Assembly: GCA_016841245.1 (NCBI GenBank)
Contig: JAENZN010000001.1
Location: forward strand, 307,446 to 371,445
DNA from: Syntrophomonas sp.
GTDB lineage: Bacteria; Bacillota; Syntrophomonadia; Syntrophomonadales; Syntrophomonadaceae
Reading direction: 5' to 3'
DNA length: 64,000 nt
The stretch's first letter is position 1. Every line of letters starts with the position of its first letter. This document shows positions 1 to 64,000 of this stretch, one piece after another. Both the position numbers and the translations under genes were made by a program. The notes beneath the pieces are model-generated. The model worked only from the letters and a program-made list of their open reading frames with translations. It made no database searches and was not told the DNA's origin.

Positions 1-21
1 TTTATGATATAAAATGATTAA

Positions 22-55
22 GATTCGTGGGGCCGGTAACCCCCAACAACGAATC
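22..55. repeat. Stem-loop at the left edge
   Basis: Imperfect inverted repeat: GATTCGT at 22-28 pairs with ACGAATC at 49-55, and a G4/C4 pair continues the stem. On the minus strand it is followed by a T-rich stretch, so it could end minus-strand transcription coming from the hsd side. There is no clean U tract, so terminator function is only possible. Confidence 0.4.
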
Positions 56-75
56 AGCAAATTTTAATTCGCTAA

Positions 76-109
76 AGAGCTGCTGACGTCCTAATGGGCA
101 GGCAGCTCT
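76..109. repeat. Second stem-loop, 8-bp perfect stem
   Basis: AGAGCTGC at 76-83 is the exact inverse complement of GCAGCTCT at 102-109, with an 18-nt loop. It lies 21 nt from the previous stem-loop. The stretch from 110 to 284 is AT-rich and contains repeated TATAA-like words but no supportable gene. On the minus strand a good GGGAGGTGA Shine-Dalgarno near 180-190 leads only into a seven-codon frame. Confidence 0.4.
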
Positions 110-284
110 ATTTCGTTATAAGACGTGTTATAAGGAACAATAAGATTATACATAATATAAGCTCATAAGTATTCGTTATAACTCACCTCCCTCTGCCAAT
201 ACGCAGCTGGAGACCCCCGCGAACTTATGTTCTATTATAGCAATTATTACATATATTTACATTAAGTAAATATACTTCTGCTAG

Positions 285-440
285 TTATCCCAAATATACA
301 TTTTCATTATGCCACTGGAGAAATTTGCTGGAAGGTTGTTCCCGAGGATTATCAGGCACCTCAAGCAGCTTGTGCCCGTGAAAGGTGTAATACTCACGGC
401 CGTTGCCGTAGTCTTCTTTGATCCGTTTGCTCACTTCAAA
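285..440 (-). pseudogene. C-terminal remnant of an HNH endonuclease
   Basis: The minus strand carries 51 open codons ending at TAA (285-287). A stop codon (441-443) lies directly in front in the same frame and there is no start, so this is the tail of a lost gene. The peptide has a basic helix (SKRIKEDYGNGREYY), then FHGHKL, a proline-rich link and the ending WHNENV. I know this tail from HNH-type restriction endonucleases of the HNH_2 kind, where the catalytic HNH motif lies upstream. That part is missing here. It sits 39 bp beyond the hsdR stop, which suggests that arrival of the hsd locus or a deletion removed the rest. Family assignment rests on memory of the tail only. Confidence 0.5.
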
Positions 441-478
441 TTAATTCAGCCCTCCCCCCGTGGGCGGCATGTAATCTT

Positions 479-3400
479 CTACGCCCCTTCTACTTCAGTA
501 GCGTTCTTATTTATGGAATCTATAACACCTACTATTTTTATGGCCCGCTCCATTGGAAACAGGTTTGTGATACTCTCAAACGGTTCTTCCTGTAAAACTC
601 TTTTATCCAGCATGTGACCGTTTTTTACGAAATAATCCACTATGTTTTTAACAAAACGAATTTGCTTGCTGTCCAGGTTTTCATCATTTAAAAACTCCGA
701 AAAGGCCTCATTGGCTGCCTGTTGATCCAGACCTACTACTTGTCTTACCAGTACAGCCAGAGGGGTATCACCGAAGTCTTTTTCATAGTCTTCTCTGGTT
801 CCTATTTCACCCCAGAGTATATGCTCCAGTGCCTGAATATCCGTATTGGTTATTGGTTTATTGTTTTTCAGCTTGTAAATTGCCAGATGGTCTTCATGTT
901 CCCTCAGATAGGTATTGACTTTTTTCCTGTAGCTCTGGAGGTTATAAGTGCTGTATTCACCTTCGTTTTCAACAACATTTAGTATCTCATCTATAAAGTT
1001 GGTATAGTAAATCCTGCTCTCAAATTTTTCGATGAATTTTATCAGATCACGCAGCGCTTCCCTTACCAGCTCGTATTCAAAAATATCTGCTGTTATCCAG
1101 AAATCATCGGTCTGAACTTTTTCAATAATATTCTTCTTGTCCAGTACCTGTGGGATAGTACCTAAACCTGAAAGTGCATGGGCGGTTTTAACAATATTAT
1201 CTTTTGCTTTGGCTGCAGGTTTGCCTAACAGGTACGCCAACTCAATGGTGAACATCAGGTAATCGAACCGCTTTGCCATTTCATCTTCTGGGCTGGGAAT
1301 AAGCAGGGGTGAGATATGTTCCTTTATTTCACTCACATCAATGACCCCGAGCTGCTGCCAGGCTTCTTTGCTGCCGTACTTGTCAATATATCTCAGATGC
1401 TGTTTAATCTTGAAACTATCTCGATTTAGCTGGTTTATATCAGCCACCAGCTCCTTAATCATTCCATGGCGATAGATAATATACTTATCTTCCTGGTAAT
1501 CAATATTCTGCAGTTCTTTAACCAGATCTACTTTTATATTAAATATTTTCTCGGTCAGGCTGGGAGCAGTTATTACTTCCTTGCCTCTCGCATTCACCCG
1601 GAAAAACTCAAAGTTCCCACAGAAATCAAATATCAGGAAGTTCTCTTTATCCATACCGGTTCCGAACAGGTCTGCACATAGCCGAGTTCCCCGGCCGATC
1701 ATCTGCCAAAATTTCGCTTTCGATTTTACCTTTTTGAAGAACACCAAGTTTACTATTTCATGTATGTCAATGCCGGTATCCAGCATATCTACTGATATGG
1801 CTATCTGGGGCATCTTATCTTTGTCAGAAAACTTATCTAATAAATCCTGAGTATAGTTTTCCCGGTAATCTATAACCCTGGTAAAATTCCCTTTGCAATG
1901 TGGATAGAGCTTATCAAATCGTTCTTCTATTTTTTTTGCATGTCGGTGGTTTTTGGCAAATATTATGGTTTTTCCCAGCTTATCTCCGCCTTCAACCTTG
2001 ATACCTTTATCCATAAGGATATACAGCACCTTGTCTATGGTATCATCGTTGAATAACCAGGTATTTAATTTGTCACTGGAGATGAAATCCGGCATTTGTT
2101 CTTCCTGGGCAAAGGTTTCTTCATACTCTTCTTTTTCTTCTTCACTCAAATCATCATAACAAATACCATGTTCCAGGAACTTCAGTTCAGTTTCCACAGT
2201 GTTGTATGGTACGAGATAGTCATCTTTTATGGCATCATTGAGATCATAGGCATAGGTAGGAACATTGTTCTCCAGCTCAAATATATGATAGGTGTTTTTA
2301 TCAATATCATCTTTAGGGGTGGCAGTTAACCCTATCAGCAGTGAATCAAAATAATCAAATATAGCCTGATATTTCTTATAAATACTGCGATGAGCTTCAT
2401 CAGTGATGATTAAATCAAAATGCCCCACTGTAAACAGTTTATTGCCATCGTTTGATTTTGTATCGTCGATCATATTCATCATAGTGGGATAGGTGGAGAA
2501 TATCATTCTGCTCTCCGGATTATCCTTGTTATCCAACAGATTGCACAGCGATAAATTAGGCACGTTGTTGTTGAATGCGTTTTTAGCCTGTCTCACTAAT
2601 GCTGTCCTGTCAGCCAGGAATAATACATTTTTAACCCATTCATGCCGGGAGAGGACATCGACCAGAGATGCGACAGTTCTGGTTTTACCGCTGCCGGTTG
2701 CCATCACTAAGAGGGCTTTCCGGTCACCACCGCTAAAGGATTCACATACCGCTTTTATAGCTTCCTTTTGATAGTAGCGATCAGTAATTTTGTCATTGAT
2801 GCGTATATTATCCAACGAGATTATGCTGGTTCGTCTGTCTATCAGCAATTGCAGTTCATCCTGGGAATAGAATCCGGATACAGCTCGGGGCGGGTAAGAT
2901 TTATCATCCCAGATAAATGTCTCAAAGCCATTGGTATAAAAGAGTATCGGTCTCTGTCCCAGCATGTTTTCCAGACAGTCTGCATACAGTTTGGCCTGCT
3001 GTTTCCCCTCATTGGGGTCTTTGCTGGTTCTTTTGGCCTCTACTACTGCCAGTGGTTTGCCGTTTTTGGCGAAGAGTACATAATCAGCATAACCAATGCC
3101 GCTTCCGTAAGGCATACCTCGAACTTCATATTCCTCCAGGCAGTCCTCACCAAATATCCAACCGGCATCTTTTAAATCTATGTCAATATATTTCTTGCGG
3201 GTTTCAAACTCACTGATTTCATCAACCTTGAAGAAACGTTCTTTCTCATTCTGTTCCCTGACTTTTCTGAGTTCATCTCTCAGGGCTGCATTCTCGTCTA
3301 CTATGTCTTTTAATTTTTTATCTTTTGCCCCCAGCTGCTCATGCAGGGTTTCGATTTCCTTAGAGCTTACTTTCTTTTCCTCACCGATAGGTAAGGTGTC

Positions 3401-3811
3401 CTCACGGAAATCTCCTGCAGTATATTCTTCCGAATAACAGTAATCAATCCAGGACACAAACTGATGCAGGTTATGTAATGATAAAACAGCTTCACCCCGG
3501 CTGATCTTATTGCCGGTATGGGCAGCAATATTACCCAGTTTAACGATGTATTTGATCAAGGGAAACAATTCCGGGGTTATTACATCTTTAAAGGTCCGGT
3601 CATGTATCAAGCTGGACAGGTTGTCCTGATAAGGCACCTGCAGATAGCTGTCAGAACTGTAAACCCACTTCACTGCCAGTTCCAGGGCACGACGGCAGAG
3701 CAGTGCAGTAATAGCCGGGCTTATGCTTATGCTCTGCTCAGCTTCCATACAGGCACTGCCGAAGCTGTTATATTGCTTATTGTTTTTAAGAAACGAAAAG
3801 TTTGATTCCAT
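479..3811 (-). CDS. hsdR: Type I restriction enzyme, R (motor/nuclease) subunit
   Basis: This 1110-aa protein is the DNA-translocating and cleaving subunit of a type I restriction-modification system. Residues about 1-130 look like a DUF4145-type helical domain, followed by a charged coiled coil (about 150-210). Next comes the HsdR_N nuclease core with a PD-(D/E)xK pattern (ADYVLF...VVEAKR, about 235-257). The SF2 helicase motor has Walker A MATGSGKT (about 370-377), DEAH near 470 and the motif VI-like MIGRGTRL. The C-terminal region resembles EcoEI-type R subunits. I chose the ATG at 3811 because GGTGAT precedes it. An upstream in-frame extension to 3880 is encoded by AT-rich repeat DNA and is unlikely to be real. 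It is separated from hsdS by a broken gene and repeats, so its transcription may no longer be coupled to hsdMS. Confidence 0.95.
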   Translation of the reverse strand: MESNFSFLKNNKQYNSFGSACMEAEQSISISPAITALLCRRALELAVKWVYSSDSYLQVPYQDNLSSLIHDRTFKDVITPELFPLIKYIVKLGNIAAHTGNKISRGEAVLSLHNLHQFVSWIDYCYSEEYTAGDFREDTLPIGEEKKVSSKEIETLHEQLGAKDKKLKDIVDENAALRDELRKVREQNEKERFFKVDEISEFETRKKYIDIDLKDAGWIFGEDCLEEYEVRGMPYGSGIGYADYVLFAKNGKPLAVVEAKRTSKDPNEGKQQAKLYADCLENMLGQRPILFYTNGFETFIWDDKSYPPRAVSGFYSQDELQLLIDRRTSIISLDNIRINDKITDRYYQKEAIKAVCESFSGGDRKALLVMATGSGKTRTVASLVDVLSRHEWVKNVLFLADRTALVRQAKNAFNNNVPNLSLCNLLDNKDNPESRMIFSTYPTMMNMIDDTKSNDGNKLFTVGHFDLIITDEAHRSIYKKYQAIFDYFDSLLIGLTATPKDDIDKNTYHIFELENNVPTYAYDLNDAIKDDYLVPYNTVETELKFLEHGICYDDLSEEEKEEYEETFAQEEQMPDFISSDKLNTWLFNDDTIDKVLYILMDKGIKVEGGDKLGKTIIFAKNHRHAKKIEERFDKLYPHCKGNFTRVIDYRENYTQDLLDKFSDKDKMPQIAISVDMLDTGIDIHEIVNLVFFKKVKSKAKFWQMIGRGTRLCADLFGTGMDKENFLIFDFCGNFEFFRVNARGKEVITAPSLTEKIFNIKVDLVKELQNIDYQEDKYIIYRHGMIKELVADINQLNRDSFKIKQHLRYIDKYGSKEAWQQLGVIDVSEIKEHISPLLIPSPEDEMAKRFDYLMFTIELAYLLGKPAAKAKDNIVKTAHALSGLGTIPQVLDKKNIIEKVQTDDFWITADIFEYELVREALRDLIKFIEKFESRIYYTNFIDEILNVVENEGEYSTYNLQSYRKKVNTYLREHEDHLAIYKLKNNKPITNTDIQALEHILWGEIGTREDYEKDFGDTPLAVLVRQVVGLDQQAANEAFSEFLNDENLDSKQIRFVKNIVDYFVKNGHMLDKRVLQEEPFESITNLFPMERAIKIVGVIDSINKNATEVEGA

Positions 3812-3932
3812 AATATCACCACGCGTTGCGTTTAAATTGAAAATTGAAAATGCACAATGGAAAATTTCATTAATTTTCAATTTATTTAATTCTCAACTAA
3901 TTTTCAATTTTCAACTTTCCATTATCAATTTT
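3812..3932. repeat. AT-rich inverted repeat between hsdR and the four-helix-bundle gene
   Basis: Two arms rich in the words AAATTGAAAATTG and AATGGAAA (about 3834-3867) and their complements (about 3898-3932) face each other across a short centre, like a miniature palindromic element. The left end provides the hsdR leader. The same words in the same order recur at 4282-4450, so the two copies flank the four-helix-bundle gene. No coding potential. Confidence 0.55.
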
Positions 3933-4281
3933 ATAAGTTTCTTTTTGTGGTTTTCACTATGCTGCTTAGCAGCTTTTCTATTTCTACACAGTCACTAAAT
4001 ATTGATTGACTTTCATTTTGGTTAAGATAATCTGTTGCTGTAAGTAACTTTAACCAGTATTTACTCTCTCCGGCTTCTTTCAGGGCAATGTTCATTTTAG
4101 ATAGAAAGTCCTTCTTGCTCTGCGCATTTACTGCTTCACTAACATTGGCACCAATAGAAGTTCCGCTTCTTAGTAGCTATTTTGATAGAATATATTCTTT
4201 TCTATCATTACATAAATACTTGTACATATTAATAATACGCACTGCAAAATCAAAAGATTTCTCCTCAATCACATTGGCCAT
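3931..4281 (-). pseudogene. Four-helix-bundle (S23/IVP-type) protein gene with one amber stop
   Basis: A 117-codon frame runs from ATG at 4281 (preceded by GGGGTGAGATT) to TAA at 3931 and is interrupted only by TAG at codon 35 (4177-4179). The product would be 116 aa and matches the small four-helix-bundle family found in rRNA intervening sequences and scattered in accessory regions (TIGR02436-like). Recognisable segments are EKSFDFAVRI near the start, LLRSGTSIGANVSEA directly after the stop, then KKDFLSKMNIALKEA and ESKYWLKLL. The position of the stop corresponds to the glutamine of the usual SKQLLRSG segment, so a single C-to-T change would explain it. All other codons are intact, suggesting a recent mutation, amber suppression, or a sequencing error. 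It lies between hsdS and hsdR. Confidence 0.75.
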
Positions 4282-4449
4282 AATCTCACCCCGGGTTCAA
4301 ATTGAAAATTGATAATGGAAAGTGAAAAATTCCACTTCTTAGCCTAATTTTACTATTTTATAAACCTTAATCTCCAGTTGAGTTCCTATTTTCCCTTTAT
4401 TTAATACTTAATTTTCAATTTATCTAATTCCTAATTTTCCATTTTCCAT
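4282..4449. repeat. Second AT-rich inverted repeat, upstream of the four-helix-bundle gene
   Basis: Same word pattern as 3812-3932: a leader side reading (plus strand) TCACCCCGGGTTCAAATTG at the gene start, AAAATTG and AATGGAAA following, and opposed arms (about 4409-4449) reaching the hsdS stop codon. The two leaders (hsdR and this gene) align over their Shine-Dalgarno regions, so each gene carries its own copy of the element. No coding potential. Confidence 0.5.
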
Positions 4450-5658
4450 TCAAAAAATCTTTCCTTGAAAAGTTTTTTGCATAATGCTGTTAAAATTGTT
4501 CTCCATCTCGGTAAGACTTTTTTTTTTCAATTCTCTTTGTTTTTCGGCTGCCTGGACTATTTCGGCAAACTTGTTTTGAAGGTCTAGTGGAGGAAGAATA
4601 ACTTGTAAGCTCTTTAATCCATTGGTATTAATATTATAATTTCCTGCGGTTGTTTTACTTTCCTTTTTTAATTTAACCCTATAACTTGGGTAAGAGAACA
4701 TGTAACACAGATAAGTTAGATTCACTTCTTCTTGGGAGTCAATACGTACTCGTATTAAATATGAAGCATAAACACTCTTTACATCTAAATCATATATTGC
4801 ACATCTGCCGATATAGTCAGGATTACCATTAGAACGCACAAATAATAAATCCCCACTTTCAAGCAATAATTTTGACACCTCCTCCTTATCTATAACAATA
4901 TATTTTAAGTCAGTTAAGTCAATTCTACGTGAAGTTATATTAGGTATTCTTAGCACTGGTATACTAGATTTGTTTGGATTTTCAATAGCTTTTTGGTTTG
5001 TTCCGTACTTGAAGTCACATGCTATTTGTCCTAATAGCCTCACCCTCCATCCCTTCGGATTCTTGACCGGGTCTCCGAACATGTCTATGAATACGCTTTG
5101 CAGGAAATCATCCAGGAGTTCTATCTGCTTTTTTCTTATATCGATTAGTTCCTGGGCCTTGTCCAGCACATGAGCAATTTTCTTCTGGGCTTCCAGTGGG
5201 GGGAGGGGGATTTCAGTATCATTTAAATAATCATTTAGTTTTAAGTTGATTATTCCAGTTGTCTTATTTTGATATTTTAATACTCTGCCTGTATAGTGAA
5301 GATACAACATTAGGTATAAACAATATTTAGGGAACATTGATGGATTTGGTCTCAAGATGGAAGTAAAATTACTACATAGGTATGTACCCTCGCTAATATC
5401 AAAAAAAACCACTCGGCCAACGGGTTGATTGGGACTTCCACCTGATTTTTCTATAATAATATCTCCATATCGTAGTTTTTTCTCGTTAATCTTTTTCGTC
5501 TGAATATCTCTTAAAACAATGCCTGCCTCTATGTTTAGTTTACCTATATTAGTAAAATTAGTACTTCTTATTACTCCTATACCTGTATTTTGATTTGGTT
5601 CTATTCCCCATTCACCTGAAATTGGTTTTGCAAATAAATCTGATAATTTATACATCAT
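4450..5658 (-). CDS. hsdS: Type I restriction-modification specificity subunit
   Basis: The 402-aa S subunit recognises the bipartite DNA target and assembles with HsdM and HsdR. It has the classic two-fold layout. A first target-recognition domain (about 1-150) is followed by a conserved helical repeat starting PLPPLEAQKKIAHVLD and running through LLDDFLQSVF. A second target-recognition domain (about 200-345) is followed by the second helical repeat starting ILPPLDLQNKFAEIV and ending GKIF. Both halves look intact. The start overlaps the end of hsdM by 11 nt, indicating translational coupling. The target sequence cannot be read from the protein. Confidence 0.95.
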   Translation of the reverse strand: MMYKLSDLFAKPISGEWGIEPNQNTGIGVIRSTNFTNIGKLNIEAGIVLRDIQTKKINEKKLRYGDIIIEKSGGSPNQPVGRVVFFDISEGTYLCSNFTSILRPNPSMFPKYCLYLMLYLHYTGRVLKYQNKTTGIINLKLNDYLNDTEIPLPPLEAQKKIAHVLDKAQELIDIRKKQIELLDDFLQSVFIDMFGDPVKNPKGWRVRLLGQIACDFKYGTNQKAIENPNKSSIPVLRIPNITSRRIDLTDLKYIVIDKEEVSKLLLESGDLLFVRSNGNPDYIGRCAIYDLDVKSVYASYLIRVRIDSQEEVNLTYLCYMFSYPSYRVKLKKESKTTAGNYNINTNGLKSLQVILPPLDLQNKFAEIVQAAEKQRELKKKSLTEMENNFNSIMQKTFQGKIF

Positions 5659-7114
5659 TTTCTATTAAAAGCCTTTCTAAATCCTTTAAGCCACCAATGA
5701 TTTCAGTTTCTAACTCTAGAATCTCACTTATTATTGCTTTAGGCGATTCATATTCCACCTCATCGTACTCTATCTCTTTATAACGATTTATTGATAAATC
5801 ATACCCATTCTTAACTATCTCATCTTTAGGGACAAAGAAAGATTGTTCTATTCTCTTACGATTTTCTTCCTCAGACAAGTTGTTAAATCTGTTAATAATA
5901 TCAGATATATCATCGGCATCTATTTTGTTTCGCTTGTCATCCAGGGAATAGCCGTCGGCTTTCATGTCATAGAACCAGACGTTATCAGTTCCCCCGGCTC
6001 CGGTTTTGGTAAATATCATTATTGCTGTGGAAACTCCGGCATAAGGTTTGAATACCCCGCTGGGCATGGAAATGATTGCATCCAGTTTATGATTTTCGAT
6101 TATTTCTTTCCTTATTTCTTTATGGGCATTGGAACTGCCGAACAGTACACCATCAGGAACTATGGAAGCGCATCTGCCGCCCGGTTTAAGCATTCTTAAA
6201 AATAGTCCTAAAAAGAGCAGTTCGGTTTTCTTGGTTTTAGCAACCTTCAATAAATTGGGTGAAACTGCTTCATAATCAAGTGAACCTTTAAAAGGCGGGT
6301 TGGTCATTATCAGAGTGTATTTATTAATATCCGTGTTCTGCTCAGAGAGCGAATCCTTGTAAGAAATATTGGGATTTTCCACCCCATGCAGCATCATATT
6401 CATTGCTCCGATTCTGAGCATAGTCCGGTCCATATCATAGCCATTAAACATCTTATTATTGAAATGTTCTTTGGCTTCTCTATCCAAGAACAGATCTTCA
6501 TGATTATCCCGGAGGTACTCCCCTGCTATAAACAGAAATCCGGCTGATCCTGCAGCCGGGTCTGCAATAATATCTTCCGGGGTAGGTTTCATAAGCTCAA
6601 CCATCATTTTTATGATGTGTCGGGGAGTCCTGAACTGCCCATTAGTACCTGCAGTTGAAACTTTGGATAGCATATATTCATAAATATCACCATTTGAGTC
6701 CCGATCAGCCAGCGGCAGTTCCGACAAGCCGGTTACTATCTTCTCCAGCATCTGGGGGGTGGGAATCATAAATATAGCATCATCCATGTATTTTGAATAA
6801 GCAGAATCTTTGCCGTTATGCAGGGTTTTAATAAATGGAAAGACTTCTTCTGCTACAATTTTATACATCCTGGCCGCTTCCATATCCTTGAATTGGCGCC
6901 ATTTATAATACTGTTTATCAGCAGGAAATATGCTGTGGTGTTCTACTCCCAGAACAATAGAGTCATTCTGTTTTTTATCATCTATTTCATCCAGTGTTCT
7001 GATAAATAATAAATATGTAATCTGTTCGATAACCGATAAGGGATTAGTTATGCCCCCAGTCCAGAATGTTTCCCATATCCTGTCGATCTTGTTTTTCAAC
7101 TCTCCCGTAATCAT
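5648..7114 (-). CDS. hsdM: Type I restriction-modification methyltransferase subunit
   Basis: This 488-aa adenine-N6 methyltransferase subunit protects host DNA at the site chosen by HsdS. Its N-terminal helical domain (HsdM_N, about 1-125) starts KNKIDRIWETFWTGG. AdoMet-binding motif I is DPAAGSAGFLF (about 185-195). The catalytic motif IV is NPPF (about 271). It is of the N6-adenine gamma class. The ATG at 7114 is chosen because GGAGG lies six bases upstream, which removes an eight-residue extension starting MSCCKEDV. It overlaps hsdS by 11 nt. Intact. Confidence 0.95.
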   Translation of the reverse strand: MITGELKNKIDRIWETFWTGGITNPLSVIEQITYLLFIRTLDEIDDKKQNDSIVLGVEHHSIFPADKQYYKWRQFKDMEAARMYKIVAEEVFPFIKTLHNGKDSAYSKYMDDAIFMIPTPQMLEKIVTGLSELPLADRDSNGDIYEYMLSKVSTAGTNGQFRTPRHIIKMMVELMKPTPEDIIADPAAGSAGFLFIAGEYLRDNHEDLFLDREAKEHFNNKMFNGYDMDRTMLRIGAMNMMLHGVENPNISYKDSLSEQNTDINKYTLIMTNPPFKGSLDYEAVSPNLLKVAKTKKTELLFLGLFLRMLKPGGRCASIVPDGVLFGSSNAHKEIRKEIIENHKLDAIISMPSGVFKPYAGVSTAIMIFTKTGAGGTDNVWFYDMKADGYSLDDKRNKIDADDISDIINRFNNLSEEENRKRIEQSFFVPKDEIVKNGYDLSINRYKEIEYDEVEYESPKAIISEILELETEIIGGLKDLERLLIENDV

Positions 7115-7240
7115 TACATCCTCCTTGCAGCAGCTCATTCTAATAAAGTGTTCAAGTCCTTAATGATCGGTTTTTCATTAAGTCTGCATTATTTAAATGC
7201 CGTCATTATCCATTTTATCCTCATAATATCTGATCACTTT

Positions 7241-7411
7241 TCAACCTTGAACCCAGTGCCCAAAATATCTACAGGCCCGCTCTGGATCATTCCCCGTAAT
7301 ACAACAACCGCCCAGTACAATTTCACCACGTTCCGCTGCTTCAAATGCCTCATAAGCAGGATATCCATATATTTTAGTCGACCTGCAGGCAGGAAATTTA
7401 ATCTTGGCCAT
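7241..7411 (-). CDS. 56-aa small protein, degenerate zinc-ribbon type
   Basis: A short frame on the minus strand starts at ATG 7411 with GGAGG eleven bases upstream and ends at TGA 7241. The product begins MAKIKFPACRSTKIYGYPAY and contains a GEIVLGGCC turn and a CRYFGHW ending. Small proteins with this arrangement normally carry two CxxC zinc knuckles around a GYP...GGC middle. Here the N-terminal knuckle keeps only Cys9 and the C-terminal one only Cys47, with Cys36-Cys37 in the middle, so zinc binding is doubtful. It lies between hsdM and the Mrr-like gene on the same strand, as part of the defence cluster. No function is known. It may be a decaying gene or a divergent member. Confidence 0.55.
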   Translation of the reverse strand: MAKIKFPACRSTKIYGYPAYEAFEAAERGEIVLGGCCITGNDPERACRYFGHWVQG

Positions 7412-7569
7412 AATTCAAATAACCTCCAGTTGTAAGAGCAGTAAAACGTTTTTAAAATATCAGTCAATTAAAGACTGGATTATTTTCCCATTCATATTTT
7501 TTACCTTAAACCTAAATAAGGCAGCATTATTTAGCTACTATAACAGCCCGCTGATTTTTACCAGTATCT

Positions 7570-8481
7570 CTACTCATCAATAAAATAATCGGAGTCAATC
7601 TTCATAATATCGTAGCTGGCCACTTTCGTAACCCCTACTCCGAAGTCGGTCATCAACTCAGCCATCCTTTCTCCATCTATAAGAATAATTTTGCTATCAA
7701 TTTTATCAACGAAATCAACTGCTTCTCTGGAGAAATTTGATGTAGTTATGAATATTCCTTTCTTCGCACTCTTGCCCATTAAGGCCCCAGCAAATTTTTG
7801 AATATCAGGTCTTCCTACCGTTCCTTGCCACCTTTTTGCCTGTATGTAAATTATGTCGAGCCCCAGGCGATCTTCTTTAATAATGCCATCTATTCCTTCG
7901 TCCCCGCTCTTACCTACGGCTTCTCCTGCATCCTTCCTGGAACCGCCATAACCCATAGCCACCAGAAGTTCAACCACCATCTTTTCAAAAAATTCCGGCG
8001 AGCACTGTTTAACAGTTTCTATCAATTCTGCAGCAAGTTCTTTTCTCAGTTGTTGATAGGATAGCTCCAGCTTTTCTTCTGGATTTAAGGTTTCAATTAC
8101 CTCAGGTTTATCATTGCCATTACCATTTATATCTTTTTGGGGATTGATAAACTCTCTAAACTCCTGATATTTTTTGAGCAGGTTCACATCAATCTTATCT
8201 GGTTTTTCTTTTAATAAGTCCCTGCCTCGCTCAGTTATTATAAAGTGTGCTCTTTTGGTATTCTCAATAACCACAGCCTTTTTTAGGTATGTGCGTGCCC
8301 ATCCAACCCTATTCCGGAATACAGCCTGTTTTCCACTGGGTAACAGTTCCTTTAGCTCCTCTTCAGTGAGATTAAAGTGTTCAGCAAGATGGTCCATAGC
8401 TTCTCTTAATGAATGTTCTTGTCCATCAGATGCAAATGCTAAAAACGGCAGCATTATACTCTGGTAATCCGGTATACTCAT
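7570..8481 (-). CDS. mrr: Mrr-type restriction endonuclease
   Basis: A 303-aa protein with the two-domain layout of Mrr enzymes, which cleave modified DNA. The N-terminal winged-helix Mrr_N domain (about 1-90) begins MSIPDYQSIMLPFLAF. The C-terminal Mrr catalytic domain (about 150-290) carries GDEGIDGII (about 191-199) and IYIQAKRW (about 212-219), the D...QxK variant of the PD-(D/E)xK nuclease. The ATG at 8481 is preferred over an upstream in-frame codon at 8538 because AAGGGAG lies just upstream and homologous proteins begin there. It is first in the minus-strand defence cluster, about 160 bp upstream of the small zinc-ribbon-like gene. Activity against methylated DNA is inferred from the family. 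Confidence 0.9.
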   Translation of the reverse strand: MSIPDYQSIMLPFLAFASDGQEHSLREAMDHLAEHFNLTEEELKELLPSGKQAVFRNRVGWARTYLKKAVVIENTKRAHFIITERGRDLLKEKPDKIDVNLLKKYQEFREFINPQKDINGNGNDKPEVIETLNPEEKLELSYQQLRKELAAELIETVKQCSPEFFEKMVVELLVAMGYGGSRKDAGEAVGKSGDEGIDGIIKEDRLGLDIIYIQAKRWQGTVGRPDIQKFAGALMGKSAKKGIFITTSNFSREAVDFVDKIDSKIILIDGERMAELMTDFGVGVTKVASYDIMKIDSDYFIDE

Positions 8482-8827
8482 ATCTTTTTCTCCCTTATAA
8501 CTTATTGAATACACTAATATCCATTTACACCCACCCATTTACATGTTCTGCTATATTACGTTATTTTCCTTCATGAGATAACTCTAATCATAGAGCTTCT
8601 TGTTATACACGAGGGGCTGATTTCGCTTAATAGATTCTACAATCGCTATCTAAAAGCTTTTCTATATTATCCAAATACAAGAAGAAAGAATGTTTTAATG
8701 TCTCAATACATTGTTTTTCATCTCCATAGCCAGAGATTTACATCAAGCTTTTAAAAACCAAGTCGCGCATTTTATCTGGAGATATTTTTCTGAATATTTT
8801 CCAGCAGAAAGGAAAATTTTTCTTTTC

Positions 8828-8860
8828 GATTAATTTTCTCGAATTCGATTTTGTGTGTCC
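8828..8860. repeat. Dispersed 33-nt repeat, copy 1
   Basis: 30 of 33 bases are identical to 18040-18072, same orientation. Both copies begin GATTAATTTTCTCGAATT and both are intergenic. This copy runs directly into the large palindrome that follows; the other does not. Nature unknown. Confidence 0.6.
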
Positions 8861-8901
8861 TGGAAACACATATGCCCTATATGTGTTTCCAGGACACACA
8901 A
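8851..8901. repeat. Perfect palindrome with 23-bp arms
   Basis: Bases 8851-8873 and 8879-8901 are exact inverse complements around the 5-nt loop GCCCT. The core is GGAAACACATAT...ATATGTGTTTCC. It could fold as a cruciform or RNA hairpin. On the plus strand an A/T-rich tract with T runs follows, but there is no plus-strand gene upstream to terminate. Possible roles are an operator, an element end or a recombination site. Confidence 0.7.
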
Positions 8902-8995
8902 TTGATCAGATTTTTATTATTTTTTCGGCAGCCATGTTTTTTTACACCGTTGCCGGTTTATTTTAAATAAGTGAGATTTTGAATTATCTGATCCC

Positions 8996-9026
8996 ACAAA
9001 AAAAACCAGCTTCATTTATGAGCTGG
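8996..9026 (-). terminator. Rho-independent terminator (minus strand)
   Basis: ACCAGCT and AGCTGGT (9020-9026 and 9004-9010 read on the minus strand) form a 7-bp stem with a 9-nt loop, followed on the minus strand by at least seven T. It lies downstream of the LuxR-type gene and is its likely transcription end. Confidence 0.75.
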
Positions 9027-9279
9027 TATTATTTAAGCGGCTCGTTTACGTTTTTGAAAAGTCATATAGGGGGTTTAAAAGAATATAACAGGATGACAGT
9101 CTTGATATCTGGCAGGGTTTATGAGGGCCATTGACTCGTGGGCTATTAAATGACACAGGAGCTTGCGCCTCGGTTGTCGCCAGCGGCAGTGATGAAAATG
9201 ATGTTGATGTGAGAAGTTTATTCATGAGTCTATACCAATTCACTCGATATTGGTAAAGGCTTAACGGTGATCTTGTGGA

Positions 9280-10005
9280 CTAATTAATTATGCCATTGCG
9301 GAATCCTATAGCCACTGCATGTGAACGATTTATGGCCCCTAATTTCTTAAGAATTGAGGAACAATAATCTCGAACAGTAAGCTGATTGATCCCGAGGCGA
9401 TCGGCTATCTCGTGAATCGTCAAACCGTACGCCAATTCTTGCATAACCTGCAATTCACGGGGTGATAAAGTTATCTCAGATTCGGGTGCCAGTGATAGAC
9501 GAGGAAAAGCTGCATGTTTGCAGGATAAGATGCCCAGTTCATTGCCAATATTCTGCAAAAGATCGAATAGTAGCGAATTATGTTTAATGGTGTTATGGCA
9601 TCCTGAGTCGAGAATTAAAAAACCGTTGACGTTGTGAGCGGTTATCAGCGGTTGAATAATAAGTGATCTAAGTGAAAATATTTGAATGTACTGGTGAGGT
9701 ATTAGTTTTTCAACTAATGCTTCTTTTAGTAAAATGGTACGCCGGCCCATAGCGGCCATGAAAAAGGCTTGACACTCCCTGACATCTTCTCTTATTGATA
9801 TGATGTCATTTTGGTTAAAACCACAGCCGATGGTTCCTTGTTTTATTCGCTTTTCTGCGTCGTATGATATAAAACCTGCTCGTTCAAAGGGAAAATGCTG
9901 TCTCATTCCCTCTATCGCCATCTCAAGAAACTCGGGTCCTTCTGCTGTGTTAAACAATTCTTTCTTATAAAGACAATACTCCTTCCGCCAATCTATTCTT
10001 TCCAT
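9280..10005 (-). CDS. LuxR-type transcriptional regulator
   Basis: A 241-aa DNA-binding regulator. The C-terminal LuxR/GerE helix-turn-helix (about 175-240) is clear: LSPRELQVMQELAYGLTIHE, then IADRLGINQLTVRDYCSSIL and KKLGA. The N-terminal part (about 15-160) has the spacing and hydrophobic pattern of a GAF-like sensor (FERAGFISYD, LIIQPLI, GFLILDSG) but no ligand can be named. It has no phosphoacceptor receiver domain. It is transcribed away from the alcohol dehydrogenase fusion across 575 bp, so it may control that gene. Its own end is marked by a terminator at 8996-9026. Confidence 0.85.
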   Translation of the reverse strand: MERIDWRKEYCLYKKELFNTAEGPEFLEMAIEGMRQHFPFERAGFISYDAEKRIKQGTIGCGFNQNDIISIREDVRECQAFFMAAMGRRTILLKEALVEKLIPHQYIQIFSLRSLIIQPLITAHNVNGFLILDSGCHNTIKHNSLLFDLLQNIGNELGILSCKHAAFPRLSLAPESEITLSPRELQVMQELAYGLTIHEIADRLGINQLTVRDYCSSILKKLGAINRSHAVAIGFRNGIIN

Positions 10006-10129
10006 AAATGACCATCCTTTACATACTGTTTTCTGATCGATTTTAAAATAGAATAGTATTGCGAATAATTATACATATATTTTTCCACATATTGGACCTT
10101 AAATTATACCCCCAAGAATCCTCATTGTC

Positions 10130-10151
10130 AATTACTGATATTTCAGTGATT
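10130..10151. promoter_or_regulatory. 22-nt near-palindrome, possible operator
   Basis: Arms AATTACTGA and TCAGTGATT with a TATT centre. It lies between the divergent LuxR-type and dehydrogenase genes and differs in sequence from the GC-rich sites nearer the dehydrogenase. A LuxR-type binding site is possible but untested. Confidence 0.35.
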
Positions 10152-10356
10152 GAATATTTTTTATAATACCCTATCCTTGAAATATAAGATTTTTTTTTAG
10201 GGAAGCTGCATTTTCCAAATGAAAGAATTTTATTGCGCTATACTCCAATATTATCAAGGACTTGAAGTTCTTACTTTTTGCAAAACTTGAGCTATTGTTG
10301 CCAATTCGATCCTGACATCCAGTCTTTCTATTGCATTCAAATTTTTTCTTTCATTT

Positions 10357-10502
10357 TAGCCGGTTAGCCGACGGACATAACAGCCTCAGTTGTTTTTTCA
10401 GGGATATTTATCACCACATTCAGTCGGCCGACCGACCTATATAGCATCCTCAGTTATTCTATTAAGGGTATTTATCACTATATTCAGTCGGCCAGCCGTT
10501 CG
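10357..10502. promoter_or_regulatory. Three GC-rich operator-like sites at 64-bp spacing
   Basis: Sites start at 10361 (CGGTTAGCCGACGG), 10425 (CGGCCGACCGACC) and 10489 (CGGCCAGCCGTTCG). All fit a palindromic consensus near GTCGGCYRRCCGAC and stand out in AT-rich DNA. The intervening DNA is also repeated: 10384-10429 and 10448-10493 align with few changes, so the array arose by tandem duplication of a 64-bp unit. 64 bp is about six helical turns, which would place the sites on the same DNA face. A related half-site pair precedes the TetR-type gene at 17163-17180. Confidence 0.6.
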
Positions 10503-10580
10503 AGTTTTCCGAGAGGGGGTATGCAAGTATTGACCAGGTTTCAGGTTATTTGACAATTCAAGAATGGAGGAGGTTTAAGA

Positions 10581-13247
10581 ATGGATCATTACAAATTGTT
10601 TATCAATGGTGAGTTTGTCGATGCAAAGGATGGAAAGGTGTATGAGACTATTGATCCGGGAAACGAACAGGTAATCGCAACGGTGGCCCAGGCCGGATTG
10701 GCCGATGCAGAAGCTGCCATCATGGCCGCCCGCCGTTCTTTCGACAGCGGAGTATGGAGCGGTTTAACTCCGGCGGCCCGTGCGCAAAAGGTCTATGATT
10801 TTGCTGATCAGATCAATACTATGGCCATGCGTCTGGCCGTTACGGAATCCATGGATGCCGGCCAGGTCATCAATTTTTCCAAGGTGACGCCCCTGGGCTT
10901 CGGTGCCAATATGATGAAGGATCTGGCTAATTATGCTTCCTTCAAATATCCCTGGGAGGAGGAAATAAAAGTTCAAGGCAATCCCTTTGATTTTGGACGC
11001 GACTACATTCGCCGCGAACCGGTCGGCGTCTGCGTAGGCATTATCCCCTGGAATTTTCCCATGGTCATGGCCTTCTGGAAGATCGGCCAGGCCATCATTA
11101 TGGGCAATTCAATCGTCTTGAAGCCGGCCTCGGTGACGCCGCTTACGGCCCTCATCATCGCGGAGGCTTCGAAAATTGCGGGCATTCCCAATGGTGTCAT
11201 CAATGTGATTCCCGGCCCGGGCGGATCGCTGGGCAAGGTTCTCTGCACCCATCCAGAAGTCGATAAGATCTCCTTTACCGGCAGTACCGAGGTGGGGCGG
11301 GAAATCATGCAGATGGCCTCCGGGACGGTCAAAAAGGTAACCCTCGAACTGGGAGGCAAATCAGCCAATATCGTCCTGGATGACTGCGATATGGATCATG
11401 CCATAGATGTAGCGGCTTTCGGAACATTCTTCCACATGGGTCAGGTTTGTGAATCAGGCACCCGGGTATTAGTTCACTCGAAGATCTACGATGAATTCGT
11501 GGAAAAATTCAAAAAACGGGCCGAGGCCCTGCGTGTCGGCTATCAGCTTCTCGGAACCACCCACCAGGGGCCTCTGGTCAGCCGTGAGCAATTGGCCACG
11601 GTTGACGGATATGTCCAAGTGGGTAAGAAAGAAGGCGCTACCCTGATCACCGGCGGTAAACGCGTAGAAGTCCAGGGAATCAAGGGCGGTTTCTATTATG
11701 CGCCCACCGTATTTGCGGATGTGAAAAACGACATGCGCATTGCCCAGGAAGAGATCTTCGGCCCGGTTGTTTCCCTTATAAAATTTGACAGCGACGAAGA
11801 GGCAGTGGCCATCGCCAACAAATCCATCTATGGGTTAGGCGGAGGTGTCCTTTCCAACAATACCGCCCGGGCCGAACGCATTGCCCGGCAGGTCCGTACA
11901 GGAACTATGTGGATCAACAACTACCATTACTTCGGCCACTTCTGTCCTTTCGGCGGCTACAAGCAGTCCGGCGTCGGGCGTGAACTCAGCCACATCGGTT
12001 TGTCAGAATATACGCAGACTAAACGGATTCATGTTAGCAGTTTTGCCCACGCCGAATCGAATTACACCATTTCGGCTCTCATTTCCGATAATAAATCGCT
12101 TCCTAAATATATCTACAATTGCCCCACCAAGATCAACGCCGGTCACGGGTCACTGGCTTCCGTAGCCAAGGAAGTGGTTGACCTGGGCTGCAGCCGGGCC
12201 CTTATCTTGACAGATCCCGGCATCATCAAGGCTGGTCTTGCCCAGCTGGCTCAGGATGCCCTGGCGGACTTCTGCGTCGGCGTTTTCAGTGATATTCCCC
12301 AGGATACGAACCTGGAAACAGTTGATGCCGCCGTTGAAATGGGCCGTCAATTAAAGGCCGATTGCATCGTAAGTGTAGGCGGCGGAAGCGTCATCGACAC
12401 GGCCAAGGCAGTCTGCACTACCCTGAAGAACGGGGGGTGCTGCAATGATAATATCTCCTGGTCCAGACTCCATGAACCCCAAACACCTCATATAGTTATT
12501 CCGACCACCTCGGGAACCGGAAGCGAGGTAACCTGGGCTGCGGTTATCAATAACAAAGTCGCCGGACGCAAGTCCTATATTATTGAATCCTGGCTGGCAC
12601 CGAATGTAGCTATCCTCGATCCGCGCTTCACCATGACCCTGCCTCCGCGACTGACAGCCGGTACGGCCATGGATGCCATGACCCATTCCATTGAGGCACT
12701 GACCACCATCACCACCAATCCTATTTGCGACGGCCTTGCCTTGCATGCTATTCGTTTGATTAAGGAAAACCTTCCAATTGCCGTCAAGGATGGCAAGAAC
12801 GAAGCGGCACGCTTAAATCTGGCGGCGGCCTCGACGATGGCGGGGTGTGCTTTCACCATTTCCTTTGTTGCCCTGGCTCATTCCATGGCCCATACTCTTG
12901 GTCATCTCTATGGTGTGCCCCATGGCGAGGCCTGCGGCCTGGTGCTCCCCAAGGTGATGCGCTTCAATGTCGACCATGCCACGGATAAGCTGGCTTTGAT
13001 CGCTCAGTCACTGGGAGTCAATACCTTCGGTATGGATAAGCGCGATGCCGCGTTCGCGGCTGCCGATGAAATCGAAAAGTTAATGAAGGAGGTTGGCCAT
13101 CCGCTTACCCTGCGTGAGGTCGGTGTTCCGGAAGACGGTCTTATGGAATGCAGCCTGCATGCCATGGGCGACGCGGTTACCCTTTACAATGCACGTCCTG
13201 TGGCCAGCCCGGATGAAATCCTCGAACTCTATAAACAGGTTTACTAG
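10581..13247 (+). CDS. Aldehyde dehydrogenase-alcohol dehydrogenase fusion
   Basis: An 888-aa two-enzyme fusion. Residues about 1-490 are a classical NAD(P)-dependent aldehyde dehydrogenase with general-base E256 in LELGGKSA and catalytic C290 in GQVCESGTRV. This is the type that makes carboxylic acids, not the CoA-acylating domain of AdhE. Residues about 505-888 are an iron-type alcohol dehydrogenase with cofactor motif GGGSVIDTAK and metal ligands D698, H702, H767 and H781. The overall order therefore mimics AdhE but with a different first domain, so the expected net reaction is alcohol to aldehyde to acid with two NADH, or the reverse of the first step. Codon use is G/C-ending and base composition clearly higher in G+C than in flanking genes, suggesting transfer. 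The start has GGAGGAGG nine bases upstream. The substrate is unknown. Confidence 0.9.
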   Translation: MDHYKLFINGEFVDAKDGKVYETIDPGNEQVIATVAQAGLADAEAAIMAARRSFDSGVWSGLTPAARAQKVYDFADQINTMAMRLAVTESMDAGQVINFSKVTPLGFGANMMKDLANYASFKYPWEEEIKVQGNPFDFGRDYIRREPVGVCVGIIPWNFPMVMAFWKIGQAIIMGNSIVLKPASVTPLTALIIAEASKIAGIPNGVINVIPGPGGSLGKVLCTHPEVDKISFTGSTEVGREIMQMASGTVKKVTLELGGKSANIVLDDCDMDHAIDVAAFGTFFHMGQVCESGTRVLVHSKIYDEFVEKFKKRAEALRVGYQLLGTTHQGPLVSREQLATVDGYVQVGKKEGATLITGGKRVEVQGIKGGFYYAPTVFADVKNDMRIAQEEIFGPVVSLIKFDSDEEAVAIANKSIYGLGGGVLSNNTARAERIARQVRTGTMWINNYHYFGHFCPFGGYKQSGVGRELSHIGLSEYTQTKRIHVSSFAHAESNYTISALISDNKSLPKYIYNCPTKINAGHGSLASVAKEVVDLGCSRALILTDPGIIKAGLAQLAQDALADFCVGVFSDIPQDTNLETVDAAVEMGRQLKADCIVSVGGGSVIDTAKAVCTTLKNGGCCNDNISWSRLHEPQTPHIVIPTTSGTGSEVTWAAVINNKVAGRKSYIIESWLAPNVAILDPRFTMTLPPRLTAGTAMDAMTHSIEALTTITTNPICDGLALHAIRLIKENLPIAVKDGKNEAARLNLAAASTMAGCAFTISFVALAHSMAHTLGHLYGVPHGEACGLVLPKVMRFNVDHATDKLALIAQSLGVNTFGMDKRDAAFAAADEIEKLMKEVGHPLTLREVGVPEDGLMECSLHAMGDAVTLYNARPVASPDEILELYKQVY

Positions 13248-13264
13248 GCGTCCAATAAAATTGC

Positions 13265-13292
13265 AGGGGCAGGGGGATCAACCCTTGTCCCT
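13265..13292 (+). terminator. Stem-loop after the dehydrogenase fusion
   Basis: AGGGGCAGGGG (13265-13275) pairs with CCCTTGTCCCT (13282-13292), 11 bp including two G-T pairs, six-base loop. There is no T tract after it, so it is either a weak terminator or an mRNA 3' stabiliser. It lies 18 bp after the stop codon. Confidence 0.4.
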
Positions 13293-13448
13293 TACATCTA
13301 TTAATGTGCGGCTTTGGACAGGAAGGGATGATGCTAACATAAAGCGGTGATCCAAAGACAAATAAAACGGACTTTGCTCCCTGCTAAATGAGGGACTAAT
13401 GCCTCCACGTGTAAAAACACTTAATACTCAATGGGAGAGGTTCTGGAA

Positions 13449-14312
13449 ATGCACATACTGGTTGTATATAAAACACAAGATCAAGCCAAAAAACCAGCCA
13501 TCAAGCTAACGCGGCATCTGGCGGCAATTGAGGGTGTGGAAGCAGAATGTATTGCCGTAAATGAACTGCTAAGCCATCGGAGGCCGGATGTGGACTTAGT
13601 ATATGTACTGGGTGGGGATGGTACCATTTTAAGGGTTGTCCATTGTCTATTCGATCAGGTTGTTCCAATATTAGGAGTTAATCTTGGGAAAATCGGTTTC
13701 CTGGCCAGCATCGAACTGGGTGATTTATTTAGTTCCGCAGATCAGGTCCTTAGCGGTGACTTCCAGATGGAAAACCGAATAATGCTTGATATCCTGGTAT
13801 TAAGAAATGGGCAGGTTGTGCTATCCGATACTGCCCTTAATGAAGTAATCATTAAGAGCCAGGTCCCCCAAACTATCAACATTAGCATAATTAAAGACGG
13901 AAGATTTTACTCCGAAATTGAAGGCGATGGGCTCATTTGTTCCACCCCAACCGGATCAACGGGTTATTCATTTTCAGCAGGTGGGCCGATTATTGAAGGG
14001 CAGGTTTCAGCACTGAGCATTACGCCGATTTGCTCATTATTATCTATTTCTCGGGCTCAAATTGTCAATTCTGACTGTAGATTAGTGTTTGTTTATGATT
14101 CTGTTCATGACGCCAGAGTTTCCATAGATGGAGAAGAGAAAATTGCTCTTTTTCAGGGAGATCAGATCTGCGTTCAGAAATCTTCACAAATAGCCCGCTT
14201 TGTTCAGATGCAAGTGATCAGTTCGTCCGAGAAGATGCTGCACAAAGCCAATTTGAGGTTCAGTAAAACAACCTCTAACCGTCCCCATAGGAAGTCCATC
14301 ATTCCCAAATGA
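13449..14312 (+). CDS. nadK: NAD kinase
   Basis: The 287-aa enzyme phosphorylates NAD+ to NADP+. Diagnostic motifs are present: GGDGT with the catalytic aspartate (55-59), NE (131-132) and PTGSTGYSFSAGGP (167-180). The protein is otherwise a normal-length ATP-NAD kinase. ATG 13449 is chosen because GGGAGAGG lies just upstream; an in-frame ATG at 13431 overlaps that site and would add six residues. It stands between the dehydrogenase fusion and nfnAB. This fits a role in keeping the NADP pool for the transhydrogenase, although a housekeeping role is equally possible. Confidence 0.93.
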   Translation: MHILVVYKTQDQAKKPAIKLTRHLAAIEGVEAECIAVNELLSHRRPDVDLVYVLGGDGTILRVVHCLFDQVVPILGVNLGKIGFLASIELGDLFSSADQVLSGDFQMENRIMLDILVLRNGQVVLSDTALNEVIIKSQVPQTINISIIKDGRFYSEIEGDGLICSTPTGSTGYSFSAGGPIIEGQVSALSITPICSLLSISRAQIVNSDCRLVFVYDSVHDARVSIDGEEKIALFQGDQICVQKSSQIARFVQMQVISSSEKMLHKANLRFSKTTSNRPHRKSIIPK

Positions 14313-14426
14313 TTTAAAGCCGTTAAGAAGTGATCAGTTTTAAGGACCGAACTGCTTATTGCTTTCGCTTGTCTGGTTTAAACAAAAATCATTAATAAAT
14401 TAGAAAATTTAAGGAGGATGCATGCC

Positions 14427-15281
14427 TTGAAGCAAACAGAAAAGTATCGGATTCAACGAAAAGCTTGCCTGGGGCCAGGCTTGAAGTTGATGGATATCTG
14501 GGCTCCAGAGATAGCGGCCAAAGCCAAACCGGGACATTTTATTATCCTGCGTACTGATGAAAAAGGTGAACGGATTCCTTTAACCATTGCTGACCTAAAC
14601 CAGGAACAAGGGCTGGTCACCATCATCTTCCAGGAAGTGGGTCGAAGCACCGATGACCTGGGCAGGATGGAGGAGGGTGATTACTTGGAGGACTTTGTCG
14701 GACCTCTGGGCAGGGATTCTGAAATTGATAATTTTGGCACTGTAGTTTGCATAGGCGGGGGAGTGGGAACAGCTCCTATTTATCCTATCACGCGCGCCTT
14801 ATATCTAAGGGCCAACCGGGTGATTAGCATTATCGGGGCCAGAAATGTCGATCAATTAATCTTAGAGGAAGAAATGCGGAAAGTCAGTCATGAACTTTTT
14901 GTGGTCAGCGATGATGGCAGCATTGGAGAAAAAGGACTGGTCACCGCACCCTTGTATAAGATATTGGAAGAGGAGAAAGTGGACCGGGTAGTGGCAATCG
15001 GTCCCCTGGCAATGATGAAAGCGGTCAGCGAGGCAACCCGAACTTTCGCAGTACCCACCATCGTTTCCCTGAACCCCATCATGGTGGACGGCACTGGCAT
15101 GTGCGGCGGCTGCCGGGTGGTAGTTGGGGGCCAGACTCGGTTTGCCTGTGTTGATGGGCCGGAATTCGATGGGCATCAGGTAGATTGGGATAAGGCCCGG
15201 CAGCGGGCGCGCATGTTCCTTCCCCAGGAAAAATCGGCCCGGGAAGCCATCGGAGGTGAATGCACATGCCGGAAAAAATAA
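14427..15281 (+). CDS. nfnA: NfnA, NADH-dependent ferredoxin:NADP+ oxidoreductase small subunit
   Basis: The 284-aa flavoprotein is homologous to dihydroorotate dehydrogenase electron-transfer subunits and sulfide dehydrogenase alpha subunits. It shows the FAD/NAD reductase fold (RIPLTIAD; GGGVGTAPIYPI) and a C-terminal [2Fe-2S] site (GTGMCGGCRVVV then FACVDGPEFDG). With NfnB it couples exergonic and endergonic electron transfers between NADH, reduced ferredoxin and NADP+. The Shine-Dalgarno AAGGAGG (14411-14417) touches the ATG at 14418 directly, so the in-frame TTG at 14427, nine bases downstream of it, is the more likely start. It overlaps nfnB by 16 nt. Confidence 0.92.
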   Translation: MKQTEKYRIQRKACLGPGLKLMDIWAPEIAAKAKPGHFIILRTDEKGERIPLTIADLNQEQGLVTIIFQEVGRSTDDLGRMEEGDYLEDFVGPLGRDSEIDNFGTVVCIGGGVGTAPIYPITRALYLRANRVISIIGARNVDQLILEEEMRKVSHELFVVSDDGSIGEKGLVTAPLYKILEEEKVDRVVAIGPLAMMKAVSEATRTFAVPTIVSLNPIMVDGTGMCGGCRVVVGGQTRFACVDGPEFDGHQVDWDKARQRARMFLPQEKSAREAIGGECTCRKK

Positions 15282-16663
15282 ATTATGTTCGTGAAAAAAT
15301 GCCTGCCCAGGACCCGGCAATACGGGTGACAAATTTTAACGAAGTGGCTCTGGGTTATGATGCAGAGACCGCTATGAAGGAAGCTTCACGCTGTCTGGCC
15401 TGTAAAAGGGCTCCCTGCAAAGATGGCTGCCCGGTGGGAATTGACATTCCCGACTTTATAAAGCAGATAAAAGAAGGGAATTTCAGTGGGGCTATTGCCA
15501 CTATAAAAGAAAAAAACAGTCTGCCAGCTATTTGCGGACGGGTTTGCCCGCAGGAGAGCCAGTGTGAGAAATACTGCATATTGAGTAAAAAAGGCGATGC
15601 AGTAGGAATCGGGCGTCTGGAGAGATTTGCCGCCGATTATGAAATGAGCCAGGGCGAAACAAAGATAAAGAAACCGGCATCTCCCAGCGGTCGGAAAGTA
15701 GCCATCGTTGGCTCCGGGCCTTCCGGTCTGACGGCCGCCGCTGACCTGTGCTTGCTGGGGCATGATGTGATCCTTTTTGAAGCCCTGCATACCCCAGGTG
15801 GAGTACTGGTTTACGGTATTCCAGAGTTCCGTCTGCCCAAGGACATTGTGGCCCGGGAAATTGAGACCATTGAAAAAATGGGGGTTGAGATCCGTACCAA
15901 TATGGTAATCGGGAAAATTTACACCCTGGATGAACTATTGAACTCAGATTATGACGCTATTTTCATAGGAACCGGAGCCGGGCTTCCTTACTTCATGAAC
16001 ATTCCAGGAGAAAACCTGAACGGGGTGTATTCGGCCAATGAATTCCTGACCCGGGCCAATCTCATGAAGGCCTATCTGTTTCCCGAGCATATCACCCCCA
16101 TCTATGTGGGACAAAGGGTGGCGGTTATCGGGGGAGGCAATGTGGCTATGGATGCTGCCCGTACCGCCCTGCGGCTGGGCGCTAAAGAATCCTATATCGT
16201 CTACCGGCGAACCGACAGAGAAATGCCGGCCCGCCATGAAGAGGTGGAGCACGCCTATGAAGAAGGTGTGCAGTTCCATTTTCTCGCTTCACCCACCGGT
16301 ATTGAAGGTGATGAGCAGGGTTGGGTCAAGGGGCTTAACTGCCTGCGCTATGAGTTGGGCGAACCGGATGCCAGCGGGCGTCGGAGTCCGGTGCCCATAG
16401 AAAGATCGGATTTCTTCATGCCCATGGATACTGTGATCATGGCCATCGGCCAGGGGCCTAATCCCCTGGTGCCAGCCACGACACCCGATCTGGAAACCAA
16501 CCGCTGGGGAAATATCGTAGCTGATGAAGCATCGGGCCGCACTTCCAAGACAGCGGTTTTTGCCGGGGGCGATGTAGTCACCGGTGCAGCCACTGTCATT
16601 CTGGCTATGGGCGCGGGCAAAAAAGCGGCCCAGGCCATTGATGAATATTTAAAAAGCCTGTAG
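15266..16663 (+). CDS. nfnB: NfnB, NADH-dependent ferredoxin:NADP+ oxidoreductase large subunit
   Basis: The 465-aa partner of NfnA belongs to the glutamate-synthase small-subunit family. The N-terminal cysteine clusters for two [4Fe-4S] centres are CLACKRAPCKDGCPVGIDIP and ICGRVCPQ...QCEKYC. FAD binding is VAIVGSGPSGLTAA (about 148-161) and NADPH binding is RVAVIGGGNVAMDAA (about 280-294). ATG 15266 is chosen since GGAGGTG lies eight bases upstream; ATG 15260 would be too close to it. The absence of a glutamate synthase large subunit and the presence of nfnA next door favour Nfn over GltD. Confidence 0.92.
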   Translation: MPEKINYVREKMPAQDPAIRVTNFNEVALGYDAETAMKEASRCLACKRAPCKDGCPVGIDIPDFIKQIKEGNFSGAIATIKEKNSLPAICGRVCPQESQCEKYCILSKKGDAVGIGRLERFAADYEMSQGETKIKKPASPSGRKVAIVGSGPSGLTAAADLCLLGHDVILFEALHTPGGVLVYGIPEFRLPKDIVAREIETIEKMGVEIRTNMVIGKIYTLDELLNSDYDAIFIGTGAGLPYFMNIPGENLNGVYSANEFLTRANLMKAYLFPEHITPIYVGQRVAVIGGGNVAMDAARTALRLGAKESYIVYRRTDREMPARHEEVEHAYEEGVQFHFLASPTGIEGDEQGWVKGLNCLRYELGEPDASGRRSPVPIERSDFFMPMDTVIMAIGQGPNPLVPATTPDLETNRWGNIVADEASGRTSKTAVFAGGDVVTGAATVILAMGAGKKAAQAIDEYLKSL

Positions 16664-16678
16664 AGTTTGCCGATAATT

Positions 16679-16798
16679 TTGACCATCAACAGTTGCAGTA
16701 TCTGCGAATTCTGTTGGGAAAGCTGTGCCAAAGATGCTATTTTGCTGTTTGAACAATGGCGGGCACCAGCGACTGTACTTAATAAACGCACCTGTTAA
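16679..16798 (+). CDS. 39-aa ferredoxin-like peptide (candidate)
   Basis: Directly after nfnB and in the same frame, an open frame encodes TINSCSICEFCWESCAKDAI and then about 20 residues before TAA at 16796. The CxxCxxCxxxC spacing matches a [4Fe-4S] site, although the usual proline after the last cysteine is alanine. Possible starts are TTG 16667 or TTG 16679, neither with a convincing ribosome binding site. It may be a tiny iron-sulfur peptide, a remnant of a ferredoxin or a lost C-terminal part of the upstream gene. It is too short to be sure. Confidence 0.35.
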   Translation: MTINSCSICEFCWESCAKDAILLFEQWRAPATVLNKRTC

Positions 16799-17196
16799 TA
16801 TCCCGATGGTGCGGAAATAGATGGATCTATTTTGGAGCAGTAAGATTTATGAAAACAACAGAAAGCAATATTTGATTATAGACAACTCGTACTGAAATGG
16901 GAACATATCCAAACCCAATACTGCCTGCCGCTAGTTGCATTCCCAATAGCGACATATCTATTGAATTAGATGCTTGAGGATACGGTGTTCCCAGCAGTAA
17001 TAGTGTTATATCTATGGATGTTTTTGCTTATTGCATCAACTACCAATTTATTTGGCAGTAGAAATTCTAAATCAATCCATTAAACGAGGGATTGGAAGAA
17101 CCTATCGAGGGTCAAACCAAAATTGCAGATTTTTTTTACATATGCTACTCTTATAAGAAGCAATCGGCCCATTGGTCGGTAAACATAGGAGCGTAC
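16799..17196. other. Intergenic region before the TetR-type gene
   Basis: No gene or repeat recognised in 16799-17160. An in-frame upward extension of the TetR frame to 17092 lacks a ribosome binding site and is not used. The last 35 bp hold the operator-like half-site pair. Confidence 0.4.
17163..17181. promoter_or_regulatory. Operator-like half-sites in the TetR gene leader
   Basis: ATCGGCC and GGTCGGT face each other across CATT, 17 bp before the start codon. The half-sites resemble those of the triple array in front of the dehydrogenase fusion (TCGGCC, GACCGA), but the spacing differs. This suggests autoregulation by the TetR-type protein and possibly joint control of the fusion. Confidence 0.4.
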
Positions 17197-17778
17197 ATGT
17201 CGTTGAATGAAAAAACCAGCCCAGGTCGTATAAATAAACGACAAATCATTCTTGATGCAGCCACCAAACTCATGATGGAGAAGGGTATAGAGCAGACCAC
17301 TCTTGGTGATATTGCGGAGGAGTCAGGTCTGAGCAAGGGGACCCTTTATTACTATTATCCTTCCAAAGCCGACCTGGTTTATGATGTTACGATGAGGCAT
17401 TTCAAGGTTGTCACAACTGATATCATGAATTATATTATCGATGCTACAAATAGCGGAAAAGCTAATCAAGAGATTAGCCGCCGTGTTATTAATAGCGTAA
17501 TAGGAGAATATACCCGCTCCAAGCTGCACTTATACCTCCTCCAGGAAGCAGTTTTAAATAATGAAGCTCTTAAAGTACGGTTTCAGGAAACCTACCGGGA
17601 ATGGAGAAGTATTTGTTATGTATGGGCGACCGGTTTACTCTCGGAAGAGGATCCCAGATCCAAACCCTTGTCATTTATTTTGCTGGCTATTCTTGATGGA
17701 TTTGTAACGCAAAGTATTATTGGAGCCGAACATCTGGATATTGATGAAATAGCAAATTGCATGAGTTTGTTATTTTAA
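17197..17778 (+). CDS. TetR/AcrR-type transcriptional regulator
   Basis: A 193-aa repressor-type protein. The N-terminal helix-turn-helix (about 10-60) is typical: RQIILDAATKLMMEKG, TLGDIAEESGLSKGTLYYYY and PSKADLVYDV. The C-terminal ligand-binding helices (about 70-193) do not reveal a ligand. ATG 17197 follows AGGAG at a good distance; homologous proteins start at a comparable place. It is monocistronic, downstream of nfnAB on the same strand with a 400-bp gap, and has an operator-like sequence in its leader. Some TetR members of this shape respond to acyl-CoA, but nothing in the sequence proves that. Confidence 0.88.
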   Translation: MSLNEKTSPGRINKRQIILDAATKLMMEKGIEQTTLGDIAEESGLSKGTLYYYYPSKADLVYDVTMRHFKVVTTDIMNYIIDATNSGKANQEISRRVINSVIGEYTRSKLHLYLLQEAVLNNEALKVRFQETYREWRSICYVWATGLLSEEDPRSKPLSFILLAILDGFVTQSIIGAEHLDIDEIANCMSLLF

Positions 17779-18194
17779 AATATTATTGCCAGCTCAATCT
17801 TCACATGTCATTTTTATCACAGAACCAGGAATCCTGGATATCAGCCCATGTTCATATGTATCAGTTCTTAGGGGACGTTACTCGGATTTTAATCCCGACA
17901 ATCTTAAATCCGGAATTGAGAAGGCCTCCTGGAATTACCCCACCACTAACAAGATTTATAAGGAAGAGTGTTCAGCCATCTCATTGTAGGTCCGGTTCTC
18001 ATTTAATACACTGCTGGGTCTATTGAATGCTAATATTCAGATTAATTTTCTCGAATTTGATTTTATGTGCCCTTCTTGCCTTTGCGTTATGCGTTTGATA
18101 AATTACAAATAAGCAAAGGCTCTCTTTTTTGTGCATTGATTCAGAGGAAATTGTTTTTTCTACTGATATACTTTATTTGTCGGGAGGTGATTGC
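17779..18194. other. Intergenic region with repeat copy
   Basis: A 67-codon plus-strand frame (17786-17989) lacks a ribosome binding site and a recognisable product; I do not call it. A 13-nt palindrome CCAGGAATCCTGG (17824-17836 approx.) and the second copy of the 33-nt repeat are the only structures noticed. Confidence 0.4.
18040..18072. repeat. Dispersed 33-nt repeat, copy 2
   Basis: 30 of 33 bases are identical to 8828-8860 in the same orientation. It lies about 120 bp upstream of the AraC-type gene and lacks the long palindrome seen beside copy 1. Confidence 0.6.
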
Positions 18195-19058
18195 GTGGAA
18201 TGGCTGGAACGGCTCAACTATGCGGTTGATTATATTGAAGAACATCTTACGGAGGAAATCCATTATGATGAGGCGGCAAAAATCGCATGCTGCTCTACAT
18301 TTCATTTTCAGCGAATGTTTTCTTATATTGCGGGTGTTCCTTTGTCGGAGTATATCCGTCGCAGGCGCATGACGGTTGCCGCTTTTGAGCTCCAGCAAAG
18401 CGCTGCCAAGGTGATTGATCTTGCGCTGCGCTTTGGGTATGATTCACCGACCGCATTCAACCGTGCGTTTCAAGGCGTACATGGAGTACCGCCTACAGCG
18501 GCAAAAGAAACAGGTGTTACACTGAATACCTATCCACGCATCAGCTTTCATATTTCGATTAAAGGAGATGTAAAAATGGATTACCGTATTGAGAAAAAAG
18601 AGGCTTTTCGAATCGTAGGACTCAAAACGCCGTTGGACAAGGATATTGAAAAAAATTTTCAGTCCGTGCCGATATTTTGGCAAAAGGTTTCACAGTCGGG
18701 CGCAATCCCAAAGCTGTGCACGCTGATAACCGGAGAACCGAATGGTGTTTTGGGCGTGAGCGTCTGCATGGGCGATAAGGCGTGGGAGTACTATATTTCT
18801 GTAATAAGCGACCTGCCGATACCGAGGGATTTTCCGGACTTGTGCACGTATACGGTCCCGGCCAGTACATGGGCCGTTTTCCCGGGGAAAGGGGCTATGC
18901 CGAATTCCATTCAGGAGCTTGAAAAACGCATTGTCACGGAGTGGCTGCCCGCTTCCGGTTATGAGTACGCAAGCGCGCCGGATATCGAAGTATATCTGAA
19001 CGCCGATCCGCAAAACTCCGTATTTGAGGTCTGGCTGCCCATTGTCAAAAAGTCATAA
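18195..19058 (+). CDS. AraC-type regulator with GyrI-like effector domain
   Basis: The 287-aa protein joins an N-terminal AraC DNA-binding domain (two helix-turn-helices, about 8-105: EIHYDEAAKIACCSTFHFQR and DLALRFGYDSPTAFNRAFQG) to a C-terminal GyrI/SOUL-like small-molecule-binding domain (about 130-287, starting MDYRIEKKEAFRIVGLK and ending VFEVWLPI). Such proteins usually sense cationic or hydrophobic compounds and control efflux or stress genes. The GTG at 18195 is chosen because GGGAGGTGA lies six bases upstream; the upstream extension from ATG 18129 has no such signal. It is monocistronic and closed by the terminator at 19105-19138. No target gene is adjacent. Confidence 0.88.
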   Translation: MEWLERLNYAVDYIEEHLTEEIHYDEAAKIACCSTFHFQRMFSYIAGVPLSEYIRRRRMTVAAFELQQSAAKVIDLALRFGYDSPTAFNRAFQGVHGVPPTAAKETGVTLNTYPRISFHISIKGDVKMDYRIEKKEAFRIVGLKTPLDKDIEKNFQSVPIFWQKVSQSGAIPKLCTLITGEPNGVLGVSVCMGDKAWEYYISVISDLPIPRDFPDLCTYTVPASTWAVFPGKGAMPNSIQELEKRIVTEWLPASGYEYASAPDIEVYLNADPQNSVFEVWLPIVKKS

Positions 19059-19104
19059 CGAAGAGCCTTATGATAACACCAAGCAAAAACATGTATTTAA
19101 CGAA

Positions 19105-19138
19105 CAAAAAAAGGCTGACGATATACCAGCCTTTTTTT
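19105..19138. terminator. Rho-independent terminator, works in both directions
   Basis: A run of A then GGCTG, a 10-nt loop, CAGCC and seven T. Symmetric, so it can stop the AraC-type transcript (plus) and anything arriving from the fla/che side (minus). Confidence 0.85.
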
Positions 19139-19682
19139 GTCCTTATGAACATTCGAGGTTCATTTTAGGTGTAGTCGGAGGCGGGATTTGAAATCGTACA
19201 CCTTTGGGATACGCCCATCAAGTGGAGGAGGTTTATTTATTATGGATGATTTATATAAGGTGATACAGATAAAAGCAGCGAATGAAGTGTTAACGCCGCC
19301 CTAAAAGGTCCGAAAGGGGGGTGCGGACATTATGGGGGAGCAGTAACAATGAAGCTACTGCCGTTGATACTAAATGCAATATATTTTATATACAGTAGTC
19401 TGGGAAAGCTATAGAAGGTTTTTAGGATTAAGTAAAATATGAAGAATTGAAGATTTGCTATAAAACTATTCTTAAATGAATTTTGCCGTTGACTTAGAAT
19501 CCCGGCAGGATTGAGATAATAGTCCACCCAGCCAGGTACTGTATGAGTAGAATTAATGAACCCGTGGGATAATCCCACCCTGAGAATGAAGCAGAAAATA
19601 ATAATAGAATATAACGATAGGCATCGTCATACCTGCACGATAACCCTGCATCAAAGAGGATTTATCCGTGCTGCGGTTCAAA
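19139..19682. other. Intergenic region with several hairpins and a 20-codon frame
   Basis: Between the AraC-type gene and the end of the fla/che operon. On the plus strand: AGGTGTA/TACACCT (about 19167-19203), then AGGAGG and a 20-codon frame (ATG 19242 to TAA 19304) starting MDDLYKVIQIK. Further on come GTCCG/CGGAC (about 19308-19328), GCAGTA/TACTGC (about 19339-19360) and the 15-nt palindrome GTGGGATAATCCCAC near 19563-19577. No protein or RNA family recognised. The last palindrome could form part of the 3' end of the fla/che transcript. Confidence 0.35.
19242..19304 (+). CDS. 20-aa peptide or truncated gene start (candidate)
   Basis: ATG 19242 follows GGAGGAGG by about ten bases and the frame closes after 20 codons with TAA. 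The strong ribosome binding site in front of such a short frame suggests a leader peptide or the first codons of a gene whose rest has been lost. The product is not recognisable. It sits between two hairpins. Confidence 0.3.
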   Translation: MDDLYKVIQIKAANEVLTPP

Positions 19683-20255
19683 TCAGGTATTAATATACTG
19701 CATATTCATTAAGTTTATAATCAGCTTTACTTCATCTTGACCTTTGCCCAATTTTTGTGCAATTTCTTTGGTTGTAAGGCCCTTTTGGTACAGGTTGTTT
19801 ACTACCGAATAGAATTTTTGCATATCAAAACTCTGAGTATTACTGGCCTGATCAATTTGCGGAGATAAAGCTGCTTCTGTTTTTGGGTCAGATATATTAA
19901 TGTTATTGTTATCCGGGATACTATCAGCTTTGATATCGTCGATGATGGCTGCCGTTGCATTATCTAAGCCTGGAGCAGGGCTTATCTCTTTAACTAATTG
20001 ACTTTGCTTGGATACTCTGTCCCAAGATTGTTGTTCTGAAATAAGATTAAAGTTATCAATAATGTTTCCTGAGACATGTAAGACCTGATCTAATAGTTGT
20101 TCCAGGTCATCTTTCACGGATTTGGCTTCATCGACCAGCTGAATGAATTCATCGGTTTTCCGGGCTGCTAACAACCTGTTCTGATAGGTAATGTACATAG
20201 CTAACAGCATGAGGATAAGTATTATAAAATTAATCCATGTAATAATTATATGCAC
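19683..20255 (-). CDS. SwrB-like membrane-anchored motility protein (DUF6115 type)
   Basis: 190 aa. A single N-terminal membrane helix (about 3-22, ITWINFIILILMLLAMYI) is followed by a coiled coil (about 35-75), a polar linker and a C-terminal helix-turn-helix-like end (about 148-190: FYSVVNNLYQKGLTTKEIAQ). In Bacillus the gene after sigD is swrB, with the same anchor plus coiled-coil plus C-terminal layout, where it helps switch or export assembly. Position at the very end of the fla/che operon supports the same role. Direct sequence similarity to SwrB is not obvious, so the function is inferred from layout and place. Confidence 0.6.
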   Translation of the reverse strand: MHIIITWINFIILILMLLAMYITYQNRLLAARKTDEFIQLVDEAKSVKDDLEQLLDQVLHVSGNIIDNFNLISEQQSWDRVSKQSQLVKEISPAPGLDNATAAIIDDIKADSIPDNNNINISDPKTEAALSPQIDQASNTQSFDMQKFYSVVNNLYQKGLTTKEIAQKLGKGQDEVKLIINLMNMQYINT

Positions 20256-20258
20256 CCC

Positions 20259-20582
20259 CTATATTTTAATATCTACATTATGACCTTTGTCCGGGTCAAT
20301 ATTAAACTCACTATCCATACTCTCATTATCCAGGACTGCTTTTTTTCTTGCCTTTTTTGGGGGGTCCCTTTTATCTTTATCTTTGTCCTTATTGGTGTTT
20401 AATTGTGGTTTATGCTGCTCAACTTCCGGGGTTGCTTTACTGTTTTTGATGGTCTGGGCATTTATGGCCTCGGTAAATTCCTGCTGTTTATTGTTTGCTC
20501 CGGTCTGTTCGCTTTGCTGTATCCTGGCCACCTCACCAATTTTTTGAACCATTACCTGCATATCTAGACTTTTGATGGTCAT
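20259..20582 (-). CDS. Uncharacterised fla/che operon protein, 107 aa
   Basis: A short, very polar protein with no membrane segment. The first 20 residues (TIKSLDMQVMVQKIGEVARI) could form an amphipathic helix. The rest is low-complexity and lysine/aspartate-rich, with a DKDKDKR run. GGGAGG precedes the ATG. It is fixed between the FapA-family gene and the membrane-anchored last gene with spacings of 17 and 3 nt, so it is certainly cotranscribed. I know similar little genes from clostridial flagellar operons without any assigned role. Confidence 0.6.
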   Translation of the reverse strand: MTIKSLDMQVMVQKIGEVARIQQSEQTGANNKQQEFTEAINAQTIKNSKATPEVEQHKPQLNTNKDKDKDKRDPPKKARKKAVLDNESMDSEFNIDPDKGHNVDIKI

Positions 20583-20599
20583 AAATTAACCTCCCTACC

Positions 20600-22003
20600 C
20601 TAACGTAAGGCCGCTGTTCTTATTTCCCCACCCTCAAGCATAAACCTGGTGTATTTAACCGGATCATTAACAACATAGATTTGATCTCCAATGGTAATCC
20701 GCACCCCTGGATATGCTACATCCAGGACTTGCACCTCAGCATTCTGGTATCTTTGCATCTCCTTTTCCAAGTGCCCAATTCGACCTTCAATCTCTTGTAG
20801 TTCGTTGCGCAGGACTGTATAATGATCTAATAATTTGATCAGTATTTCTTTTTTCTTTTCATTAAGGTTTTCAACTGCAATACCACTTTTATTGTATACT
20901 TGAAGATTATGGGATATATTTTGAAACTCCTTGATTTTGGCCGTCTGCTCTTTGGTCAGTTTATGATATTCTTCTTTAATATATGGGTTAACGCCTACTT
21001 CCACAGTAGTTTGGGTTGCTAACTGTGATCCTAATACCTTGGACTCAACTTCTTTGGCTGCCTGAATTAAACCTCCAACAATTATTGCTTTGTTATCCGT
21101 CACTTTAACACTGTACCCAGCTTTAATTTGCGATTGTATAATGGCCTCTTTAGCTAATATATTACAGCCTGCTTCTACCACGGCGTTTTCGATAAAACGA
21201 GCCACGACATTTACTCCGGCTTTGACCTTCCCTTTCATCTTGCCGGTTATACCGCCCTTAACAATGATACTGCCATGGGCCGATACATCCGCTCCTTCAA
21301 CCGATCCTTGAATCTCGATATCTCCTCCCGAATTTACGCTAAAACCAGTGGTCACATTACCTCTGATGACTACACTGCCAATAAAATCGATATTCCCAGA
21401 TGAATAATCTACATCTCCGGTTACATTAAATACTGGATTAATATCAATTTTATTGTTGACCAAATTGATATGACCATCTATAGCAGCATACAGATTAATT
21501 CCTTCGGCATCAGATACGGTATTTTTCCCTCGAGGCAGATTAATATCTTTAGGAGCTTTGGCAGGTATAGTATGTCCCATTACATCAGCACCAGGAGTAC
21601 CTATCTGACTGGGTATTTTTCTTACTAGCAGATCACCTTTACGCACATTATTTACCAGACCCAGATTATGAAAATCCACCTTGCCGGCCTCGTCTATTTT
21701 GGGCAGAATATTCGTTTTGGATTGAAATACATACTCTAAGACTGCGTCCTTGCCATCAATGGGCGTTATTCCCTGGGCTACTAAAATTTTGCGTTCCCAA
21801 TTGTTTTCCTTAACCGCTTCCTGTACCTGCTTTTCATCAATACCAAAAACGATGTTTTTTCCTTTCAAAGCATTTAATGCTTCTTCCAAAGAACACCTTT
21901 TCCCATTTTCAGAAGGCCTGGTTACCACAATATATGCCTTCTGATTATCGCTGTCTAAATAAACATCGATACTGCTGTCTGATTTAATAGTATTGTCCAG
22001 CAC
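20600..22003 (-). CDS. FapA-family (DUF342) protein
   Basis: 467 aa with the FapA/DUF342 layout: an N-terminal alpha/beta part (about 1-160), a beta-helix of short glycine-rich repeats in the middle (about 160-330, for example GDIEIQGSVEGADVSAHGSI and VKGGITGKMKGKVKAG), and a C-terminal coiled coil (about 345-430). The family is linked to polar flagellar assembly and to surface polymer or spore functions; its biochemistry is unclear. GTG 22003 is chosen since GGGGGGAG stands directly upstream; the longer frame starting TTG 22030 overlaps sigD. It lies between sigD and the 107-aa gene, so control with the motility regulon is expected. Confidence 0.8.
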   Translation of the reverse strand: MLDNTIKSDSSIDVYLDSDNQKAYIVVTRPSENGKRCSLEEALNALKGKNIVFGIDEKQVQEAVKENNWERKILVAQGITPIDGKDAVLEYVFQSKTNILPKIDEAGKVDFHNLGLVNNVRKGDLLVRKIPSQIGTPGADVMGHTIPAKAPKDINLPRGKNTVSDAEGINLYAAIDGHINLVNNKIDINPVFNVTGDVDYSSGNIDFIGSVVIRGNVTTGFSVNSGGDIEIQGSVEGADVSAHGSIIVKGGITGKMKGKVKAGVNVVARFIENAVVEAGCNILAKEAIIQSQIKAGYSVKVTDNKAIIVGGLIQAAKEVESKVLGSQLATQTTVEVGVNPYIKEEYHKLTKEQTAKIKEFQNISHNLQVYNKSGIAVENLNEKKKEILIKLLDHYTVLRNELQEIEGRIGHLEKEMQRYQNAEVQVLDVAYPGVRITIGDQIYVVNDPVKYTRFMLEGGEIRTAALR

Positions 22004-22017
22004 TATTCTCCCCCCTT

Positions 22018-22797
22018 CTAGTTTTTGCAAAGCATGAACTTCTTTTTGCTCAAACTGCCCCTCATCCTCAGTATCGCCTTGGTGTGCAACTGAGATATCC
22101 TTGATTCAGATAATTCCAAAACAGCACCTATTTCCTTTAGGGTTAAACCTTCATAATAGTATAAATATATGACCTTTTTTTCCTTCTCTGGCAATTTAGA
22201 TATGGATGCTGCTAATAATTCTTTAGTCTCCTTATCCCTAACTAACTCTAATGCATCTGCAGCATTATTGTCTTCCAAGACATCGACGATTCTCTTCTTC
22301 CTCTCGCTCATATTCTCCCCGGGAAGAAAATCATCTAGTGAAATCATAGTACTGCAGGAAACATCCTTTAATAAGGTATAATAATCTTTCATCTTGAGCC
22401 CTAGCTCTTCAGCAACCTCCGGGTCTGTAGCAGCTCTGCCCATCCTCAGTTCCAGTTTTGCAAAGGCCTTTTCCAGCTCTTTACCTTTTTGTCTTACTGA
22501 TACCGGCACCCAATCCATGGAACGAAGTCCATCAATCATTGATCCTCTGACTCTGGTTATTGCATAAGTTTCGAATTTAATATTCCTCTGGTGGTCGAAT
22601 TTTTCTATCGCATCGATTAAGCCTTCTATGCCGTATGATATAAGTTCATCAACTTCAACTACTGAAGAAAGAGTAATTGCCAGTCTGTTAGCCACGTATT
22701 TTACTAAATGCGCATACTGAATAATTAGTTCTTCTCGAGCTGTTGGAATATTTTTTTCCTTATATTCAATCCATAACGTCTTTTTATCAATGTTCAT
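22018..22797 (-). CDS. sigD: RNA polymerase sigma-28 factor (motility sigma, FliA/SigD)
   Basis: The 259-aa sigma-70-family factor recognises late flagellar and chemotaxis promoters. Region 2 (about 20-95) has VKYVANRLAI, ELISYGIEGLIDAIEKFD and FETYAITRVRGSMIDGLR. Region 3 begins DWVPVSVRQKGKELE. Region 4 (about 200-252) has LPEKEKKVIYLYYYEGLTLK and the helix-turn-helix ILELSESRISQLHTKA. It is at the same operon position as Bacillus sigD, after cheD. ATG directly abuts the cheD stop codon. Late genes such as flagellin and motAB are not in this window. Confidence 0.95.
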   Translation of the reverse strand: MNIDKKTLWIEYKEKNIPTAREELIIQYAHLVKYVANRLAITLSSVVEVDELISYGIEGLIDAIEKFDHQRNIKFETYAITRVRGSMIDGLRSMDWVPVSVRQKGKELEKAFAKLELRMGRAATDPEVAEELGLKMKDYYTLLKDVSCSTMISLDDFLPGENMSERKKRIVDVLEDNNAADALELVRDKETKELLAASISKLPEKEKKVIYLYYYEGLTLKEIGAVLELSESRISQLHTKAILRMRGSLSKKKFMLCKN

Positions 22798-23283
22798 TTA
22801 TATTGTTCTCTCCCCATGACCAATAGTACGTATTTTTAAATCTCCTGTTTTGGGATCAAAAACGATAGTTCTTCCAAAATTCCCCCCGGTGTCTGTGGCT
22901 ACGATTTTTATGCCTATCCTCTTCAAATGCTCTTCAACCGCTAAGGCATTGCGCTGACCAATATTCATAATACTGCTTTCACCTACAAACTTGAACATTT
23001 GTGCGCCCCCTGCAATTTTGGCATATATTTTAGAAACATTAGCCCCTTTTTTTATCATTTCTTCCATAATTAAATCAACTGCCGTATCAGCAAATTTCGC
23101 TTTATTATGAGCTCTTTTAGACTGGGTACTTGATGGAAGCATTATATGCGCCAGGACTCCAAACTGGTGGGCGGGGGAACATACACATATACCTATACAT
23201 GAACCTAAGCCCGCTGTAAGCAGTTTGTTGGGAGCAGTTGCAATTTTTAATTCAGCCATGCCTACTTGAATAATGTTTTCCAC
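22798..23283 (-). CDS. cheD: Chemoreceptor glutamine deamidase CheD
   Basis: The 161-aa enzyme converts receptor glutamines to glutamate and binds CheC to adjust adaptation. The catalytic cysteine lies in AGLGSCIGICV and the histidine in GVLAHIMLP. The C-terminal FGRTIVFDPKTG segment is also typical. I place the start at GTG 23283, which shares its G with the TAG stop of cheC (TAGTG) and follows GGTGA; homologues begin just before the VG(M/I)AEL segment. Next to cheC as in Bacillus. Confidence 0.93.
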   Translation of the reverse strand: MENIIQVGMAELKIATAPNKLLTAGLGSCIGICVCSPAHQFGVLAHIMLPSSTQSKRAHNKAKFADTAVDLIMEEMIKKGANVSKIYAKIAGGAQMFKFVGESSIMNIGQRNALAVEEHLKRIGIKIVATDTGGNFGRTIVFDPKTGDLKIRTIGHGERTI

Positions 23284-23906
23284 TAGCAATTCACCCCAAG
23301 CGCTTGTAATATGGTGCTTAACGATTCAGAATCAGGCATCATAAAAAAGTGCCCTACAATATCTCGGTCTTCTCTGGTAAACATCGTTTTTAATACCAGT
23401 ACATCATCAACTACACCTCCAACCTGGGCCAGAACGCCATTCAGGATTGCTCCTGCCATATCCGTAGCCAGTGCCGGAACCGACGTTAACAGCCTTAATT
23501 GGGTAAAACACGATAATGCATTAAGGTAGGTTCCTGAGATTATATTGCCGACTTCCATAATTACTGACGCTTCCAAATCGCCTGAAATTCCAGCTGCTGT
23601 TTCGCCATTGTTCCTTCCCAGAACCATATCTACTAAGAGATTTGCCCTTTCAATGGGAAGCATAAATAATATGCTGCCGGTTATAGAGCCGCTAACTGCA
23701 AAGTAGAGCCCACATACCGGTACATCAGCTCCACCCACTAGTTTAGGTACATCGTCAAAAGGCAGGATGTTCACTTCAGGAACACTCATGTCAATTTTAG
23801 CTTGTACCATTTGAGCTAAAGCGGTAGCAGCATTTCCAGCACCTATATTGCCAATCTCTCTCAGTGCGTCTAATTGCAAGCATGATAGTTCAGTATAATC
23901 TTTCAC
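23283..23906 (-). CDS. cheC: CheY-P phosphatase CheC
   Basis: A 207-aa member of the CheC/FliY/CheX family. Both active-site motifs of the E-x2-N type are present: REIGNIGAGNAATALAQM (about 16-33) and MEVGNIISGTYLNAL (about 116-130), so it should dephosphorylate CheY and bind CheD. Normal length. In the chemotaxis end of the operon between cheW and cheD. Confidence 0.93.
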   Translation of the reverse strand: MKDYTELSCLQLDALREIGNIGAGNAATALAQMVQAKIDMSVPEVNILPFDDVPKLVGGADVPVCGLYFAVSGSITGSILFMLPIERANLLVDMVLGRNNGETAAGISGDLEASVIMEVGNIISGTYLNALSCFTQLRLLTSVPALATDMAGAILNGVLAQVGGVVDDVLVLKTMFTREDRDIVGHFFMMPDSESLSTILQALGVNC

Positions 23907-23917
23907 TATATTACTCC

Positions 23918-24406
23918 TTACTCCCCCTGATCAGAGGTTTCACCAATAATTATTTTTTTCATATCCAGTAAAATTAATAGTCTACCAGATACTTTGGCTA
24001 TACCTTTGATTTGGTCGGCACTAACAGAAGTATACACATTATCTACCGATTCGATATCACTGTCGCCCAGTCGGATTACCTCCAACACTTCATCAACTAT
24101 TATCCCGGCTTTGATTTCATCGAATTGACATACAATTATTCTTTTTTCGTCTTCCAAACCTGATGTATCTAGATTAAATTTGGTATGCAGGTTAAGCAGC
24201 GGAACGATATTACCCCTTAGATTGATAACTCCTTCTATGTGCTTTTCTACCCTGGGAACACGGGTTACGTTTAATACCCTTATTATTTCCTGCACATTGA
24301 GTATATCTATGGCATACTCTTCTTTTCCTAATCTGAAGACTACCACCTGTATCTCAGTACTGTCCTGGGTTGCCACCCCCACCTGCTGGCTCTCCTTTTC
24401 CATCAT
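23918..24406 (-). CDS. cheW: Chemotaxis coupling protein CheW
   Basis: A 162-aa single CheW domain that links receptors to CheA. Recognisable segments are VVFRLGKEEYAIDILNVQEI, PRVEKHIEGVINLRG and VDEVLEVIRL. The first ATG is eight bases after GGAGG. It follows cheA after 16 nt. No receptor gene is in the window. Confidence 0.94.
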   Translation of the reverse strand: MMEKESQQVGVATQDSTEIQVVVFRLGKEEYAIDILNVQEIIRVLNVTRVPRVEKHIEGVINLRGNIVPLLNLHTKFNLDTSGLEDEKRIIVCQFDEIKAGIIVDEVLEVIRLGDSDIESVDNVYTSVSADQIKGIAKVSGRLLILLDMKKIIIGETSDQGE

Positions 24407-24422
24407 CTACTGGACCTCCTTT

Positions 24423-26444
24423 CTAGAATAGTGTAGTAATATCGATAATAAGTCTCACATTACCATCACCAGCTACAATTGCTCCTGCAATGCCGGGTAT
24501 GCCTGTGAGTATCTTGCCCAGTGATTTTATTACTATCTCTTGCTGTCCTATCAGGGTATCCACCACCAGCCCAATTTGGTAGTCGCCTTTGCGTACTACT
24601 ACTACATACATCTGCGCCTGGGGTATATCTTCTCCCGGTACATTCAATATGTGCTTGAGCCTGTATAATGGCAGAACATCTCCTCTTAATATAATCACTT
24701 CCTGATTTTGTATTACTTTTATATCAGACTGATTAATTAATGATGTTTCGTTTACTGAACTTAAAGGTATGGCATAAATTTCATCTTTCACTGAGACCAT
24801 TAAGGCTTGAATAATAGCCAGAGTCAACGGCAGTTTAATTCTGAATTTGGTCCCCTGTCCAGGTTTGGTTTCTATGGATATGTCTCCATTAATTGATTCA
24901 ATTTTAGTCTTGACCACGTCCAGACCTACACCCCGGCCTGAGATATCAGTTACCTGACTGGAAGTACTGAATCCCGGGGCAAAAATAAATCTATTAATCT
25001 CATTATCAGTAAGCTGCTGAGCTTCATTACTGCTAATGAGCCCCTTTTCTATTGCTTTAGCTAAAATAACTTCCGAGTCTATACCCCTTCCGTCATCTTG
25101 AACATCAATATATACGTTATTCCCTTCATGTTGGGCGCTTAAGATCAATGTGCCCTGACCGGGTTTGCCTGCTGCTATGCGATTCTCAGGCAATTCAATG
25201 CCATGATCCAATGCATTCCTCAATAGATGAACCAGAGGATCACCGATTTCATCAATAACCGTTCTATCCAGTTCTGTTTCCTTTCCCTCCATGATAAAAT
25301 CGATTTCTTTGTTTAATTCTTTGGCCAGATCTCTAACCATGCGGGGAAAGCGATTAAATACCTGCTCAATAGGCACCATTCTTACTATCATTACTACGGA
25401 TTGCAGGTCAGCGCTTATTCTATCCATCTGTTCGATAGTCTCATTTAATTGCGGTATCTTAGTAGTAGCTCCAATCTGTTCCAGACAACCTTTATGCATA
25501 ACCAACTCGCCAACCAGATTCATAAGCATATCCAGTCGTTCAATATCGACTCTAACCGTCTTTCTGGCTTTGGGGGCATGTTTATTTTCTGCATCGGATT
25601 CTTCCGCAACTTCCAGATTTTTTATCACTTTTTTACTTGTAACATCCTTATCAACCGTGGTCAGCATACTGTCATCAAACTCGGTGACAGTAACCGTGAT
25701 TTCCGATATGCTTTTTATTCTCTGGCTTATTTCTTCTAAACCTGCGGTGCATATGAAGATTAATTCAAAATCACTGTCAAATTTCCCCTCATCCAAATCC
25801 TGTACATGTGGAACTGACTTAATTATTTCTCCGTCTTCCTCTATGCTTTTGAATACCATAAATGCTCGAACTGCTTTCATCATGCAATCTTTGTCTACCG
25901 ATATGTGTGCATAAAAAATGTTGTTTCCTGCCATAATCGCTTCTTTGATTACTGTGATATCGAAGCTGTTTAAATCAAAACCAATTACATGCTTTTCTTC
26001 AGCTGGCTCATGATTTTCTTCCACTACAGCACTATATTTCTTAATATTGGGGTCAAAATTACCGGTTTGGATATCCTCCAGCATATTTATCAAGTCACTA
26101 TTATCCAAATTACTGGCTCCCAGGGATTCCAATTTATCAATCATGAACTGCATCCGGTCAAAACATTGAAATAGTACATCTACTACTTGAGAATCAACTG
26201 TTAATATACCTTCTTTTAACGCACTCAATACATTTTCCATATGGTGAGTTAAATCCGCTACATCTTCAAAACCCATAGTTGAAGCCATACCTTTTAAGGT
26301 ATGAGCAGCTCTGAATATCTCGTTAAGACTACTAGTGTTACCTGCATTTTTCTCCAATTCAAGCAGGTTTTCATTTAATATATTGAGATGCTCCTTGCTC
26401 TCTTCGAGGAAAATATCCATATATTGAGACATATCAATGGCCAC
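24423..26444 (-). CDS. cheA: Chemotaxis histidine kinase CheA
   Basis: 673 aa, the signalling kinase. Domains in order: Hpt with phosphorylated H48 (RAAHTLKG), a CheY-binding P2 region (about 160-265), dimerisation helices (about 295-360), HATPase (N-box LLRNALDHGIE, G-box VQDDGRGID, second G-box SGRGVGLDVVK) and a C-terminal CheW-like domain (about 540-673). All catalytic boxes are intact. It lies between cheB and cheW with a 147-bp gap before it, the widest gap inside the chemotaxis part. Confidence 0.95.
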   Translation of the reverse strand: MAIDMSQYMDIFLEESKEHLNILNENLLELEKNAGNTSSLNEIFRAAHTLKGMASTMGFEDVADLTHHMENVLSALKEGILTVDSQVVDVLFQCFDRMQFMIDKLESLGASNLDNSDLINMLEDIQTGNFDPNIKKYSAVVEENHEPAEEKHVIGFDLNSFDITVIKEAIMAGNNIFYAHISVDKDCMMKAVRAFMVFKSIEEDGEIIKSVPHVQDLDEGKFDSDFELIFICTAGLEEISQRIKSISEITVTVTEFDDSMLTTVDKDVTSKKVIKNLEVAEESDAENKHAPKARKTVRVDIERLDMLMNLVGELVMHKGCLEQIGATTKIPQLNETIEQMDRISADLQSVVMIVRMVPIEQVFNRFPRMVRDLAKELNKEIDFIMEGKETELDRTVIDEIGDPLVHLLRNALDHGIELPENRIAAGKPGQGTLILSAQHEGNNVYIDVQDDGRGIDSEVILAKAIEKGLISSNEAQQLTDNEINRFIFAPGFSTSSQVTDISGRGVGLDVVKTKIESINGDISIETKPGQGTKFRIKLPLTLAIIQALMVSVKDEIYAIPLSSVNETSLINQSDIKVIQNQEVIILRGDVLPLYRLKHILNVPGEDIPQAQMYVVVVRKGDYQIGLVVDTLIGQQEIVIKSLGKILTGIPGIAGAIVAGDGNVRLIIDITTLF

Positions 26445-26591
26445 TTAGCCACCCCCTTAAATTTCTTTCATTCGTTGGTCTTAAATATTCTAGTAAGTCA
26501 TAACATAACAACTCCCCCTTACTCTTTCATTAACACACCTTCTCCCTAAATTCTGACCCATGCTATTATTTTGTGAATTATTCCCATTCGT

Positions 26592-27671
26592 CTAGAGCAT
26601 CCTTACTATCCAGTCCCCTATTTCATTAAGGGGTACCACCTTGTCAACTGCGCCGGTTTCAGCTGCTGCCTTGGGCATCCCATATACTATGCAGCTTGAT
26701 TTGTCTTCAGCAATGTTTTTTCCATTCTTAGCTTTTATTTGTTTTATACCTTCTGCCCCATCACTGCCCATCCCGGTCATAATGACACCTACCATATGGG
26801 CCCAAAATTGGTCAGCTGCTGATTCCATCATGCTGTTGACTGCCGGCCGGTGCCCTCCTATAGGCGCCGACTTATCCAGTACAATATACAGGCTTCTTGC
26901 CTGATCTGATACATGTGACTTTACCAGCATATGAGAATCACCAGGAGCAATATATGCACAGCCTGATACAACTTTTTCTCCATGCTCTGCTTCTTTGACT
27001 TTTATCCTGGACATGCTATCCAGTCTTTCTGCCAGTGATTTTGTAAAGCCGGGGGGCATATGCTGCACTATCAAAATTCCAGCATTAATGCTGGATGGCA
27101 GGGTGGGAATCACATCCTGCAGTGCTTTGGGTCCACCCGTTGATGTTCCAATTAACACCAGTTTATTTAATTCCTGGTGCTTATTGTCTAAATTCATCTT
27201 AGTGTTCGGAATATTTGGTACAATTTCTCTAATTGGCCTGGGAGGATTACTCCTATGGGTAATTTTGTTCTTGGTGCCGGCAGCTATAACTATTTTCTCT
27301 ACCAGTTGATTTTGTATCTTGTCTATATCCAGAGAAATTTGGCCGGAAGGCTTGGCAATAAAATCGACTGCACCGAGCTCTAATGCTTTCATAGTCTTTT
27401 CCGCACCGTCTTTAGTTAAGCTGCTTAACATAATTACCGGCACCGGGTTATTTTGCATAATCCTCTCTAATGCTGACATACCATCCAGTACCGGCATCTC
27501 GATATCCATGGTTATTACATCCGGTTTAATATCCTGTATTTTTTTAAGCGCATCAGCACCATCTCGGGCTATGCCAGCCACTTCCAGGCCAGGAGCCTGA
27601 TTAACAATGTCTGAAATCACTTTTCTCATAAAGGCTGAATCATCTACCACTAGTACCCTTATTGGTTTCAT
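26592..27671 (-). CDS. cheB: Protein-glutamate methylesterase CheB
   Basis: A 359-aa response regulator and receptor demethylase. Its receiver domain carries D10-D11 and phosphoacceptor D56 (TMDIEMPVLDG). The esterase domain carries the serine in IGTSTGGPKAL, the histidine in VQHMPPGFT and the aspartate in MTGMGSDGAEG. The matching methyltransferase CheR is not in this window and must be elsewhere. It follows the PilZ gene after 11 nt. Confidence 0.95.
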   Translation of the reverse strand: MKPIRVLVVDDSAFMRKVISDIVNQAPGLEVAGIARDGADALKKIQDIKPDVITMDIEMPVLDGMSALERIMQNNPVPVIMLSSLTKDGAEKTMKALELGAVDFIAKPSGQISLDIDKIQNQLVEKIVIAAGTKNKITHRSNPPRPIREIVPNIPNTKMNLDNKHQELNKLVLIGTSTGGPKALQDVIPTLPSSINAGILIVQHMPPGFTKSLAERLDSMSRIKVKEAEHGEKVVSGCAYIAPGDSHMLVKSHVSDQARSLYIVLDKSAPIGGHRPAVNSMMESAADQFWAHMVGVIMTGMGSDGAEGIKQIKAKNGKNIAEDKSSCIVYGMPKAAAETGAVDKVVPLNEIGDWIVRML

Positions 27672-27682
27672 AACATCCTCCT

Positions 27683-28351
27683 TTATTGCTTATAAGCCTT
27701 ATTAATTAACTCTCTTTCTTTTTCAAATATGTAATTAAACAACTTATCACGCTTGGCATCAGATATTTCCATGTATTGTATAGCCGCCCAAATATTTTTC
27801 CGTCTGAAATCGACTTTGTCAAAAATGCGTAAGACCCTGGCTTTGGAGCAAAATGGGTCGTAATTGGGTATATACAGTTTTATCTCCATAAGCTGTCGGG
27901 GTTCTAATCGTACATCGGTGCTGAGGAGTACCCCTCCTGCACTGACGTTTACGGTTTGCCCCTTATAAAATATCTCCCTATCATTTTCCAAATCATCATC
28001 ACTATCACCAAGCAGTCGATATTCTATTGGCAACACTACTTCGATGCGAACATAAGCCCTCTTTTGATTAATCTTCGATAATTGCGTGGGTCTATCTGTT
28101 ATCAGCATTGGAATAGGATTTTTGATTAGGCCCGTTACAATGGTAGAAAATGTATAATACTGGTTGCCATTGCGAAAAACGCATCGTATTTCCTGTCCTA
28201 TCTGCAATCGTATTATTCCACCCTGTTTCATGGGCATGCCTATGAAAAGCGATTGTTCATCGATGTTTTCAATCCTAACCGGATAATATTCCCGGAAAGT
28301 ATCTCCTTCGATAACTATATCCATAAGTTGATTAATCCTGAGATTTTCCAT
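27683..28351 (-). CDS. PilZ/YcgR-type flagellar brake protein
   Basis: A 222-aa two-domain protein. The N-terminal YcgR-like beta domain (about 1-95) is followed by PilZ (about 98-215). The c-di-GMP-binding residues are present: RxxxR as QKRAYVR near residue 99 and NVSAGG near 146, a variant of D/NxSxxG. Such proteins slow or alter the flagellar motor when c-di-GMP is high. It sits between flhG and cheB, a place where Bacillus has no such gene, tying second-messenger control physically to the motility operon. Confidence 0.85.
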   Translation of the reverse strand: MENLRINQLMDIVIEGDTFREYYPVRIENIDEQSLFIGMPMKQGGIIRLQIGQEIRCVFRNGNQYYTFSTIVTGLIKNPIPMLITDRPTQLSKINQKRAYVRIEVVLPIEYRLLGDSDDDLENDREIFYKGQTVNVSAGGVLLSTDVRLEPRQLMEIKLYIPNYDPFCSKARVLRIFDKVDFRRKNIWAAIQYMEISDAKRDKLFNYIFEKERELINKAYKQ

Positions 28352-28355
28352 GCAA

Positions 28356-29279
28356 TTACCCTACCCCTAAATCTTTATTCCTAAATATACTGCTCAGTTT
28401 CCTGAAGAATTTTCTTACTCCCCCTGGTTGGTTTGCATCAGAACACTGCATATCATAACCTGCCATTAACCTGTTAACTATAGACACAATATTGTGGGTT
28501 GCCGTGCTATGAGGAAATATCTGAGTAAATGCTTGCTGCCTCATTATACCTTCTACCACAACGGGTTCACTCACAACGTTTCCGATAGGTATAATATCCG
28601 TTGCTAAAAATTTGTTACAGGCTATCCGGAATTTCTCTGCTACCATTATTCCCTCAGAATTATTAGTGACCTTATTTACAATCAGATAAATTTGCCCCGC
28701 ATAAGATTGTCTGATAATAGTTTTTACCGTACCATAAGCATCTGTTAAAGAAGTAGGTTCGGCTGTAGTCACAATAATTACATCATCGGCCGCTAGAAGA
28801 AAACTTATTACATTTCTCGATATTCCTGCCCCGGTATCAATTATCATATAATCATACTCTCCATCTACTTTCCCTAATTCCTGGATAAGCCTACTAGTTT
28901 CATTATCGTTAAGATTCGCCAATTCATTGATACCTGATCCTCCTGGAATTATCTTAACTCCAGCAGGTCCATCTATAACAATATCCTTTAGTCTTTTTCG
29001 CCCCTGCACTACATGTTGAATTGTATAATTAGGTACTATCCCCAGCATAATATCTATGTTGGCCATCCCCATGTCAGCATCCATCAATATTACCTTTTTG
29101 CCGTATGAACAAAGTACCAGTGACATGTTTAATGCTATGGTACTTTTTCCTACTCCACCCTTACCGCTGCTTATGACGATAACCCGGGTTTGGCTGCTGG
29201 GTTTATTAACCATTTCTACTTCTATCTGCCGACGAATACTGGAAGCCATTTTTCTCAGTTTTTCTGCTTGATCGTTCAT
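28356..29279 (-). CDS. flhG: FlhG, MinD-like flagellar number regulator
   Basis: A 307-aa ATPase of the MinD/ParA type, partner of FlhF in placing and counting flagella. It has deviant Walker A SSGKGGVGKSTIALN, switch MDADMGMAN and DTGAGIS. The N-terminal helix with LRKMASSIRR could hold the FlhF-activating DQAxxLR-like motif (DQAEKLRKM). It overlaps flhF by 4 nt (translational coupling). Confidence 0.93.
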   Translation of the reverse strand: MNDQAEKLRKMASSIRRQIEVEMVNKPSSQTRVIVISSGKGGVGKSTIALNMSLVLCSYGKKVILMDADMGMANIDIMLGIVPNYTIQHVVQGRKRLKDIVIDGPAGVKIIPGGSGINELANLNDNETSRLIQELGKVDGEYDYMIIDTGAGISRNVISFLLAADDVIIVTTAEPTSLTDAYGTVKTIIRQSYAGQIYLIVNKVTNNSEGIMVAEKFRIACNKFLATDIIPIGNVVSEPVVVEGIMRQQAFTQIFPHSTATHNIVSIVNRLMAGYDMQCSDANQPGGVRKFFRKLSSIFRNKDLGVG

Positions 29280-30454
29280 GCCAGGCCATCCTTTCTTAAC
29301 AGCAGGCTGGCCAAATGAAGTGGATCCGGCACCTCAATGTCATCTGGCACATTCTGTCCAGTAGTCAAATATGCTACTGGTTTATTTATTTCATATACAG
29401 TATTTAGTATCTGACCATAACTGTATGTTTCATCCAGTTTGGTAAAAATCACTTTATCTATATTCATAGGCGAAAATTGGCGATATATTTTTATTAAATC
29501 CTGACTATGGGTGGTAACACTTAATACTAAAATGGTTTCATCTGGCTGCCCTAGCTTCATATAACCTTTCAATTCTTCCATCTGCTGAGGATTCCTGGGA
29601 CTCCTGCCAGCCGTATCCACAAATATGATGTCATTGTCCTGATAATCTTGGATAGCCTCGGTAAAATCAGCAGCATTGAATACTACACTGATGGGAATAC
29701 CTATTATTTCAGCAAAGGTTCGTAACTGTTCTGCTGCAGAAACCCGGTAGGTATCAAGGGTTACCAGGGCTACCGTTTTCTTTTCTAAAAAAGTCATATT
29801 TGCTGCCAGTTTGGCAATAGTAGTAGTCTTACCAACGCCGGTAGGTCCAACTATAAATACTATATGGCCTTTTTTACCAGGAGTAATGGTTATAGGAGAT
29901 ATGTCACTGATATACTCCTGCAAAACATTAATACAAACATCTCTCACCCAGGTTGCATCATCCATCTTTTGTGCCGGCAGGTTAGATTCAATACTGCTCA
30001 CTATACTTAGAGCGATATCCTGATTAACATTATTGCTAACTAAAATCTGATAGAAATGTTGAGCAGTATCAGATATCCCCTTTATTGCACCCACTTCATG
30101 CATTTTCATTTTTATGTCGGTCATCATGTCTTTCATCTGCTGCAGCTCCAGCAGTAATTGATCTTCTGCAGCAGAATTATCCATATCTGCTGCTTCTTGC
30201 CTTTTTAAAGCAATAGTATCTTTTAGCTCTGTGCTGCTGTAACCAGGGTTTCTTTCACGCTTCAGATCAGTATTCACTTTCAAATTTTCGTCTACTGCTA
30301 CCGTTATCTCCACATGATATGGTGAAAGGAAGCCCAGAAACCTGTTCTTTTTTAGCTGACGGGTGTGCAGTATTATAGCATCGCTCCCCATTTCGTACTG
30401 GGCTTGTTTAATAGCAGACTTGAAATCTCTGGCTACAAATTTTTTTATTTTCAT
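29276..30454 (-). CDS. flhF: FlhF, SRP-type GTPase of flagellar placement
   Basis: 392 aa. The basic N-terminal domain starts MKIKKFVARDFKSAI, followed by a polar middle and the NG GTPase (about 190-392) with FIVGPTGVGKTTTIAKLA, DTYRVSAAEQLR, DTAGRSPRN and TKLDET. It determines where new flagella are assembled at the membrane. Overlaps flhA and flhG by 4 nt each. Confidence 0.94.
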   Translation of the reverse strand: MKIKKFVARDFKSAIKQAQYEMGSDAIILHTRQLKKNRFLGFLSPYHVEITVAVDENLKVNTDLKRERNPGYSSTELKDTIALKRQEAADMDNSAAEDQLLLELQQMKDMMTDIKMKMHEVGAIKGISDTAQHFYQILVSNNVNQDIALSIVSSIESNLPAQKMDDATWVRDVCINVLQEYISDISPITITPGKKGHIVFIVGPTGVGKTTTIAKLAANMTFLEKKTVALVTLDTYRVSAAEQLRTFAEIIGIPISVVFNAADFTEAIQDYQDNDIIFVDTAGRSPRNPQQMEELKGYMKLGQPDETILVLSVTTHSQDLIKIYRQFSPMNIDKVIFTKLDETYSYGQILNTVYEINKPVAYLTTGQNVPDDIEVPDPLHLASLLLRKDGLA

Positions 30455-32517
30455 AATGACACCATCCCTATCACTTCAACATTAGTACTGTCATCGACTT
30501 CGTTATAGGACAGTACAGTAAAATTGGAAATGAACCTGTCAATAAATCGTTTAAAATACAAGCGTAATACGGGGGCACAAATAATGATTGGAGTCTGCCC
30601 TTTGGTAGTAATCTGTTCATGAAAAAGAGAAAGTTTATCTACAATTTTTTGAGCTACCTCCGGGTCCAGCGCCAAATAGGAACCATATTCACTTTGCTGA
30701 ACTGATTCCCGCAGGTTTTCTTCCAGACCTGGATCCATGGTCAGTACGGCCAATTTTTCATCATCGGTGGCATACTGCCGGCTGATCTGCCTCTTCAATG
30801 CCTGCCGCACATATTCGCTGAGCAAATCGGTATCCCTGGTTACTTTGGCATAATCAGCCAGGGTCTCAAAAATTGTTAGCATATCTCTTATAGAAATCTG
30901 TTCCTTTAATAGATTAGACAATACTCTCTGTATATCTCCCAGATTCATTAAGTCAGGTACCAGCTCGTCTATGACTGCGGAATTTTGCTGTTTCATAAAA
31001 TCTATAGTATGTTGTATTTCCTGTCTTCCCAGGAGTTCATAAGCATGGCCTTTTATTATTGATGTCATATGGGTAGCCAGTACCGATGGCGGATCTACCA
31101 CCGTGTATCCTTTGGTCTCGGCCAATTCCCGGTCTTTAGAAGATATCCATCGGGCCGGGAGTTTGAAGGCTGGTTCAACAGTATCCATTCCCTTAAGCTG
31201 AGTGTCATTTTCTATATCCGGCCCAATAACCAGGTAATTATCAATGATCATTTCACCTGAGGCAATAGGTATTCCTTTGATCTTAACCGTATACGAATTA
31301 GGCTTAAGCTGCATATTATCCCTGATTCTAACCGGGGGCACGATAAACCCGAGTTCCGTCGCACATTGTCGTCTGATCATTACAATTCGATCCAGCAAGT
31401 CTCCACCTTGTTCCGAATCCACCAGTGGAATTAAGGCATAACCCAGTTCCAGCTCCATTTTTTCCACCTGCAGCAGTTCAATCACGTTTTCCGGCTTCTT
31501 TATTTCCTCAATTTCGTGTAAATTATCCAGGTCACTTTCATCTGCTGTTTCCTGTCCTGAAGAACGAAGGGCAAAAAACGATATTCCAAATACTAGTGCC
31601 AATGAATACATAGGAATTTTGGGCAAGCCCAGGGTGCCCAGGACCAGTAGAATCACTGCCGCTACTCCCAATGCTTTGGGATAATTAAATAACTGCAAGC
31701 CCAGTTCCTTGCCTAAGCTGAAACTAGAAGCGCTTCTGGTTACCACAATGCCGGTTGCGGTTGATATCAGTAAGGCTGGGATCTGGCTGACCAGGCCATC
31801 TCCTACGGTTAACAGAGTATATATTTGTACCGCCTCACCTGCTGCCATTCCTTTTTGAGCCATGCCAATAACAAGTCCCCCAACGATGTTTATAATGGTT
31901 ATAATAATTCCGGCTACGGCATCCCCTTTAACAAATTTACTGGCTCCATCCATGGCCCCATAGAAGTCGGCTTCTCTCTGAATTTTTTCTCTTCTATCCC
32001 GAGCTTTCTGTTCATCAATGAGTCCGGCATTGAGATCTGCATCGATGGCCATCTGTTTGCCTGGCATCGCATCCAGGGTAAACCGGGCCGCTACTTCTGA
32101 AACTCGTTCTGCACCTTTGGTAATTACTACAAATTGAATCACTACAATGATTAAAAAAATTACCAGACCTACTACGGTATTTCCGCCTACCACTAACGAA
32201 CCAAAGGATGCTATTATTTCTCCCGCTTGAGCATTCAGGAGAATCAATCGGGTCGAAGAAATATTTAATGATAACCTGAATAAAGTCATTATAAGCAGCA
32301 GGGATGGAAATACTGAAAATTCCAGAGGGTCAATATTAAACATGGCTACCATAATGATGATCAGGGCAAAGCTAATATTAAACGTTAGTAAAACGTCTAA
32401 CATTATGGGCTTCATAGGTATTATCATCATCATTACGATGGTGATTACCACGAATGCTATTATTAAATCGCTGTAGTTAAGAATTTTTTTAAACCAATCT
32501 GCCCTTAGTTCCATCAT
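30451..32517 (-). CDS. flhA: FlhA, flagellar export gate
   Basis: The 688-aa export-gate protein has about eight membrane helices in the first 330 residues and a large cytoplasmic substrate-docking domain. The conserved FHIPEP region is visible as DAMPGKQMAIDADLNAGLI, and RLSLNISSTRLIL is also typical. It uses proton motive force to drive export of rod, hook and filament proteins. Between flhB and flhF. Full length. Confidence 0.95.
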   Translation of the reverse strand: MMELRADWFKKILNYSDLIIAFVVITIVMMMIIPMKPIMLDVLLTFNISFALIIIMVAMFNIDPLEFSVFPSLLLIMTLFRLSLNISSTRLILLNAQAGEIIASFGSLVVGGNTVVGLVIFLIIVVIQFVVITKGAERVSEVAARFTLDAMPGKQMAIDADLNAGLIDEQKARDRREKIQREADFYGAMDGASKFVKGDAVAGIIITIINIVGGLVIGMAQKGMAAGEAVQIYTLLTVGDGLVSQIPALLISTATGIVVTRSASSFSLGKELGLQLFNYPKALGVAAVILLVLGTLGLPKIPMYSLALVFGISFFALRSSGQETADESDLDNLHEIEEIKKPENVIELLQVEKMELELGYALIPLVDSEQGGDLLDRIVMIRRQCATELGFIVPPVRIRDNMQLKPNSYTVKIKGIPIASGEMIIDNYLVIGPDIENDTQLKGMDTVEPAFKLPARWISSKDRELAETKGYTVVDPPSVLATHMTSIIKGHAYELLGRQEIQHTIDFMKQQNSAVIDELVPDLMNLGDIQRVLSNLLKEQISIRDMLTIFETLADYAKVTRDTDLLSEYVRQALKRQISRQYATDDEKLAVLTMDPGLEENLRESVQQSEYGSYLALDPEVAQKIVDKLSLFHEQITTKGQTPIIICAPVLRLYFKRFIDRFISNFTVLSYNEVDDSTNVEVIGMVSL

Positions 32518-32530
32518 TCAGGCCTCCCGC

Positions 32531-33652
32531 TTACAATACAATCCTCTTTTGCTTATATACAAATGCCAGTACCTCTGCTACTGCCTGAAATAGTTCTTCC
32601 GGTATTACATCTCCTATTTTCGCTGCAGCATACAGGGTTCTTGCCAGTGGTGGATTTTCCACCACGATTACGCTGTTTGCATGAGCCAGTTCTTTTATTT
32701 TCAAGGCCACAAAATCCTGTCCTTTGGCTACTACGACAGGTGCAGCCATTATTTCCGCTTCATATTTCAATGCCACCGCAAAATGAGTGGGATTGGTGAT
32801 CACCACATCGGCTCGAGGTACTTCGGCCATCATTCGCTTCATAGCTATGTCCCTCTGTATTTGGCGCTGCCTTGACTTTAGCATCGGATCCCCCTCAGTT
32901 TGTTTGTATTCCTGTTTAATATCATACTTACTCATTTTTAAAGATTTGTCATATTCATACCTCTGGTATAAGTAATCCAAAACCCCAATAATTATAAAGG
33001 CAACTCCGACTTTTAAGGCCATCTCGTATACTACCTGGCTTAACACTATGATACTTGCTGCCAGTTCCATATCAACCAGTCTTGCAAACATTAAATAATA
33101 TTTATTGACTACGGAATAGACGATATATCCGGTTATTGTAACTTTAAACAGCGACTTGGCCAGTTCCACCAGGGCTCTTTTAGAAAATATTTTTTTAGCA
33201 CCTTCCACCGGGTTGAGCCGATCAAGTTTTGGCGTCAGTACCTCTCCACTAAAAACAAATCCTACTTGCAGATAAGTTACCAGCAGTGCTGTAATCGATG
33301 TTATTCCTAATACCGGCACCAGGCATTTGGCCATAGTAATTAACACTTCGACAAAGAGAATACTCAGATATTCATTCGAAAATTCATAAATACTCCTGTC
33401 AATCAAACAAAACTGGGTAAACGACTTCAAGGTATCAATCATATACGGTAAGGTTATAAATATTGTCACAGATCCGGCCATAAGAATAACTGCTGAGTTC
33501 AGGTCACTGCTTTTGAAAACCTGTCCCTTTTTCCTGGCTTCTTCGACCCTTCTGGGCGTTGCTTTCTCAGTTTTTTCTCCGGTATTACCTTCATCAGCAA
33601 AAAGCTGCAGATCAAAGGGGAAATTAACTATATATTCATCTATCATTCTCAT
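32531..33652 (-). CDS. flhB: FlhB, flagellar export specificity switch
   Basis: A 373-aa export component with four membrane helices and a cytoplasmic tail that cleaves itself at NPTH (in VVITNPTHFAVALKY, about 283-286) when the hook is complete. The N-terminus has EKATPRRVEEARKKGQV, typical of FlhB. The start overlaps fliR by 4 nt. Confidence 0.95.
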   Translation of the reverse strand: MRMIDEYIVNFPFDLQLFADEGNTGEKTEKATPRRVEEARKKGQVFKSSDLNSAVILMAGSVTIFITLPYMIDTLKSFTQFCLIDRSIYEFSNEYLSILFVEVLITMAKCLVPVLGITSITALLVTYLQVGFVFSGEVLTPKLDRLNPVEGAKKIFSKRALVELAKSLFKVTITGYIVYSVVNKYYLMFARLVDMELAASIIVLSQVVYEMALKVGVAFIIIGVLDYLYQRYEYDKSLKMSKYDIKQEYKQTEGDPMLKSRQRQIQRDIAMKRMMAEVPRADVVITNPTHFAVALKYEAEIMAAPVVVAKGQDFVALKIKELAHANSVIVVENPPLARTLYAAAKIGDVIPEELFQAVAEVLAFVYKQKRIVL

Positions 33653-34416
33653 ACACCTAAAGCCATAATTATCTGATCCAGATAGGTGAAGAATCTATCA
33701 AATAATATATTAAATATCCATAAATAAACCGGGAGAAATAGACATAAGGCAATTAAACCAGCTATTATTTTCAGTGGTAAACCTACAATAAAAACGTTCA
33801 TCTGCGGTACGGTTCGAGCCATGAAGCCCATAGCAATATCCGTAGTCATGGTTACTACTAAAATAGGCGCTGCTATCTTAACCGCTATAACAAACATATA
33901 AACGCTGATTTCAACTATGATCTGGTAGAATTCACCACTGAGATTCAGCCCCAACACCGGGATGATATTATAACTATGTACTATCGCCTGCAGCAGATAG
34001 TGATGTCCATCAATAGCCAGATACATTAGGAGAGCCAGAATCTGAGTTAAATTACCCATTAATGGTATCTGAGCACCGGATTGTGGATCTACAACATTGA
34101 CTATGGCAAAACCCATTTGCATATCCATAACCTGACCAGCCAGTTGTATCGCGGCCAATACTACATAGACGGCGAAACCTATTATGTATCCCACAAATAT
34201 TTCTGTTACCATGGCTGCGGTAAACTGTCCGACGTTCTGCACTTCAATTCCGTATTGAACAGGGACAAAGCAAGCCAGGGTAGCAGCCAGCGTAGCCAGG
34301 ATCAAAGCTTTAATGGTTACCGGAATCTGTTTGCTGCTGAATATAGGGGCACTGATAAATAGACCCGATAATCTGCCCAGTATTAATAAAAAACTGTCTA
34401 AAGCAAAAGCACCCAT
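33649..34416 (-). CDS. fliR: FliR, flagellar export membrane protein
   Basis: 255 aa, about six membrane helices, the FliR component of the FliPQR export pore. Typical segments are RLSGLFISAPIFSSKQIP at the N-terminus and QIAGQVMDMQMG-like QLAGQVMDMQMGFAIVNVVD. GGGAGAG precedes the ATG. Overlaps flhB by 4 nt. Confidence 0.94.
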   Translation of the reverse strand: MGAFALDSFLLILGRLSGLFISAPIFSSKQIPVTIKALILATLAATLACFVPVQYGIEVQNVGQFTAAMVTEIFVGYIIGFAVYVVLAAIQLAGQVMDMQMGFAIVNVVDPQSGAQIPLMGNLTQILALLMYLAIDGHHYLLQAIVHSYNIIPVLGLNLSGEFYQIIVEISVYMFVIAVKIAAPILVVTMTTDIAMGFMARTVPQMNVFIVGLPLKIIAGLIALCLFLPVYLWIFNILFDRFFTYLDQIIMALGV

Positions 34417-34437
34417 TTAGCTCTCTCCCATTCCACT

Positions 34438-34710
34438 TTATATTGTCACCATCTGGGGTATCGCACTGTATAGATCTATTACAAAACTTGTCAGTATGTT
34501 TAACATCCACGGTCCAAAAATGATGACTACCAGTAAAACAGCTACTATTTTAGGAACGAAAACTAATGTCATTTCTTGTATCTGGGTGGTGGCCTGTAAA
34601 ATACTAATTATCAAGCCGGTGGCTAAAGCTGTACCCAGTATGGGGGCTGAAACCAGAAGGACTGTTATTACCGCCTCATGCGCAATTCCAAGTACTATGT
34701 CCTGGTACAT
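34438..34710 (-). CDS. fliQ: FliQ, flagellar export membrane protein
   Basis: 90 aa, two membrane helices, with the family segments VLLVSAPILGTALATGLII and QATTQIQEMTLVFVPKI. Part of the FliPQR export pore. Between fliP and fliR with short spacers. Full length. Confidence 0.95.
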   Translation of the reverse strand: MYQDIVLGIAHEAVITVLLVSAPILGTALATGLIISILQATTQIQEMTLVFVPKIVAVLLVVIIFGPWMLNILTSFVIDLYSAIPQMVTI

Positions 34711-34722
34711 TAAAATCCTCTC

Positions 34723-35502
34723 CTATCTAAAGCTCATAATAAGCGATTCAATAACTAGTCCCCAGCCGTCCACCAGTACAAACAGCAGTATTTTAAAAGG
34801 TAATGATATCATCATAGGCGGAAGCATCATCATACCCATGGACATCAGGGCACTGGCCACTACCATATCTATAACCAGGAATGGAACAAAAATGACGAAT
34901 CCAATCTGAAAAGCAGTTTTCAACTCGCTTATAATAAATGAAGGAATGAGTACATAATTGGGTATATCGGCAAAATTATTAGGTCGGTCCATATTGGCCA
35001 TCCTGACGAATAGAGCCAGATCCTTTTCCCGGGTCTGCTTAAGCATAAAATCTCTCAAGGGATCCATGCCTTTATCCATAGCTATTTCCTGGTTTATTTC
35101 TCCATTCAGGTAGGGCTGTATTGCCTGAGAATTAACTTCCTGCAAGGTCGGGGCCATAACAAAAAAACTTAGAAACAAGGCTAATCCAATGAGTACTTGA
35201 TTGGGCGGCATCTGTTGAGTTGCCAGAGAACTTCTTACAAAGGACAATACCACTATTATCCTGGTAAATGAGGTGAGCATTATAAGAATCGCTGGAGCAA
35301 GAGATAACACTGTTAGTAATACAACCATCTGCAATGCAGTTGACAGTCCCTGCGGATCATCAGTAGTCCCCTGCACCTGAAAGTTTATGTCAGGGATTTG
35401 TATCGGCTCCGCATTAACACCGGCGGGAAAAATGGTAACAAATAGTATGATTAGCGTTATAAAAAGAATGGCTCTGCTGCCCTTTTTAAAAATATCAAAC
35501 AT
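34723..35502 (-). CDS. fliP: FliP, flagellar export pore protein
   Basis: 259 aa. An N-terminal signal-like membrane helix is followed by four membrane segments, with typical VVLLTVLSLAPAILIMLTSF, LRSSLATQQMPPNQVLIGLA-like and MVVASALMSMGMMMLPP. The ATG at 35502 is chosen because it gives a normal N-terminus after the fliO stop codon, overlapping fliO by 8 nt; the longer frame from 35538 would add 12 residues inside fliO. Core of the export pore. Confidence 0.94.
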   Translation of the reverse strand: MFDIFKKGSRAILFITLIILFVTIFPAGVNAEPIQIPDINFQVQGTTDDPQGLSTALQMVVLLTVLSLAPAILIMLTSFTRIIVVLSFVRSSLATQQMPPNQVLIGLALFLSFFVMAPTLQEVNSQAIQPYLNGEINQEIAMDKGMDPLRDFMLKQTREKDLALFVRMANMDRPNNFADIPNYVLIPSFIISELKTAFQIGFVIFVPFLVIDMVVASALMSMGMMMLPPMMISLPFKILLFVLVDGWGLVIESLIMSFR

Positions 35503-36133
35503 TATTATCACTTCTTCTAGTTTTATCATCTGCATCATTACGATCGTATTTAAATATATCCTCCAGCCTCTTGTTCTGCTCTTCCATCAGGGAATGAAAG
35601 TTCTTTTTGTTAGATAGACTATCGCGGCCCGCAAATAGTCTACTTACTCCATTTCTAAAGATTTTGAGATTATCCTGTTTATTGTGAAACGTATAATCAC
35701 CAGATGCTATTTCCTCCATTAATTTGGGGTTGCTGATTTCAAATAACAGGGAAATATTATGGTCTGTCACCCCGACTGCATAAATCTTTTGGCCGACTTC
35801 ACAGATAATAATGCCTCTGTTCTGACCCAGTATCACTTCATCTACCACATGCAGCCAGGTTCCCTGCAACCTGGCAGTAGCTTTCTGGCCAAATATTTTT
35901 ACTACCGACCAGGCTGCTCCAATAATCAAAACTAAGATAAACAATAGTTTAATAAATTCCACAGCTACGTTATTGGTCTGGTTAGCAGCCGGAGTATCCT
36001 GGCCCAACTCATTCTGCAGTGCTTGAATGTCATCTATGGCCAGCACATCTGCAGCATAAATGTTTAGAATGACAACCACCAGTATTGTAGTGAGTATTAT
36101 TAGAAATAGTGTCTTTTGCTTAGATAAAATCAA
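35495..36133 (-). CDS. fliO: FliO (FliZ-type) flagellar export assembly protein
   Basis: 212 aa. It has an N-terminal signal-like helix (LFLIILTTILVVVILNIYAA), a second membrane helix (about 65-85, FIKLLFILVLIIGAAWSVV) and a compact cytoplasmic FliO domain with ITDHN-like AVGVTDHNISLL. It stabilises FliP during pore assembly. TTG 36133 is preferred as the start because AGGTGGG lies seven bases upstream; the GTG at 36145 is itself part of that site. Between cheY and fliP as in Bacillus. Confidence 0.85.
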   Translation of the reverse strand: MILSKQKTLFLIILTTILVVVILNIYAADVLAIDDIQALQNELGQDTPAANQTNNVAVEFIKLLFILVLIIGAAWSVVKIFGQKATARLQGTWLHVVDEVILGQNRGIIICEVGQKIYAVGVTDHNISLLFEISNPKLMEEIASGDYTFHNKQDNLKIFRNGVSRLFAGRDSLSNKKNFHSLMEEQNKRLEDIFKYDRNDADDKTRRSDNNV

Positions 36134-36160
36134 TAGTTTTCCCACCTAATTATCGGTTAT

Positions 36161-36523
36161 CTATTCAAGTGCCTTGCTTACTGCCTCGATTACTCTTTCG
36201 GGTTGAAATGGCTTAACTATGAAATCTTTAGCTCCGGCTTGTATGGCATCTATTACCATGGCCTGTTGTCCCATAGCACTGCACATGATTATTCGAGCAG
36301 CACCATCCATACCTTTTATTTCTTTTACCGCGGTTATGCCATCCATTTCCGGCATGGTAATATCCATAGTAACTAGATCCGGCTGCAAATCCTTAAATTT
36401 TTCCAACGCTACTGCACCATTTTCAGCCTCACCAACGACTTCATAACCATTTTTACTTAAAATGTCTTTGATCATCATTCTCATAAATGCAGCATCATCA
36501 ACCACAAGAATTTTTTTACCCAT
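36161..36523 (-). CDS. cheY: Chemotaxis response regulator CheY
   Basis: A 120-aa stand-alone receiver with all key residues: D9-D10, phosphoacceptor D54 (TMDITMPEMDG), S82 and K104 (FIVKPF). When phosphorylated it binds the FliM/FliY switch proteins. It lies between fliY and fliO, as in Bacillus. Confidence 0.96.
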   Translation of the reverse strand: MGKKILVVDDAAFMRMMIKDILSKNGYEVVGEAENGAVALEKFKDLQPDLVTMDITMPEMDGITAVKEIKGMDGAARIIMCSAMGQQAMVIDAIQAGAKDFIVKPFQPERVIEAVSKALE

Positions 36524-36541
36524 CTCTAACCTCCTGATTCT

Positions 36542-37714
36542 TTATTGTAATTTATTTACTCTATCCAATGGACTTATTATGGTGGTTATTCTTATTCCAT
36601 AACTTTCATCTATCACTACAACCTCCCCCTTGGCAATTAATTTACCATTAACCAACAAATCTACGGGTTCACCAGCCATTTTATTAAGCTGTATTATTGA
36701 TCCCTGCTGGAGCTCGAGTATCTCTTTTATGGTCTTCCTGGTTTTGCCCAGTTCCACCGAAACATCCAGTGGGACATCCATAATTAAACTAATGTTTTGA
36801 TGCGTTTCTCCCATATTGCTTTCCTGCAGTATACTGAATTGTGCCGGTTGAATAGTATGGGAATCACCCGATCCTACTATTGGAGAACTGCTGTTCATGT
36901 TGGACATATCACTCCAGGCAATTACTGGCTCTGAATCTGCCGGTCCAGATCCAGGTTCTTCTTTTCTGTCGGCAGTAGGTTGAGTATTAGGTGATGGCAC
37001 ATCATTTACTTCGGGAATCGCTTCATCAGTAGTTAAATCTTCTACATTTCTCTCTAAAACTTTAATCATGGTAGTAACGGCTTCCATAGGAATGATCTGC
37101 ATTATTTCACTCTTCAACATATCTTCAATTTCCATCTTGAATTTAATCTGAACCAATTGGGTATAATCTGTGGGCAGAGCAAGATTTTCCTTACCCAGAT
37201 CAATCACGTTCATAATGGGAGGGGCAATATCAATTCTTTGATTGAACATAGACGATAGACTGGTAGTAGCGGAGCCCATCATTTGATTCATGGCCTCGCC
37301 AACCGCACTCAAATCCAGTTCGTCCAACTCAACTCGTTTTTCTATAGGATCTTTACCCATCATTAAATCGGCTATTATACAGGCATCTTCAGCTTTGACA
37401 GTTAACAGGTTGGATCCATCCAGACCCTGAGTATACTGAACTTCTGCAATTACATAAGGAAGCGGATACTCATTCTGTATTTCCTGCCGAGTAGTCACTG
37501 TTACATGAGGAGTAGTTATGGATACCTTTCTTTTAAGCAACATAGAAAGTGTCGTAGCGGCAGTACCCATGCTTATGTTTCCAATTTCACCCAGAGTATC
37601 TTTTTGATACTCCGTTATCTGGGTATGCATCTCGCTGGTATCTTCATCATTATTGTTGTTGCCTGCTGAAAGCAGGGCATCTATTTCTTGCTGGGATAGT
37701 ATACCTTCACTCAT
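36542..37714 (-). CDS. fliY: FliY, switch protein with CheC-like phosphatase and FliN domains
   Basis: 390 aa. The N-terminal peptide MSEGILSQQEIDALLSAG is a CheY-P docking motif shared with FliM. The CheC-type domain (about 30-235) keeps both active-site motifs (GEIGNISMGTAATTLSML; GEAMNQMMGSATTSL), so it should dephosphorylate CheY at the motor. A proline/serine-rich linker (about 240-300) leads to the FliN/SpoA domain (about 310-385: LDVSVELGKTRKTIKEIL). Overlaps fliM by 8 nt. Confidence 0.95.
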   Translation of the reverse strand: MSEGILSQQEIDALLSAGNNNNDEDTSEMHTQITEYQKDTLGEIGNISMGTAATTLSMLLKRKVSITTPHVTVTTRQEIQNEYPLPYVIAEVQYTQGLDGSNLLTVKAEDACIIADLMMGKDPIEKRVELDELDLSAVGEAMNQMMGSATTSLSSMFNQRIDIAPPIMNVIDLGKENLALPTDYTQLVQIKFKMEIEDMLKSEIMQIIPMEAVTTMIKVLERNVEDLTTDEAIPEVNDVPSPNTQPTADRKEEPGSGPADSEPVIAWSDMSNMNSSSPIVGSGDSHTIQPAQFSILQESNMGETHQNISLIMDVPLDVSVELGKTRKTIKEILELQQGSIIQLNKMAGEPVDLLVNGKLIAKGEVVVIDESYGIRITTIISPLDRVNKLQ

Positions 37715-38699
37715 AATCTATTACCTCCTCTACCACACTGCATACCTGTATGGCTAACTTACCTTCATTTACCCCTGGCTTACCCATAAATTTTGTACGT
37801 TCTCCAATTACCAGGTCCAATTGTTCCCCAGTTCTTCTTCTCAGGGGAATCACATCTCCAACTGACAGCTCCAATAAGTCTTGAACTGTAATGGTGTTCT
37901 CACCTAAAATTGCCTTAATCGTTAGTCGGGTTGTTTCCAATTTATTTTGAATCAAATTCATGTTTTCAGGATTGCGTTTTTGTGAAGACGAGGAATAATA
38001 AAAATGGACGCTGAGTTTATCCATTATGGGTTCTAATACCAGGAAGGGTATACAAATATTTATCATTCCCAATACATCTCCCAGTTTGGCTTCAATAGAA
38101 ATTATCATCATTACTTCTGCTGGAGAGACCAATTGGGTAAATTGGGGATTGGTTTCCACTCGTTCCAGGTTGGCTTCAATCTCTATGATGCTTCCCCACG
38201 GTTCGGTAAGATAGCTCAACATACGCTGTACTATTCTTTCCATAACGGTCTGTTCAATTTCTGTTAAACTCCTAATTTTTAAAGGAGCCTGTCCCTGTCC
38301 TCCCAGCATTCTATCTAAAATAGCAAATCCCAGATTGGGATTGATCTCCATTATAATGTTACCTTCCAGCGGATAAAAGGAACATATATTCAAGATGGTA
38401 GGATTGGGAATAGACCTCATGAATTCATCATAGGTCAGCTGTTCAACTGACAGGACTTCCATCTGCACTGGCATACGAAGCTGAGCTGATAAAAAAGTAC
38501 TCAAAGCTCTCGCATAGGTGTCGTGAATCACCTGCAAGGTATGCAGCTGATCTTTAGAAAACTTACTGGGTCTTCTAAAGTCATATACTTTTACTTTTTT
38601 CTTGCTCTGTTCTTCTTTGAGTTCTTCAGCATTAACCGATCCGCTGCTTAATGCTGATAACAGAGCATCTATTTCGTTTTGCGATAAAACTTCGCTCAT
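37707..38699 (-). CDS. fliM: FliM, flagellar motor switch protein
   Basis: 330 aa. The N-terminal CheY-P-binding peptide is LSQNEIDALLSAL. The middle FliM domain has DRMLGGQGQAP and the C-terminal SpoA domain (about 255-325) has LLELSVGDVIPL. Forms the C-ring with FliG and FliY. Follows fliL after 24 nt. Confidence 0.95.
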   Translation of the reverse strand: MSEVLSQNEIDALLSALSSGSVNAEELKEEQSKKKVKVYDFRRPSKFSKDQLHTLQVIHDTYARALSTFLSAQLRMPVQMEVLSVEQLTYDEFMRSIPNPTILNICSFYPLEGNIIMEINPNLGFAILDRMLGGQGQAPLKIRSLTEIEQTVMERIVQRMLSYLTEPWGSIIEIEANLERVETNPQFTQLVSPAEVMMIISIEAKLGDVLGMINICIPFLVLEPIMDKLSVHFYYSSSSQKRNPENMNLIQNKLETTRLTIKAILGENTITVQDLLELSVGDVIPLRRRTGEQLDLVIGERTKFMGKPGVNEGKLAIQVCSVVEEVIDYE

Positions 38700-38723
38700 T
38701 ATAACCCTCCCTACTGGTTATAA

Positions 38724-39206
38724 TTACTGCATAATAAAGCTGGTAAAATAAACATTTTTTATGGTATCCAGGCCAATTTTTCGATTTATTTCATCCTTGA
38801 TTTCCAATTTCAAATTATCTCGGTTGCGGATATCTAAATCGTCTACCATCTTGGCAGATAAAATCCCTTGGATACTGTCCCGTATTACCGGCATATATGC
38901 CTCTATCTTTTCCTGTGCATCTTCATCAGATGATTCAACCGTAACTTCAACTTTTAAATAGCGGGTACCAGCCACATCGTTAATATTAGTCATGAATTCT
39001 CCAATCGGTACCAGCACTCCAATATCAGCTTCGCTTCCTTCGCTCTCACTGACTTCTTCAGCTGGCATTAAAGGAGCCATTATGGACTTCATTAAATAAA
39101 AAGACCCACCTACCAGAACAATGAATATAACCATACCGAGAATAATGATTTTTAAGTCGAATCCCGATTTTTTTTCCCCTGTTTCTACGGTATTTTCATC
39201 TGCCAC
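38724..39206 (-). CDS. fliL: FliL, flagellar basal-body-associated protein
   Basis: 160 aa with one N-terminal membrane helix (about 17-38, IIILGMVIFIVLVGGSFYLM), an acidic linker and a periplasmic-side FliL domain (MTNINDVAGTRYLKVEVTVE). It supports stator function. Between flbD and fliM. Confidence 0.92.
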   Translation of the reverse strand: MADENTVETGEKKSGFDLKIIILGMVIFIVLVGGSFYLMKSIMAPLMPAEEVSESEGSEADIGVLVPIGEFMTNINDVAGTRYLKVEVTVESSDEDAQEKIEAYMPVIRDSIQGILSAKMVDDLDIRNRDNLKLEIKDEINRKIGLDTIKNVYFTSFIMQ

Positions 39207-39227
39207 TTTGAATCCCCCTTACCATGA

Positions 39228-39422
39228 CTAATCTTTTAAGGTTGAAAACTGTTTTCTTTTTAGCCAATTAATGTTATCCACAATTTCATTAACCGGTTCA
39301 CGTACCACAAACTTCTTCCCGGTTGTGAGAGTGACTACGGTATCCGGTGTTTTTTCCATAAACTCAATCAAATCCATATTTAATATGATTTTTTCCCCAT
39401 TCAACCGGGTTAGATAAATCAC
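39228..39422 (-). CDS. flbD: FlbD/SwrD-type small flagellar protein
   Basis: A 64-aa cytoplasmic protein of the FlbD family: MIYLTRLNGEKIILNMDLIE, then TPDTVVTLTTGKKFVV. In Bacillus the equivalent (SwrD) raises motor torque. GTG start with GGTGA upstream. Fixed position between flgE and fliL, as in Bacillus. Confidence 0.9.
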   Translation of the reverse strand: MIYLTRLNGEKIILNMDLIEFMEKTPDTVVTLTTGKKFVVREPVNEIVDNINWLKRKQFSTLKD

Positions 39423-39474
39423 CGTTTCACCTCTTTATATTCTCCGGGAGATAATTCCCCCGGAGATGACTTCG

Positions 39475-40836
39475 TTATCTCTTGAGATTAACCAATTCTT
39501 CCAGCATTTCATCGGAAGTAGTAATTATCCGAGAATTAGCCTGAAAAGCTCTCTGGGTTACAATCATATCGGTGAGCTCTTCCGCCAGGTCCACATTGGA
39601 CATCTCCAAACTTCCAGGAATAAGCGCCCCCGTCCCCCCTTCTCCCGGCGCTCCTATAACAGGAGTGCCAGAATTAGTAGATGATTGAAAGAGGCTAGAG
39701 CCAGTTTGAATCAGGCCAGCAGGATTTTGAAAATTGGCTAAAGCCACGCGGGCTATATCCATTGATTGGCCATTGTCATAGACCCCGGTTAGGGTTCCAT
39801 CGATTCCAATCGAATAACTGCTCAAACTACCCGCGCTGTACCCATCCTGGCTGTATGATGCGGTTGATTCAGAACTGTATTGAGTAAACTCGGAAAGATC
39901 AATGGTTAGTTCAATATCATCTGCCCCTTCCGCACTGCGATCAATCACCAGCGAGATCTGGGCGTTGTCTGGATCACTTATTTCTCCACCGGTATCAAAC
40001 TCTAGATTATAAGCCCGCAATATCTCCCATGTACTCGAAGATGTTCCGCCAGCTGAAATATCGTATAATTCAAAATCAGTTGCCGGAGTGTAGCCAGTGG
40101 CATCCTCAAAATCCGGATCCAACGAAATATCGCAAGCCCAGGTATCTGTATCCTGTTTAAAAAACCTTAGATATACGGTTATCTCATTGCCAAGTGAATC
40201 ATATACCTCCGTGGACAAAATTATTGAATCATCATCACTGGCGTATTGGTCTGATGCAGTTACAGTAATATCCGCCCCGCTTACCTGCGCTACCCCATCA
40301 CCTGCATCCAGATTCCCAGAGTATTCAACTTCTTCACTAGCTTTGGCAGCTATACTCTGGTAACTTGATATGTCAATATTCCCAACGGAATTGGTGGTAT
40401 CTACGGTACCGCTATCATCTGCCATCCATCCCTGGACAAAATTCCCGGCGGAATTTACTAGATTACCATTACTATCAAAATTGAAACTACCGGCCCGAGT
40501 GTAATAAGTATTTTCACCATCATTGACTATGAAATACCCACCGCCATCAATAGCCAGGTCGGTTAGATTACCTGTAGTGCTGGTAGAAGTTGCTGTATGT
40601 ATCTGGTCTATACTGCTTATCGTCATGCCTAATCCTACCGCCATGGCATTTGTGCCTCCACTGGAATCGGTGGGACTTGATGCTCCACGAATGGCTTGAT
40701 AAAGGGCGTCTTCAAATACTACCCGGCTTTTTTTATAACCGGTAGTATTAACATTTGCAATGTTATTACCTATTACATCCAGTTTGGTCTGGAGATTTTT
40801 TAATCCCACTACACCGGAATACAATGAACGCATCAT
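39475..40836 (-). CDS. flgE: FlgE, flagellar hook protein
   Basis: 453 aa. The N-terminal flagellar rod motif is MRSLYSGVVGLKNLQTKLDV followed by IGNNIANVNTTGYK. The FlgE middle domain is rich in Ser/Thr/Asp and very poor in Lys, as is usual for exported surface proteins. The C-terminal helix is LAEELTDMIVTQRAFQANSR. Polymerises into the hook. AAGGAGG lies upstream. It follows the TIGR02530-type gene after 78 bp. Confidence 0.95.
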   Translation of the reverse strand: MMRSLYSGVVGLKNLQTKLDVIGNNIANVNTTGYKKSRVVFEDALYQAIRGASSPTDSSGGTNAMAVGLGMTISSIDQIHTATSTSTTGNLTDLAIDGGGYFIVNDGENTYYTRAGSFNFDSNGNLVNSAGNFVQGWMADDSGTVDTTNSVGNIDISSYQSIAAKASEEVEYSGNLDAGDGVAQVSGADITVTASDQYASDDDSIILSTEVYDSLGNEITVYLRFFKQDTDTWACDISLDPDFEDATGYTPATDFELYDISAGGTSSSTWEILRAYNLEFDTGGEISDPDNAQISLVIDRSAEGADDIELTIDLSEFTQYSSESTASYSQDGYSAGSLSSYSIGIDGTLTGVYDNGQSMDIARVALANFQNPAGLIQTGSSLFQSSTNSGTPVIGAPGEGGTGALIPGSLEMSNVDLAEELTDMIVTQRAFQANSRIITTSDEMLEELVNLKR

Positions 40837-40914
40837 ATTTCATCTGACCTCCTTTTAAATGTTGTAGATGCTTCTGTCGTTTGGCATCCAGAGCTTCCTC
40901 TTCGAGGTCCAGCC

Positions 40915-41298
40915 CTATACAATAATTGCACTATCGATATTAGTAAAAACATTATCTTGAACATTCTCTTCATTAACTGCCGTAATGACGGTATTGTTTC
41001 TTACGCTGACTATCAAAGCGAGGTTATTAAGTAATATTAATGAATCTTTCGCTCCTTTTGCTCTTGCTTTATCCACCGCGTTCTGCAGTTTCTGCAGATC
41101 CTCTTCATTCAACTTAATGTTTCTTGCTTTTAGCCTCTCCTGAGCATGTTTGGAGAATTTCACTTCGCCGTTAACTTCATTTTTAAGTAGACTTTTGAAA
41201 CTGGCAGTACTGTTTAAAGCAGTGCTGCTGCTATCAAGTTTTTTCTCCGAACCTACGGGCTGTATAGATTGATAAGGAAAAATTATCTTGTCAGACAC
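40915..41298 (-). CDS. TIGR02530-type flagellar operon protein
   Basis: 127 aa, of the small cytoplasmic family found between flgD and flgE in many Gram-positive flagellar operons. Typical segments are FSKHAQERLKARNIKL, KARAKGAKDSLILL and NNTVITAV. Biochemical role unknown; position suggests a hook-stage chaperone or regulator, which is inference. It is separated from flgD by one base. Confidence 0.88.
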   Translation of the reverse strand: MSDKIIFPYQSIQPVGSEKKLDSSSTALNSTASFKSLLKNEVNGEVKFSKHAQERLKARNIKLNEEDLQKLQNAVDKARAKGAKDSLILLNNLALIVSVRNNTVITAVNEENVQDNVFTNIDSAIIV

Positions 41299-41299
41299 T

Positions 41300-41836
41300 T
41301 TATTCTACCTCGGTAGTTTCTGTCGCATCTGTAGTATCAGATGTTTCACTTTCTGTAGTATCTTCACTCTCTGTTTCATCTGTACTGCTGGCTATGCCTC
41401 CTATTGCGACTATATCTTCCGAGGTTATTACGTCATTGCCAACAAGATAATAGGGTACCCCGTCATCAAAATAAATACTGTCAATAACTCCGGTGGCAGC
41501 TTCACCTGCGGAATTTGTATAAGCTACTGCCCTTCCAATCAAAGCTCCCGCTTCTTGCAGACTCAGGCTTGTACCAGCATAGTATTTAAAACTACTTGCC
41601 AACGTTTCTATTTGTGCATTTAAATCTTCCATCTGCGATACTTGAGAGAGAGCTGCCATTTGCGCAATATACTCACTATTAGAAGTGGGTTCAAGTGGAT
41701 CCTGATTCTGCAGCTCTGCAACAAATAAGGTTAAGAATTGATCTGTCGCTATGTCTATTGCTGAACTTGAGCTAGAAGTATCAACAGATTGAGTTAACCA
41801 GCTTGAATAGTCAGTATCATTAATTGTTATGCTCAT
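41300..41836 (-). CDS. flgD: FlgD, hook cap/scaffold protein
   Basis: 178 aa, the scaffold for hook assembly. The typical FlgD N-terminal motif is DQFLTLFVAELQNQDPLEP followed by SNSEYIAQMAALSQVSQMED. The C-terminal third is a run of Thr, Ser, Glu and Asp residues (about 155-178) with no regular family counterpart. An AGGAGGTAATGTT-like site precedes the ATG. Confidence 0.93.
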   Translation of the reverse strand: MSITINDTDYSSWLTQSVDTSSSSSAIDIATDQFLTLFVAELQNQDPLEPTSNSEYIAQMAALSQVSQMEDLNAQIETLASSFKYYAGTSLSLQEAGALIGRAVAYTNSAGEAATGVIDSIYFDDGVPYYLVGNDVITSEDIVAIGGIASSTDETESEDTTESETSDTTDATETTEVE

Positions 41837-41916
41837 AACATTACCTCCTCGTACAATTTAATGTTAATATGACTTTGTATTCCGTTAACATCTTTATTGA
41901 TTTTTAACAACACGCC

Positions 41917-43296
41917 TTAGACTAGAAAATTCATACTGCCTTCTTTCACCATGTCTACACCCATATAGTCTTGTGCATTAGTCTCCATATTGTCTAAATG
42001 TTCGTCACCCGATGCAATTTCCTCAATATATTCCAAGCGGTAAGGTTCATACACCTGGTTCTGCCATTTATCCTGTTGATTACCTTCTGATCCGTCAAAC
42101 ATACCCCCATTATTCAGCTGTACGTTTACCTCAGTTTTCTCCACCTTAATTCCATGATCCTCAAGGGTCAGCCTCAAACTATTCAGGTTGTTTTCAAGCA
42201 ATTGTTTAGTTTGCAGATTGTCAGTAACAAACTTGGCTGTTAATCCCCCCTCTTCCATCACCAGTTTAACCGTCATTTTCCCCAGAAATTCGGGCTTCAA
42301 CTCTATTTCTATCTCTGATACTTTTTTCCCCTGAATAAGTTCTACTTTTTCAACAATCTGTTCAATCACATCTTTAGTGCTTATGGAATTTGGGAATTTG
42401 TTCTGAAAGTTCCCCTCCGTATTTCTCAGCTTCAATTCTGTCAACGATGTTTTATCTGTCATATCCTGCAAGTCGCTCCCGGTTTCCTGTTTGCTTGTTT
42501 CATCAATATCAGATAATTTGCTGGCCTTCATTCTATTAGTCTCAAAATCCATTAGTTTTTTTACGTCATTCTGATCGTTCTTTGCCGTTGGCTTATCATT
42601 TTGTCCTTGTTCTGCGATTATTTTTATTTTATCTTGATCAACCTCGCTTATTTCTTTAGTTGTTTGAATGACGTTTTTAACACTGATAGATTTACCGTTT
42701 TCGTCTGCTTCTTCCATACTATTCAGGATCTGCTGAGGATCAATCTGCTCACCTGCTTCCACGTTTTGAGTATTTTGTGCGTTTTGAGTATTTTGCAGAT
42801 CAATATTGGTTTTTGGTATTACAGCAGACACTGCTGGTATTTCTGCTGTAATAATCTCAGCCTCCTGCAATAATGTTTTTTCTTCAATTTCCATATCTGT
42901 CATAATGCTATTATCATGCAAAATAGTTTGCACAGTATTGTCCATCGCTTCGGTCATATGTTCTGACACCGCTTCATTGTTTAATACTGGCATAATATTA
43001 CCCGTAATTTCTTGCTCTGTTTCAGAAGCTGTATCCACCTGCTGTAATAATAACGGTTGAGTAATAAAAGCCAATTTGATTTCATCAGGAAGGTATGTAA
43101 CCGCTTCCATTTCTTGTTTCAGATCAATCGCTTCATCTACAAAATTCTTACTATTTTTTTGCTGATATTTCTGAAGCTGTTGGTTAAAATCGCCTTCGTG
43201 GGAAGATGTATCCGAAACGGCATTATTGGTCAATACTTTCCTTTCACCAAAAATGACTGTTTGATTTTCTAAATTCAGAATAGGCACTTCAATCAA
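41917..43296 (-). CDS. fliK: FliK, hook-length control protein
   Basis: 459 aa. It has a long polar, poorly conserved N-terminal ruler region and a conserved C-terminal FliK domain (about 320-415: KVSEIEIELKPEFLGKMTVK, LRLTLEDHGIKVEKTEV). An 18-bp unit is repeated in tandem at 42762-42797, giving NTQNAQNTQN in the ruler region. I place the start at TTG 43296, since GGAGGTGA precedes it with seven bases between GGAGG and TTG; the frame extends six codons further up without any signal. Confidence 0.88.
   Translation of the reverse strand: MIEVPILNLENQTVIFGERKVLTNNAVSDTSSHEGDFNQQLQKYQQKNSKNFVDEAIDLKQEMEAVTYLPDEIKLAFITQPLLLQQVDTASETEQEITGNIMPVLNNEAVSEHMTEAMDNTVQTILHDNSIMTDMEIEEKTLLQEAEIITAEIPAVSAVIPKTNIDLQNTQNAQNTQNVEAGEQIDPQQILNSMEEADENGKSISVKNVIQTTKEISEVDQDKIKIIAEQGQNDKPTAKNDQNDVKKLMDFETNRMKASKLSDIDETSKQETGSDLQDMTDKTSLTELKLRNTEGNFQNKFPNSISTKDVIEQIVEKVELIQGKKVSEIEIELKPEFLGKMTVKLVMEEGGLTAKFVTDNLQTKQLLENNLNSLRLTLEDHGIKVEKTEVNVQLNNGGMFDGSEGNQQDKWQNQVYEPYRLEYIEEIASGDEHLDNMETNAQDYMGVDMVKEGSMNFLV
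42762..42797. repeat. 18-bp tandem duplication inside fliK
   Basis: CGTTTTGAGTATTTTG plus two bases, twice in a row and in frame. It lengthens the ruler region by six residues per unit and could change hook length by slippage. Confidence 0.7.
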
Positions 43297-43361
43297 ATGT
43301 TCACCTCCCTTCAAAAGATGTTAACAACTATATGTTCCACACCCCCATTCAAACCAGATTG

Positions 43362-43946
43362 CTATATAGTACTTGAGACTAGCATTTTTTTACTTATGAC
43401 TGCTGCCCTATCCTTATTCATATTCTGAAGTATTGAGGCAGTATATTCGCTTTTCATTTGGTTGAAAATTCCTATTATATCTTCATCATCAAGCCGCACC
43501 ATAATTTCTGCAGCATCCTTGGCTTTCATCAGCGCGTAATATTCGGCCAGGTTCTTATAGGTATCCTCCTTATTACTGCGCATTATTTTCGCTTTATCGA
43601 CTTCCTGCTGCAGTTCTATGACCTGCTGCTCTAAGACTGCCTGCTCATCCTGGTTTTCTACTAATTCTTTTTGAAGAGCTTTAAGTTCGGTATTAAGCTT
43701 CTGTATTTCATTATTTTTTTCAGTCAGCTCTATCTTTAATTGATCGATTTCGTCTATGGTTTTTTCTTCTGGGGCTTCGCTTTCCTCTTCAGAGGTATCA
43801 AGAGAAAGGTGAGAACTAACTATAGGTATGCTTTTAAGAAATGCTGGTACTGGTAAAATTTCCATTTTTGTCAGGAAAAAATACCCTCCACCCATTATTA
43901 CTAGTATTAAGAATACCAGTATTAATATTTGTGTTCCCTTTTTCAT
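43362..43946 (-). CDS. MotE/YlxF-like flagellar operon protein
   Basis: 194 aa with one N-terminal membrane helix (about 6-26), an acidic stretch, a long coiled coil (about 65-125) and a C-terminal MgtE_N-like helical domain (about 130-190: LAEYYALMKAKDAAEIMVRL and FNQMKSEYTASILQNM). The same layout and place (between fliJ and fliK) is held by YlxF in Bacillus and MotE-type chaperones elsewhere. It probably helps motor-stator assembly, by inference. Confidence 0.82.
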   Translation of the reverse strand: MKKGTQILILVFLILVIMGGGYFFLTKMEILPVPAFLKSIPIVSSHLSLDTSEEESEAPEEKTIDEIDQLKIELTEKNNEIQKLNTELKALQKELVENQDEQAVLEQQVIELQQEVDKAKIMRSNKEDTYKNLAEYYALMKAKDAAEIMVRLDDEDIIGIFNQMKSEYTASILQNMNKDRAAVISKKMLVSSTI

Positions 43947-44039
43947 TGTTATTCTCCCATTTTCTCCCGTTTTACTAATTGTCTTCAGCGATGACTAACC
44001 ATACCTTAATATCTATAAACTGCCATATCTCAAAACTAC

Positions 44040-44501
44040 TTACCCCACAGCGGTTTGAGATCGGTTGCGGTAAAATCCTGCCAAAGCCGCTTCATCAATT
44101 TGTTTCTGCTCTTCCCTGGTGCATTCATAAATGTAATTAGACCAATCTCTCTCTCTCAGCTTTTCCAGGGTATTGGTTTCCCTGGCACGAGCCAGGAGAT
44201 GGTCTCGAGCCTTATCCACTCTTTTCTCTGCCTTATCCAACTGTTGGATGATGTTGGTTTTTCTTTCATTTAAAACCGGTAGATATTCCCTGCTCAATAC
44301 CATTCTTTTATATGTATCGGTACCATTCTTCATTAACCTTATAGATTGTTCTAAAATTGATACCTGCCGATTCAAAGATTGTAATTGGTCCGCTATAGTA
44401 TCACGGCTTGATAATTGAACTCTTAGTTGGTCTTTAGCCATATCTTCATATATATTGGATACTTTAAGCTTGGTCTGCAACCGGAAGGAAAATGCTTGCA
44501 T
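44040..44501 (-). CDS. fliJ: FliJ, export ATPase stalk protein
   Basis: 153 aa, almost entirely coiled coil (heptads from 5 to 140) with conserved FSFRLQTKLKV at the N-terminus. It acts as the central stalk in the FliI ATPase ring. One base separates it from fliI. Confidence 0.9.
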   Translation of the reverse strand: MQAFSFRLQTKLKVSNIYEDMAKDQLRVQLSSRDTIADQLQSLNRQVSILEQSIRLMKNGTDTYKRMVLSREYLPVLNERKTNIIQQLDKAEKRVDKARDHLLARARETNTLEKLRERDWSNYIYECTREEQKQIDEAALAGFYRNRSQTAVG

Positions 44502-44502
44502 A

Positions 44503-45837
44503 TTAATTCCCCCTGTGTATTGATTGATTTAATTGGTTCAGGATGTTCTCAAATGTAGCCTCTTCATATATTCCCTGTTTCAGAAACTCATTACACTGGT
44601 TTATATAACGGATGGATTCATCAACTCGCGGGTTGCTTCCCTCTTTATACGCTCCAATATCTATCAGGTCCCGGGCCTCTTCGTAGGCTGCCAAAATATT
44701 TCTGAATCTAGTGGCATCCTCCATATGTTCTTTATTGACCAGGTCAATCATTACCCGGCTGATACTCTGCATTACGTCTACTGCTGGGTATATATTCATT
44801 GCCCCCAATTTGCGGCTCAATACTATGTGACCATCTACAATTCCCCGAACTGCATCAGTAATCGGTTCATTCATATCATCCCCTTCTACTAGAACAGAAT
44901 ATAACCCGGTTATACTGCCTCTATCCGATGTACCTGCTCTTTCCAGCAGTCGGGGCAGCAGCGCAAATACTGATGGTGTAAATCCTCTAGTGGCTGGCGG
45001 TTCTCCAATCGCCAGTCCAATCTCACGTTGGGCCAGAGCAAAGCGGGTAAGCGAATCCATTAACAACAATACATCTTTACCCTGATCCCGAAAGTATTCC
45101 GCAATACTGGTAGCAACAAATGCACCTTTGAGTCTTACTAAAGCTGGTTGATCCGATGTTGCAACTACTACTACTGATTTGGCCAGTCCGTCTTCACCCA
45201 GGTCTCGCTCGAGAAATTCTCTAACTTCTCTTCCACGCTCACCAATAAGGGCAATAACATTAATATCGGCCTCAGTATTTCGTGCGATCATGCCAATCAA
45301 GGTACTCTTTCCCACTCCACTGCCAGAGAATATCCCCATCCTTTGTCCTTTGCCGATGGTTAGCAGACCGTCAATTGCTTTAACTCCTACCGGTAGTACT
45401 TGTCTGATTCGACTTCGCTTCAATGGGTTAGGGGGCCGATTCATTACAGGGTAAATATCCTCCATTATTACCCCACCCAATTCGTCGATGGGTTCTCCCA
45501 GACCATTCAGTACCCTTCCTACCAATCCCATTCCCACATGGACCTGCAGGGTTTCGCCGGTAGCCAGTAAATCACTTCCCGGTCCTATTCCTTCCAGTTC
45601 TCCCAGCGGCATAAGCAGTATCCGTTTATTCTTAAAACCAACTACTTCCGCTGGTATAAGCAGTTCCGGATGATGATCACTTTGCACATAGCACAGCTCA
45701 CCCAGGCTCAATCGTGGACCGGTGGCCTCCAAGGTAAGGCCTATAGCCTGTGATATTTTGCCTTTCATTTGACAGATGCTGGCCGAATTTATTAGATTAA
45801 AATATTTATCTATATTAAAGGAGACTTGCTCATTCAT
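44503..45837 (-). CDS. fliI: FliI, flagellar export ATPase
   Basis: 444 aa, F1-beta-like ATPase. It has Walker A GIFSGSGVGKSTLIGM, the ALIGERGREVREF segment, Walker B LLLMDSLTRFALAQREIGLA and PSVFALLPRLLERAG. It energises early steps of export. ATG 45837 is used; the TTG two codons upstream is within the fliH stop region. It overlaps fliH by 8 nt. Confidence 0.96.
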   Translation of the reverse strand: MNEQVSFNIDKYFNLINSASICQMKGKISQAIGLTLEATGPRLSLGELCYVQSDHHPELLIPAEVVGFKNKRILLMPLGELEGIGPGSDLLATGETLQVHVGMGLVGRVLNGLGEPIDELGGVIMEDIYPVMNRPPNPLKRSRIRQVLPVGVKAIDGLLTIGKGQRMGIFSGSGVGKSTLIGMIARNTEADINVIALIGERGREVREFLERDLGEDGLAKSVVVVATSDQPALVRLKGAFVATSIAEYFRDQGKDVLLLMDSLTRFALAQREIGLAIGEPPATRGFTPSVFALLPRLLERAGTSDRGSITGLYSVLVEGDDMNEPITDAVRGIVDGHIVLSRKLGAMNIYPAVDVMQSISRVMIDLVNKEHMEDATRFRNILAAYEEARDLIDIGAYKEGSNPRVDESIRYINQCNEFLKQGIYEEATFENILNQLNQSIHRGN

Positions 45838-46642
45838 TCCCAATCACACCCTGTATGGATTTTTCGATTCTATTTATACGGGTTTCTATGCTGGCATCTA
45901 TCTGTCCCTCTTCACCATCAATGATGCAGCCTCCAGTTGATACCCTTTTGTCCGCCTGCACATCAAAGTCCACCAGTTTATTGTTCTTGTCTGTAATCTG
46001 GCCGGTGTTTACTGCATCAAGTACCTGCAGGACTTCCTGAGGATTTATATGAACCGAGATGTTTTCTGTTTTGTCCAGATAAGTTAGAGCTTCGCTAATA
46101 ACATTTATTACCACCTCGGGATTAGTTTCAATTTCTCCAGCTATTACTTTTCTTGCTATGGCCATCACCAGACGCATCATATCAGATTCAGCCGTTCTTA
46201 AAATTTGCATTTTGGTTCTACCTGCTGCTGTAACGATTTGTTGACTTTCCTGCAGGGCAGTTTTTCTTGTTTCATCTATTTCTTGTTCGGCCTTTCTTAT
46301 GCCCTCCTCATATCCTCTTTTAATATGCTCTTGTCTGATCTGCTCTGCTTCTTCCTTGGCCTCAGCTACAATGCTGCCGGCTTCTTCATTACCCTCAGCG
46401 ATGATACTCTCTGCTTCTTCCTTCGCCTTTTCCAACAATTCAATAATCATGTCTTCTGTTTCGCGCAGTATTGCTTCACTTTCCTCCTTCATCTGTTCTA
46501 ATTCATCGGTTTTTAATTTCCTGCTTCTAGGTGATCTAACATTACTACGCTCATATTTCTCTTGTAGCTCCCGGAGCTCATCTAGTTGAATAACTTTAGG
46601 CTGAGAAACATATACTGTTGAACCCTTTATTACTCTAGACAA
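45830..46642 (-). CDS. fliH: FliH, export ATPase regulator
   Basis: 270 aa. A long charged coiled coil (about 25-135, rich in EEAE/AEE repeats such as KEEAESIIAEGNEEAG) leads to a C-terminal FliH/V-ATPase E-like domain (about 150-270). It holds FliI and delivers it to the C-ring. TTG start after GGAGGAGATG. Overlaps fliG by 8 nt. Confidence 0.92.
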   Translation of the reverse strand: MSRVIKGSTVYVSQPKVIQLDELRELQEKYERSNVRSPRSRKLKTDELEQMKEESEAILRETEDMIIELLEKAKEEAESIIAEGNEEAGSIVAEAKEEAEQIRQEHIKRGYEEGIRKAEQEIDETRKTALQESQQIVTAAGRTKMQILRTAESDMMRLVMAIARKVIAGEIETNPEVVINVISEALTYLDKTENISVHINPQEVLQVLDAVNTGQITDKNNKLVDFDVQADKRVSTGGCIIDGEEGQIDASIETRINRIEKSIQGVIGNE

Positions 46643-47645
46643 TTATTTCATCTCCTCCGCCTCTAGCAACGACTATTTCCCCTACTTCTTCCAGCCTGCG
46701 AATAGTATTAACTACCCTCTGCTGTGCTTCTTCAACATCCCGCAGCCTTACCGGACCCATGAATTCCATATCTTCTTTCAGCATATCAGCGGCCCGAGCC
46801 GACATATTGTTAAATATTTTTTGTGCTACTTCGGGACTGGAACCCTTCAATGCCAGGGATAGATCTTGAGAATCTACTTCCCTCAGCACTCTCTGTACCG
46901 AACGATCATCTATCATGACTATGTCTTCAAAGACAAACATTAGTTTTTTAATTTCTTCCGCCAGTTCAGGATCTTGAATTTCCAGAGCTTCCATAATAGT
47001 CTTTTCTGTTCCCCGATCAACTCGGTTTATAATTTCCACCACTGCTTTTATACCACCAGCATTGGTAAGTTCCTGGGGAGCTATAGACGATAGCTTCCGT
47101 TCTAAGACGTGTTCAATTTCCTTTATAACCTCTGGAGAAGTGGTATCCATCTCCGCAATACGTTTAGCCACTTCAGATTGCCTCTCCGGCGAAAGCGAAG
47201 ATAATACCAGCGAAGCCTGTTCCGGATCCAGATAAGCTAGAATCAAGGCAATCGTTTGGGGATGTTCACCCTGGATAAAATTCAATAACTGCCCAGGTTC
47301 TGTTTTTCTCATGAAATCAAACGGCCTGACCTGTAGTGATGCTGATATGCGCGTAATGATTTCTAAAGTTTTTTCTTCACCGTAAGCTTTTTCCAGAACC
47401 TCCTTGGCATAGGATATCCCCCCTTGCCCGATAAACTGCCGGGCTAAACACATCTCAAAAAATTCCCGGTTCAAATCATCTAACCTGTCTGGCTGTACGT
47501 GACGCAGATTGGCTATTTCCAATGTCAGCTGCTCTATCTCCTCTTCTTTCAGATGTTTGAAAATCTGGGCTGATCTTTCTGGTCCCAGGAATATAAGGAA
47601 ATTTGCTGCCTTTTGTCTTCCGGTTAATGTTTTTTTGTTCGTCAA
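46635..47645 (-). CDS. fliG: FliG, rotor switch protein
   Basis: 336 aa, the rotor protein that contacts the stator. Three domains are seen: N-terminal LTGRQKAANFLIFLGPERSA; middle with EHPQTIALILAYLDPEQA (EHPQ motif, about 125); C-terminal with the charged torque helix (VQRVLREVDSQDLSLALKG). TTG 47645 is chosen because GAGGTGAT lies seven bases upstream; the longer frame from GTG 47657 starts inside that site and would overlap fliF by 4 nt. Confidence 0.94.
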   Translation of the reverse strand: MTNKKTLTGRQKAANFLIFLGPERSAQIFKHLKEEEIEQLTLEIANLRHVQPDRLDDLNREFFEMCLARQFIGQGGISYAKEVLEKAYGEEKTLEIITRISASLQVRPFDFMRKTEPGQLLNFIQGEHPQTIALILAYLDPEQASLVLSSLSPERQSEVAKRIAEMDTTSPEVIKEIEHVLERKLSSIAPQELTNAGGIKAVVEIINRVDRGTEKTIMEALEIQDPELAEEIKKLMFVFEDIVMIDDRSVQRVLREVDSQDLSLALKGSSPEVAQKIFNNMSARAADMLKEDMEFMGPVRLRDVEEAQQRVVNTIRRLEEVGEIVVARGGGDEIIV

Positions 47646-47653
47646 CTGCTTTA

Positions 47654-49279
47654 TCACCTCTGGTCTTCCAGCAGCCAGGCCTTCACGACTTGTGCGGCTG
47701 CTTCAGGATTTTCATCTATTAGTTTTTCAATCTCATCCTTAATTTTTTGGCTTTCTCTTTCCTCCGGGGTAAGGTTTTTTTCTACCAGATCCTGAATATT
47801 TATTTCTTCCTCAGCAGTAAGATCAAACCCATTTAACCCGATTTCATCTGAGACTTTCTTCTTTTTTCTCCTCGAGATTAATATGATAATTATTACTAAT
47901 AGGAGTGCAAAACCCGCCAAGATATATGGTAATAATGATGATGGTATTAGGCCATCCGCCCCACCTAACGCAACTGGTTCAGGCTCTGGTTCTGCATAAA
48001 AATCGATAAATTCTACTGATATGTTTTCATCCAGACGAACATTTTCATCACTGCGATTTTCTCTTAGTCCACAGGCAGCAGCTACAATATTTCTAATTTT
48101 TTTAGTTCGCTCTTCGTCGGTTTCGCCCAGGTTAGCCTGTCTGGCTCCTTCATTGTCCACGAAGACTGAAGCTGTCAAATAGTCATATTTTACTTCACCC
48201 AGGGCATATTGAGTGAGCGTTTCAGTCTTGTTAATTTCATAATTGCTGGTTTCGTCACTTTTATCATAGGAAGAACTGCCATTTTCAGTATCAACTTCTT
48301 GATACTGGGGGATATTAGTGTCTGTACCTGGAACTCCTCCAGTTTCAGTAGTATTAGTGCTGGATTCTTTGATAAGCTGTTCGCTGCGCACAAATGGGCC
48401 GTCTGGGTCATGACTGTACTTTTCTGAGGTCTCTTGAACGCTGTTAAAGTTGAGTTCAACATTTACTCGCACCACCGAATTGTCTTTGCCCAGAGTCTTA
48501 TCCAGCATAGTCTGTATAGCACTCTGTTTAGCTGTTTCATAGGCCCGTTTGAGATCCAACTGCATTTGCAGTAATTCTGTGGCATTACTTTCCCCTGACA
48601 TTTCTACGCCATCGGATAGCAGGGTACCGTATTGGTCGACTATGACAACATTTTCTGTATCCAGCCCTTCCACACTGTTGGCAACCAGATTAATTATCGA
48701 TCGAACTTCCTTGGAACCCAGGGCAGCTCCACTTATGGTATTGACGACTACGGATGCTTTAGTGGGTTCTTCATTATCAGTAAATAATGATTGTTCGGGG
48801 ATAGCTATATTCACTTTAGCAGCCTGAACATTATCAAGCCTCTGAATAGTTCTGGCCAGTTCACCTTGTAGAGCCTCTCGATACTTGACCTTTTTGTCCG
48901 TTTGGGTTTCACCAAAACTACTTTCCTGAAATAGCTCGAACCCAACCTCACCCTGCGGTAAATCTTCACTGGCTAGTTTAAGTCGAGTGGTGTATTTGAC
49001 TTCCAGCGGCACCATTATCGTGCTGCCGTTGTCAGTAATTTGGTACTGAATTTTTTCTTCATCCAGTTTTTCAACTATTGCTGCAGCATCTTTTTGACTC
49101 AAGTCTGCATAGAGAACCTCAAAGTTGCTGTCTCCACCCTGCTTCAGCAAAAATATAAGGGTGCTCAATAGAAACAGGGCTGCTCCTGCTGCAATAACTT
49201 TTTGATTGAGGCTCAATTTCTGCCAGCTTTCCCTGGCTTGCATAGTTGATTGCTTAAACATGTTTACGAAACTTTCCAT
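47654..49279 (-). CDS. fliF: FliF, MS-ring protein
   Basis: 541 aa. Two membrane helices (about 27-44 and about 442-462) border the large ring-building part (YscJ/FliF region: YADLSQKDAAAIVEKLDEE and ARTIQRLDNVQAAKVNIAIP). The cytoplasmic tail (about 470-541) binds FliG. It follows fliE after 24 nt. Confidence 0.95.
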   Translation of the reverse strand: MESFVNMFKQSTMQARESWQKLSLNQKVIAAGAALFLLSTLIFLLKQGGDSNFEVLYADLSQKDAAAIVEKLDEEKIQYQITDNGSTIMVPLEVKYTTRLKLASEDLPQGEVGFELFQESSFGETQTDKKVKYREALQGELARTIQRLDNVQAAKVNIAIPEQSLFTDNEEPTKASVVVNTISGAALGSKEVRSIINLVANSVEGLDTENVVIVDQYGTLLSDGVEMSGESNATELLQMQLDLKRAYETAKQSAIQTMLDKTLGKDNSVVRVNVELNFNSVQETSEKYSHDPDGPFVRSEQLIKESSTNTTETGGVPGTDTNIPQYQEVDTENGSSSYDKSDETSNYEINKTETLTQYALGEVKYDYLTASVFVDNEGARQANLGETDEERTKKIRNIVAAACGLRENRSDENVRLDENISVEFIDFYAEPEPEPVALGGADGLIPSSLLPYILAGFALLLVIIIILISRRKKKKVSDEIGLNGFDLTAEEEINIQDLVEKNLTPEERESQKIKDEIEKLIDENPEAAAQVVKAWLLEDQR

Positions 49280-49303
49280 CCCTTAACTCCCAACCAAAAT
49301 CAT

Positions 49304-49621
49304 TTACACCTGCATGTTCATGATCTCTTCATAGGCGCTTACCAGTTTATTCCTTATTTCAACTGTAAGCTGCAGTGCTAAAATGGCCTTTTCATAAGCA
49401 ATAGTAGTATTATGCAGGTATTCGTTATTACCTATTGCCAGGTTCATAGCACTCTGCGAGGCTTCTTGCTGGTAGTTATTCACCTCATTAAGTGCTTCCT
49501 TAAGATAACTCACGAAGTTGTTACCGGTATCTCCATCAATGTTTTGGCTAGGACTGCTGATGGTGTTCGCTTTGAGATTAATTGCTTCCACACTGCCAGC
49601 GTCAACGATACCCATTTTCAT
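49304..49621 (-). CDS. fliE: FliE, MS-ring/rod junction protein
   Basis: 105 aa with the typical FliE C-terminal half: FVSYLKEALNEVNNYQQEAS and ALQLTVEIRNKLVSAYEEIM-NMQV. Exported connector between the MS ring and the rod. Between flgC and fliF. Confidence 0.94.
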   Translation of the reverse strand: MKMGIVDAGSVEAINLKANTISSPSQNIDGDTGNNFVSYLKEALNEVNNYQQEASQSAMNLAIGNNEYLHNTTIAYEKAILALQLTVEIRNKLVSAYEEIMNMQV

Positions 49622-49634
49622 TCATCAGCCCCCT

Positions 49635-50093
49635 TTACTTTCCGATATCCAGGGCTCGCAAAGCCATATTCTTGCTAGCTTCTATGACTTTGGCATTAGC
49701 CTCATATGCCTTGGTTGAAGAAATCATATTGATCATTTCTTCAACTATATTTACATTAGGATATTTTACATAACCATCTTCATCAGCATCTGGATGTCCA
49801 GGTTCATACACCATCCGAAAAGGTGCGTCAGTTTCATCAAGTTCTATTATTTCTTTAACTCTGACCCCGCCTCCGGAAGCAGCAGATTGTTTTTCCAGCA
49901 TTCCCTGGAAAGTACTCTTGGGATACTCCGATTCCCGGGCTCCAAAAATCACTACCTGTCTTTTATATGGCCCAGTACCATCTGCGTTTCTGCTTGTTTC
50001 AACATTGGCCATGTTATTGGCAATAGTATCCATCCTGAGTCTCTGAGCAGTTAAACCTGAAGCGCTTACATCTATCGAGTTGAGAAAATTCAT
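49635..50093 (-). CDS. flgC: FlgC, proximal rod protein
   Basis: 152 aa: N-terminal rod motif SIDVSASGLTAQRLRMDTIA with NNMANVETSRN, and C-terminal EEMINMISSTKAYEANAKVI. Intact, six bases after flgB. Confidence 0.95.
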   Translation of the reverse strand: MNFLNSIDVSASGLTAQRLRMDTIANNMANVETSRNADGTGPYKRQVVIFGARESEYPKSTFQGMLEKQSAASGGGVRVKEIIELDETDAPFRMVYEPGHPDADEDGYVKYPNVNIVEEMINMISSTKAYEANAKVIEASKNMALRALDIGK

Positions 50094-50099
50094 AATTAT

Positions 50100-50519
50100 C
50101 TAACCTCTTTCTATTGCCAGCCTGAGCAGTTTAATTTCATTGCTTATACTCTGGCCCATGGCATCATAATAAATCTTGTTTTTTGCCAGCTCAGCCATTT
50201 CCACATCAATGTCAACGTTGTTGCCATCATTACGAAAACTAGTGGCATCACACTGGACTATTTCAGGTTGAACTGCATCGATACCAGGACTTTTAGAACT
50301 GGATATATGTCTTTTATCGGTTATATTAAGTTTAACATGAATTTTTTCATTTTGTAGGACATTTTTAATCTTTTCGCAGAAAATTACTTCATTTTTTTTA
50401 AAATCAGGGGTTTCTACATTTGCCATATTGTTGGCAATGACTTCGTTGCGCAAACTTGCTGCATCCATCGCTTTAATCAGCAATTGCTCGTTTCCTGAAT
50501 TTAATATTTTGTCGAGCAT
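50100..50519 (-). CDS. flgB: FlgB, proximal rod protein
   Basis: 139 aa: AMDAASLRNEVIANNMANVE near the N-terminus and MAELAKNKIYYDAMGQ at the C-terminus. First gene of the fla/che operon. AAGGGGGGAT precedes the ATG. The promoter must lie within 50520-51030, but no unambiguous -35/-10 pair was seen. Confidence 0.95.
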   Translation of the reverse strand: MLDKILNSGNEQLLIKAMDAASLRNEVIANNMANVETPDFKKNEVIFCEKIKNVLQNEKIHVKLNITDKRHISSSKSPGIDAVQPEIVQCDATSFRNDGNNVDIDVEMAELAKNKIYYDAMGQSISNEIKLLRLAIERG

Positions 50520-51031
50520 TTTATCCCCCCTTTTACTTTTTTTGTCTACAATTTAGTCTCTTCTGCTTCACTTATTCCAATTCCTTCTTTTTCTTCCAAA
50601 ATGGGCTATTGTTCCCGGTCTTTTTAGTATATTCAGGGGAATGAGGCCTATATTTGGGCCCAAAATAAATCAGGATTACAGAGACGGTTAGACTTATTCA
50701 CACCAATGACAAAAGCGAATCTCTGCCTTATATTAAAAAGCTTATAAAGCTATCAATATATTGTTGGCACAAGGCTCACCAATAATGAAGAAGCTTATTA
50801 AATCAACGTACTCTATATGGGGACATTACCTACCCGAAGGGAAGGTGGGTCCCCATATAGCAAAGTAAGCTTATGCCTCACCCTTAAACATCTGTGAGCA
50901 TTGCGAACATAAAGTGCAGGTACCGCGGTACATCAGTTGCCCAGATGTATGGGGGGCTTCGGTCATCAGCCTGGCATATTGCCGACTTTAAGGATGCCAG
51001 GGCGAGCAAAAAAGGTCAAAGGCAAGGCAAT
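50520..51031. promoter_or_regulatory. Structured leader/intergenic region between codY and flgB
   Basis: Contains the 12-bp palindrome TTTGGGCCCAAA (50653-50664). A hairpin with 12-bp perfect arms at 50813-50824/50849-50860 is extended by AAGCTTA/TAAGCTT and carries an inner near-perfect stem. Further structures are CTCAC/GTGAG (50877-50898), the palindrome GTACCGCGGTAC (50920-50931), TACATC/GATGTA (50929-50949) and CTGGCAT/ATGCCAG (50971-51000). Such density suggests a folded leader RNA of the flagellar operon or a separate small RNA. I do not recognise a known riboswitch; c-di-GMP classes I and II do not fit. No protein-coding frame. Confidence 0.45.
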
Positions 51032-51080
51032 AAGAAGGCCCCTGATTGAGACGTACATGAGCTCAATCAGGGGCCTTCTT
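51032..51080. terminator. 19-bp perfect hairpin, likely terminator after codY
   Basis: Arms 51032-51050 and 51062-51080 are exact inverse complements (GAAGGCCCCTGATTGAG type) with an 11-nt loop. On the minus strand the 3' arm ends CCTTCTT followed by ATT. The T tract is weak, but the position 90 bp after the codY stop fits a terminator separating codY from the flagellar operon. Confidence 0.6.
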
Positions 51081-51169
51081 GTATTAACCCAGCTATTGGT
51101 CTTTTTTGACGGTCTGAGGCTAACCGGAATGGTTAGCCTTTGTAAGCTTGTCGATAAACTAATTTTAGA

Positions 51170-51955
51170 TTATGCTTTGCGCAGTTCTTCAAAAAGATAA
51201 TCATTTAGTACTTTTATATATGTACCCTTCATTCCCAGCGATCTGGATTCTATTACACCAGCACTTTCGAATTTTCTAAGCGCACTTACAATAACTGAGC
51301 GGGTTATACCAACTTTATCCGCTATTCTGCTGGCAACTAGTAAACCTTCGGTCCCATCCAATTCGGCCATAATGTGTTCTATGGCTCCTTTTTCGGAATA
51401 GGACAGGGTAGCCAGAGCGATTTGTACTGAAGCTTTTTTGCGGGCTTGTTCTTCAATGCGTTCAGACGTCATACGCATTATTTCATTAGCCACCACAATG
51501 GCACCATATTCTGCCAGCATAATATCTTCCTCAGTAAATCTTTCACCATCTCTCACCAGTATCAGGGTTCCTATTCTCTTGGCACCTCCAAACACCGGGG
51601 TGATAGACCAGAGTCTGTTGGAGCAGTCACATTCTCCATAATTATAATTAAACAAGCATTTCCGGCCGGGTTCCATAGAAACATTAGTCTGGGTTTCCTG
51701 AATATTGGTAAATTCTTGATTAAAACTTTCCGGAAATCTTTCCACATGGCTCTTCAGCCCCTCTATTCCAATACAGGGTACTTTTTCATGAAAGGCATAA
51801 CCAGATACCTGCCCTCTCCTGCCGACTATAAACACACTGCATTCGAGATTAAAAGACAGGACTTCTGCTATTTCATAAAAATTTACGGGATTTCCGCCTA
51901 TTTTTTGAAGTGTTTTATTGATCGAACGCGATTTGTCTAACAATTTCTTTGCCAC
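51170..51955 (-). CDS. codY: CodY, GTP/branched-chain amino acid-sensing repressor
   Basis: 261 aa. The N-terminal GAF effector domain (about 1-155; KLLDKSRSINKTLQKIGGNP) is followed by the C-terminal winged helix (about 180-261; ASRIADKVGITRSVIVSALR). Global regulator of nutrient limitation in Firmicutes. GTG start with GGAGG upstream. Last gene of the dprA-to-codY group and placed in front of the flagellar operon exactly as in Bacillus. No obvious CodY box (AATTTTCWGAAAATT) was found in the codY-flgB gap. Confidence 0.96.
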   Translation of the reverse strand: MAKKLLDKSRSINKTLQKIGGNPVNFYEIAEVLSFNLECSVFIVGRRGQVSGYAFHEKVPCIGIEGLKSHVERFPESFNQEFTNIQETQTNVSMEPGRKCLFNYNYGECDCSNRLWSITPVFGGAKRIGTLILVRDGERFTEEDIMLAEYGAIVVANEIMRMTSERIEEQARKKASVQIALATLSYSEKGAIEHIMAELDGTEGLLVASRIADKVGITRSVIVSALRKFESAGVIESRSLGMKGTYIKVLNDYLFEELRKA

Positions 51956-51967
51956 TTCACTTACCTC

Positions 51968-53368
51968 CTACAAAATATATCGACTCAGGTCATCATCTTC
52001 CAAAATGGGTTCCAGCCTCTTATGGACATAAGACTTATCAATCTCTATTTCCTGTCCCATCATATCTGGAGCTTCAAACATAAGTTCTTCCAGTACTTTT
52101 TCCATAACCGTATGCAATCTTCTAGCTCCTATATTCTCTGTTCTAGCATTAACCGAGTAAGCTATTTGAGCAATATAAATAGTCGCTTCATCAGTAAAAT
52201 CAACTTTTAGCTGTTCAGTAGATAGTAATGCCGAATACTGCTTAACCAGTGAATTATGAGGTTCGGTTAGAATCCTGGTAAGATCTTGCTCCGTTAAACT
52301 GTCCAGCTCAACCCTTATGGGAAATCTACCCTGCAGCTCTGGAATCAAGTCAGATGGCTTACTGGTATGAAAGGCTCCCGCAGCAATAAACAATATATGA
52401 TCAGTTTTTACCGGTCCATATTTAGTGGTAACGGTTGCGCCTTCAACAATTGGCAAAATGTCCCTTTGCACACCCCCCCGGGATACATCAGGACCCTGCG
52501 CGGTCTCTTTGCCGGCGATTTTATCAATTTCATCCAGAAATATTATACCATCCTGTTCGACCCTGTTAATGGCTGTTCGATAGACTTCGTCCATGTCTAT
52601 CAACTGCTGTGCTTCTTCAGCGGTAAGTACTTTTCTGGCCTCTGATACGGTGATCTTTCTTCTCTTTTTTTTCCCGGGCATAAGATTGCCGAATATATCT
52701 TGAAGATTTACGCCCATTTCCTCCACCCCGGAACCAGATATAATCTCCATAAATGAAGGAGTCTTCTCCTCCACCTCAATCTCAATGATCTCATCTTCCA
52801 TTTCCAACCGGGAGACTTTTTGTTTAAGAATCTCCCGCTGTTGGTCGATTTGTTTACGCCTGGAATCATCTTCTTCAATTATTTCCTCGCCATTATCACT
52901 CGAACCCAAGAATAGTTCTAAGGGATTATTAGGAGCTCGTTTCTTTTTCCTGGGTAAAGGAAGAATGTAATCGACGATTCGTTCTTCGGCCATTATTCTG
53001 CCTTTATCCTCCACCTCCTCCAGTTTTTCTTGTTTAACCATGCGTATAGATGTTTCAGCCAGATCTCTAATCATAGAGTCTACATCGCGACCCACATATC
53101 CAATTTCAGTGAATTTGCTGGCTTCCACCTTGATAAAAGGCGCTTTTACCATCCTGGCCAATCGCCGCGCTATTTCTGTTTTACCTACGCCGGTGGAGCC
53201 AATCATAATAATATTTTTAGGATATATTTCTTCCCGCATTTCATCGGAAAGCTTCTTTCGGCGATATCTATTTCGCAAAGCAATGGCAACCGCCTTTTTC
53301 GCTTCGTTTTGTCCAATAATATGTTTATCGAGTTCTAATACTATTTCTCTGGGGGTAAGATTATGCAG
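51968..53368 (-). CDS. hslU: HslU (ClpY), ATPase of the HslUV protease
   Basis: 466 aa, AAA+ unfoldase. Walker [16 protein letters not shown], the [14 protein letters not shown] segment, an inserted I-domain (about 140-240), Walker [13 protein letters not shown] and a C-terminal tail ending SRYIL that docks into HslV. The conserved N-terminus ([20 protein letters not shown]) is encoded upstream of any ATG, GTG or TTG. The only plausible initiators are CTG at 53368, eight bases after AGGAGG, or ATA at 53371, five bases after it. I use CTG. A TTG at 53278 would remove 30 conserved residues. Follows hslV after about 28 nt. Confidence 0.93.
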
Positions 53369-53370
53369 TA

Positions 53371-53382
53371 TTAACGCCTCCT
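53371..53382 (-). promoter_or_regulatory. Ribosome binding site deciding the hslU start
   Basis: AGGAGG at 53377-53382 (minus strand) is optimally placed for CTG 53368. No common start codon lies within range, so this is evidence for a rare initiation codon. Confidence 0.65.
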
Positions 53383-53396
53383 AACTAACCAGCTTG

Positions 53397-53930
53397 CTAA
53401 TCCAAGACTTCTACGGTAATATGATTATTGGTATAAACACAGATTTCGGAAGCTATCATCAGTGCTTCATGTACAATATCCGGGGAACTCATGTCGGTAA
53501 ATTTGCACATAGCCCTTGATGCTGCCAGTGCATAAGTCCCTCCCGATCCTATAGCCAGTATTCCATCATCAGGTTCTATTAATTCCCCGCTTCCTGAAAT
53601 CATGAACATCTTCTCTTTATCCGCTACAATAAGTAAGGCTTCCAATCTTCTTAGTACTCGGTCTGATCTCCATTCTTTAGCTAGTTCAACTGCTGCCCGG
53701 GTCAGATTTCCTCCATACTCTTTGAGTTTGTCTTCAAATTTGGCAAAGAGGGTGAATGCATCAGCAACAGAACCCGCAAATCCAGCCACTACTTTACCTT
53801 CATACAGCCTTCTGATCTTGCTTGCGTTTTGTTTCATTACCGTGTTCTGTCCAAATGTTACCTGCCCGTCTCCAGCTATGGCAGTCTTCCCATTTTTTCT
53901 TACCGCTACTATAGTGGTTGCTTTAAACAT
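53397..53930 (-). CDS. hslV: HslV (ClpQ), peptidase of the HslUV protease
   Basis: 177 aa, proteasome beta-like. The frame begins [20 protein letters not shown]. Removal of a short leader (MFKA) would expose the nucleophile threonine of TTIVAV. Also typical are [14 protein letters not shown] and [11 protein letters not shown]. Between xerC and hslU. Confidence 0.95.
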
Positions 53931-53933
53931 GGT

Positions 53934-54842
53934 TCACCTCCGGGGGAGTGAATTTTTATGTATTTCCTTAATGTTTTCACGGGTCAGATGGGTATAAATC
54001 TGGGTGGTTGATAATTTAACGTGCCCCAGCAGTTCCTGTACTGATCTTAAATCAGCACCGGCATTAAGCAAATGGGTGGCAAAAGTATGTCTCATGGTAT
54101 GAGGACTTATCTGCTGGGTGAGAGCTGCTTCCTGCATGTATTTGTTAATAATATTTCTGACACTCCGGGCTGATAATCTTTCTGCATACCTATTCAAAAA
54201 TATTGCCTCACATGATTTTTTATTCCTGCTCAGAAGTCTGGCTCTATAGTTCATATAATGCAGCAGGGCTTTTTTTGCTTCTCTTCCCAGGGGTACTATT
54301 CTTTCTTTGCTGCCCTTCCCCATTACTTTAAGCAGTTCCTCTTCAAAATCTATGTCTTTCATATCCATGCCTACCAGTTCACTTACCCGTAAACCAGCAG
54401 CATAAAGAGTTTCCATTATGGCCCGGTCTCTGCTTCCGAGGGTAGTCTTAATATCCGGGGCCTCCATAAGCATCTGTATTTCTGGTGGATAAAGAAATTT
54501 AGGTAAACGTTTATCCTGTTTGGGAGTTGAAACAGCTGCGATAGGATTGCTGTCCAGTATTCCTTCCCGGCAAAGAAATTTCACATAAGATCTCAGCGCG
54601 GCCAGTTTCCGGGCCATAGTCGCTCTGCTCAGTCCATGTGACTGCAGGTAGGCCAGATAATCCCGGACCGTTTTATGATTAACATGTTCGTTTTTTAAAT
54701 CTTCCCAGTCCACGTCATACTTATCTGCTGCAAAACAAAAAAATTGATGCAGATCATTTTTGTAACCGGATATGGTAAGATCAGAAGCACTCTTTTCAAT
54801 CAGCAGATGATTGAAAAACGCATCCAAATATTTTGCAAACAC
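53934..54842 (-). CDS. xerC: Tyrosine recombinase XerC (CodV)
   Basis: 302 aa. SAM-like N-terminal domain (about 1-90) and catalytic domain with all active residues: R in AAGLRVSELVG, K in KGSKERIVPL, HxxR in SPHTMRHTFATHLL, H in LLGHVKL and Y in TTQIYTHLT. Resolves chromosome dimers with XerD. The GTG at 54842 is chosen because AGGAG lies eight bases upstream; the frame continues three codons further up. Position topA-trmFO-xerC-hslV as in Bacillus (codV). Confidence 0.93.
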   Translation of the reverse strand: MFAKYLDAFFNHLLIEKSASDLTISGYKNDLHQFFCFAADKYDVDWEDLKNEHVNHKTVRDYLAYLQSHGLSRATMARKLAALRSYVKFLCREGILDSNPIAAVSTPKQDKRLPKFLYPPEIQMLMEAPDIKTTLGSRDRAIMETLYAAGLRVSELVGMDMKDIDFEEELLKVMGKGSKERIVPLGREAKKALLHYMNYRARLLSRNKKSCEAIFLNRYAERLSARSVRNIINKYMQEAALTQQISPHTMRHTFATHLLNAGADLRSVQELLGHVKLSTTQIYTHLTRENIKEIHKNSLPRR

Positions 54843-54905
54843 CAATTTCACTCCTGAATCATAGTCTCCTAAAAAAATGCTAGCATATACAGAATTGTTT
54901 TACAA

Positions 54906-56216
54906 CTATATTAGAAACAATTCTGAAAACTTATCCATTTCTTCTACCGATCGTCCCACATAAGATTTATACCTGGCTTTTTTATCTTTTATTTTAACAT
55001 CAAGAGGTGGTAAAATACCGAAATTGGCGTTTATAGGCTGAAAGCTCTTACTTTCGGAATTGCTGATAAAATCCAGCAAAGACCCGATCATAGTAAATCT
55101 AGATAGTATAAGTGGTTCTTCCTTCTGTAAAATTCTAACCGCATTCAAGCCAGCTATAATTCCTGTTGCGGCAGATTCCATATATCCCTCTACCCCGGTG
55201 ATTTGCCCGGCCAATAGAAGCCGGGGTATATCATTAAACTGCAGGGTGGGCCGCAAAATACGGGGGCTGTTAATATAGGTATTCCGATGCATTACACCAT
55301 GCCTGACGAATTCAGCCTTTTCCAGGCCAGGTATCAGCCGGAAAACGTCCTCTTGTTCTCTCCATTTTAAGCGGGTTTGAAATCCCACCAGCCCAAACAC
55401 CTGACCGTCTTTATCCTCCTGTCGCAGCTGCACCACGGCGTAAGGCCGCTCATCACTGCCAGGTACTTTGAGCCCTACTGGCCGCATAGGTCCATATCGC
55501 ATAGTGTCTATACCTCTGCCGGCCATAACTTCGATGGGCATACAGCCATCAAATACCGCCTGTTTATCTATACTATGCCCCTGAAATGTATCCGCCTCTA
55601 TCAATCTGCTATAAAACAATTCATACTCATCCCGATTCATGGGGCAATTATAATAATCGGCGGTTCCCTTGCCATATCTGGAAGCTTTGAATACTTTTGT
55701 CAGATCAATGCTTTCCACTGTTATACTAGGAGCTACGGCATCATAAAAATACAGGTTGCCTTCCCCGGTCAAATCCTGCAGCTGCTGCGCGAAGGCATCC
55801 GATGTCAAGGGTCCGGTGGCAATTATGGTAATACCCTCCGGTGGTATTTGAGTAACTTCCTCCCTTATTATTTCTATGTTTTCCATGTTCTTTATCTTTT
55901 CGCTTACCCGTTCTGAAAATAATTTTCGGTCCACTGCCAGGGCAGATCCTGCGGGTACTCTGACCTCATCAGCACAGGATAGCAAAAGCGACCCTAACAG
56001 CCTCATCTCCTGCTTAAGCAATCCCTGAGCCGTATCTTCCAGGTATGATTTCAGGGAGTTGCTGCAAACGAGTTCGGCCAGGTCGCCGGTCTGATGCACA
56101 GGGGTATTCTTTACTGGTCTCATTTCAAAAAGCCGTACCGGGAAGCCGCTGCTGGCAATAAAATATGCTGCTTCACTACCAGCCAGGCCGCCTCCTATGA
56201 CATTTACATACTTCAC
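54906..56216 (-). CDS. trmFO: TrmFO, folate-dependent tRNA m5U54 methyltransferase
   Basis: A 436-aa flavoenzyme that makes ribothymidine in tRNA with methylenetetrahydrofolate. The N-terminal FAD site is VIGGGLAGSEAAYFIA. Also typical are ELVCSNSLKSYLEDTAQGLL, RKLFSERVSEKI and GQITGVEGYMESAATGIIA. GTG start overlapping the topA stop by 4 nt. Normal length. Confidence 0.95.
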   Translation of the reverse strand: MKYVNVIGGGLAGSEAAYFIASSGFPVRLFEMRPVKNTPVHQTGDLAELVCSNSLKSYLEDTAQGLLKQEMRLLGSLLLSCADEVRVPAGSALAVDRKLFSERVSEKIKNMENIEIIREEVTQIPPEGITIIATGPLTSDAFAQQLQDLTGEGNLYFYDAVAPSITVESIDLTKVFKASRYGKGTADYYNCPMNRDEYELFYSRLIEADTFQGHSIDKQAVFDGCMPIEVMAGRGIDTMRYGPMRPVGLKVPGSDERPYAVVQLRQEDKDGQVFGLVGFQTRLKWREQEDVFRLIPGLEKAEFVRHGVMHRNTYINSPRILRPTLQFNDIPRLLLAGQITGVEGYMESAATGIIAGLNAVRILQKEEPLILSRFTMIGSLLDFISNSESKSFQPINANFGILPPLDVKIKDKKARYKSYVGRSVEEMDKFSELFLI

Positions 56217-58291
56217 TCTTGATCATCCTTCTTAAAGTTACATGCCGTATTCTGACATACGATTTTAGGGGTGTCGGATTTACTGACTTTCTCCACCAAA
56301 GCATCTCCACACACCGGGCATTTTTCCCCGGTCGGCTTATTCCAGGATCGGAAGGCACATTCCGGGTAATTGCTGCACCCATAGAAACGGCGTCCTTTTT
56401 TACTCCTTAGGGCCACTATGGAACCCCCGCATAATGGACAGGTGACCCCTACTTCCTCATTCATCGATTCGGTATGCCGACATTCCGGAAAGCCAGAACA
56501 GGCCAGGAACTTTCCAAAACGACCATATTTTATTAAAAGCGGTCTGCCACATACCACACATTCTTTTCCGGCCTCTTCATCTTTGATTTCAATCTTATCC
56601 ACCAATTCCTGGGCTTTTTCAATATCAGCAGAAAACGGTTCATAGAATTCTCGAATTATTTTTTTCCACTCCATGTTGCCATCGGCTACCTGATCCAGTT
56701 CTTCCTCCATCTGAGCTGTAAATTCCACTCCCACAATATTAGAGAAGTTGTCCTTTAATAGATCAACTACAATAATCCCCAGTTCCGTTGGCACAAAATT
56801 CTTGTTTTGTCTCTCTACGTAATACCTGCGCAGAATAGTATCTATTATGGGAGCATAAGTGCTGGGGCGGCCGATATTTTTTTCCTCCAGCAGTTTTACC
56901 AGACTAGCTTCCGTAAATCTCGGGGGCGGTTGAGTAAAATGCTGTTCTGCTTTCAATTCCTTAAGGGCTACTGGCTGTCCTTTCTTGAGAGCAGGAATAG
57001 GGTTTTTGATTTCTTCTTCCTCACTATCGTTATATACCTTTTTGTATCCAGAAAATTTCAAACGTGATGAGCTGGCCTTGAGTCCATAGTCACCTGCTTC
57101 TATATCAACCGCTATAGTATCAAATACCGCCGGGGTCATCTGGCTGGCGATAAATCTCTCCCATACCAGCTTATACAAGCGATATTGATCTCTGGACAAA
57201 TAGTCTTTAATGCTCTGGGGGGTTCTATACACCGAAGATGGCCTGATGGCCTCATGTGCGTCCTGGGCGCTCTTTCTGCTTTTAAATTCATTAGGCTGGT
57301 CTGGAGCATATTCTTTACCATAGAAAGATTCTATAAAATCCAATGCTTCAGCCTGTGCTACACTGGATACTCTAGTGGAATCGGTTCTCAGATAAGTTAT
57401 CAACCCCACGGTTCCTTCTTTGCCAATCGACAAACCTTCGTATAATTCCTGGGCCACCCTCATGGTACGTTTAGCATAGAAATTGAGTCTTTTTGATGCC
57501 TCCTGCTGCAACGTACTGGTGATAAAAGGAGGATTAGATCTTTTACGCTTTTCTTTCTGCTCTACTTTGGATACCTTTAGCTTGGCCAGGTTTAGAGCTT
57601 CTGCAATTCCATCTTTTTCCTGTTGGGATTTTATTTCTAATTTTTCATTATTATATAATGCCACCCGGGCATTAAAGGCACTTTTCTTGCTATCTGCCAG
57701 AATTGCTTCCATGGTCCAGTACTCTACCGGTTGGAAGTTATTAATTTCTTCTTCACGTTCACAGATAAGCCTCACCGCCACCGATTGTACTCTGCCGGCA
57801 CTTAATCCTTTCCTGACTTTACTCCACAGCAGAGGGCTTAGATTATAACCTACCAGACGATCCAGTATCCTTCTGGCCTGTTGCGCATTGACACGGTTCA
57901 TATCGATAGGTCTGGCTTTCTTGATGGCATTTTTTACGGCGTCTTTAGTTATTTCATTAAACTCTATACGACAGGCAGAACCGTCCGGAATTTTCATAGC
58001 TGTCTGGAGATGCCAGGCTATGGCTTCACCTTCTCGGTCAGGGTCAGTCGCCAGCAGTATTTTAGATGCCTTTTGGGACTCGTCCTTTATTTCTTTTAAT
58101 ACGTCACCTTTACCCCTTATAGTTATATACCGGGGCTCAAAATCGTTTTCCACATCTATGCCCAGCTTACTCTTGGGCAGGTCCTTGACATGCCCTACCG
58201 AAGCCTTGATCCTATAATTTTTACCCAGGAATTTGCCAAGTGTTTTGGCCTTGGCAGCAGACTCAACAATTATTAAAGTATTACCCGCCAA
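56213..58291 (-). CDS. topA: DNA topoisomerase I
   Basis: 692 aa. Toprim domain (LIIVESAAKAKTL; LLATDPDREGEAIAWHL), catalytic tyrosine in GLITYLRTDSTRVS and the SAGRVQSVAVRLI segment. Three C-terminal four-cysteine zinc ribbons follow (CVVCGRPLL...; CPLCGGSIV...; CPVCGDALV...CQNTAC). TTG 58291 is chosen because GGAGAGG lies eight bases upstream and it yields MAGNTLIIVES, matching homologues. The GTG at 58300 overlaps the ribosome binding site. Confidence 0.95.
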   Translation of the reverse strand: MAGNTLIIVESAAKAKTLGKFLGKNYRIKASVGHVKDLPKSKLGIDVENDFEPRYITIRGKGDVLKEIKDESQKASKILLATDPDREGEAIAWHLQTAMKIPDGSACRIEFNEITKDAVKNAIKKARPIDMNRVNAQQARRILDRLVGYNLSPLLWSKVRKGLSAGRVQSVAVRLICEREEEINNFQPVEYWTMEAILADSKKSAFNARVALYNNEKLEIKSQQEKDGIAEALNLAKLKVSKVEQKEKRKRSNPPFITSTLQQEASKRLNFYAKRTMRVAQELYEGLSIGKEGTVGLITYLRTDSTRVSSVAQAEALDFIESFYGKEYAPDQPNEFKSRKSAQDAHEAIRPSSVYRTPQSIKDYLSRDQYRLYKLVWERFIASQMTPAVFDTIAVDIEAGDYGLKASSSRLKFSGYKKVYNDSEEEEIKNPIPALKKGQPVALKELKAEQHFTQPPPRFTEASLVKLLEEKNIGRPSTYAPIIDTILRRYYVERQNKNFVPTELGIIVVDLLKDNFSNIVGVEFTAQMEEELDQVADGNMEWKKIIREFYEPFSADIEKAQELVDKIEIKDEEAGKECVVCGRPLLIKYGRFGKFLACSGFPECRHTESMNEEVGVTCPLCGGSIVALRSKKGRRFYGCSNYPECAFRSWNKPTGEKCPVCGDALVEKVSKSDTPKIVCQNTACNFKKDDQE

Positions 58292-58323
58292 TAATATCAC
58301 CTCTCCGTGTTACAACATTCTAA

Positions 58324-59418
58324 TTAAAGCTTTACATAGTAATTACCCGGTAATGATTGTACTATACCTCTAAGTTCAAGATTAAGCAGCAGGGAACTCA
58401 GCTGACCAACATTAAAACCGGTTATATTTAACAATCTATCAAAATGGCACGGTTCATAACTCATACTCTCAATTATTACCGATTCTTCCTTATCGAGCAA
58501 CAACAATTCTTCCTGTTTAACATCAAGGGAGTCCAATCTGGCTTCCAAATCATGATATTCTTGTATTACATCCATTATTCCCGTTACTAAAATAGCTCCC
58601 TGTTTGATCAGGTTATTAGTTCCTGCACTGGCCGGGCTGTTAATAGGACCGGGTACAGCAAACACATCCTTACCCTGTTCCAGTGCAAAATCTGCAGTTA
58701 TCAGAGCTCCACTTTTTATACGTGCCTCAACTACGATAATACCACGTGATAGCCCTGAAATGATACGATTTCTCATAGGAAAATGTCCGGATTCAGGATT
58801 AGTGCCCGGTGGAAATTCACTTATAACCAGCCCCCTGCTGCAGATTTGTTCATACAACTGGTAATTTTCTCGGGGATAAATCACATCAATACCACTACCC
58901 AGAACTGCAATAGTAAACCCGTTTTTATCCAAGGCCCCCCAATGAGCTTCCCGGTCGATACCCCGTGCCATACCGCTAACTACCGTAACATTATATTCAG
59001 CTAAAGACTGCCCGAGCTCCCGGGCAGTCTTTTTGCCATATATAGTCGCTGCTCGGGCTCCTATTACCGCCATACAGAAACTGCCAGCTGCGGCAATACT
59101 GCCTCGATAATAAATGAGTGCGGGCGGGTTATGAATATTTCTCAATATTTCCGGATAAGTGCTATCGTTAATAGCTGCCACCTCAATACCCCTCTCATCC
59201 AGGTCATCCAAATATGATAGGGGGTCTATCTTATGCCTTACTGCTATTAATTCATCAACCACATAAGCCGGTAAAAAAGAAGCTCTCATCTGTGCTGTAT
59301 TAGTATTAAAAAACCCACTAAAGCTTCCAAAATCCTGTTGAATTTTCATTAGGCTCCGGTGCCCCATTCCTTTGATCGAATGCAGCACACATAATGCAGC
59401 CCTTTCATCCCTGTCCAT
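58324..59418 (-). CDS. dprA: DprA, DNA-processing protein
   Basis: 364 aa, loads RecA on incoming single-stranded DNA. N-terminal SAM-like helices (about 1-70); Rossmann-like core with AVIGARAATIYGKKTARELG, VVSGMARGIDREAHWGAL and FPPGTNPESGHFPMRNRIIS; C-terminal winged helix (about 300-364). ATG 59418 is used, six bases after GAGGTG; the upstream GTG is within that site. Heads the dprA-topA-trmFO-xerC-hslVU-codY group. Confidence 0.94.
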   Translation of the reverse strand: MDRDERAALCVLHSIKGMGHRSLMKIQQDFGSFSGFFNTNTAQMRASFLPAYVVDELIAVRHKIDPLSYLDDLDERGIEVAAINDSTYPEILRNIHNPPALIYYRGSIAAAGSFCMAVIGARAATIYGKKTARELGQSLAEYNVTVVSGMARGIDREAHWGALDKNGFTIAVLGSGIDVIYPRENYQLYEQICSRGLVISEFPPGTNPESGHFPMRNRIISGLSRGIIVVEARIKSGALITADFALEQGKDVFAVPGPINSPASAGTNNLIKQGAILVTGIMDVIQEYHDLEARLDSLDVKQEELLLLDKEESVIIESMSYEPCHFDRLLNITGFNVGQLSSLLLNLELRGIVQSLPGNYYVKL

Positions 59419-59486
59419 ATAACGCACCTCATAATTTACTTTTTTTAGATGATATGTTAAATTATATCAAAAAACAAGCCTGATAG

Positions 59487-59627
59487 TGGGGTCAGGCACT
59501 AACTTACTAACTTACTAACTTGCTCAACAAAATTACTATTCAATAATTTACCACCTATTCACAAGGTTAGAGTCAACGGCATTTTGATAATCTTTAATAG
59601 TAGTTAGTAACTTAATGTCTGACCCCA
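59487..59627. repeat. REP-like inverted repeat element, 141 bp
   Basis: Ends TGGGGTCAGGCACTAACTTA... (59487-59511) and its inverse complement (59603-59627) match at 22 of 25 bases. Beside the left end, TAACTTAC is tandemly repeated three times with one change in the last copy. The inner segment is AT-rich. TGGGGTCAG ends are known from repeats mobilised by REP-associated tyrosine transposases; no transposase is in this window. Shares CAGGCACTAACTTA with the palindrome at 61923-61963. Confidence 0.65.
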
Positions 59628-59692
59628 TTACATAAGCAGAGCATCCCGAGGGCAAAATATACATGAATCATTTTATGAAAGGAGTGATTTTT

Positions 59693-59878
59693 TTGATAGC
59701 TGGACTCATGGATTATAAAAACTCGGCAGTAAAGAAAATGATGCACCAGGACAAGGTAGATCCCGGAACTTTCAGTTTTCTAGAGCCTGGATGGTGGGCA
59801 CTTCATGCTACAGCCATAACTACCATATGGATAGTAGCAGATAGGATGGCGAAAAACTCATCCCATAGAAATGGCTGA
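59693..59878 (+). CDS. 61-aa protein of unknown function
   Basis: Starts at TTG 59693 (eight bases after GGAG) or at ATG 59663 (71 aa, no ribosome binding site). The product MIAGLMDYKNSAVKKMMHQD continues to a hydrophobic, tryptophan-containing centre (GWWALHATAITTIWIVADRM) that could span or touch a membrane. No family recognised. Followed after 18 bp by another small gene on the same strand; both lie opposite to all surrounding genes. Confidence 0.55.
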   Translation: MIAGLMDYKNSAVKKMMHQDKVDPGTFSFLEPGWWALHATAITTIWIVADRMAKNSSHRNG

Positions 59879-59896
59879 GACTAAACGGAGGAAAGG

Positions 59897-60070
59897 ATGC
59901 ATATTTTGAGTATTAACCCTATCAATTATATAAATCACAGAGTACAAATCCCACTCCGAACTGAAGATATTATGGATGAAAATGTATATGAAGACGTCTG
60001 GCTGCCCTGGGGAGATAATCCGGAAACAGACATTTTCCGTCTTATGGAGCAGAATCGATTGAGTAAATAA
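59897..60070 (+). CDS. 57-aa protein of unknown function
   Basis: ATG 59897 follows GGAGG by five bases and the frame runs to TAA at 60068. Acidic C-terminal half: NVYEDVWLPWGDNPETDIFR. No membrane segment and no family recognised. Good ribosome binding site, normal amino acid make-up and tandem position behind the 61-aa gene support a real two-gene unit. Confidence 0.5.
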   Translation: MHILSINPINYINHRVQIPLRTEDIMDENVYEDVWLPWGDNPETDIFRLMEQNRLSK

Positions 60071-60427
60071 ATTAAAACACACAGGGACAGGTTTCTTGTC
60101 TCCACAATTAGCTGGGACAAGGAACCTGTCTCTGTATCCCACTTAGTTTCGGCGTGGTGAGCATTATACTTTGTTCCGCCGTTACCCTTCGGGCACTACC
60201 CCGAACCGGGACAACTGATGTGCATTCACTTGGTTACTGCACTATTTGCTGTGTTCCCGTTGGTAACTATTAATGTTTCGGCCGGTTTTATTTTAAACAA
60301 GGCAGAAATATGGTCTTCATACGTAATACCTGGTTATTCAAGTCGTTGGCCTCTGTAACCGCCTTACCCTCCTTGCTAAAACAAAGCATAAAACTCACCA
60401 GTGGGGTAAGTAAGAAAGCAGTGCCTT
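60071..60427. other. Intergenic region with a second palindrome family
   Basis: Holds the palindrome at 60081-60135 just after the small gene. From 60160 to 60420 there is a short CG-rich inverted motif (TTCGGG...CCCGAA) but no gene or known element. Confidence 0.4.
60081..60135. repeat. REP-like palindrome of the GGGACAGG type
   Basis: Arms 60081-60102 (ACAGGGACAGGTTTCTTGTC...) and 60114-60135 match inversely at 19 of 22 bases with an 11-nt loop. The core GGGACAGG...CCTTGTCCC type is a repeat class I know from intergenic regions of anaerobes. It directly follows the small plus-strand gene and could act as its transcription end. Confidence 0.65.
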
Positions 60428-61831
60428 TTACATATTAAACTCCTGGACCTGCAAGGCACTATCGCCAAATACATCATATACCTTTACTGCTATCTTATAT
60501 GCATTTCTTATAGAAACTCGCAGTTTTAAGCTCAGGGATATGGAGTCATCATATACTTTCCTGTCTCTTAATACTTGTACCTCTGACTTAAAAATACTTC
60601 CATCATAATTCAGATCCACTTCCCAAAAATCTATGAGATTTTTAATTCCCCAATTATTTTTTAATAAGGACCGGTTTTGTTCATGGGGTATATAATCTTC
60701 AATACCCAGCAGCAGAAGGGCTGACGTTTCATTAAATCGCTGGATAGATGGCGGTTTAAGTTTAAGGTAGCTGCGTTTGTCAGGAGGTTGGGGATCAATG
60801 CCAACCTGCTCTATCGTAAATGTTCCCCTTCCCTGCTTGATCAACCTTTCCAGAGATGTTTGGATAGCGATCGGGCTGTCATCACAAATTACCCAGCGGC
60901 GTCCCATTTCCTGACTTACTGCTGCCATGGTACCAGAACCGGCATAAAAATCTGCCACCAGGGATCCCTGGTTTGATGCTGTTAAGACAATCCTTTTAAG
61001 CAAGGCCTCCGGCTTCTGGGTAGGAAATTTTAGATTTTCACCTGCGGTAGGACTTAATATCTTGTTTATATCCGTCCACCAATCCTGCATTAAGGCTCCT
61101 TCTTGATGAAGCTGATACTTATCTCCTTTTATCCTGGTTAATCCTCTTTCCAGCGTGCCAGCCGTATAAGGCCGATACTGGGGATGAAAAATATATTCTT
61201 TACTCCCTGCATACCATAAAATCACATCATGTTTACGATGAAAATGTCTTTTACTGCCGCTTCCTCCACCATAACACCATACAATCTCATTTATAAGACT
61301 ATCTGGAGAAAATATTTCATCGAGAAGAATTTTAACATAATGGCTGATATGCCAGTCAAGGTGAACAAATATGCTGCCCCGTTCTGAAAGCAATTCTTTC
61401 ATGATCTTTAAACGAGGATAAATATCATTAAGATATTTATCAATCCCCTCAGTTCCATGATCTGAAAAAACTGGTCTGCTTATGTGATCACTGATGTCAC
61501 TGCCGCTATCTTTAATTTTTATAGTGGAATTATAAGCACTGGAACTAAGATAAGGTGGATCTATATATATCAGGTCAAAAGCCCCCCGATATCCATTATT
61601 AATCAAGAACTCCATAAGCAGAAGGTTATCCCCTCGAAAAATTCTTCCATTAGGATCTTCAGCTCGTGCATAGTCCGGTTTCTGTATCCACAGATCAAAA
61701 ATCGAATCATAACTGGATGCCTGGCAGGGATTGATAAATTCAATCGTTTGGTGGGTTATTTCATCTGCAACAGGATATATATTTGATCCTTTGCAATCCC
61801 ATACCAATCTAACCTTATCATTATTCTGCAC
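60428..61831 (-). CDS. Solitary site-specific DNA methyltransferase (beta class)
   Basis: 467 aa. Catalytic motif IV DPPY comes first (in LIYIDPPYLSSSAYN, about 92-95) and AdoMet motif I later (VADFYAGSGTMAAVSQEMGR, about 292). This is the beta-class order of N6-adenine or N4-cytosine enzymes related to type III Mod proteins. The last 120 residues form a separate beta-rich part of unknown role. No restriction gene is next to it, so it is orphan here. GTG start eight bases after GGAG. It stands between sigG and dprA; target unknown. Confidence 0.88.
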   Translation of the reverse strand: MQNNDKVRLVWDCKGSNIYPVADEITHQTIEFINPCQASSYDSIFDLWIQKPDYARAEDPNGRIFRGDNLLLMEFLINNGYRGAFDLIYIDPPYLSSSAYNSTIKIKDSGSDISDHISRPVFSDHGTEGIDKYLNDIYPRLKIMKELLSERGSIFVHLDWHISHYVKILLDEIFSPDSLINEIVWCYGGGSGSKRHFHRKHDVILWYAGSKEYIFHPQYRPYTAGTLERGLTRIKGDKYQLHQEGALMQDWWTDINKILSPTAGENLKFPTQKPEALLKRIVLTASNQGSLVADFYAGSGTMAAVSQEMGRRWVICDDSPIAIQTSLERLIKQGRGTFTIEQVGIDPQPPDKRSYLKLKPPSIQRFNETSALLLLGIEDYIPHEQNRSLLKNNWGIKNLIDFWEVDLNYDGSIFKSEVQVLRDRKVYDDSISLSLKLRVSIRNAYKIAVKVYDVFGDSALQVQEFNM

Positions 61832-61922
61832 TCATTATTCTCCTTAAAGATTATTTTATAATCTAAAAGAAGTTTACCACAAAATAAAGTTAAACTTAAT
61901 GGAGATCAAAAGTAAAGAAAGT

Positions 61923-61963
61923 TGCCAGGCACTAACTTAGTAATAGTAAGTTAGTGCCTGGCA
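61923..61963. repeat. REP-like perfect palindrome, 17-bp arms
   Basis: TGCCAGGCACTAACTTA (61923-61939) and its exact inverse complement (61947-61963) around a 7-nt loop. Same core as the element at 59487. It stands seven bases after the stop of the 45-aa gene on the minus strand and may end the sigG transcript, although no T tract follows. Confidence 0.75.
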
Positions 61964-61969
61964 CCATTC

Positions 61970-62107
61970 TCATTTGTAATCTAATTCCAGTTTAACCAGA
62001 TTATCTGGTGTAAAGGCCTGTTCATTAGCATAATATTGACTAGTAATTGGAATCAGCAGTGTGAATATTATCGCCACCAGTACCACCAGCAGCAGATTTC
62101 GTCCCAT
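61970..62107 (-). CDS. 45-aa membrane or exported peptide downstream of sigG
   Basis: ATG 62107 follows GGAGG by about nine bases; TGA ends the frame at 61970. The peptide starts MGRNLLLVVLVAIIFTLLIP, a clear membrane or signal segment after one arginine, and ends with about 22 polar residues. It lies 18 bp behind sigG, so it should be cotranscribed and could be a forespore membrane peptide. No family recognised. Confidence 0.6.
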   Translation of the reverse strand: MGRNLLLVVLVAIIFTLLIPITSQYYANEQAFTPDNLVKLELDYK

Positions 62108-62125
62108 CCCTCGGCTCCTCCTTTT

Positions 62126-62899
62126 TTATATATGTTTCTTCAACTGCTTTAAAGCGGCCTTTTCCAGCCGTGACACCTGAGCCTGAGATATACCTATCTC
62201 CTCAGCAACTTCCATCTGGGTTTTCCCAGCAAAAAACCTTAAATTAACAATATGTTTTTCTCTATCATTCAACTTTTTCATGGCTTCTTTAATGGCTATT
62301 TCTTCCAGCCACTGCTCATCGGTATTTTTGTCATCGCTTATTTGATCCATTACCAGAATTGGATCTCCGCCATCGTTATATATGGGTTCAAATAAAGATA
62401 CCGGTTCCTGTATAGCATCCAGGGCGAATACCACTTCTTCCCTGGGTATATCTAACTCCCGGGCTATCAGATTGATAGATGGTTCAGCTTCATTGGCATT
62501 AACCAGCCTTTCCCTCACTTGCAGGGCCTTATAAGCTATATCACGCAGCGACCGGGACACTCGCACGGCATTATTATCCCTTAAATACCTTCTGATTTCA
62601 CCTATTACCATTGGTACCGCATAGGTTGAAAACCTTACATTCTGCCCCAAATCAAAGTTATCTATAGCTTTTATCAATCCTATACATCCTACCTGAAATA
62701 GATCGTCAACATATTCGCCTCTATTGCTAAATCTCTGGATTACGCTTAATACCAATCTTAAATTGCCCTGTATTAGTGTTTCCCTGGCTTCATTATCACC
62801 TTCCTGCATCTGTGCAAATAATATTCTCATTTTGTCATTTTTTAGTACTGGGAGCTTGGAAGTATTAACTCCACAAATCTCTACCTTGTTTGTCAACAC
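62126..62899 (-). CDS. sigG: Sporulation sigma factor G
   Basis: 257 aa, late forespore sigma factor. The N-terminal signature NKVEICGVNTSKLPVLKND is specific for SigG. Region 2: GNLRLVLSVIQRFSNRGEYV and DDLFQVGCIGLIKAIDNFD. Region 4: LNDREKHIVNLRFFAGKTQM and the helix-turn-helix EEIGISQAQVSRLEK. GTG start (TTG one codon later also possible). A sigma-F/G-type promoter was looked for upstream but not seen clearly. Confidence 0.96.
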   Translation of the reverse strand: MLTNKVEICGVNTSKLPVLKNDKMRILFAQMQEGDNEARETLIQGNLRLVLSVIQRFSNRGEYVDDLFQVGCIGLIKAIDNFDLGQNVRFSTYAVPMVIGEIRRYLRDNNAVRVSRSLRDIAYKALQVRERLVNANEAEPSINLIARELDIPREEVVFALDAIQEPVSLFEPIYNDGGDPILVMDQISDDKNTDEQWLEEIAIKEAMKKLNDREKHIVNLRFFAGKTQMEVAEEIGISQAQVSRLEKAALKQLKKHI

Positions 62900-63048
62900 C
62901 TAACACATCCCCTGCTAAGTTTAATTCTTGAAGGGTACTTCTACTTTTTAAGCTTTGCTTTGGATTAACAAAAAGGTTTTATTTAATTGTTTACGTTTAT
63001 ATTAGAAATTATTCGGCAAACCGGTAATCAAAGGTTATTCTAGGGTAA

Positions 63049-63066
63049 AAAGGTGCCTGGAACCAA
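63049..63066. repeat. Single half of a REP-like palindrome
   Basis: GGTGCCTGGAACC between sigE and sigG resembles the outer arm of the 61923-61963 palindrome (GTGCCTGGCACC) without its inner part. Possibly a decayed copy. Confidence 0.35.
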
Positions 63067-63090
63067 GATATGATTCTAAGGCCAGCTATT

Positions 63091-63813
63091 TTATTCTATT
63101 TTTCGAATTTCACGCTGCAAGCGTTTTAGAATACGCTTTTCCAGCCGCGATATATAGGATTGGGAAATACCTAAAATATCAGCGACTTCTTTCTGTGTTT
63201 TCTCACCACTGCCCATTAAGCCAAAGCGTAGTTGAATGATGGTTTTTTCCCGGTTGCTCAGCTTGTGCATAGCCTGCCATAAGAGACTTTTTTCTACTTC
63301 TCCTTCAATCTTTTTGTAAATCATGTCACTCTCAGTCCCTAAAACATCTGAGAGTAAAAGCTCATTCCCATCCCAATCCACATTCAGGGGTTCATCCAGT
63401 GATATGTCACCTCGGTTTTTCAAATTCCTGCGTAAATACATTAAAATCTCATTTTCTATGCAGCGAGATGCATAAGTGGCCAGTTTTATATTTTTACTGG
63501 GCTCAAAGGTATTAACTGCCTTGATTAAGCCAATAGTTCCTATCGAAACCAGATCTTCAATATTTATACCGGTATTTTCAAATTTTTTAGCAATATAAAC
63601 TACCAATCTCAGGTTATGCTCTATCAGCGTTGATTTAACCGTCATTTCACCCTGTCCCAACCTGAAAATCAAATCCATTTCCTGCCGTTCTCCCAGGGGA
63701 GGTGGCAGTACTTCAGTAGAGCCAATATAATGTATAGCCCTGCTTAACCTGAGTGAAAGAATAATTTTTATTATTCGGAGTCTGAACTTACTAAAATCTG
63801 CTGCCCATCTCAT
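63091..63813 (-). CDS. sigE: Sporulation sigma factor E, pro-form
   Basis: 240 aa. The N-terminal pro-sequence (about 1-30) has a hydrophobic/basic helix ([19 protein letters not shown]), then [13 protein letters not shown] where the SpoIIGA protease cuts. Region 2 includes [20 protein letters not shown] and [20 protein letters not shown]; region 4 has [19 protein letters not shown]. Mother-cell sigma factor. ATG after AGGAGG; spoIIGA ends 12 bp upstream. Confidence 0.97.
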
Positions 63814-63825
63814 AACCTTCTCCTC

Positions 63826-64000
63826 CTATCCACCCTCAACTATTTCCGCCGGCACCAACATCTGATACTTATTTTGCGATGTCAATTTCCCTTTATAAAT
63901 ACCAATAACCATATTCTTATACAGGGGATGATTTTTACCCAGGTCCACCTTAACTTCATCGGCCCGTATGCCTACCAACATTCCATTGCTCTTACCAATT
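63826..64000 (-). CDS. spoIIGA: SpoIIGA, pro-sigma-E protease (C-terminal part, cut by the window edge)
   Basis: The last 57 codons are present, ending KYQMLVPAEIVEGG and TAG at 63826. The segment IGKSNGMLVGIRADEVKVDL and the place directly in front of sigE identify the aspartic protease SpoIIGA that activates pro-sigma-E. The N-terminal membrane part and the active-site aspartates lie outside the window. Confidence 0.85.
   Translation of the reverse strand, partial: IGKSNGMLVGIRADEVKVDLGKNHPLYKNMVIGIYKGKLTSQNKYQMLVPAEIVEGG

Follow-up and report, generated by a model that had tools for sequence, protein, structure and literature searches.

The window analysed here, a stretch of 64,000 nucleotides from a Syntrophomonas sp. 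genome, carries an intact gene, bdhE (10581–13247, + strand), which encodes a fused aldehyde dehydrogenase (ALDH) and alcohol dehydrogenase (ADH) of 888 amino acids and which, judged by its sequence, belongs to the BdhE family. The new observations are that this gene leads a row containing a NAD kinase (NADK) and NfnAB behind three operator-like palindromes spaced 64 bp apart, and that an unfused version of the row is found elsewhere in the same genome; neither the NADK–NfnAB context nor the palindromes are mentioned in the available portion of the BdhE paper (PMC12454647). We consider it reasonably probable that the whole is best explained by an acid-forming BdhE of cross-phylum origin, in which alcohol or aldehyde oxidation is bundled with NADK and Nfn.

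The assignment to BdhE follows from a search of the PDB with phmmer, in which only one entry, 9LDL, matched the protein over its full length (residues 1–888 against 1–886, 1258 bits), the next matches being single ALDHs near 427 bits. The alignment with 9LDL is near-gapless, with 67% identity in the ALDH half and 60% in the ADH half. This entry is BdhE (bifunctional dehydrogenase E) of Halomonas eurihalina, for which Konno et al. (2025; PMC12454647) describe, in the part of the paper available, a cryo-EM structure, ring-shaped homotetramers, an origin of the ALDH-ADH fusion independent from that of AdhE, and a proposed channelling of the aldehyde from one subunit to the next, linking the ALDH site of one with the ADH site of the other. 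The preliminary description had presented the protein as an AdhE look-alike with a non-acylating ALDH, which is correct but not new, since the core idea of an independently fused look-alike was published in that work. The two proteins share domain order, length (888 and 886 residues) and catalytic and metal residues, and differ in that the present one has a Bacillota syntroph as host, an NADK/NfnAB/TetR gene row, and Ser184 where the Halomonas protein has Thr at the NAD/NADP-determining position. No BdhE-only inserts stood out in our reference set, the loop coordinates of PMC12454647 not being contained in the text compared.

The reading frame has an ATG start and no internal stops in the ORF list of the window, and Pfam places the ALDH domain at residues 12–482 (10614–12026, +; PF00171, Aldedh, 527 bits) and the Fe-ADH domain at residues 515–888 (12123–13244, +; PF00465 and PF25137, Fe-ADH and ADH_Fe_C, 146 and 174 bits), both domains also being covered by the residue table; the order is that of AdhE, as claimed earlier. 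A misassembly is excluded because the gene, at 99% protein identity, recurs beside the same neighbours in a second Syntrophomonas genome (G003, locus L032). Although domain order and general reaction type resemble those of E. coli AdhE, we rejected an assignment to AdhE: against the profile NCBIfam NF010378 the protein scores 292 bits where the cut-off is 951, its ALDH half is only 20% identical, and it contains the hydrolytic glutamate (E256) and oxyanion asparagine (N158) that AdhE, itself an independent fusion, is without. Nor did a profile search of the same genome find any full-length AdhE over the NF010378 cut-off, and this matches the exclusion pattern of the BdhE paper, which in the part available reports 47 BdhEs and no genome in which the two enzymes occur together.

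The residue set of a classical hydrolytic-type ALDH is complete in the window protein, comprising the oxyanion residue N158 (11052–11054, +; equivalent to ALDH2 Asn169), K181 (Lys192), the hydrolytic E256 within LELGGKSA (11346–11348, +; E268), C290 within GQVCESG (11448–11450, +; C302) and E391 (Glu399). Comparison with FucO, YiaY, EutG, AdhE and YqhD identifies D698, H702, H767 and H781 as iron ligands, H767 having been read from the sequence, so that the claim that catalytic residues and metal ligands are all kept holds. In the residue table, where nine BdhEs are compared with AdhE, EutE and the ALDHs of E. coli, equivalents of E256 and N158 are found in all nine BdhEs and also in BetB, GabD, PuuC, FeaB, AldA and AldB, whereas AdhE and EutE have no glutamate in the Glu268 column and a different aligned motif (PTTNP/PSTNP) in the asparagine column. 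Glu268 handles the water for thioester hydrolysis, according to the accessible part of a review (PMC8160307). Profile and identity comparisons go along with this: the best profile for the ALDH half is BADH (534 bits), the CoA-acylating MMSDH, whose cut-off is 448.5, giving 250 bits, and the half is 39% identical to BetB and 40% to AldB, within the 32–40% spanned by hydrolytic E. coli ALDHs, against 20% for AdhE and 17% for EutE. These results support, at the level of sequence, the earlier view that the first domain is a classical and not an acylating ALDH.

In the phylogenies both halves group with the rest of BdhE. The ALDH halves form a BdhE clade that includes 9LDL (support 100/100), and the ADH halves come together in 98% of the bootstrap trees, though with a branch support of 79/99, a common clade of BdhE with AdhE/EutG being rejected for this half (p-AU 0.004). 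A phylogeny of each half had been proposed earlier; the ALDH half falls in the BdhE clade, but its grouping with two acylating sequences was not rejected (p-AU 0.49), a result that is uninformative because the branches of the acylating sequences are very long.

For the window protein we infer an alcohol substrate, the oxidative direction and an acid product. The Fe-ADH half would oxidise a primary alcohol to the aldehyde, the ALDH half would oxidise the aldehyde via a thioester at Cys290, and water bound by Glu256 would release the thioester as free acid, which a CoA-transferase or ligase may then activate to acyl-CoA for beta-oxidation. In this way the enzyme would most likely work on alcohols or aldehydes in syntrophic growth. 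Genes that fit an activation of acid after BdhE are found at Desulfobacterota BdhE loci, namely an acetyl-CoA hydrolase/transferase (L035), an AMP-binding ligase (L033) and, beside an acyl-CoA dehydrogenase, a close look-alike of the L035 protein (L036), the latter assigned by N-terminal similarity and not by profile scan. The preliminary description had likewise proposed conversion of alcohol to acid with no CoA step, to which the catalytic residues conform but the assay of the Halomonas enzyme does not: for this sole assayed BdhE, the available text of PMC12454647 reports acetyl-CoA-dependent NADH oxidation, which counts against acid formation, both under the refuting condition named earlier and since a hydrolytic ALDH should not carry it out. 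The same text reports ethanol oxidation in a reaction mix with CoA. Together with the mutual exclusion of AdhE and BdhE among published genomes and in this one, these activities would favour a true AdhE substitute, whose classical ALDH fold takes CoA and interconverts alcohol and acyl-CoA in either direction. We regard this as rather unlikely, given that hydrolytic glutamate and oxyanion asparagine are kept across all BdhEs examined, that identity to acylating families is low, and that the CoA-activating genes beside Desulfobacterota BdhEs would be redundant. Moreover, the methods available from PMC12454647 describe no CoA-free reaction or product identification, the reported rates are lower than those of AdhE, and the word "acylating" is absent from its main text. 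In our view free acid would be a more likely product of BdhE than acyl-CoA.

The profile results also bring in a choline or betaine-aldehyde enzyme, that is GbsB and GbsA in one chain, acting towards glycine betaine or on another quaternary or amino aldehyde. GbsA/GbsB and BetB are among the nearest curated profiles for both halves, BADH being the best for the ALDH half and GbsB choline dehydrogenase the second for the ADH half, and the accessible text of PMC12454647 reports choline oxidation by the Halomonas protein. However, the window protein stays below the curated cut-offs (534 against 668.6 bits for TIGR01804, 273 against 550 for GbsB), AdhE was also active on choline in the same published assay, the genes are separate in those systems, and the immediate neighbours are redox and regulator genes with no betaine or choline transport gene seen among them; we thus hold this function to be improbable. 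Still less probable, to the point of being very unlikely, is a role in aldehyde detoxification, in which aldehyde would be reduced to alcohol and the ALDH half would be a side branch: the ADH domain of the published BdhE does reduce aldehyde (PMC12454647, available part), but competition would be expected from the hydrolytic ALDH fused to it, and the neighbouring genes suit electron disposal after oxidation.

Composition and distribution of homologues both bear on the origin of the gene. With a G+C content of 53.6%, bdhE has the highest GC3 among the 50 window ORFs compared (0.61, their mean being 0.39, sd 0.06), while its homologues range from 0.51 to 0.80. Of the named homologues from outside Syntrophomonas, the nearest six are 83–87% identical and none of them is from Bacillota; their MAGs carry the labels Desulfobacteraceae, Desulfobacterales, Syntrophobacteraceae, Syntrophaceae and, twice, Deltaproteobacteria. 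The fused gene occurs in two of 63 genomes of the order, seven others having an unfused in-frame pair at 39–42% identity, and in the ALDH phylogeny bdhE lies inside the Desulfobacterota-type set (support 100/99) with Halomonas outside. The suggestion of transfer, first made from composition, is thus upheld, and the compositional outlier together with the homologue distribution supports acquisition of bdhE from another phylum. Desulfobacterota-type bacteria would be the best donor candidates; the donor is not fixed because homologues were searched for by short peptide patterns derived from bdhE, a sample that does not extend to more distant BdhEs. Among other matches, those of Lonepinella and Campylobacteraceae covering both halves were separate genes with a stop between and not fusions, and a plasmid search gave only matches below 60% identity, the annotated top ones corresponding to separate genes lying next to each other. 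A clear inter-phylum transfer is in this way added to the small BdhE family.

In the unfused pairs of the order, ALDH and ADH lie side by side in one frame and are divided by a TAG stop, an arrangement not far from a fusion, which seven genomes have (L121–L126 and G075). In L121–L126 the ALDH is 42–46% identical to that of the window protein and sister to the BdhE ALDH in the tree (99/96), a related TetR being present at four loci and a similar operator-like box at two; unlike bdhE, however, these are two genes with an ordinary in-frame stop, and their ADH is only about 30% identical. Read-through of the stop, by pyrrolysine or otherwise, was rejected since the TAG stands at the gene boundary and the ADH has its own start codon; moreover, no PylS scored above cut-off.

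The neighbourhood of bdhE starts with a divergent LuxR-type regulator (9280–10005, −; GerE HTH, Pfam PF00196), which is kept beside bdhE in L032. Downstream and on the same strand as bdhE follow a NAD kinase with a GGDGT motif (13431–14312, +; Pfam NAD_kinase), an NfnA-like small subunit (14418–15281, +; FAD, 2Fe-2S; NCBIfam PRK06222, PDB 5JCA_S and 4YLF_A), an NfnB-like large subunit (15260–16663, +; 4Fe-4S, FAD; NCBIfam TIGR01316, PDB 4YLF_B and 5JCA_L) and a TetR-type regulator (17092–17778, +; Pfam TetR_N), whose likely start is an inner ATG near 17197. The NfnA-like and NfnB-like frames overlap by 22 nt, so the two subunits are encoded as a pair, and both have relatives among the solved NfnAB structures. 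The row headed by bdhE is a candidate operon, gaps of 184 nt between bdhE and the NADK gene and of 106 nt between the latter and nfnA meaning that co-transcription of the three is not proved. The genome (G000, 3.9 Mb; contigs C37, C24, C21, C28, C56 and C43) has five NAD-kinase-like genes, the one in the row included, and five NfnB-like genes 70–100% identical to that of the window, a number that looks high.

Upstream of bdhE, a pattern search of the window located three operator-like palindromes CGGYYRRCCG (10361–10370, 10425–10434 and 10489–10498), together spanning 10361–10498 and exactly 64 bp apart inside an imperfect 64-nt direct repeat, at 83–220 bp from the gene and nowhere else in the 64-kb window. 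The second Syntrophomonas genome keeps them too. This motif also stands upstream of the ALDH at L121 and L123 and upstream of the TetR gene at L123, and the window TetR is 36–47% identical to those beside the ALDH-ADH pairs (BLASTP against L121, L123, L124 and L126). A link between palindromes and TetR is only a lead, since L122, L124, L125 and L126 lack an exact match; the 260 bp that precede the Desulfobacterota genes hold no exact match either. The bdhE row may be under the LuxR-type regulator, the TetR-type regulator or both.

A comparable row exists unfused on contig C24 of the same genome (L119:3900–12841), in the order sigma-54 activator, ADH, ALDH, NADK, NfnA and NfnB, with NfnAB 77–87% identical to that of the window. 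In another genome (G012, L141) a C24-like ADH-ALDH-NADK row is followed by what looks like a NuoE/NuoF/formate-dehydrogenase-like set, for which the large-subunit type was profile-scanned in L121 and the remaining genes were assigned from sequence appearance. The recurrence of rows joining ADH/ALDH, NADK and electron-transfer genes suggests that in this bacterial family the oxidation of alcohols or aldehydes comes together with a supply of NADP and an outlet for electrons, NADK and Nfn possibly balancing NADH, NADPH and ferredoxin. No NADK or Nfn gene was present in any Desulfobacterota BdhE locus read.

As for cofactors, in the ADH half Asp545 aligns with an aspartate of FucO that goes with NAD preference, the NADPH enzyme YqhD having glycine there (residue table). 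In the ALDH half Ser184 (11130–11132, +), at the NAD/NADP-determining position, is like the residue of NADP-dependent GabD, and NADP+ may be used here, instead of the NAD assumed earlier for both steps, since this serine stands where NAD-preferring ALDHs often have glutamate, as BetB, PuuC, FeaB and AldA do. The absence of an acidic residue at this position allows NADP+ use without proving it (PMC8160307, accessible part), and the published BdhE assays used NAD(H) (PMC12454647, available part). A more specific but doubtful proposal is that of a hybrid operon, in which a foreign acid-forming BdhE would have joined a native TetR-operator system and native NADK/NfnAB, so that the ADH half would supply NADH and the ALDH half NADPH, and Nfn, running in reverse, would give the reduced ferredoxin that syntrophy requires for H2 or formate. 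If this were true, BdhE would be an alternative to AdhE that forms acid, at odds with the acetyl-CoA reading in the literature.

Comparison with the second genome fits a movement of the bdhE block as a unit. The stretch 9247–18073 is 96–97% identical to G003, whereas most compared flanks are at 85–93%, weaker in parts; the left neighbour of the block differs there, and a 300-nt segment to its left sits to its right in G003. A 34-nt direct repeat (91%; 8828–8861 and 18040–18073) flanks the block, for which no integrase or transposase was identified. Overlapping the direct repeat is an inverted repeat (8851–8901) whose 23-nt arms pair perfectly around a loop of 5 nt; weaker copies of it occur elsewhere in the genome and none in G001. 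Just left of the block (5648–8538) are genes that by sequence appearance alone resemble a type I restriction methylase and a restriction endonuclease.

Overall, the analysis exposes a conflict between the BdhE family, whose members keep the residues of acid-forming ALDHs, and the sole assay, that of the Halomonas enzyme in the available text of PMC12454647, which reported reduction of acetyl-CoA. Whether the product is acid or acyl-CoA decides if BdhE conserves or loses the energy of the thioester, which matters to a syntroph living near thermodynamic limits.
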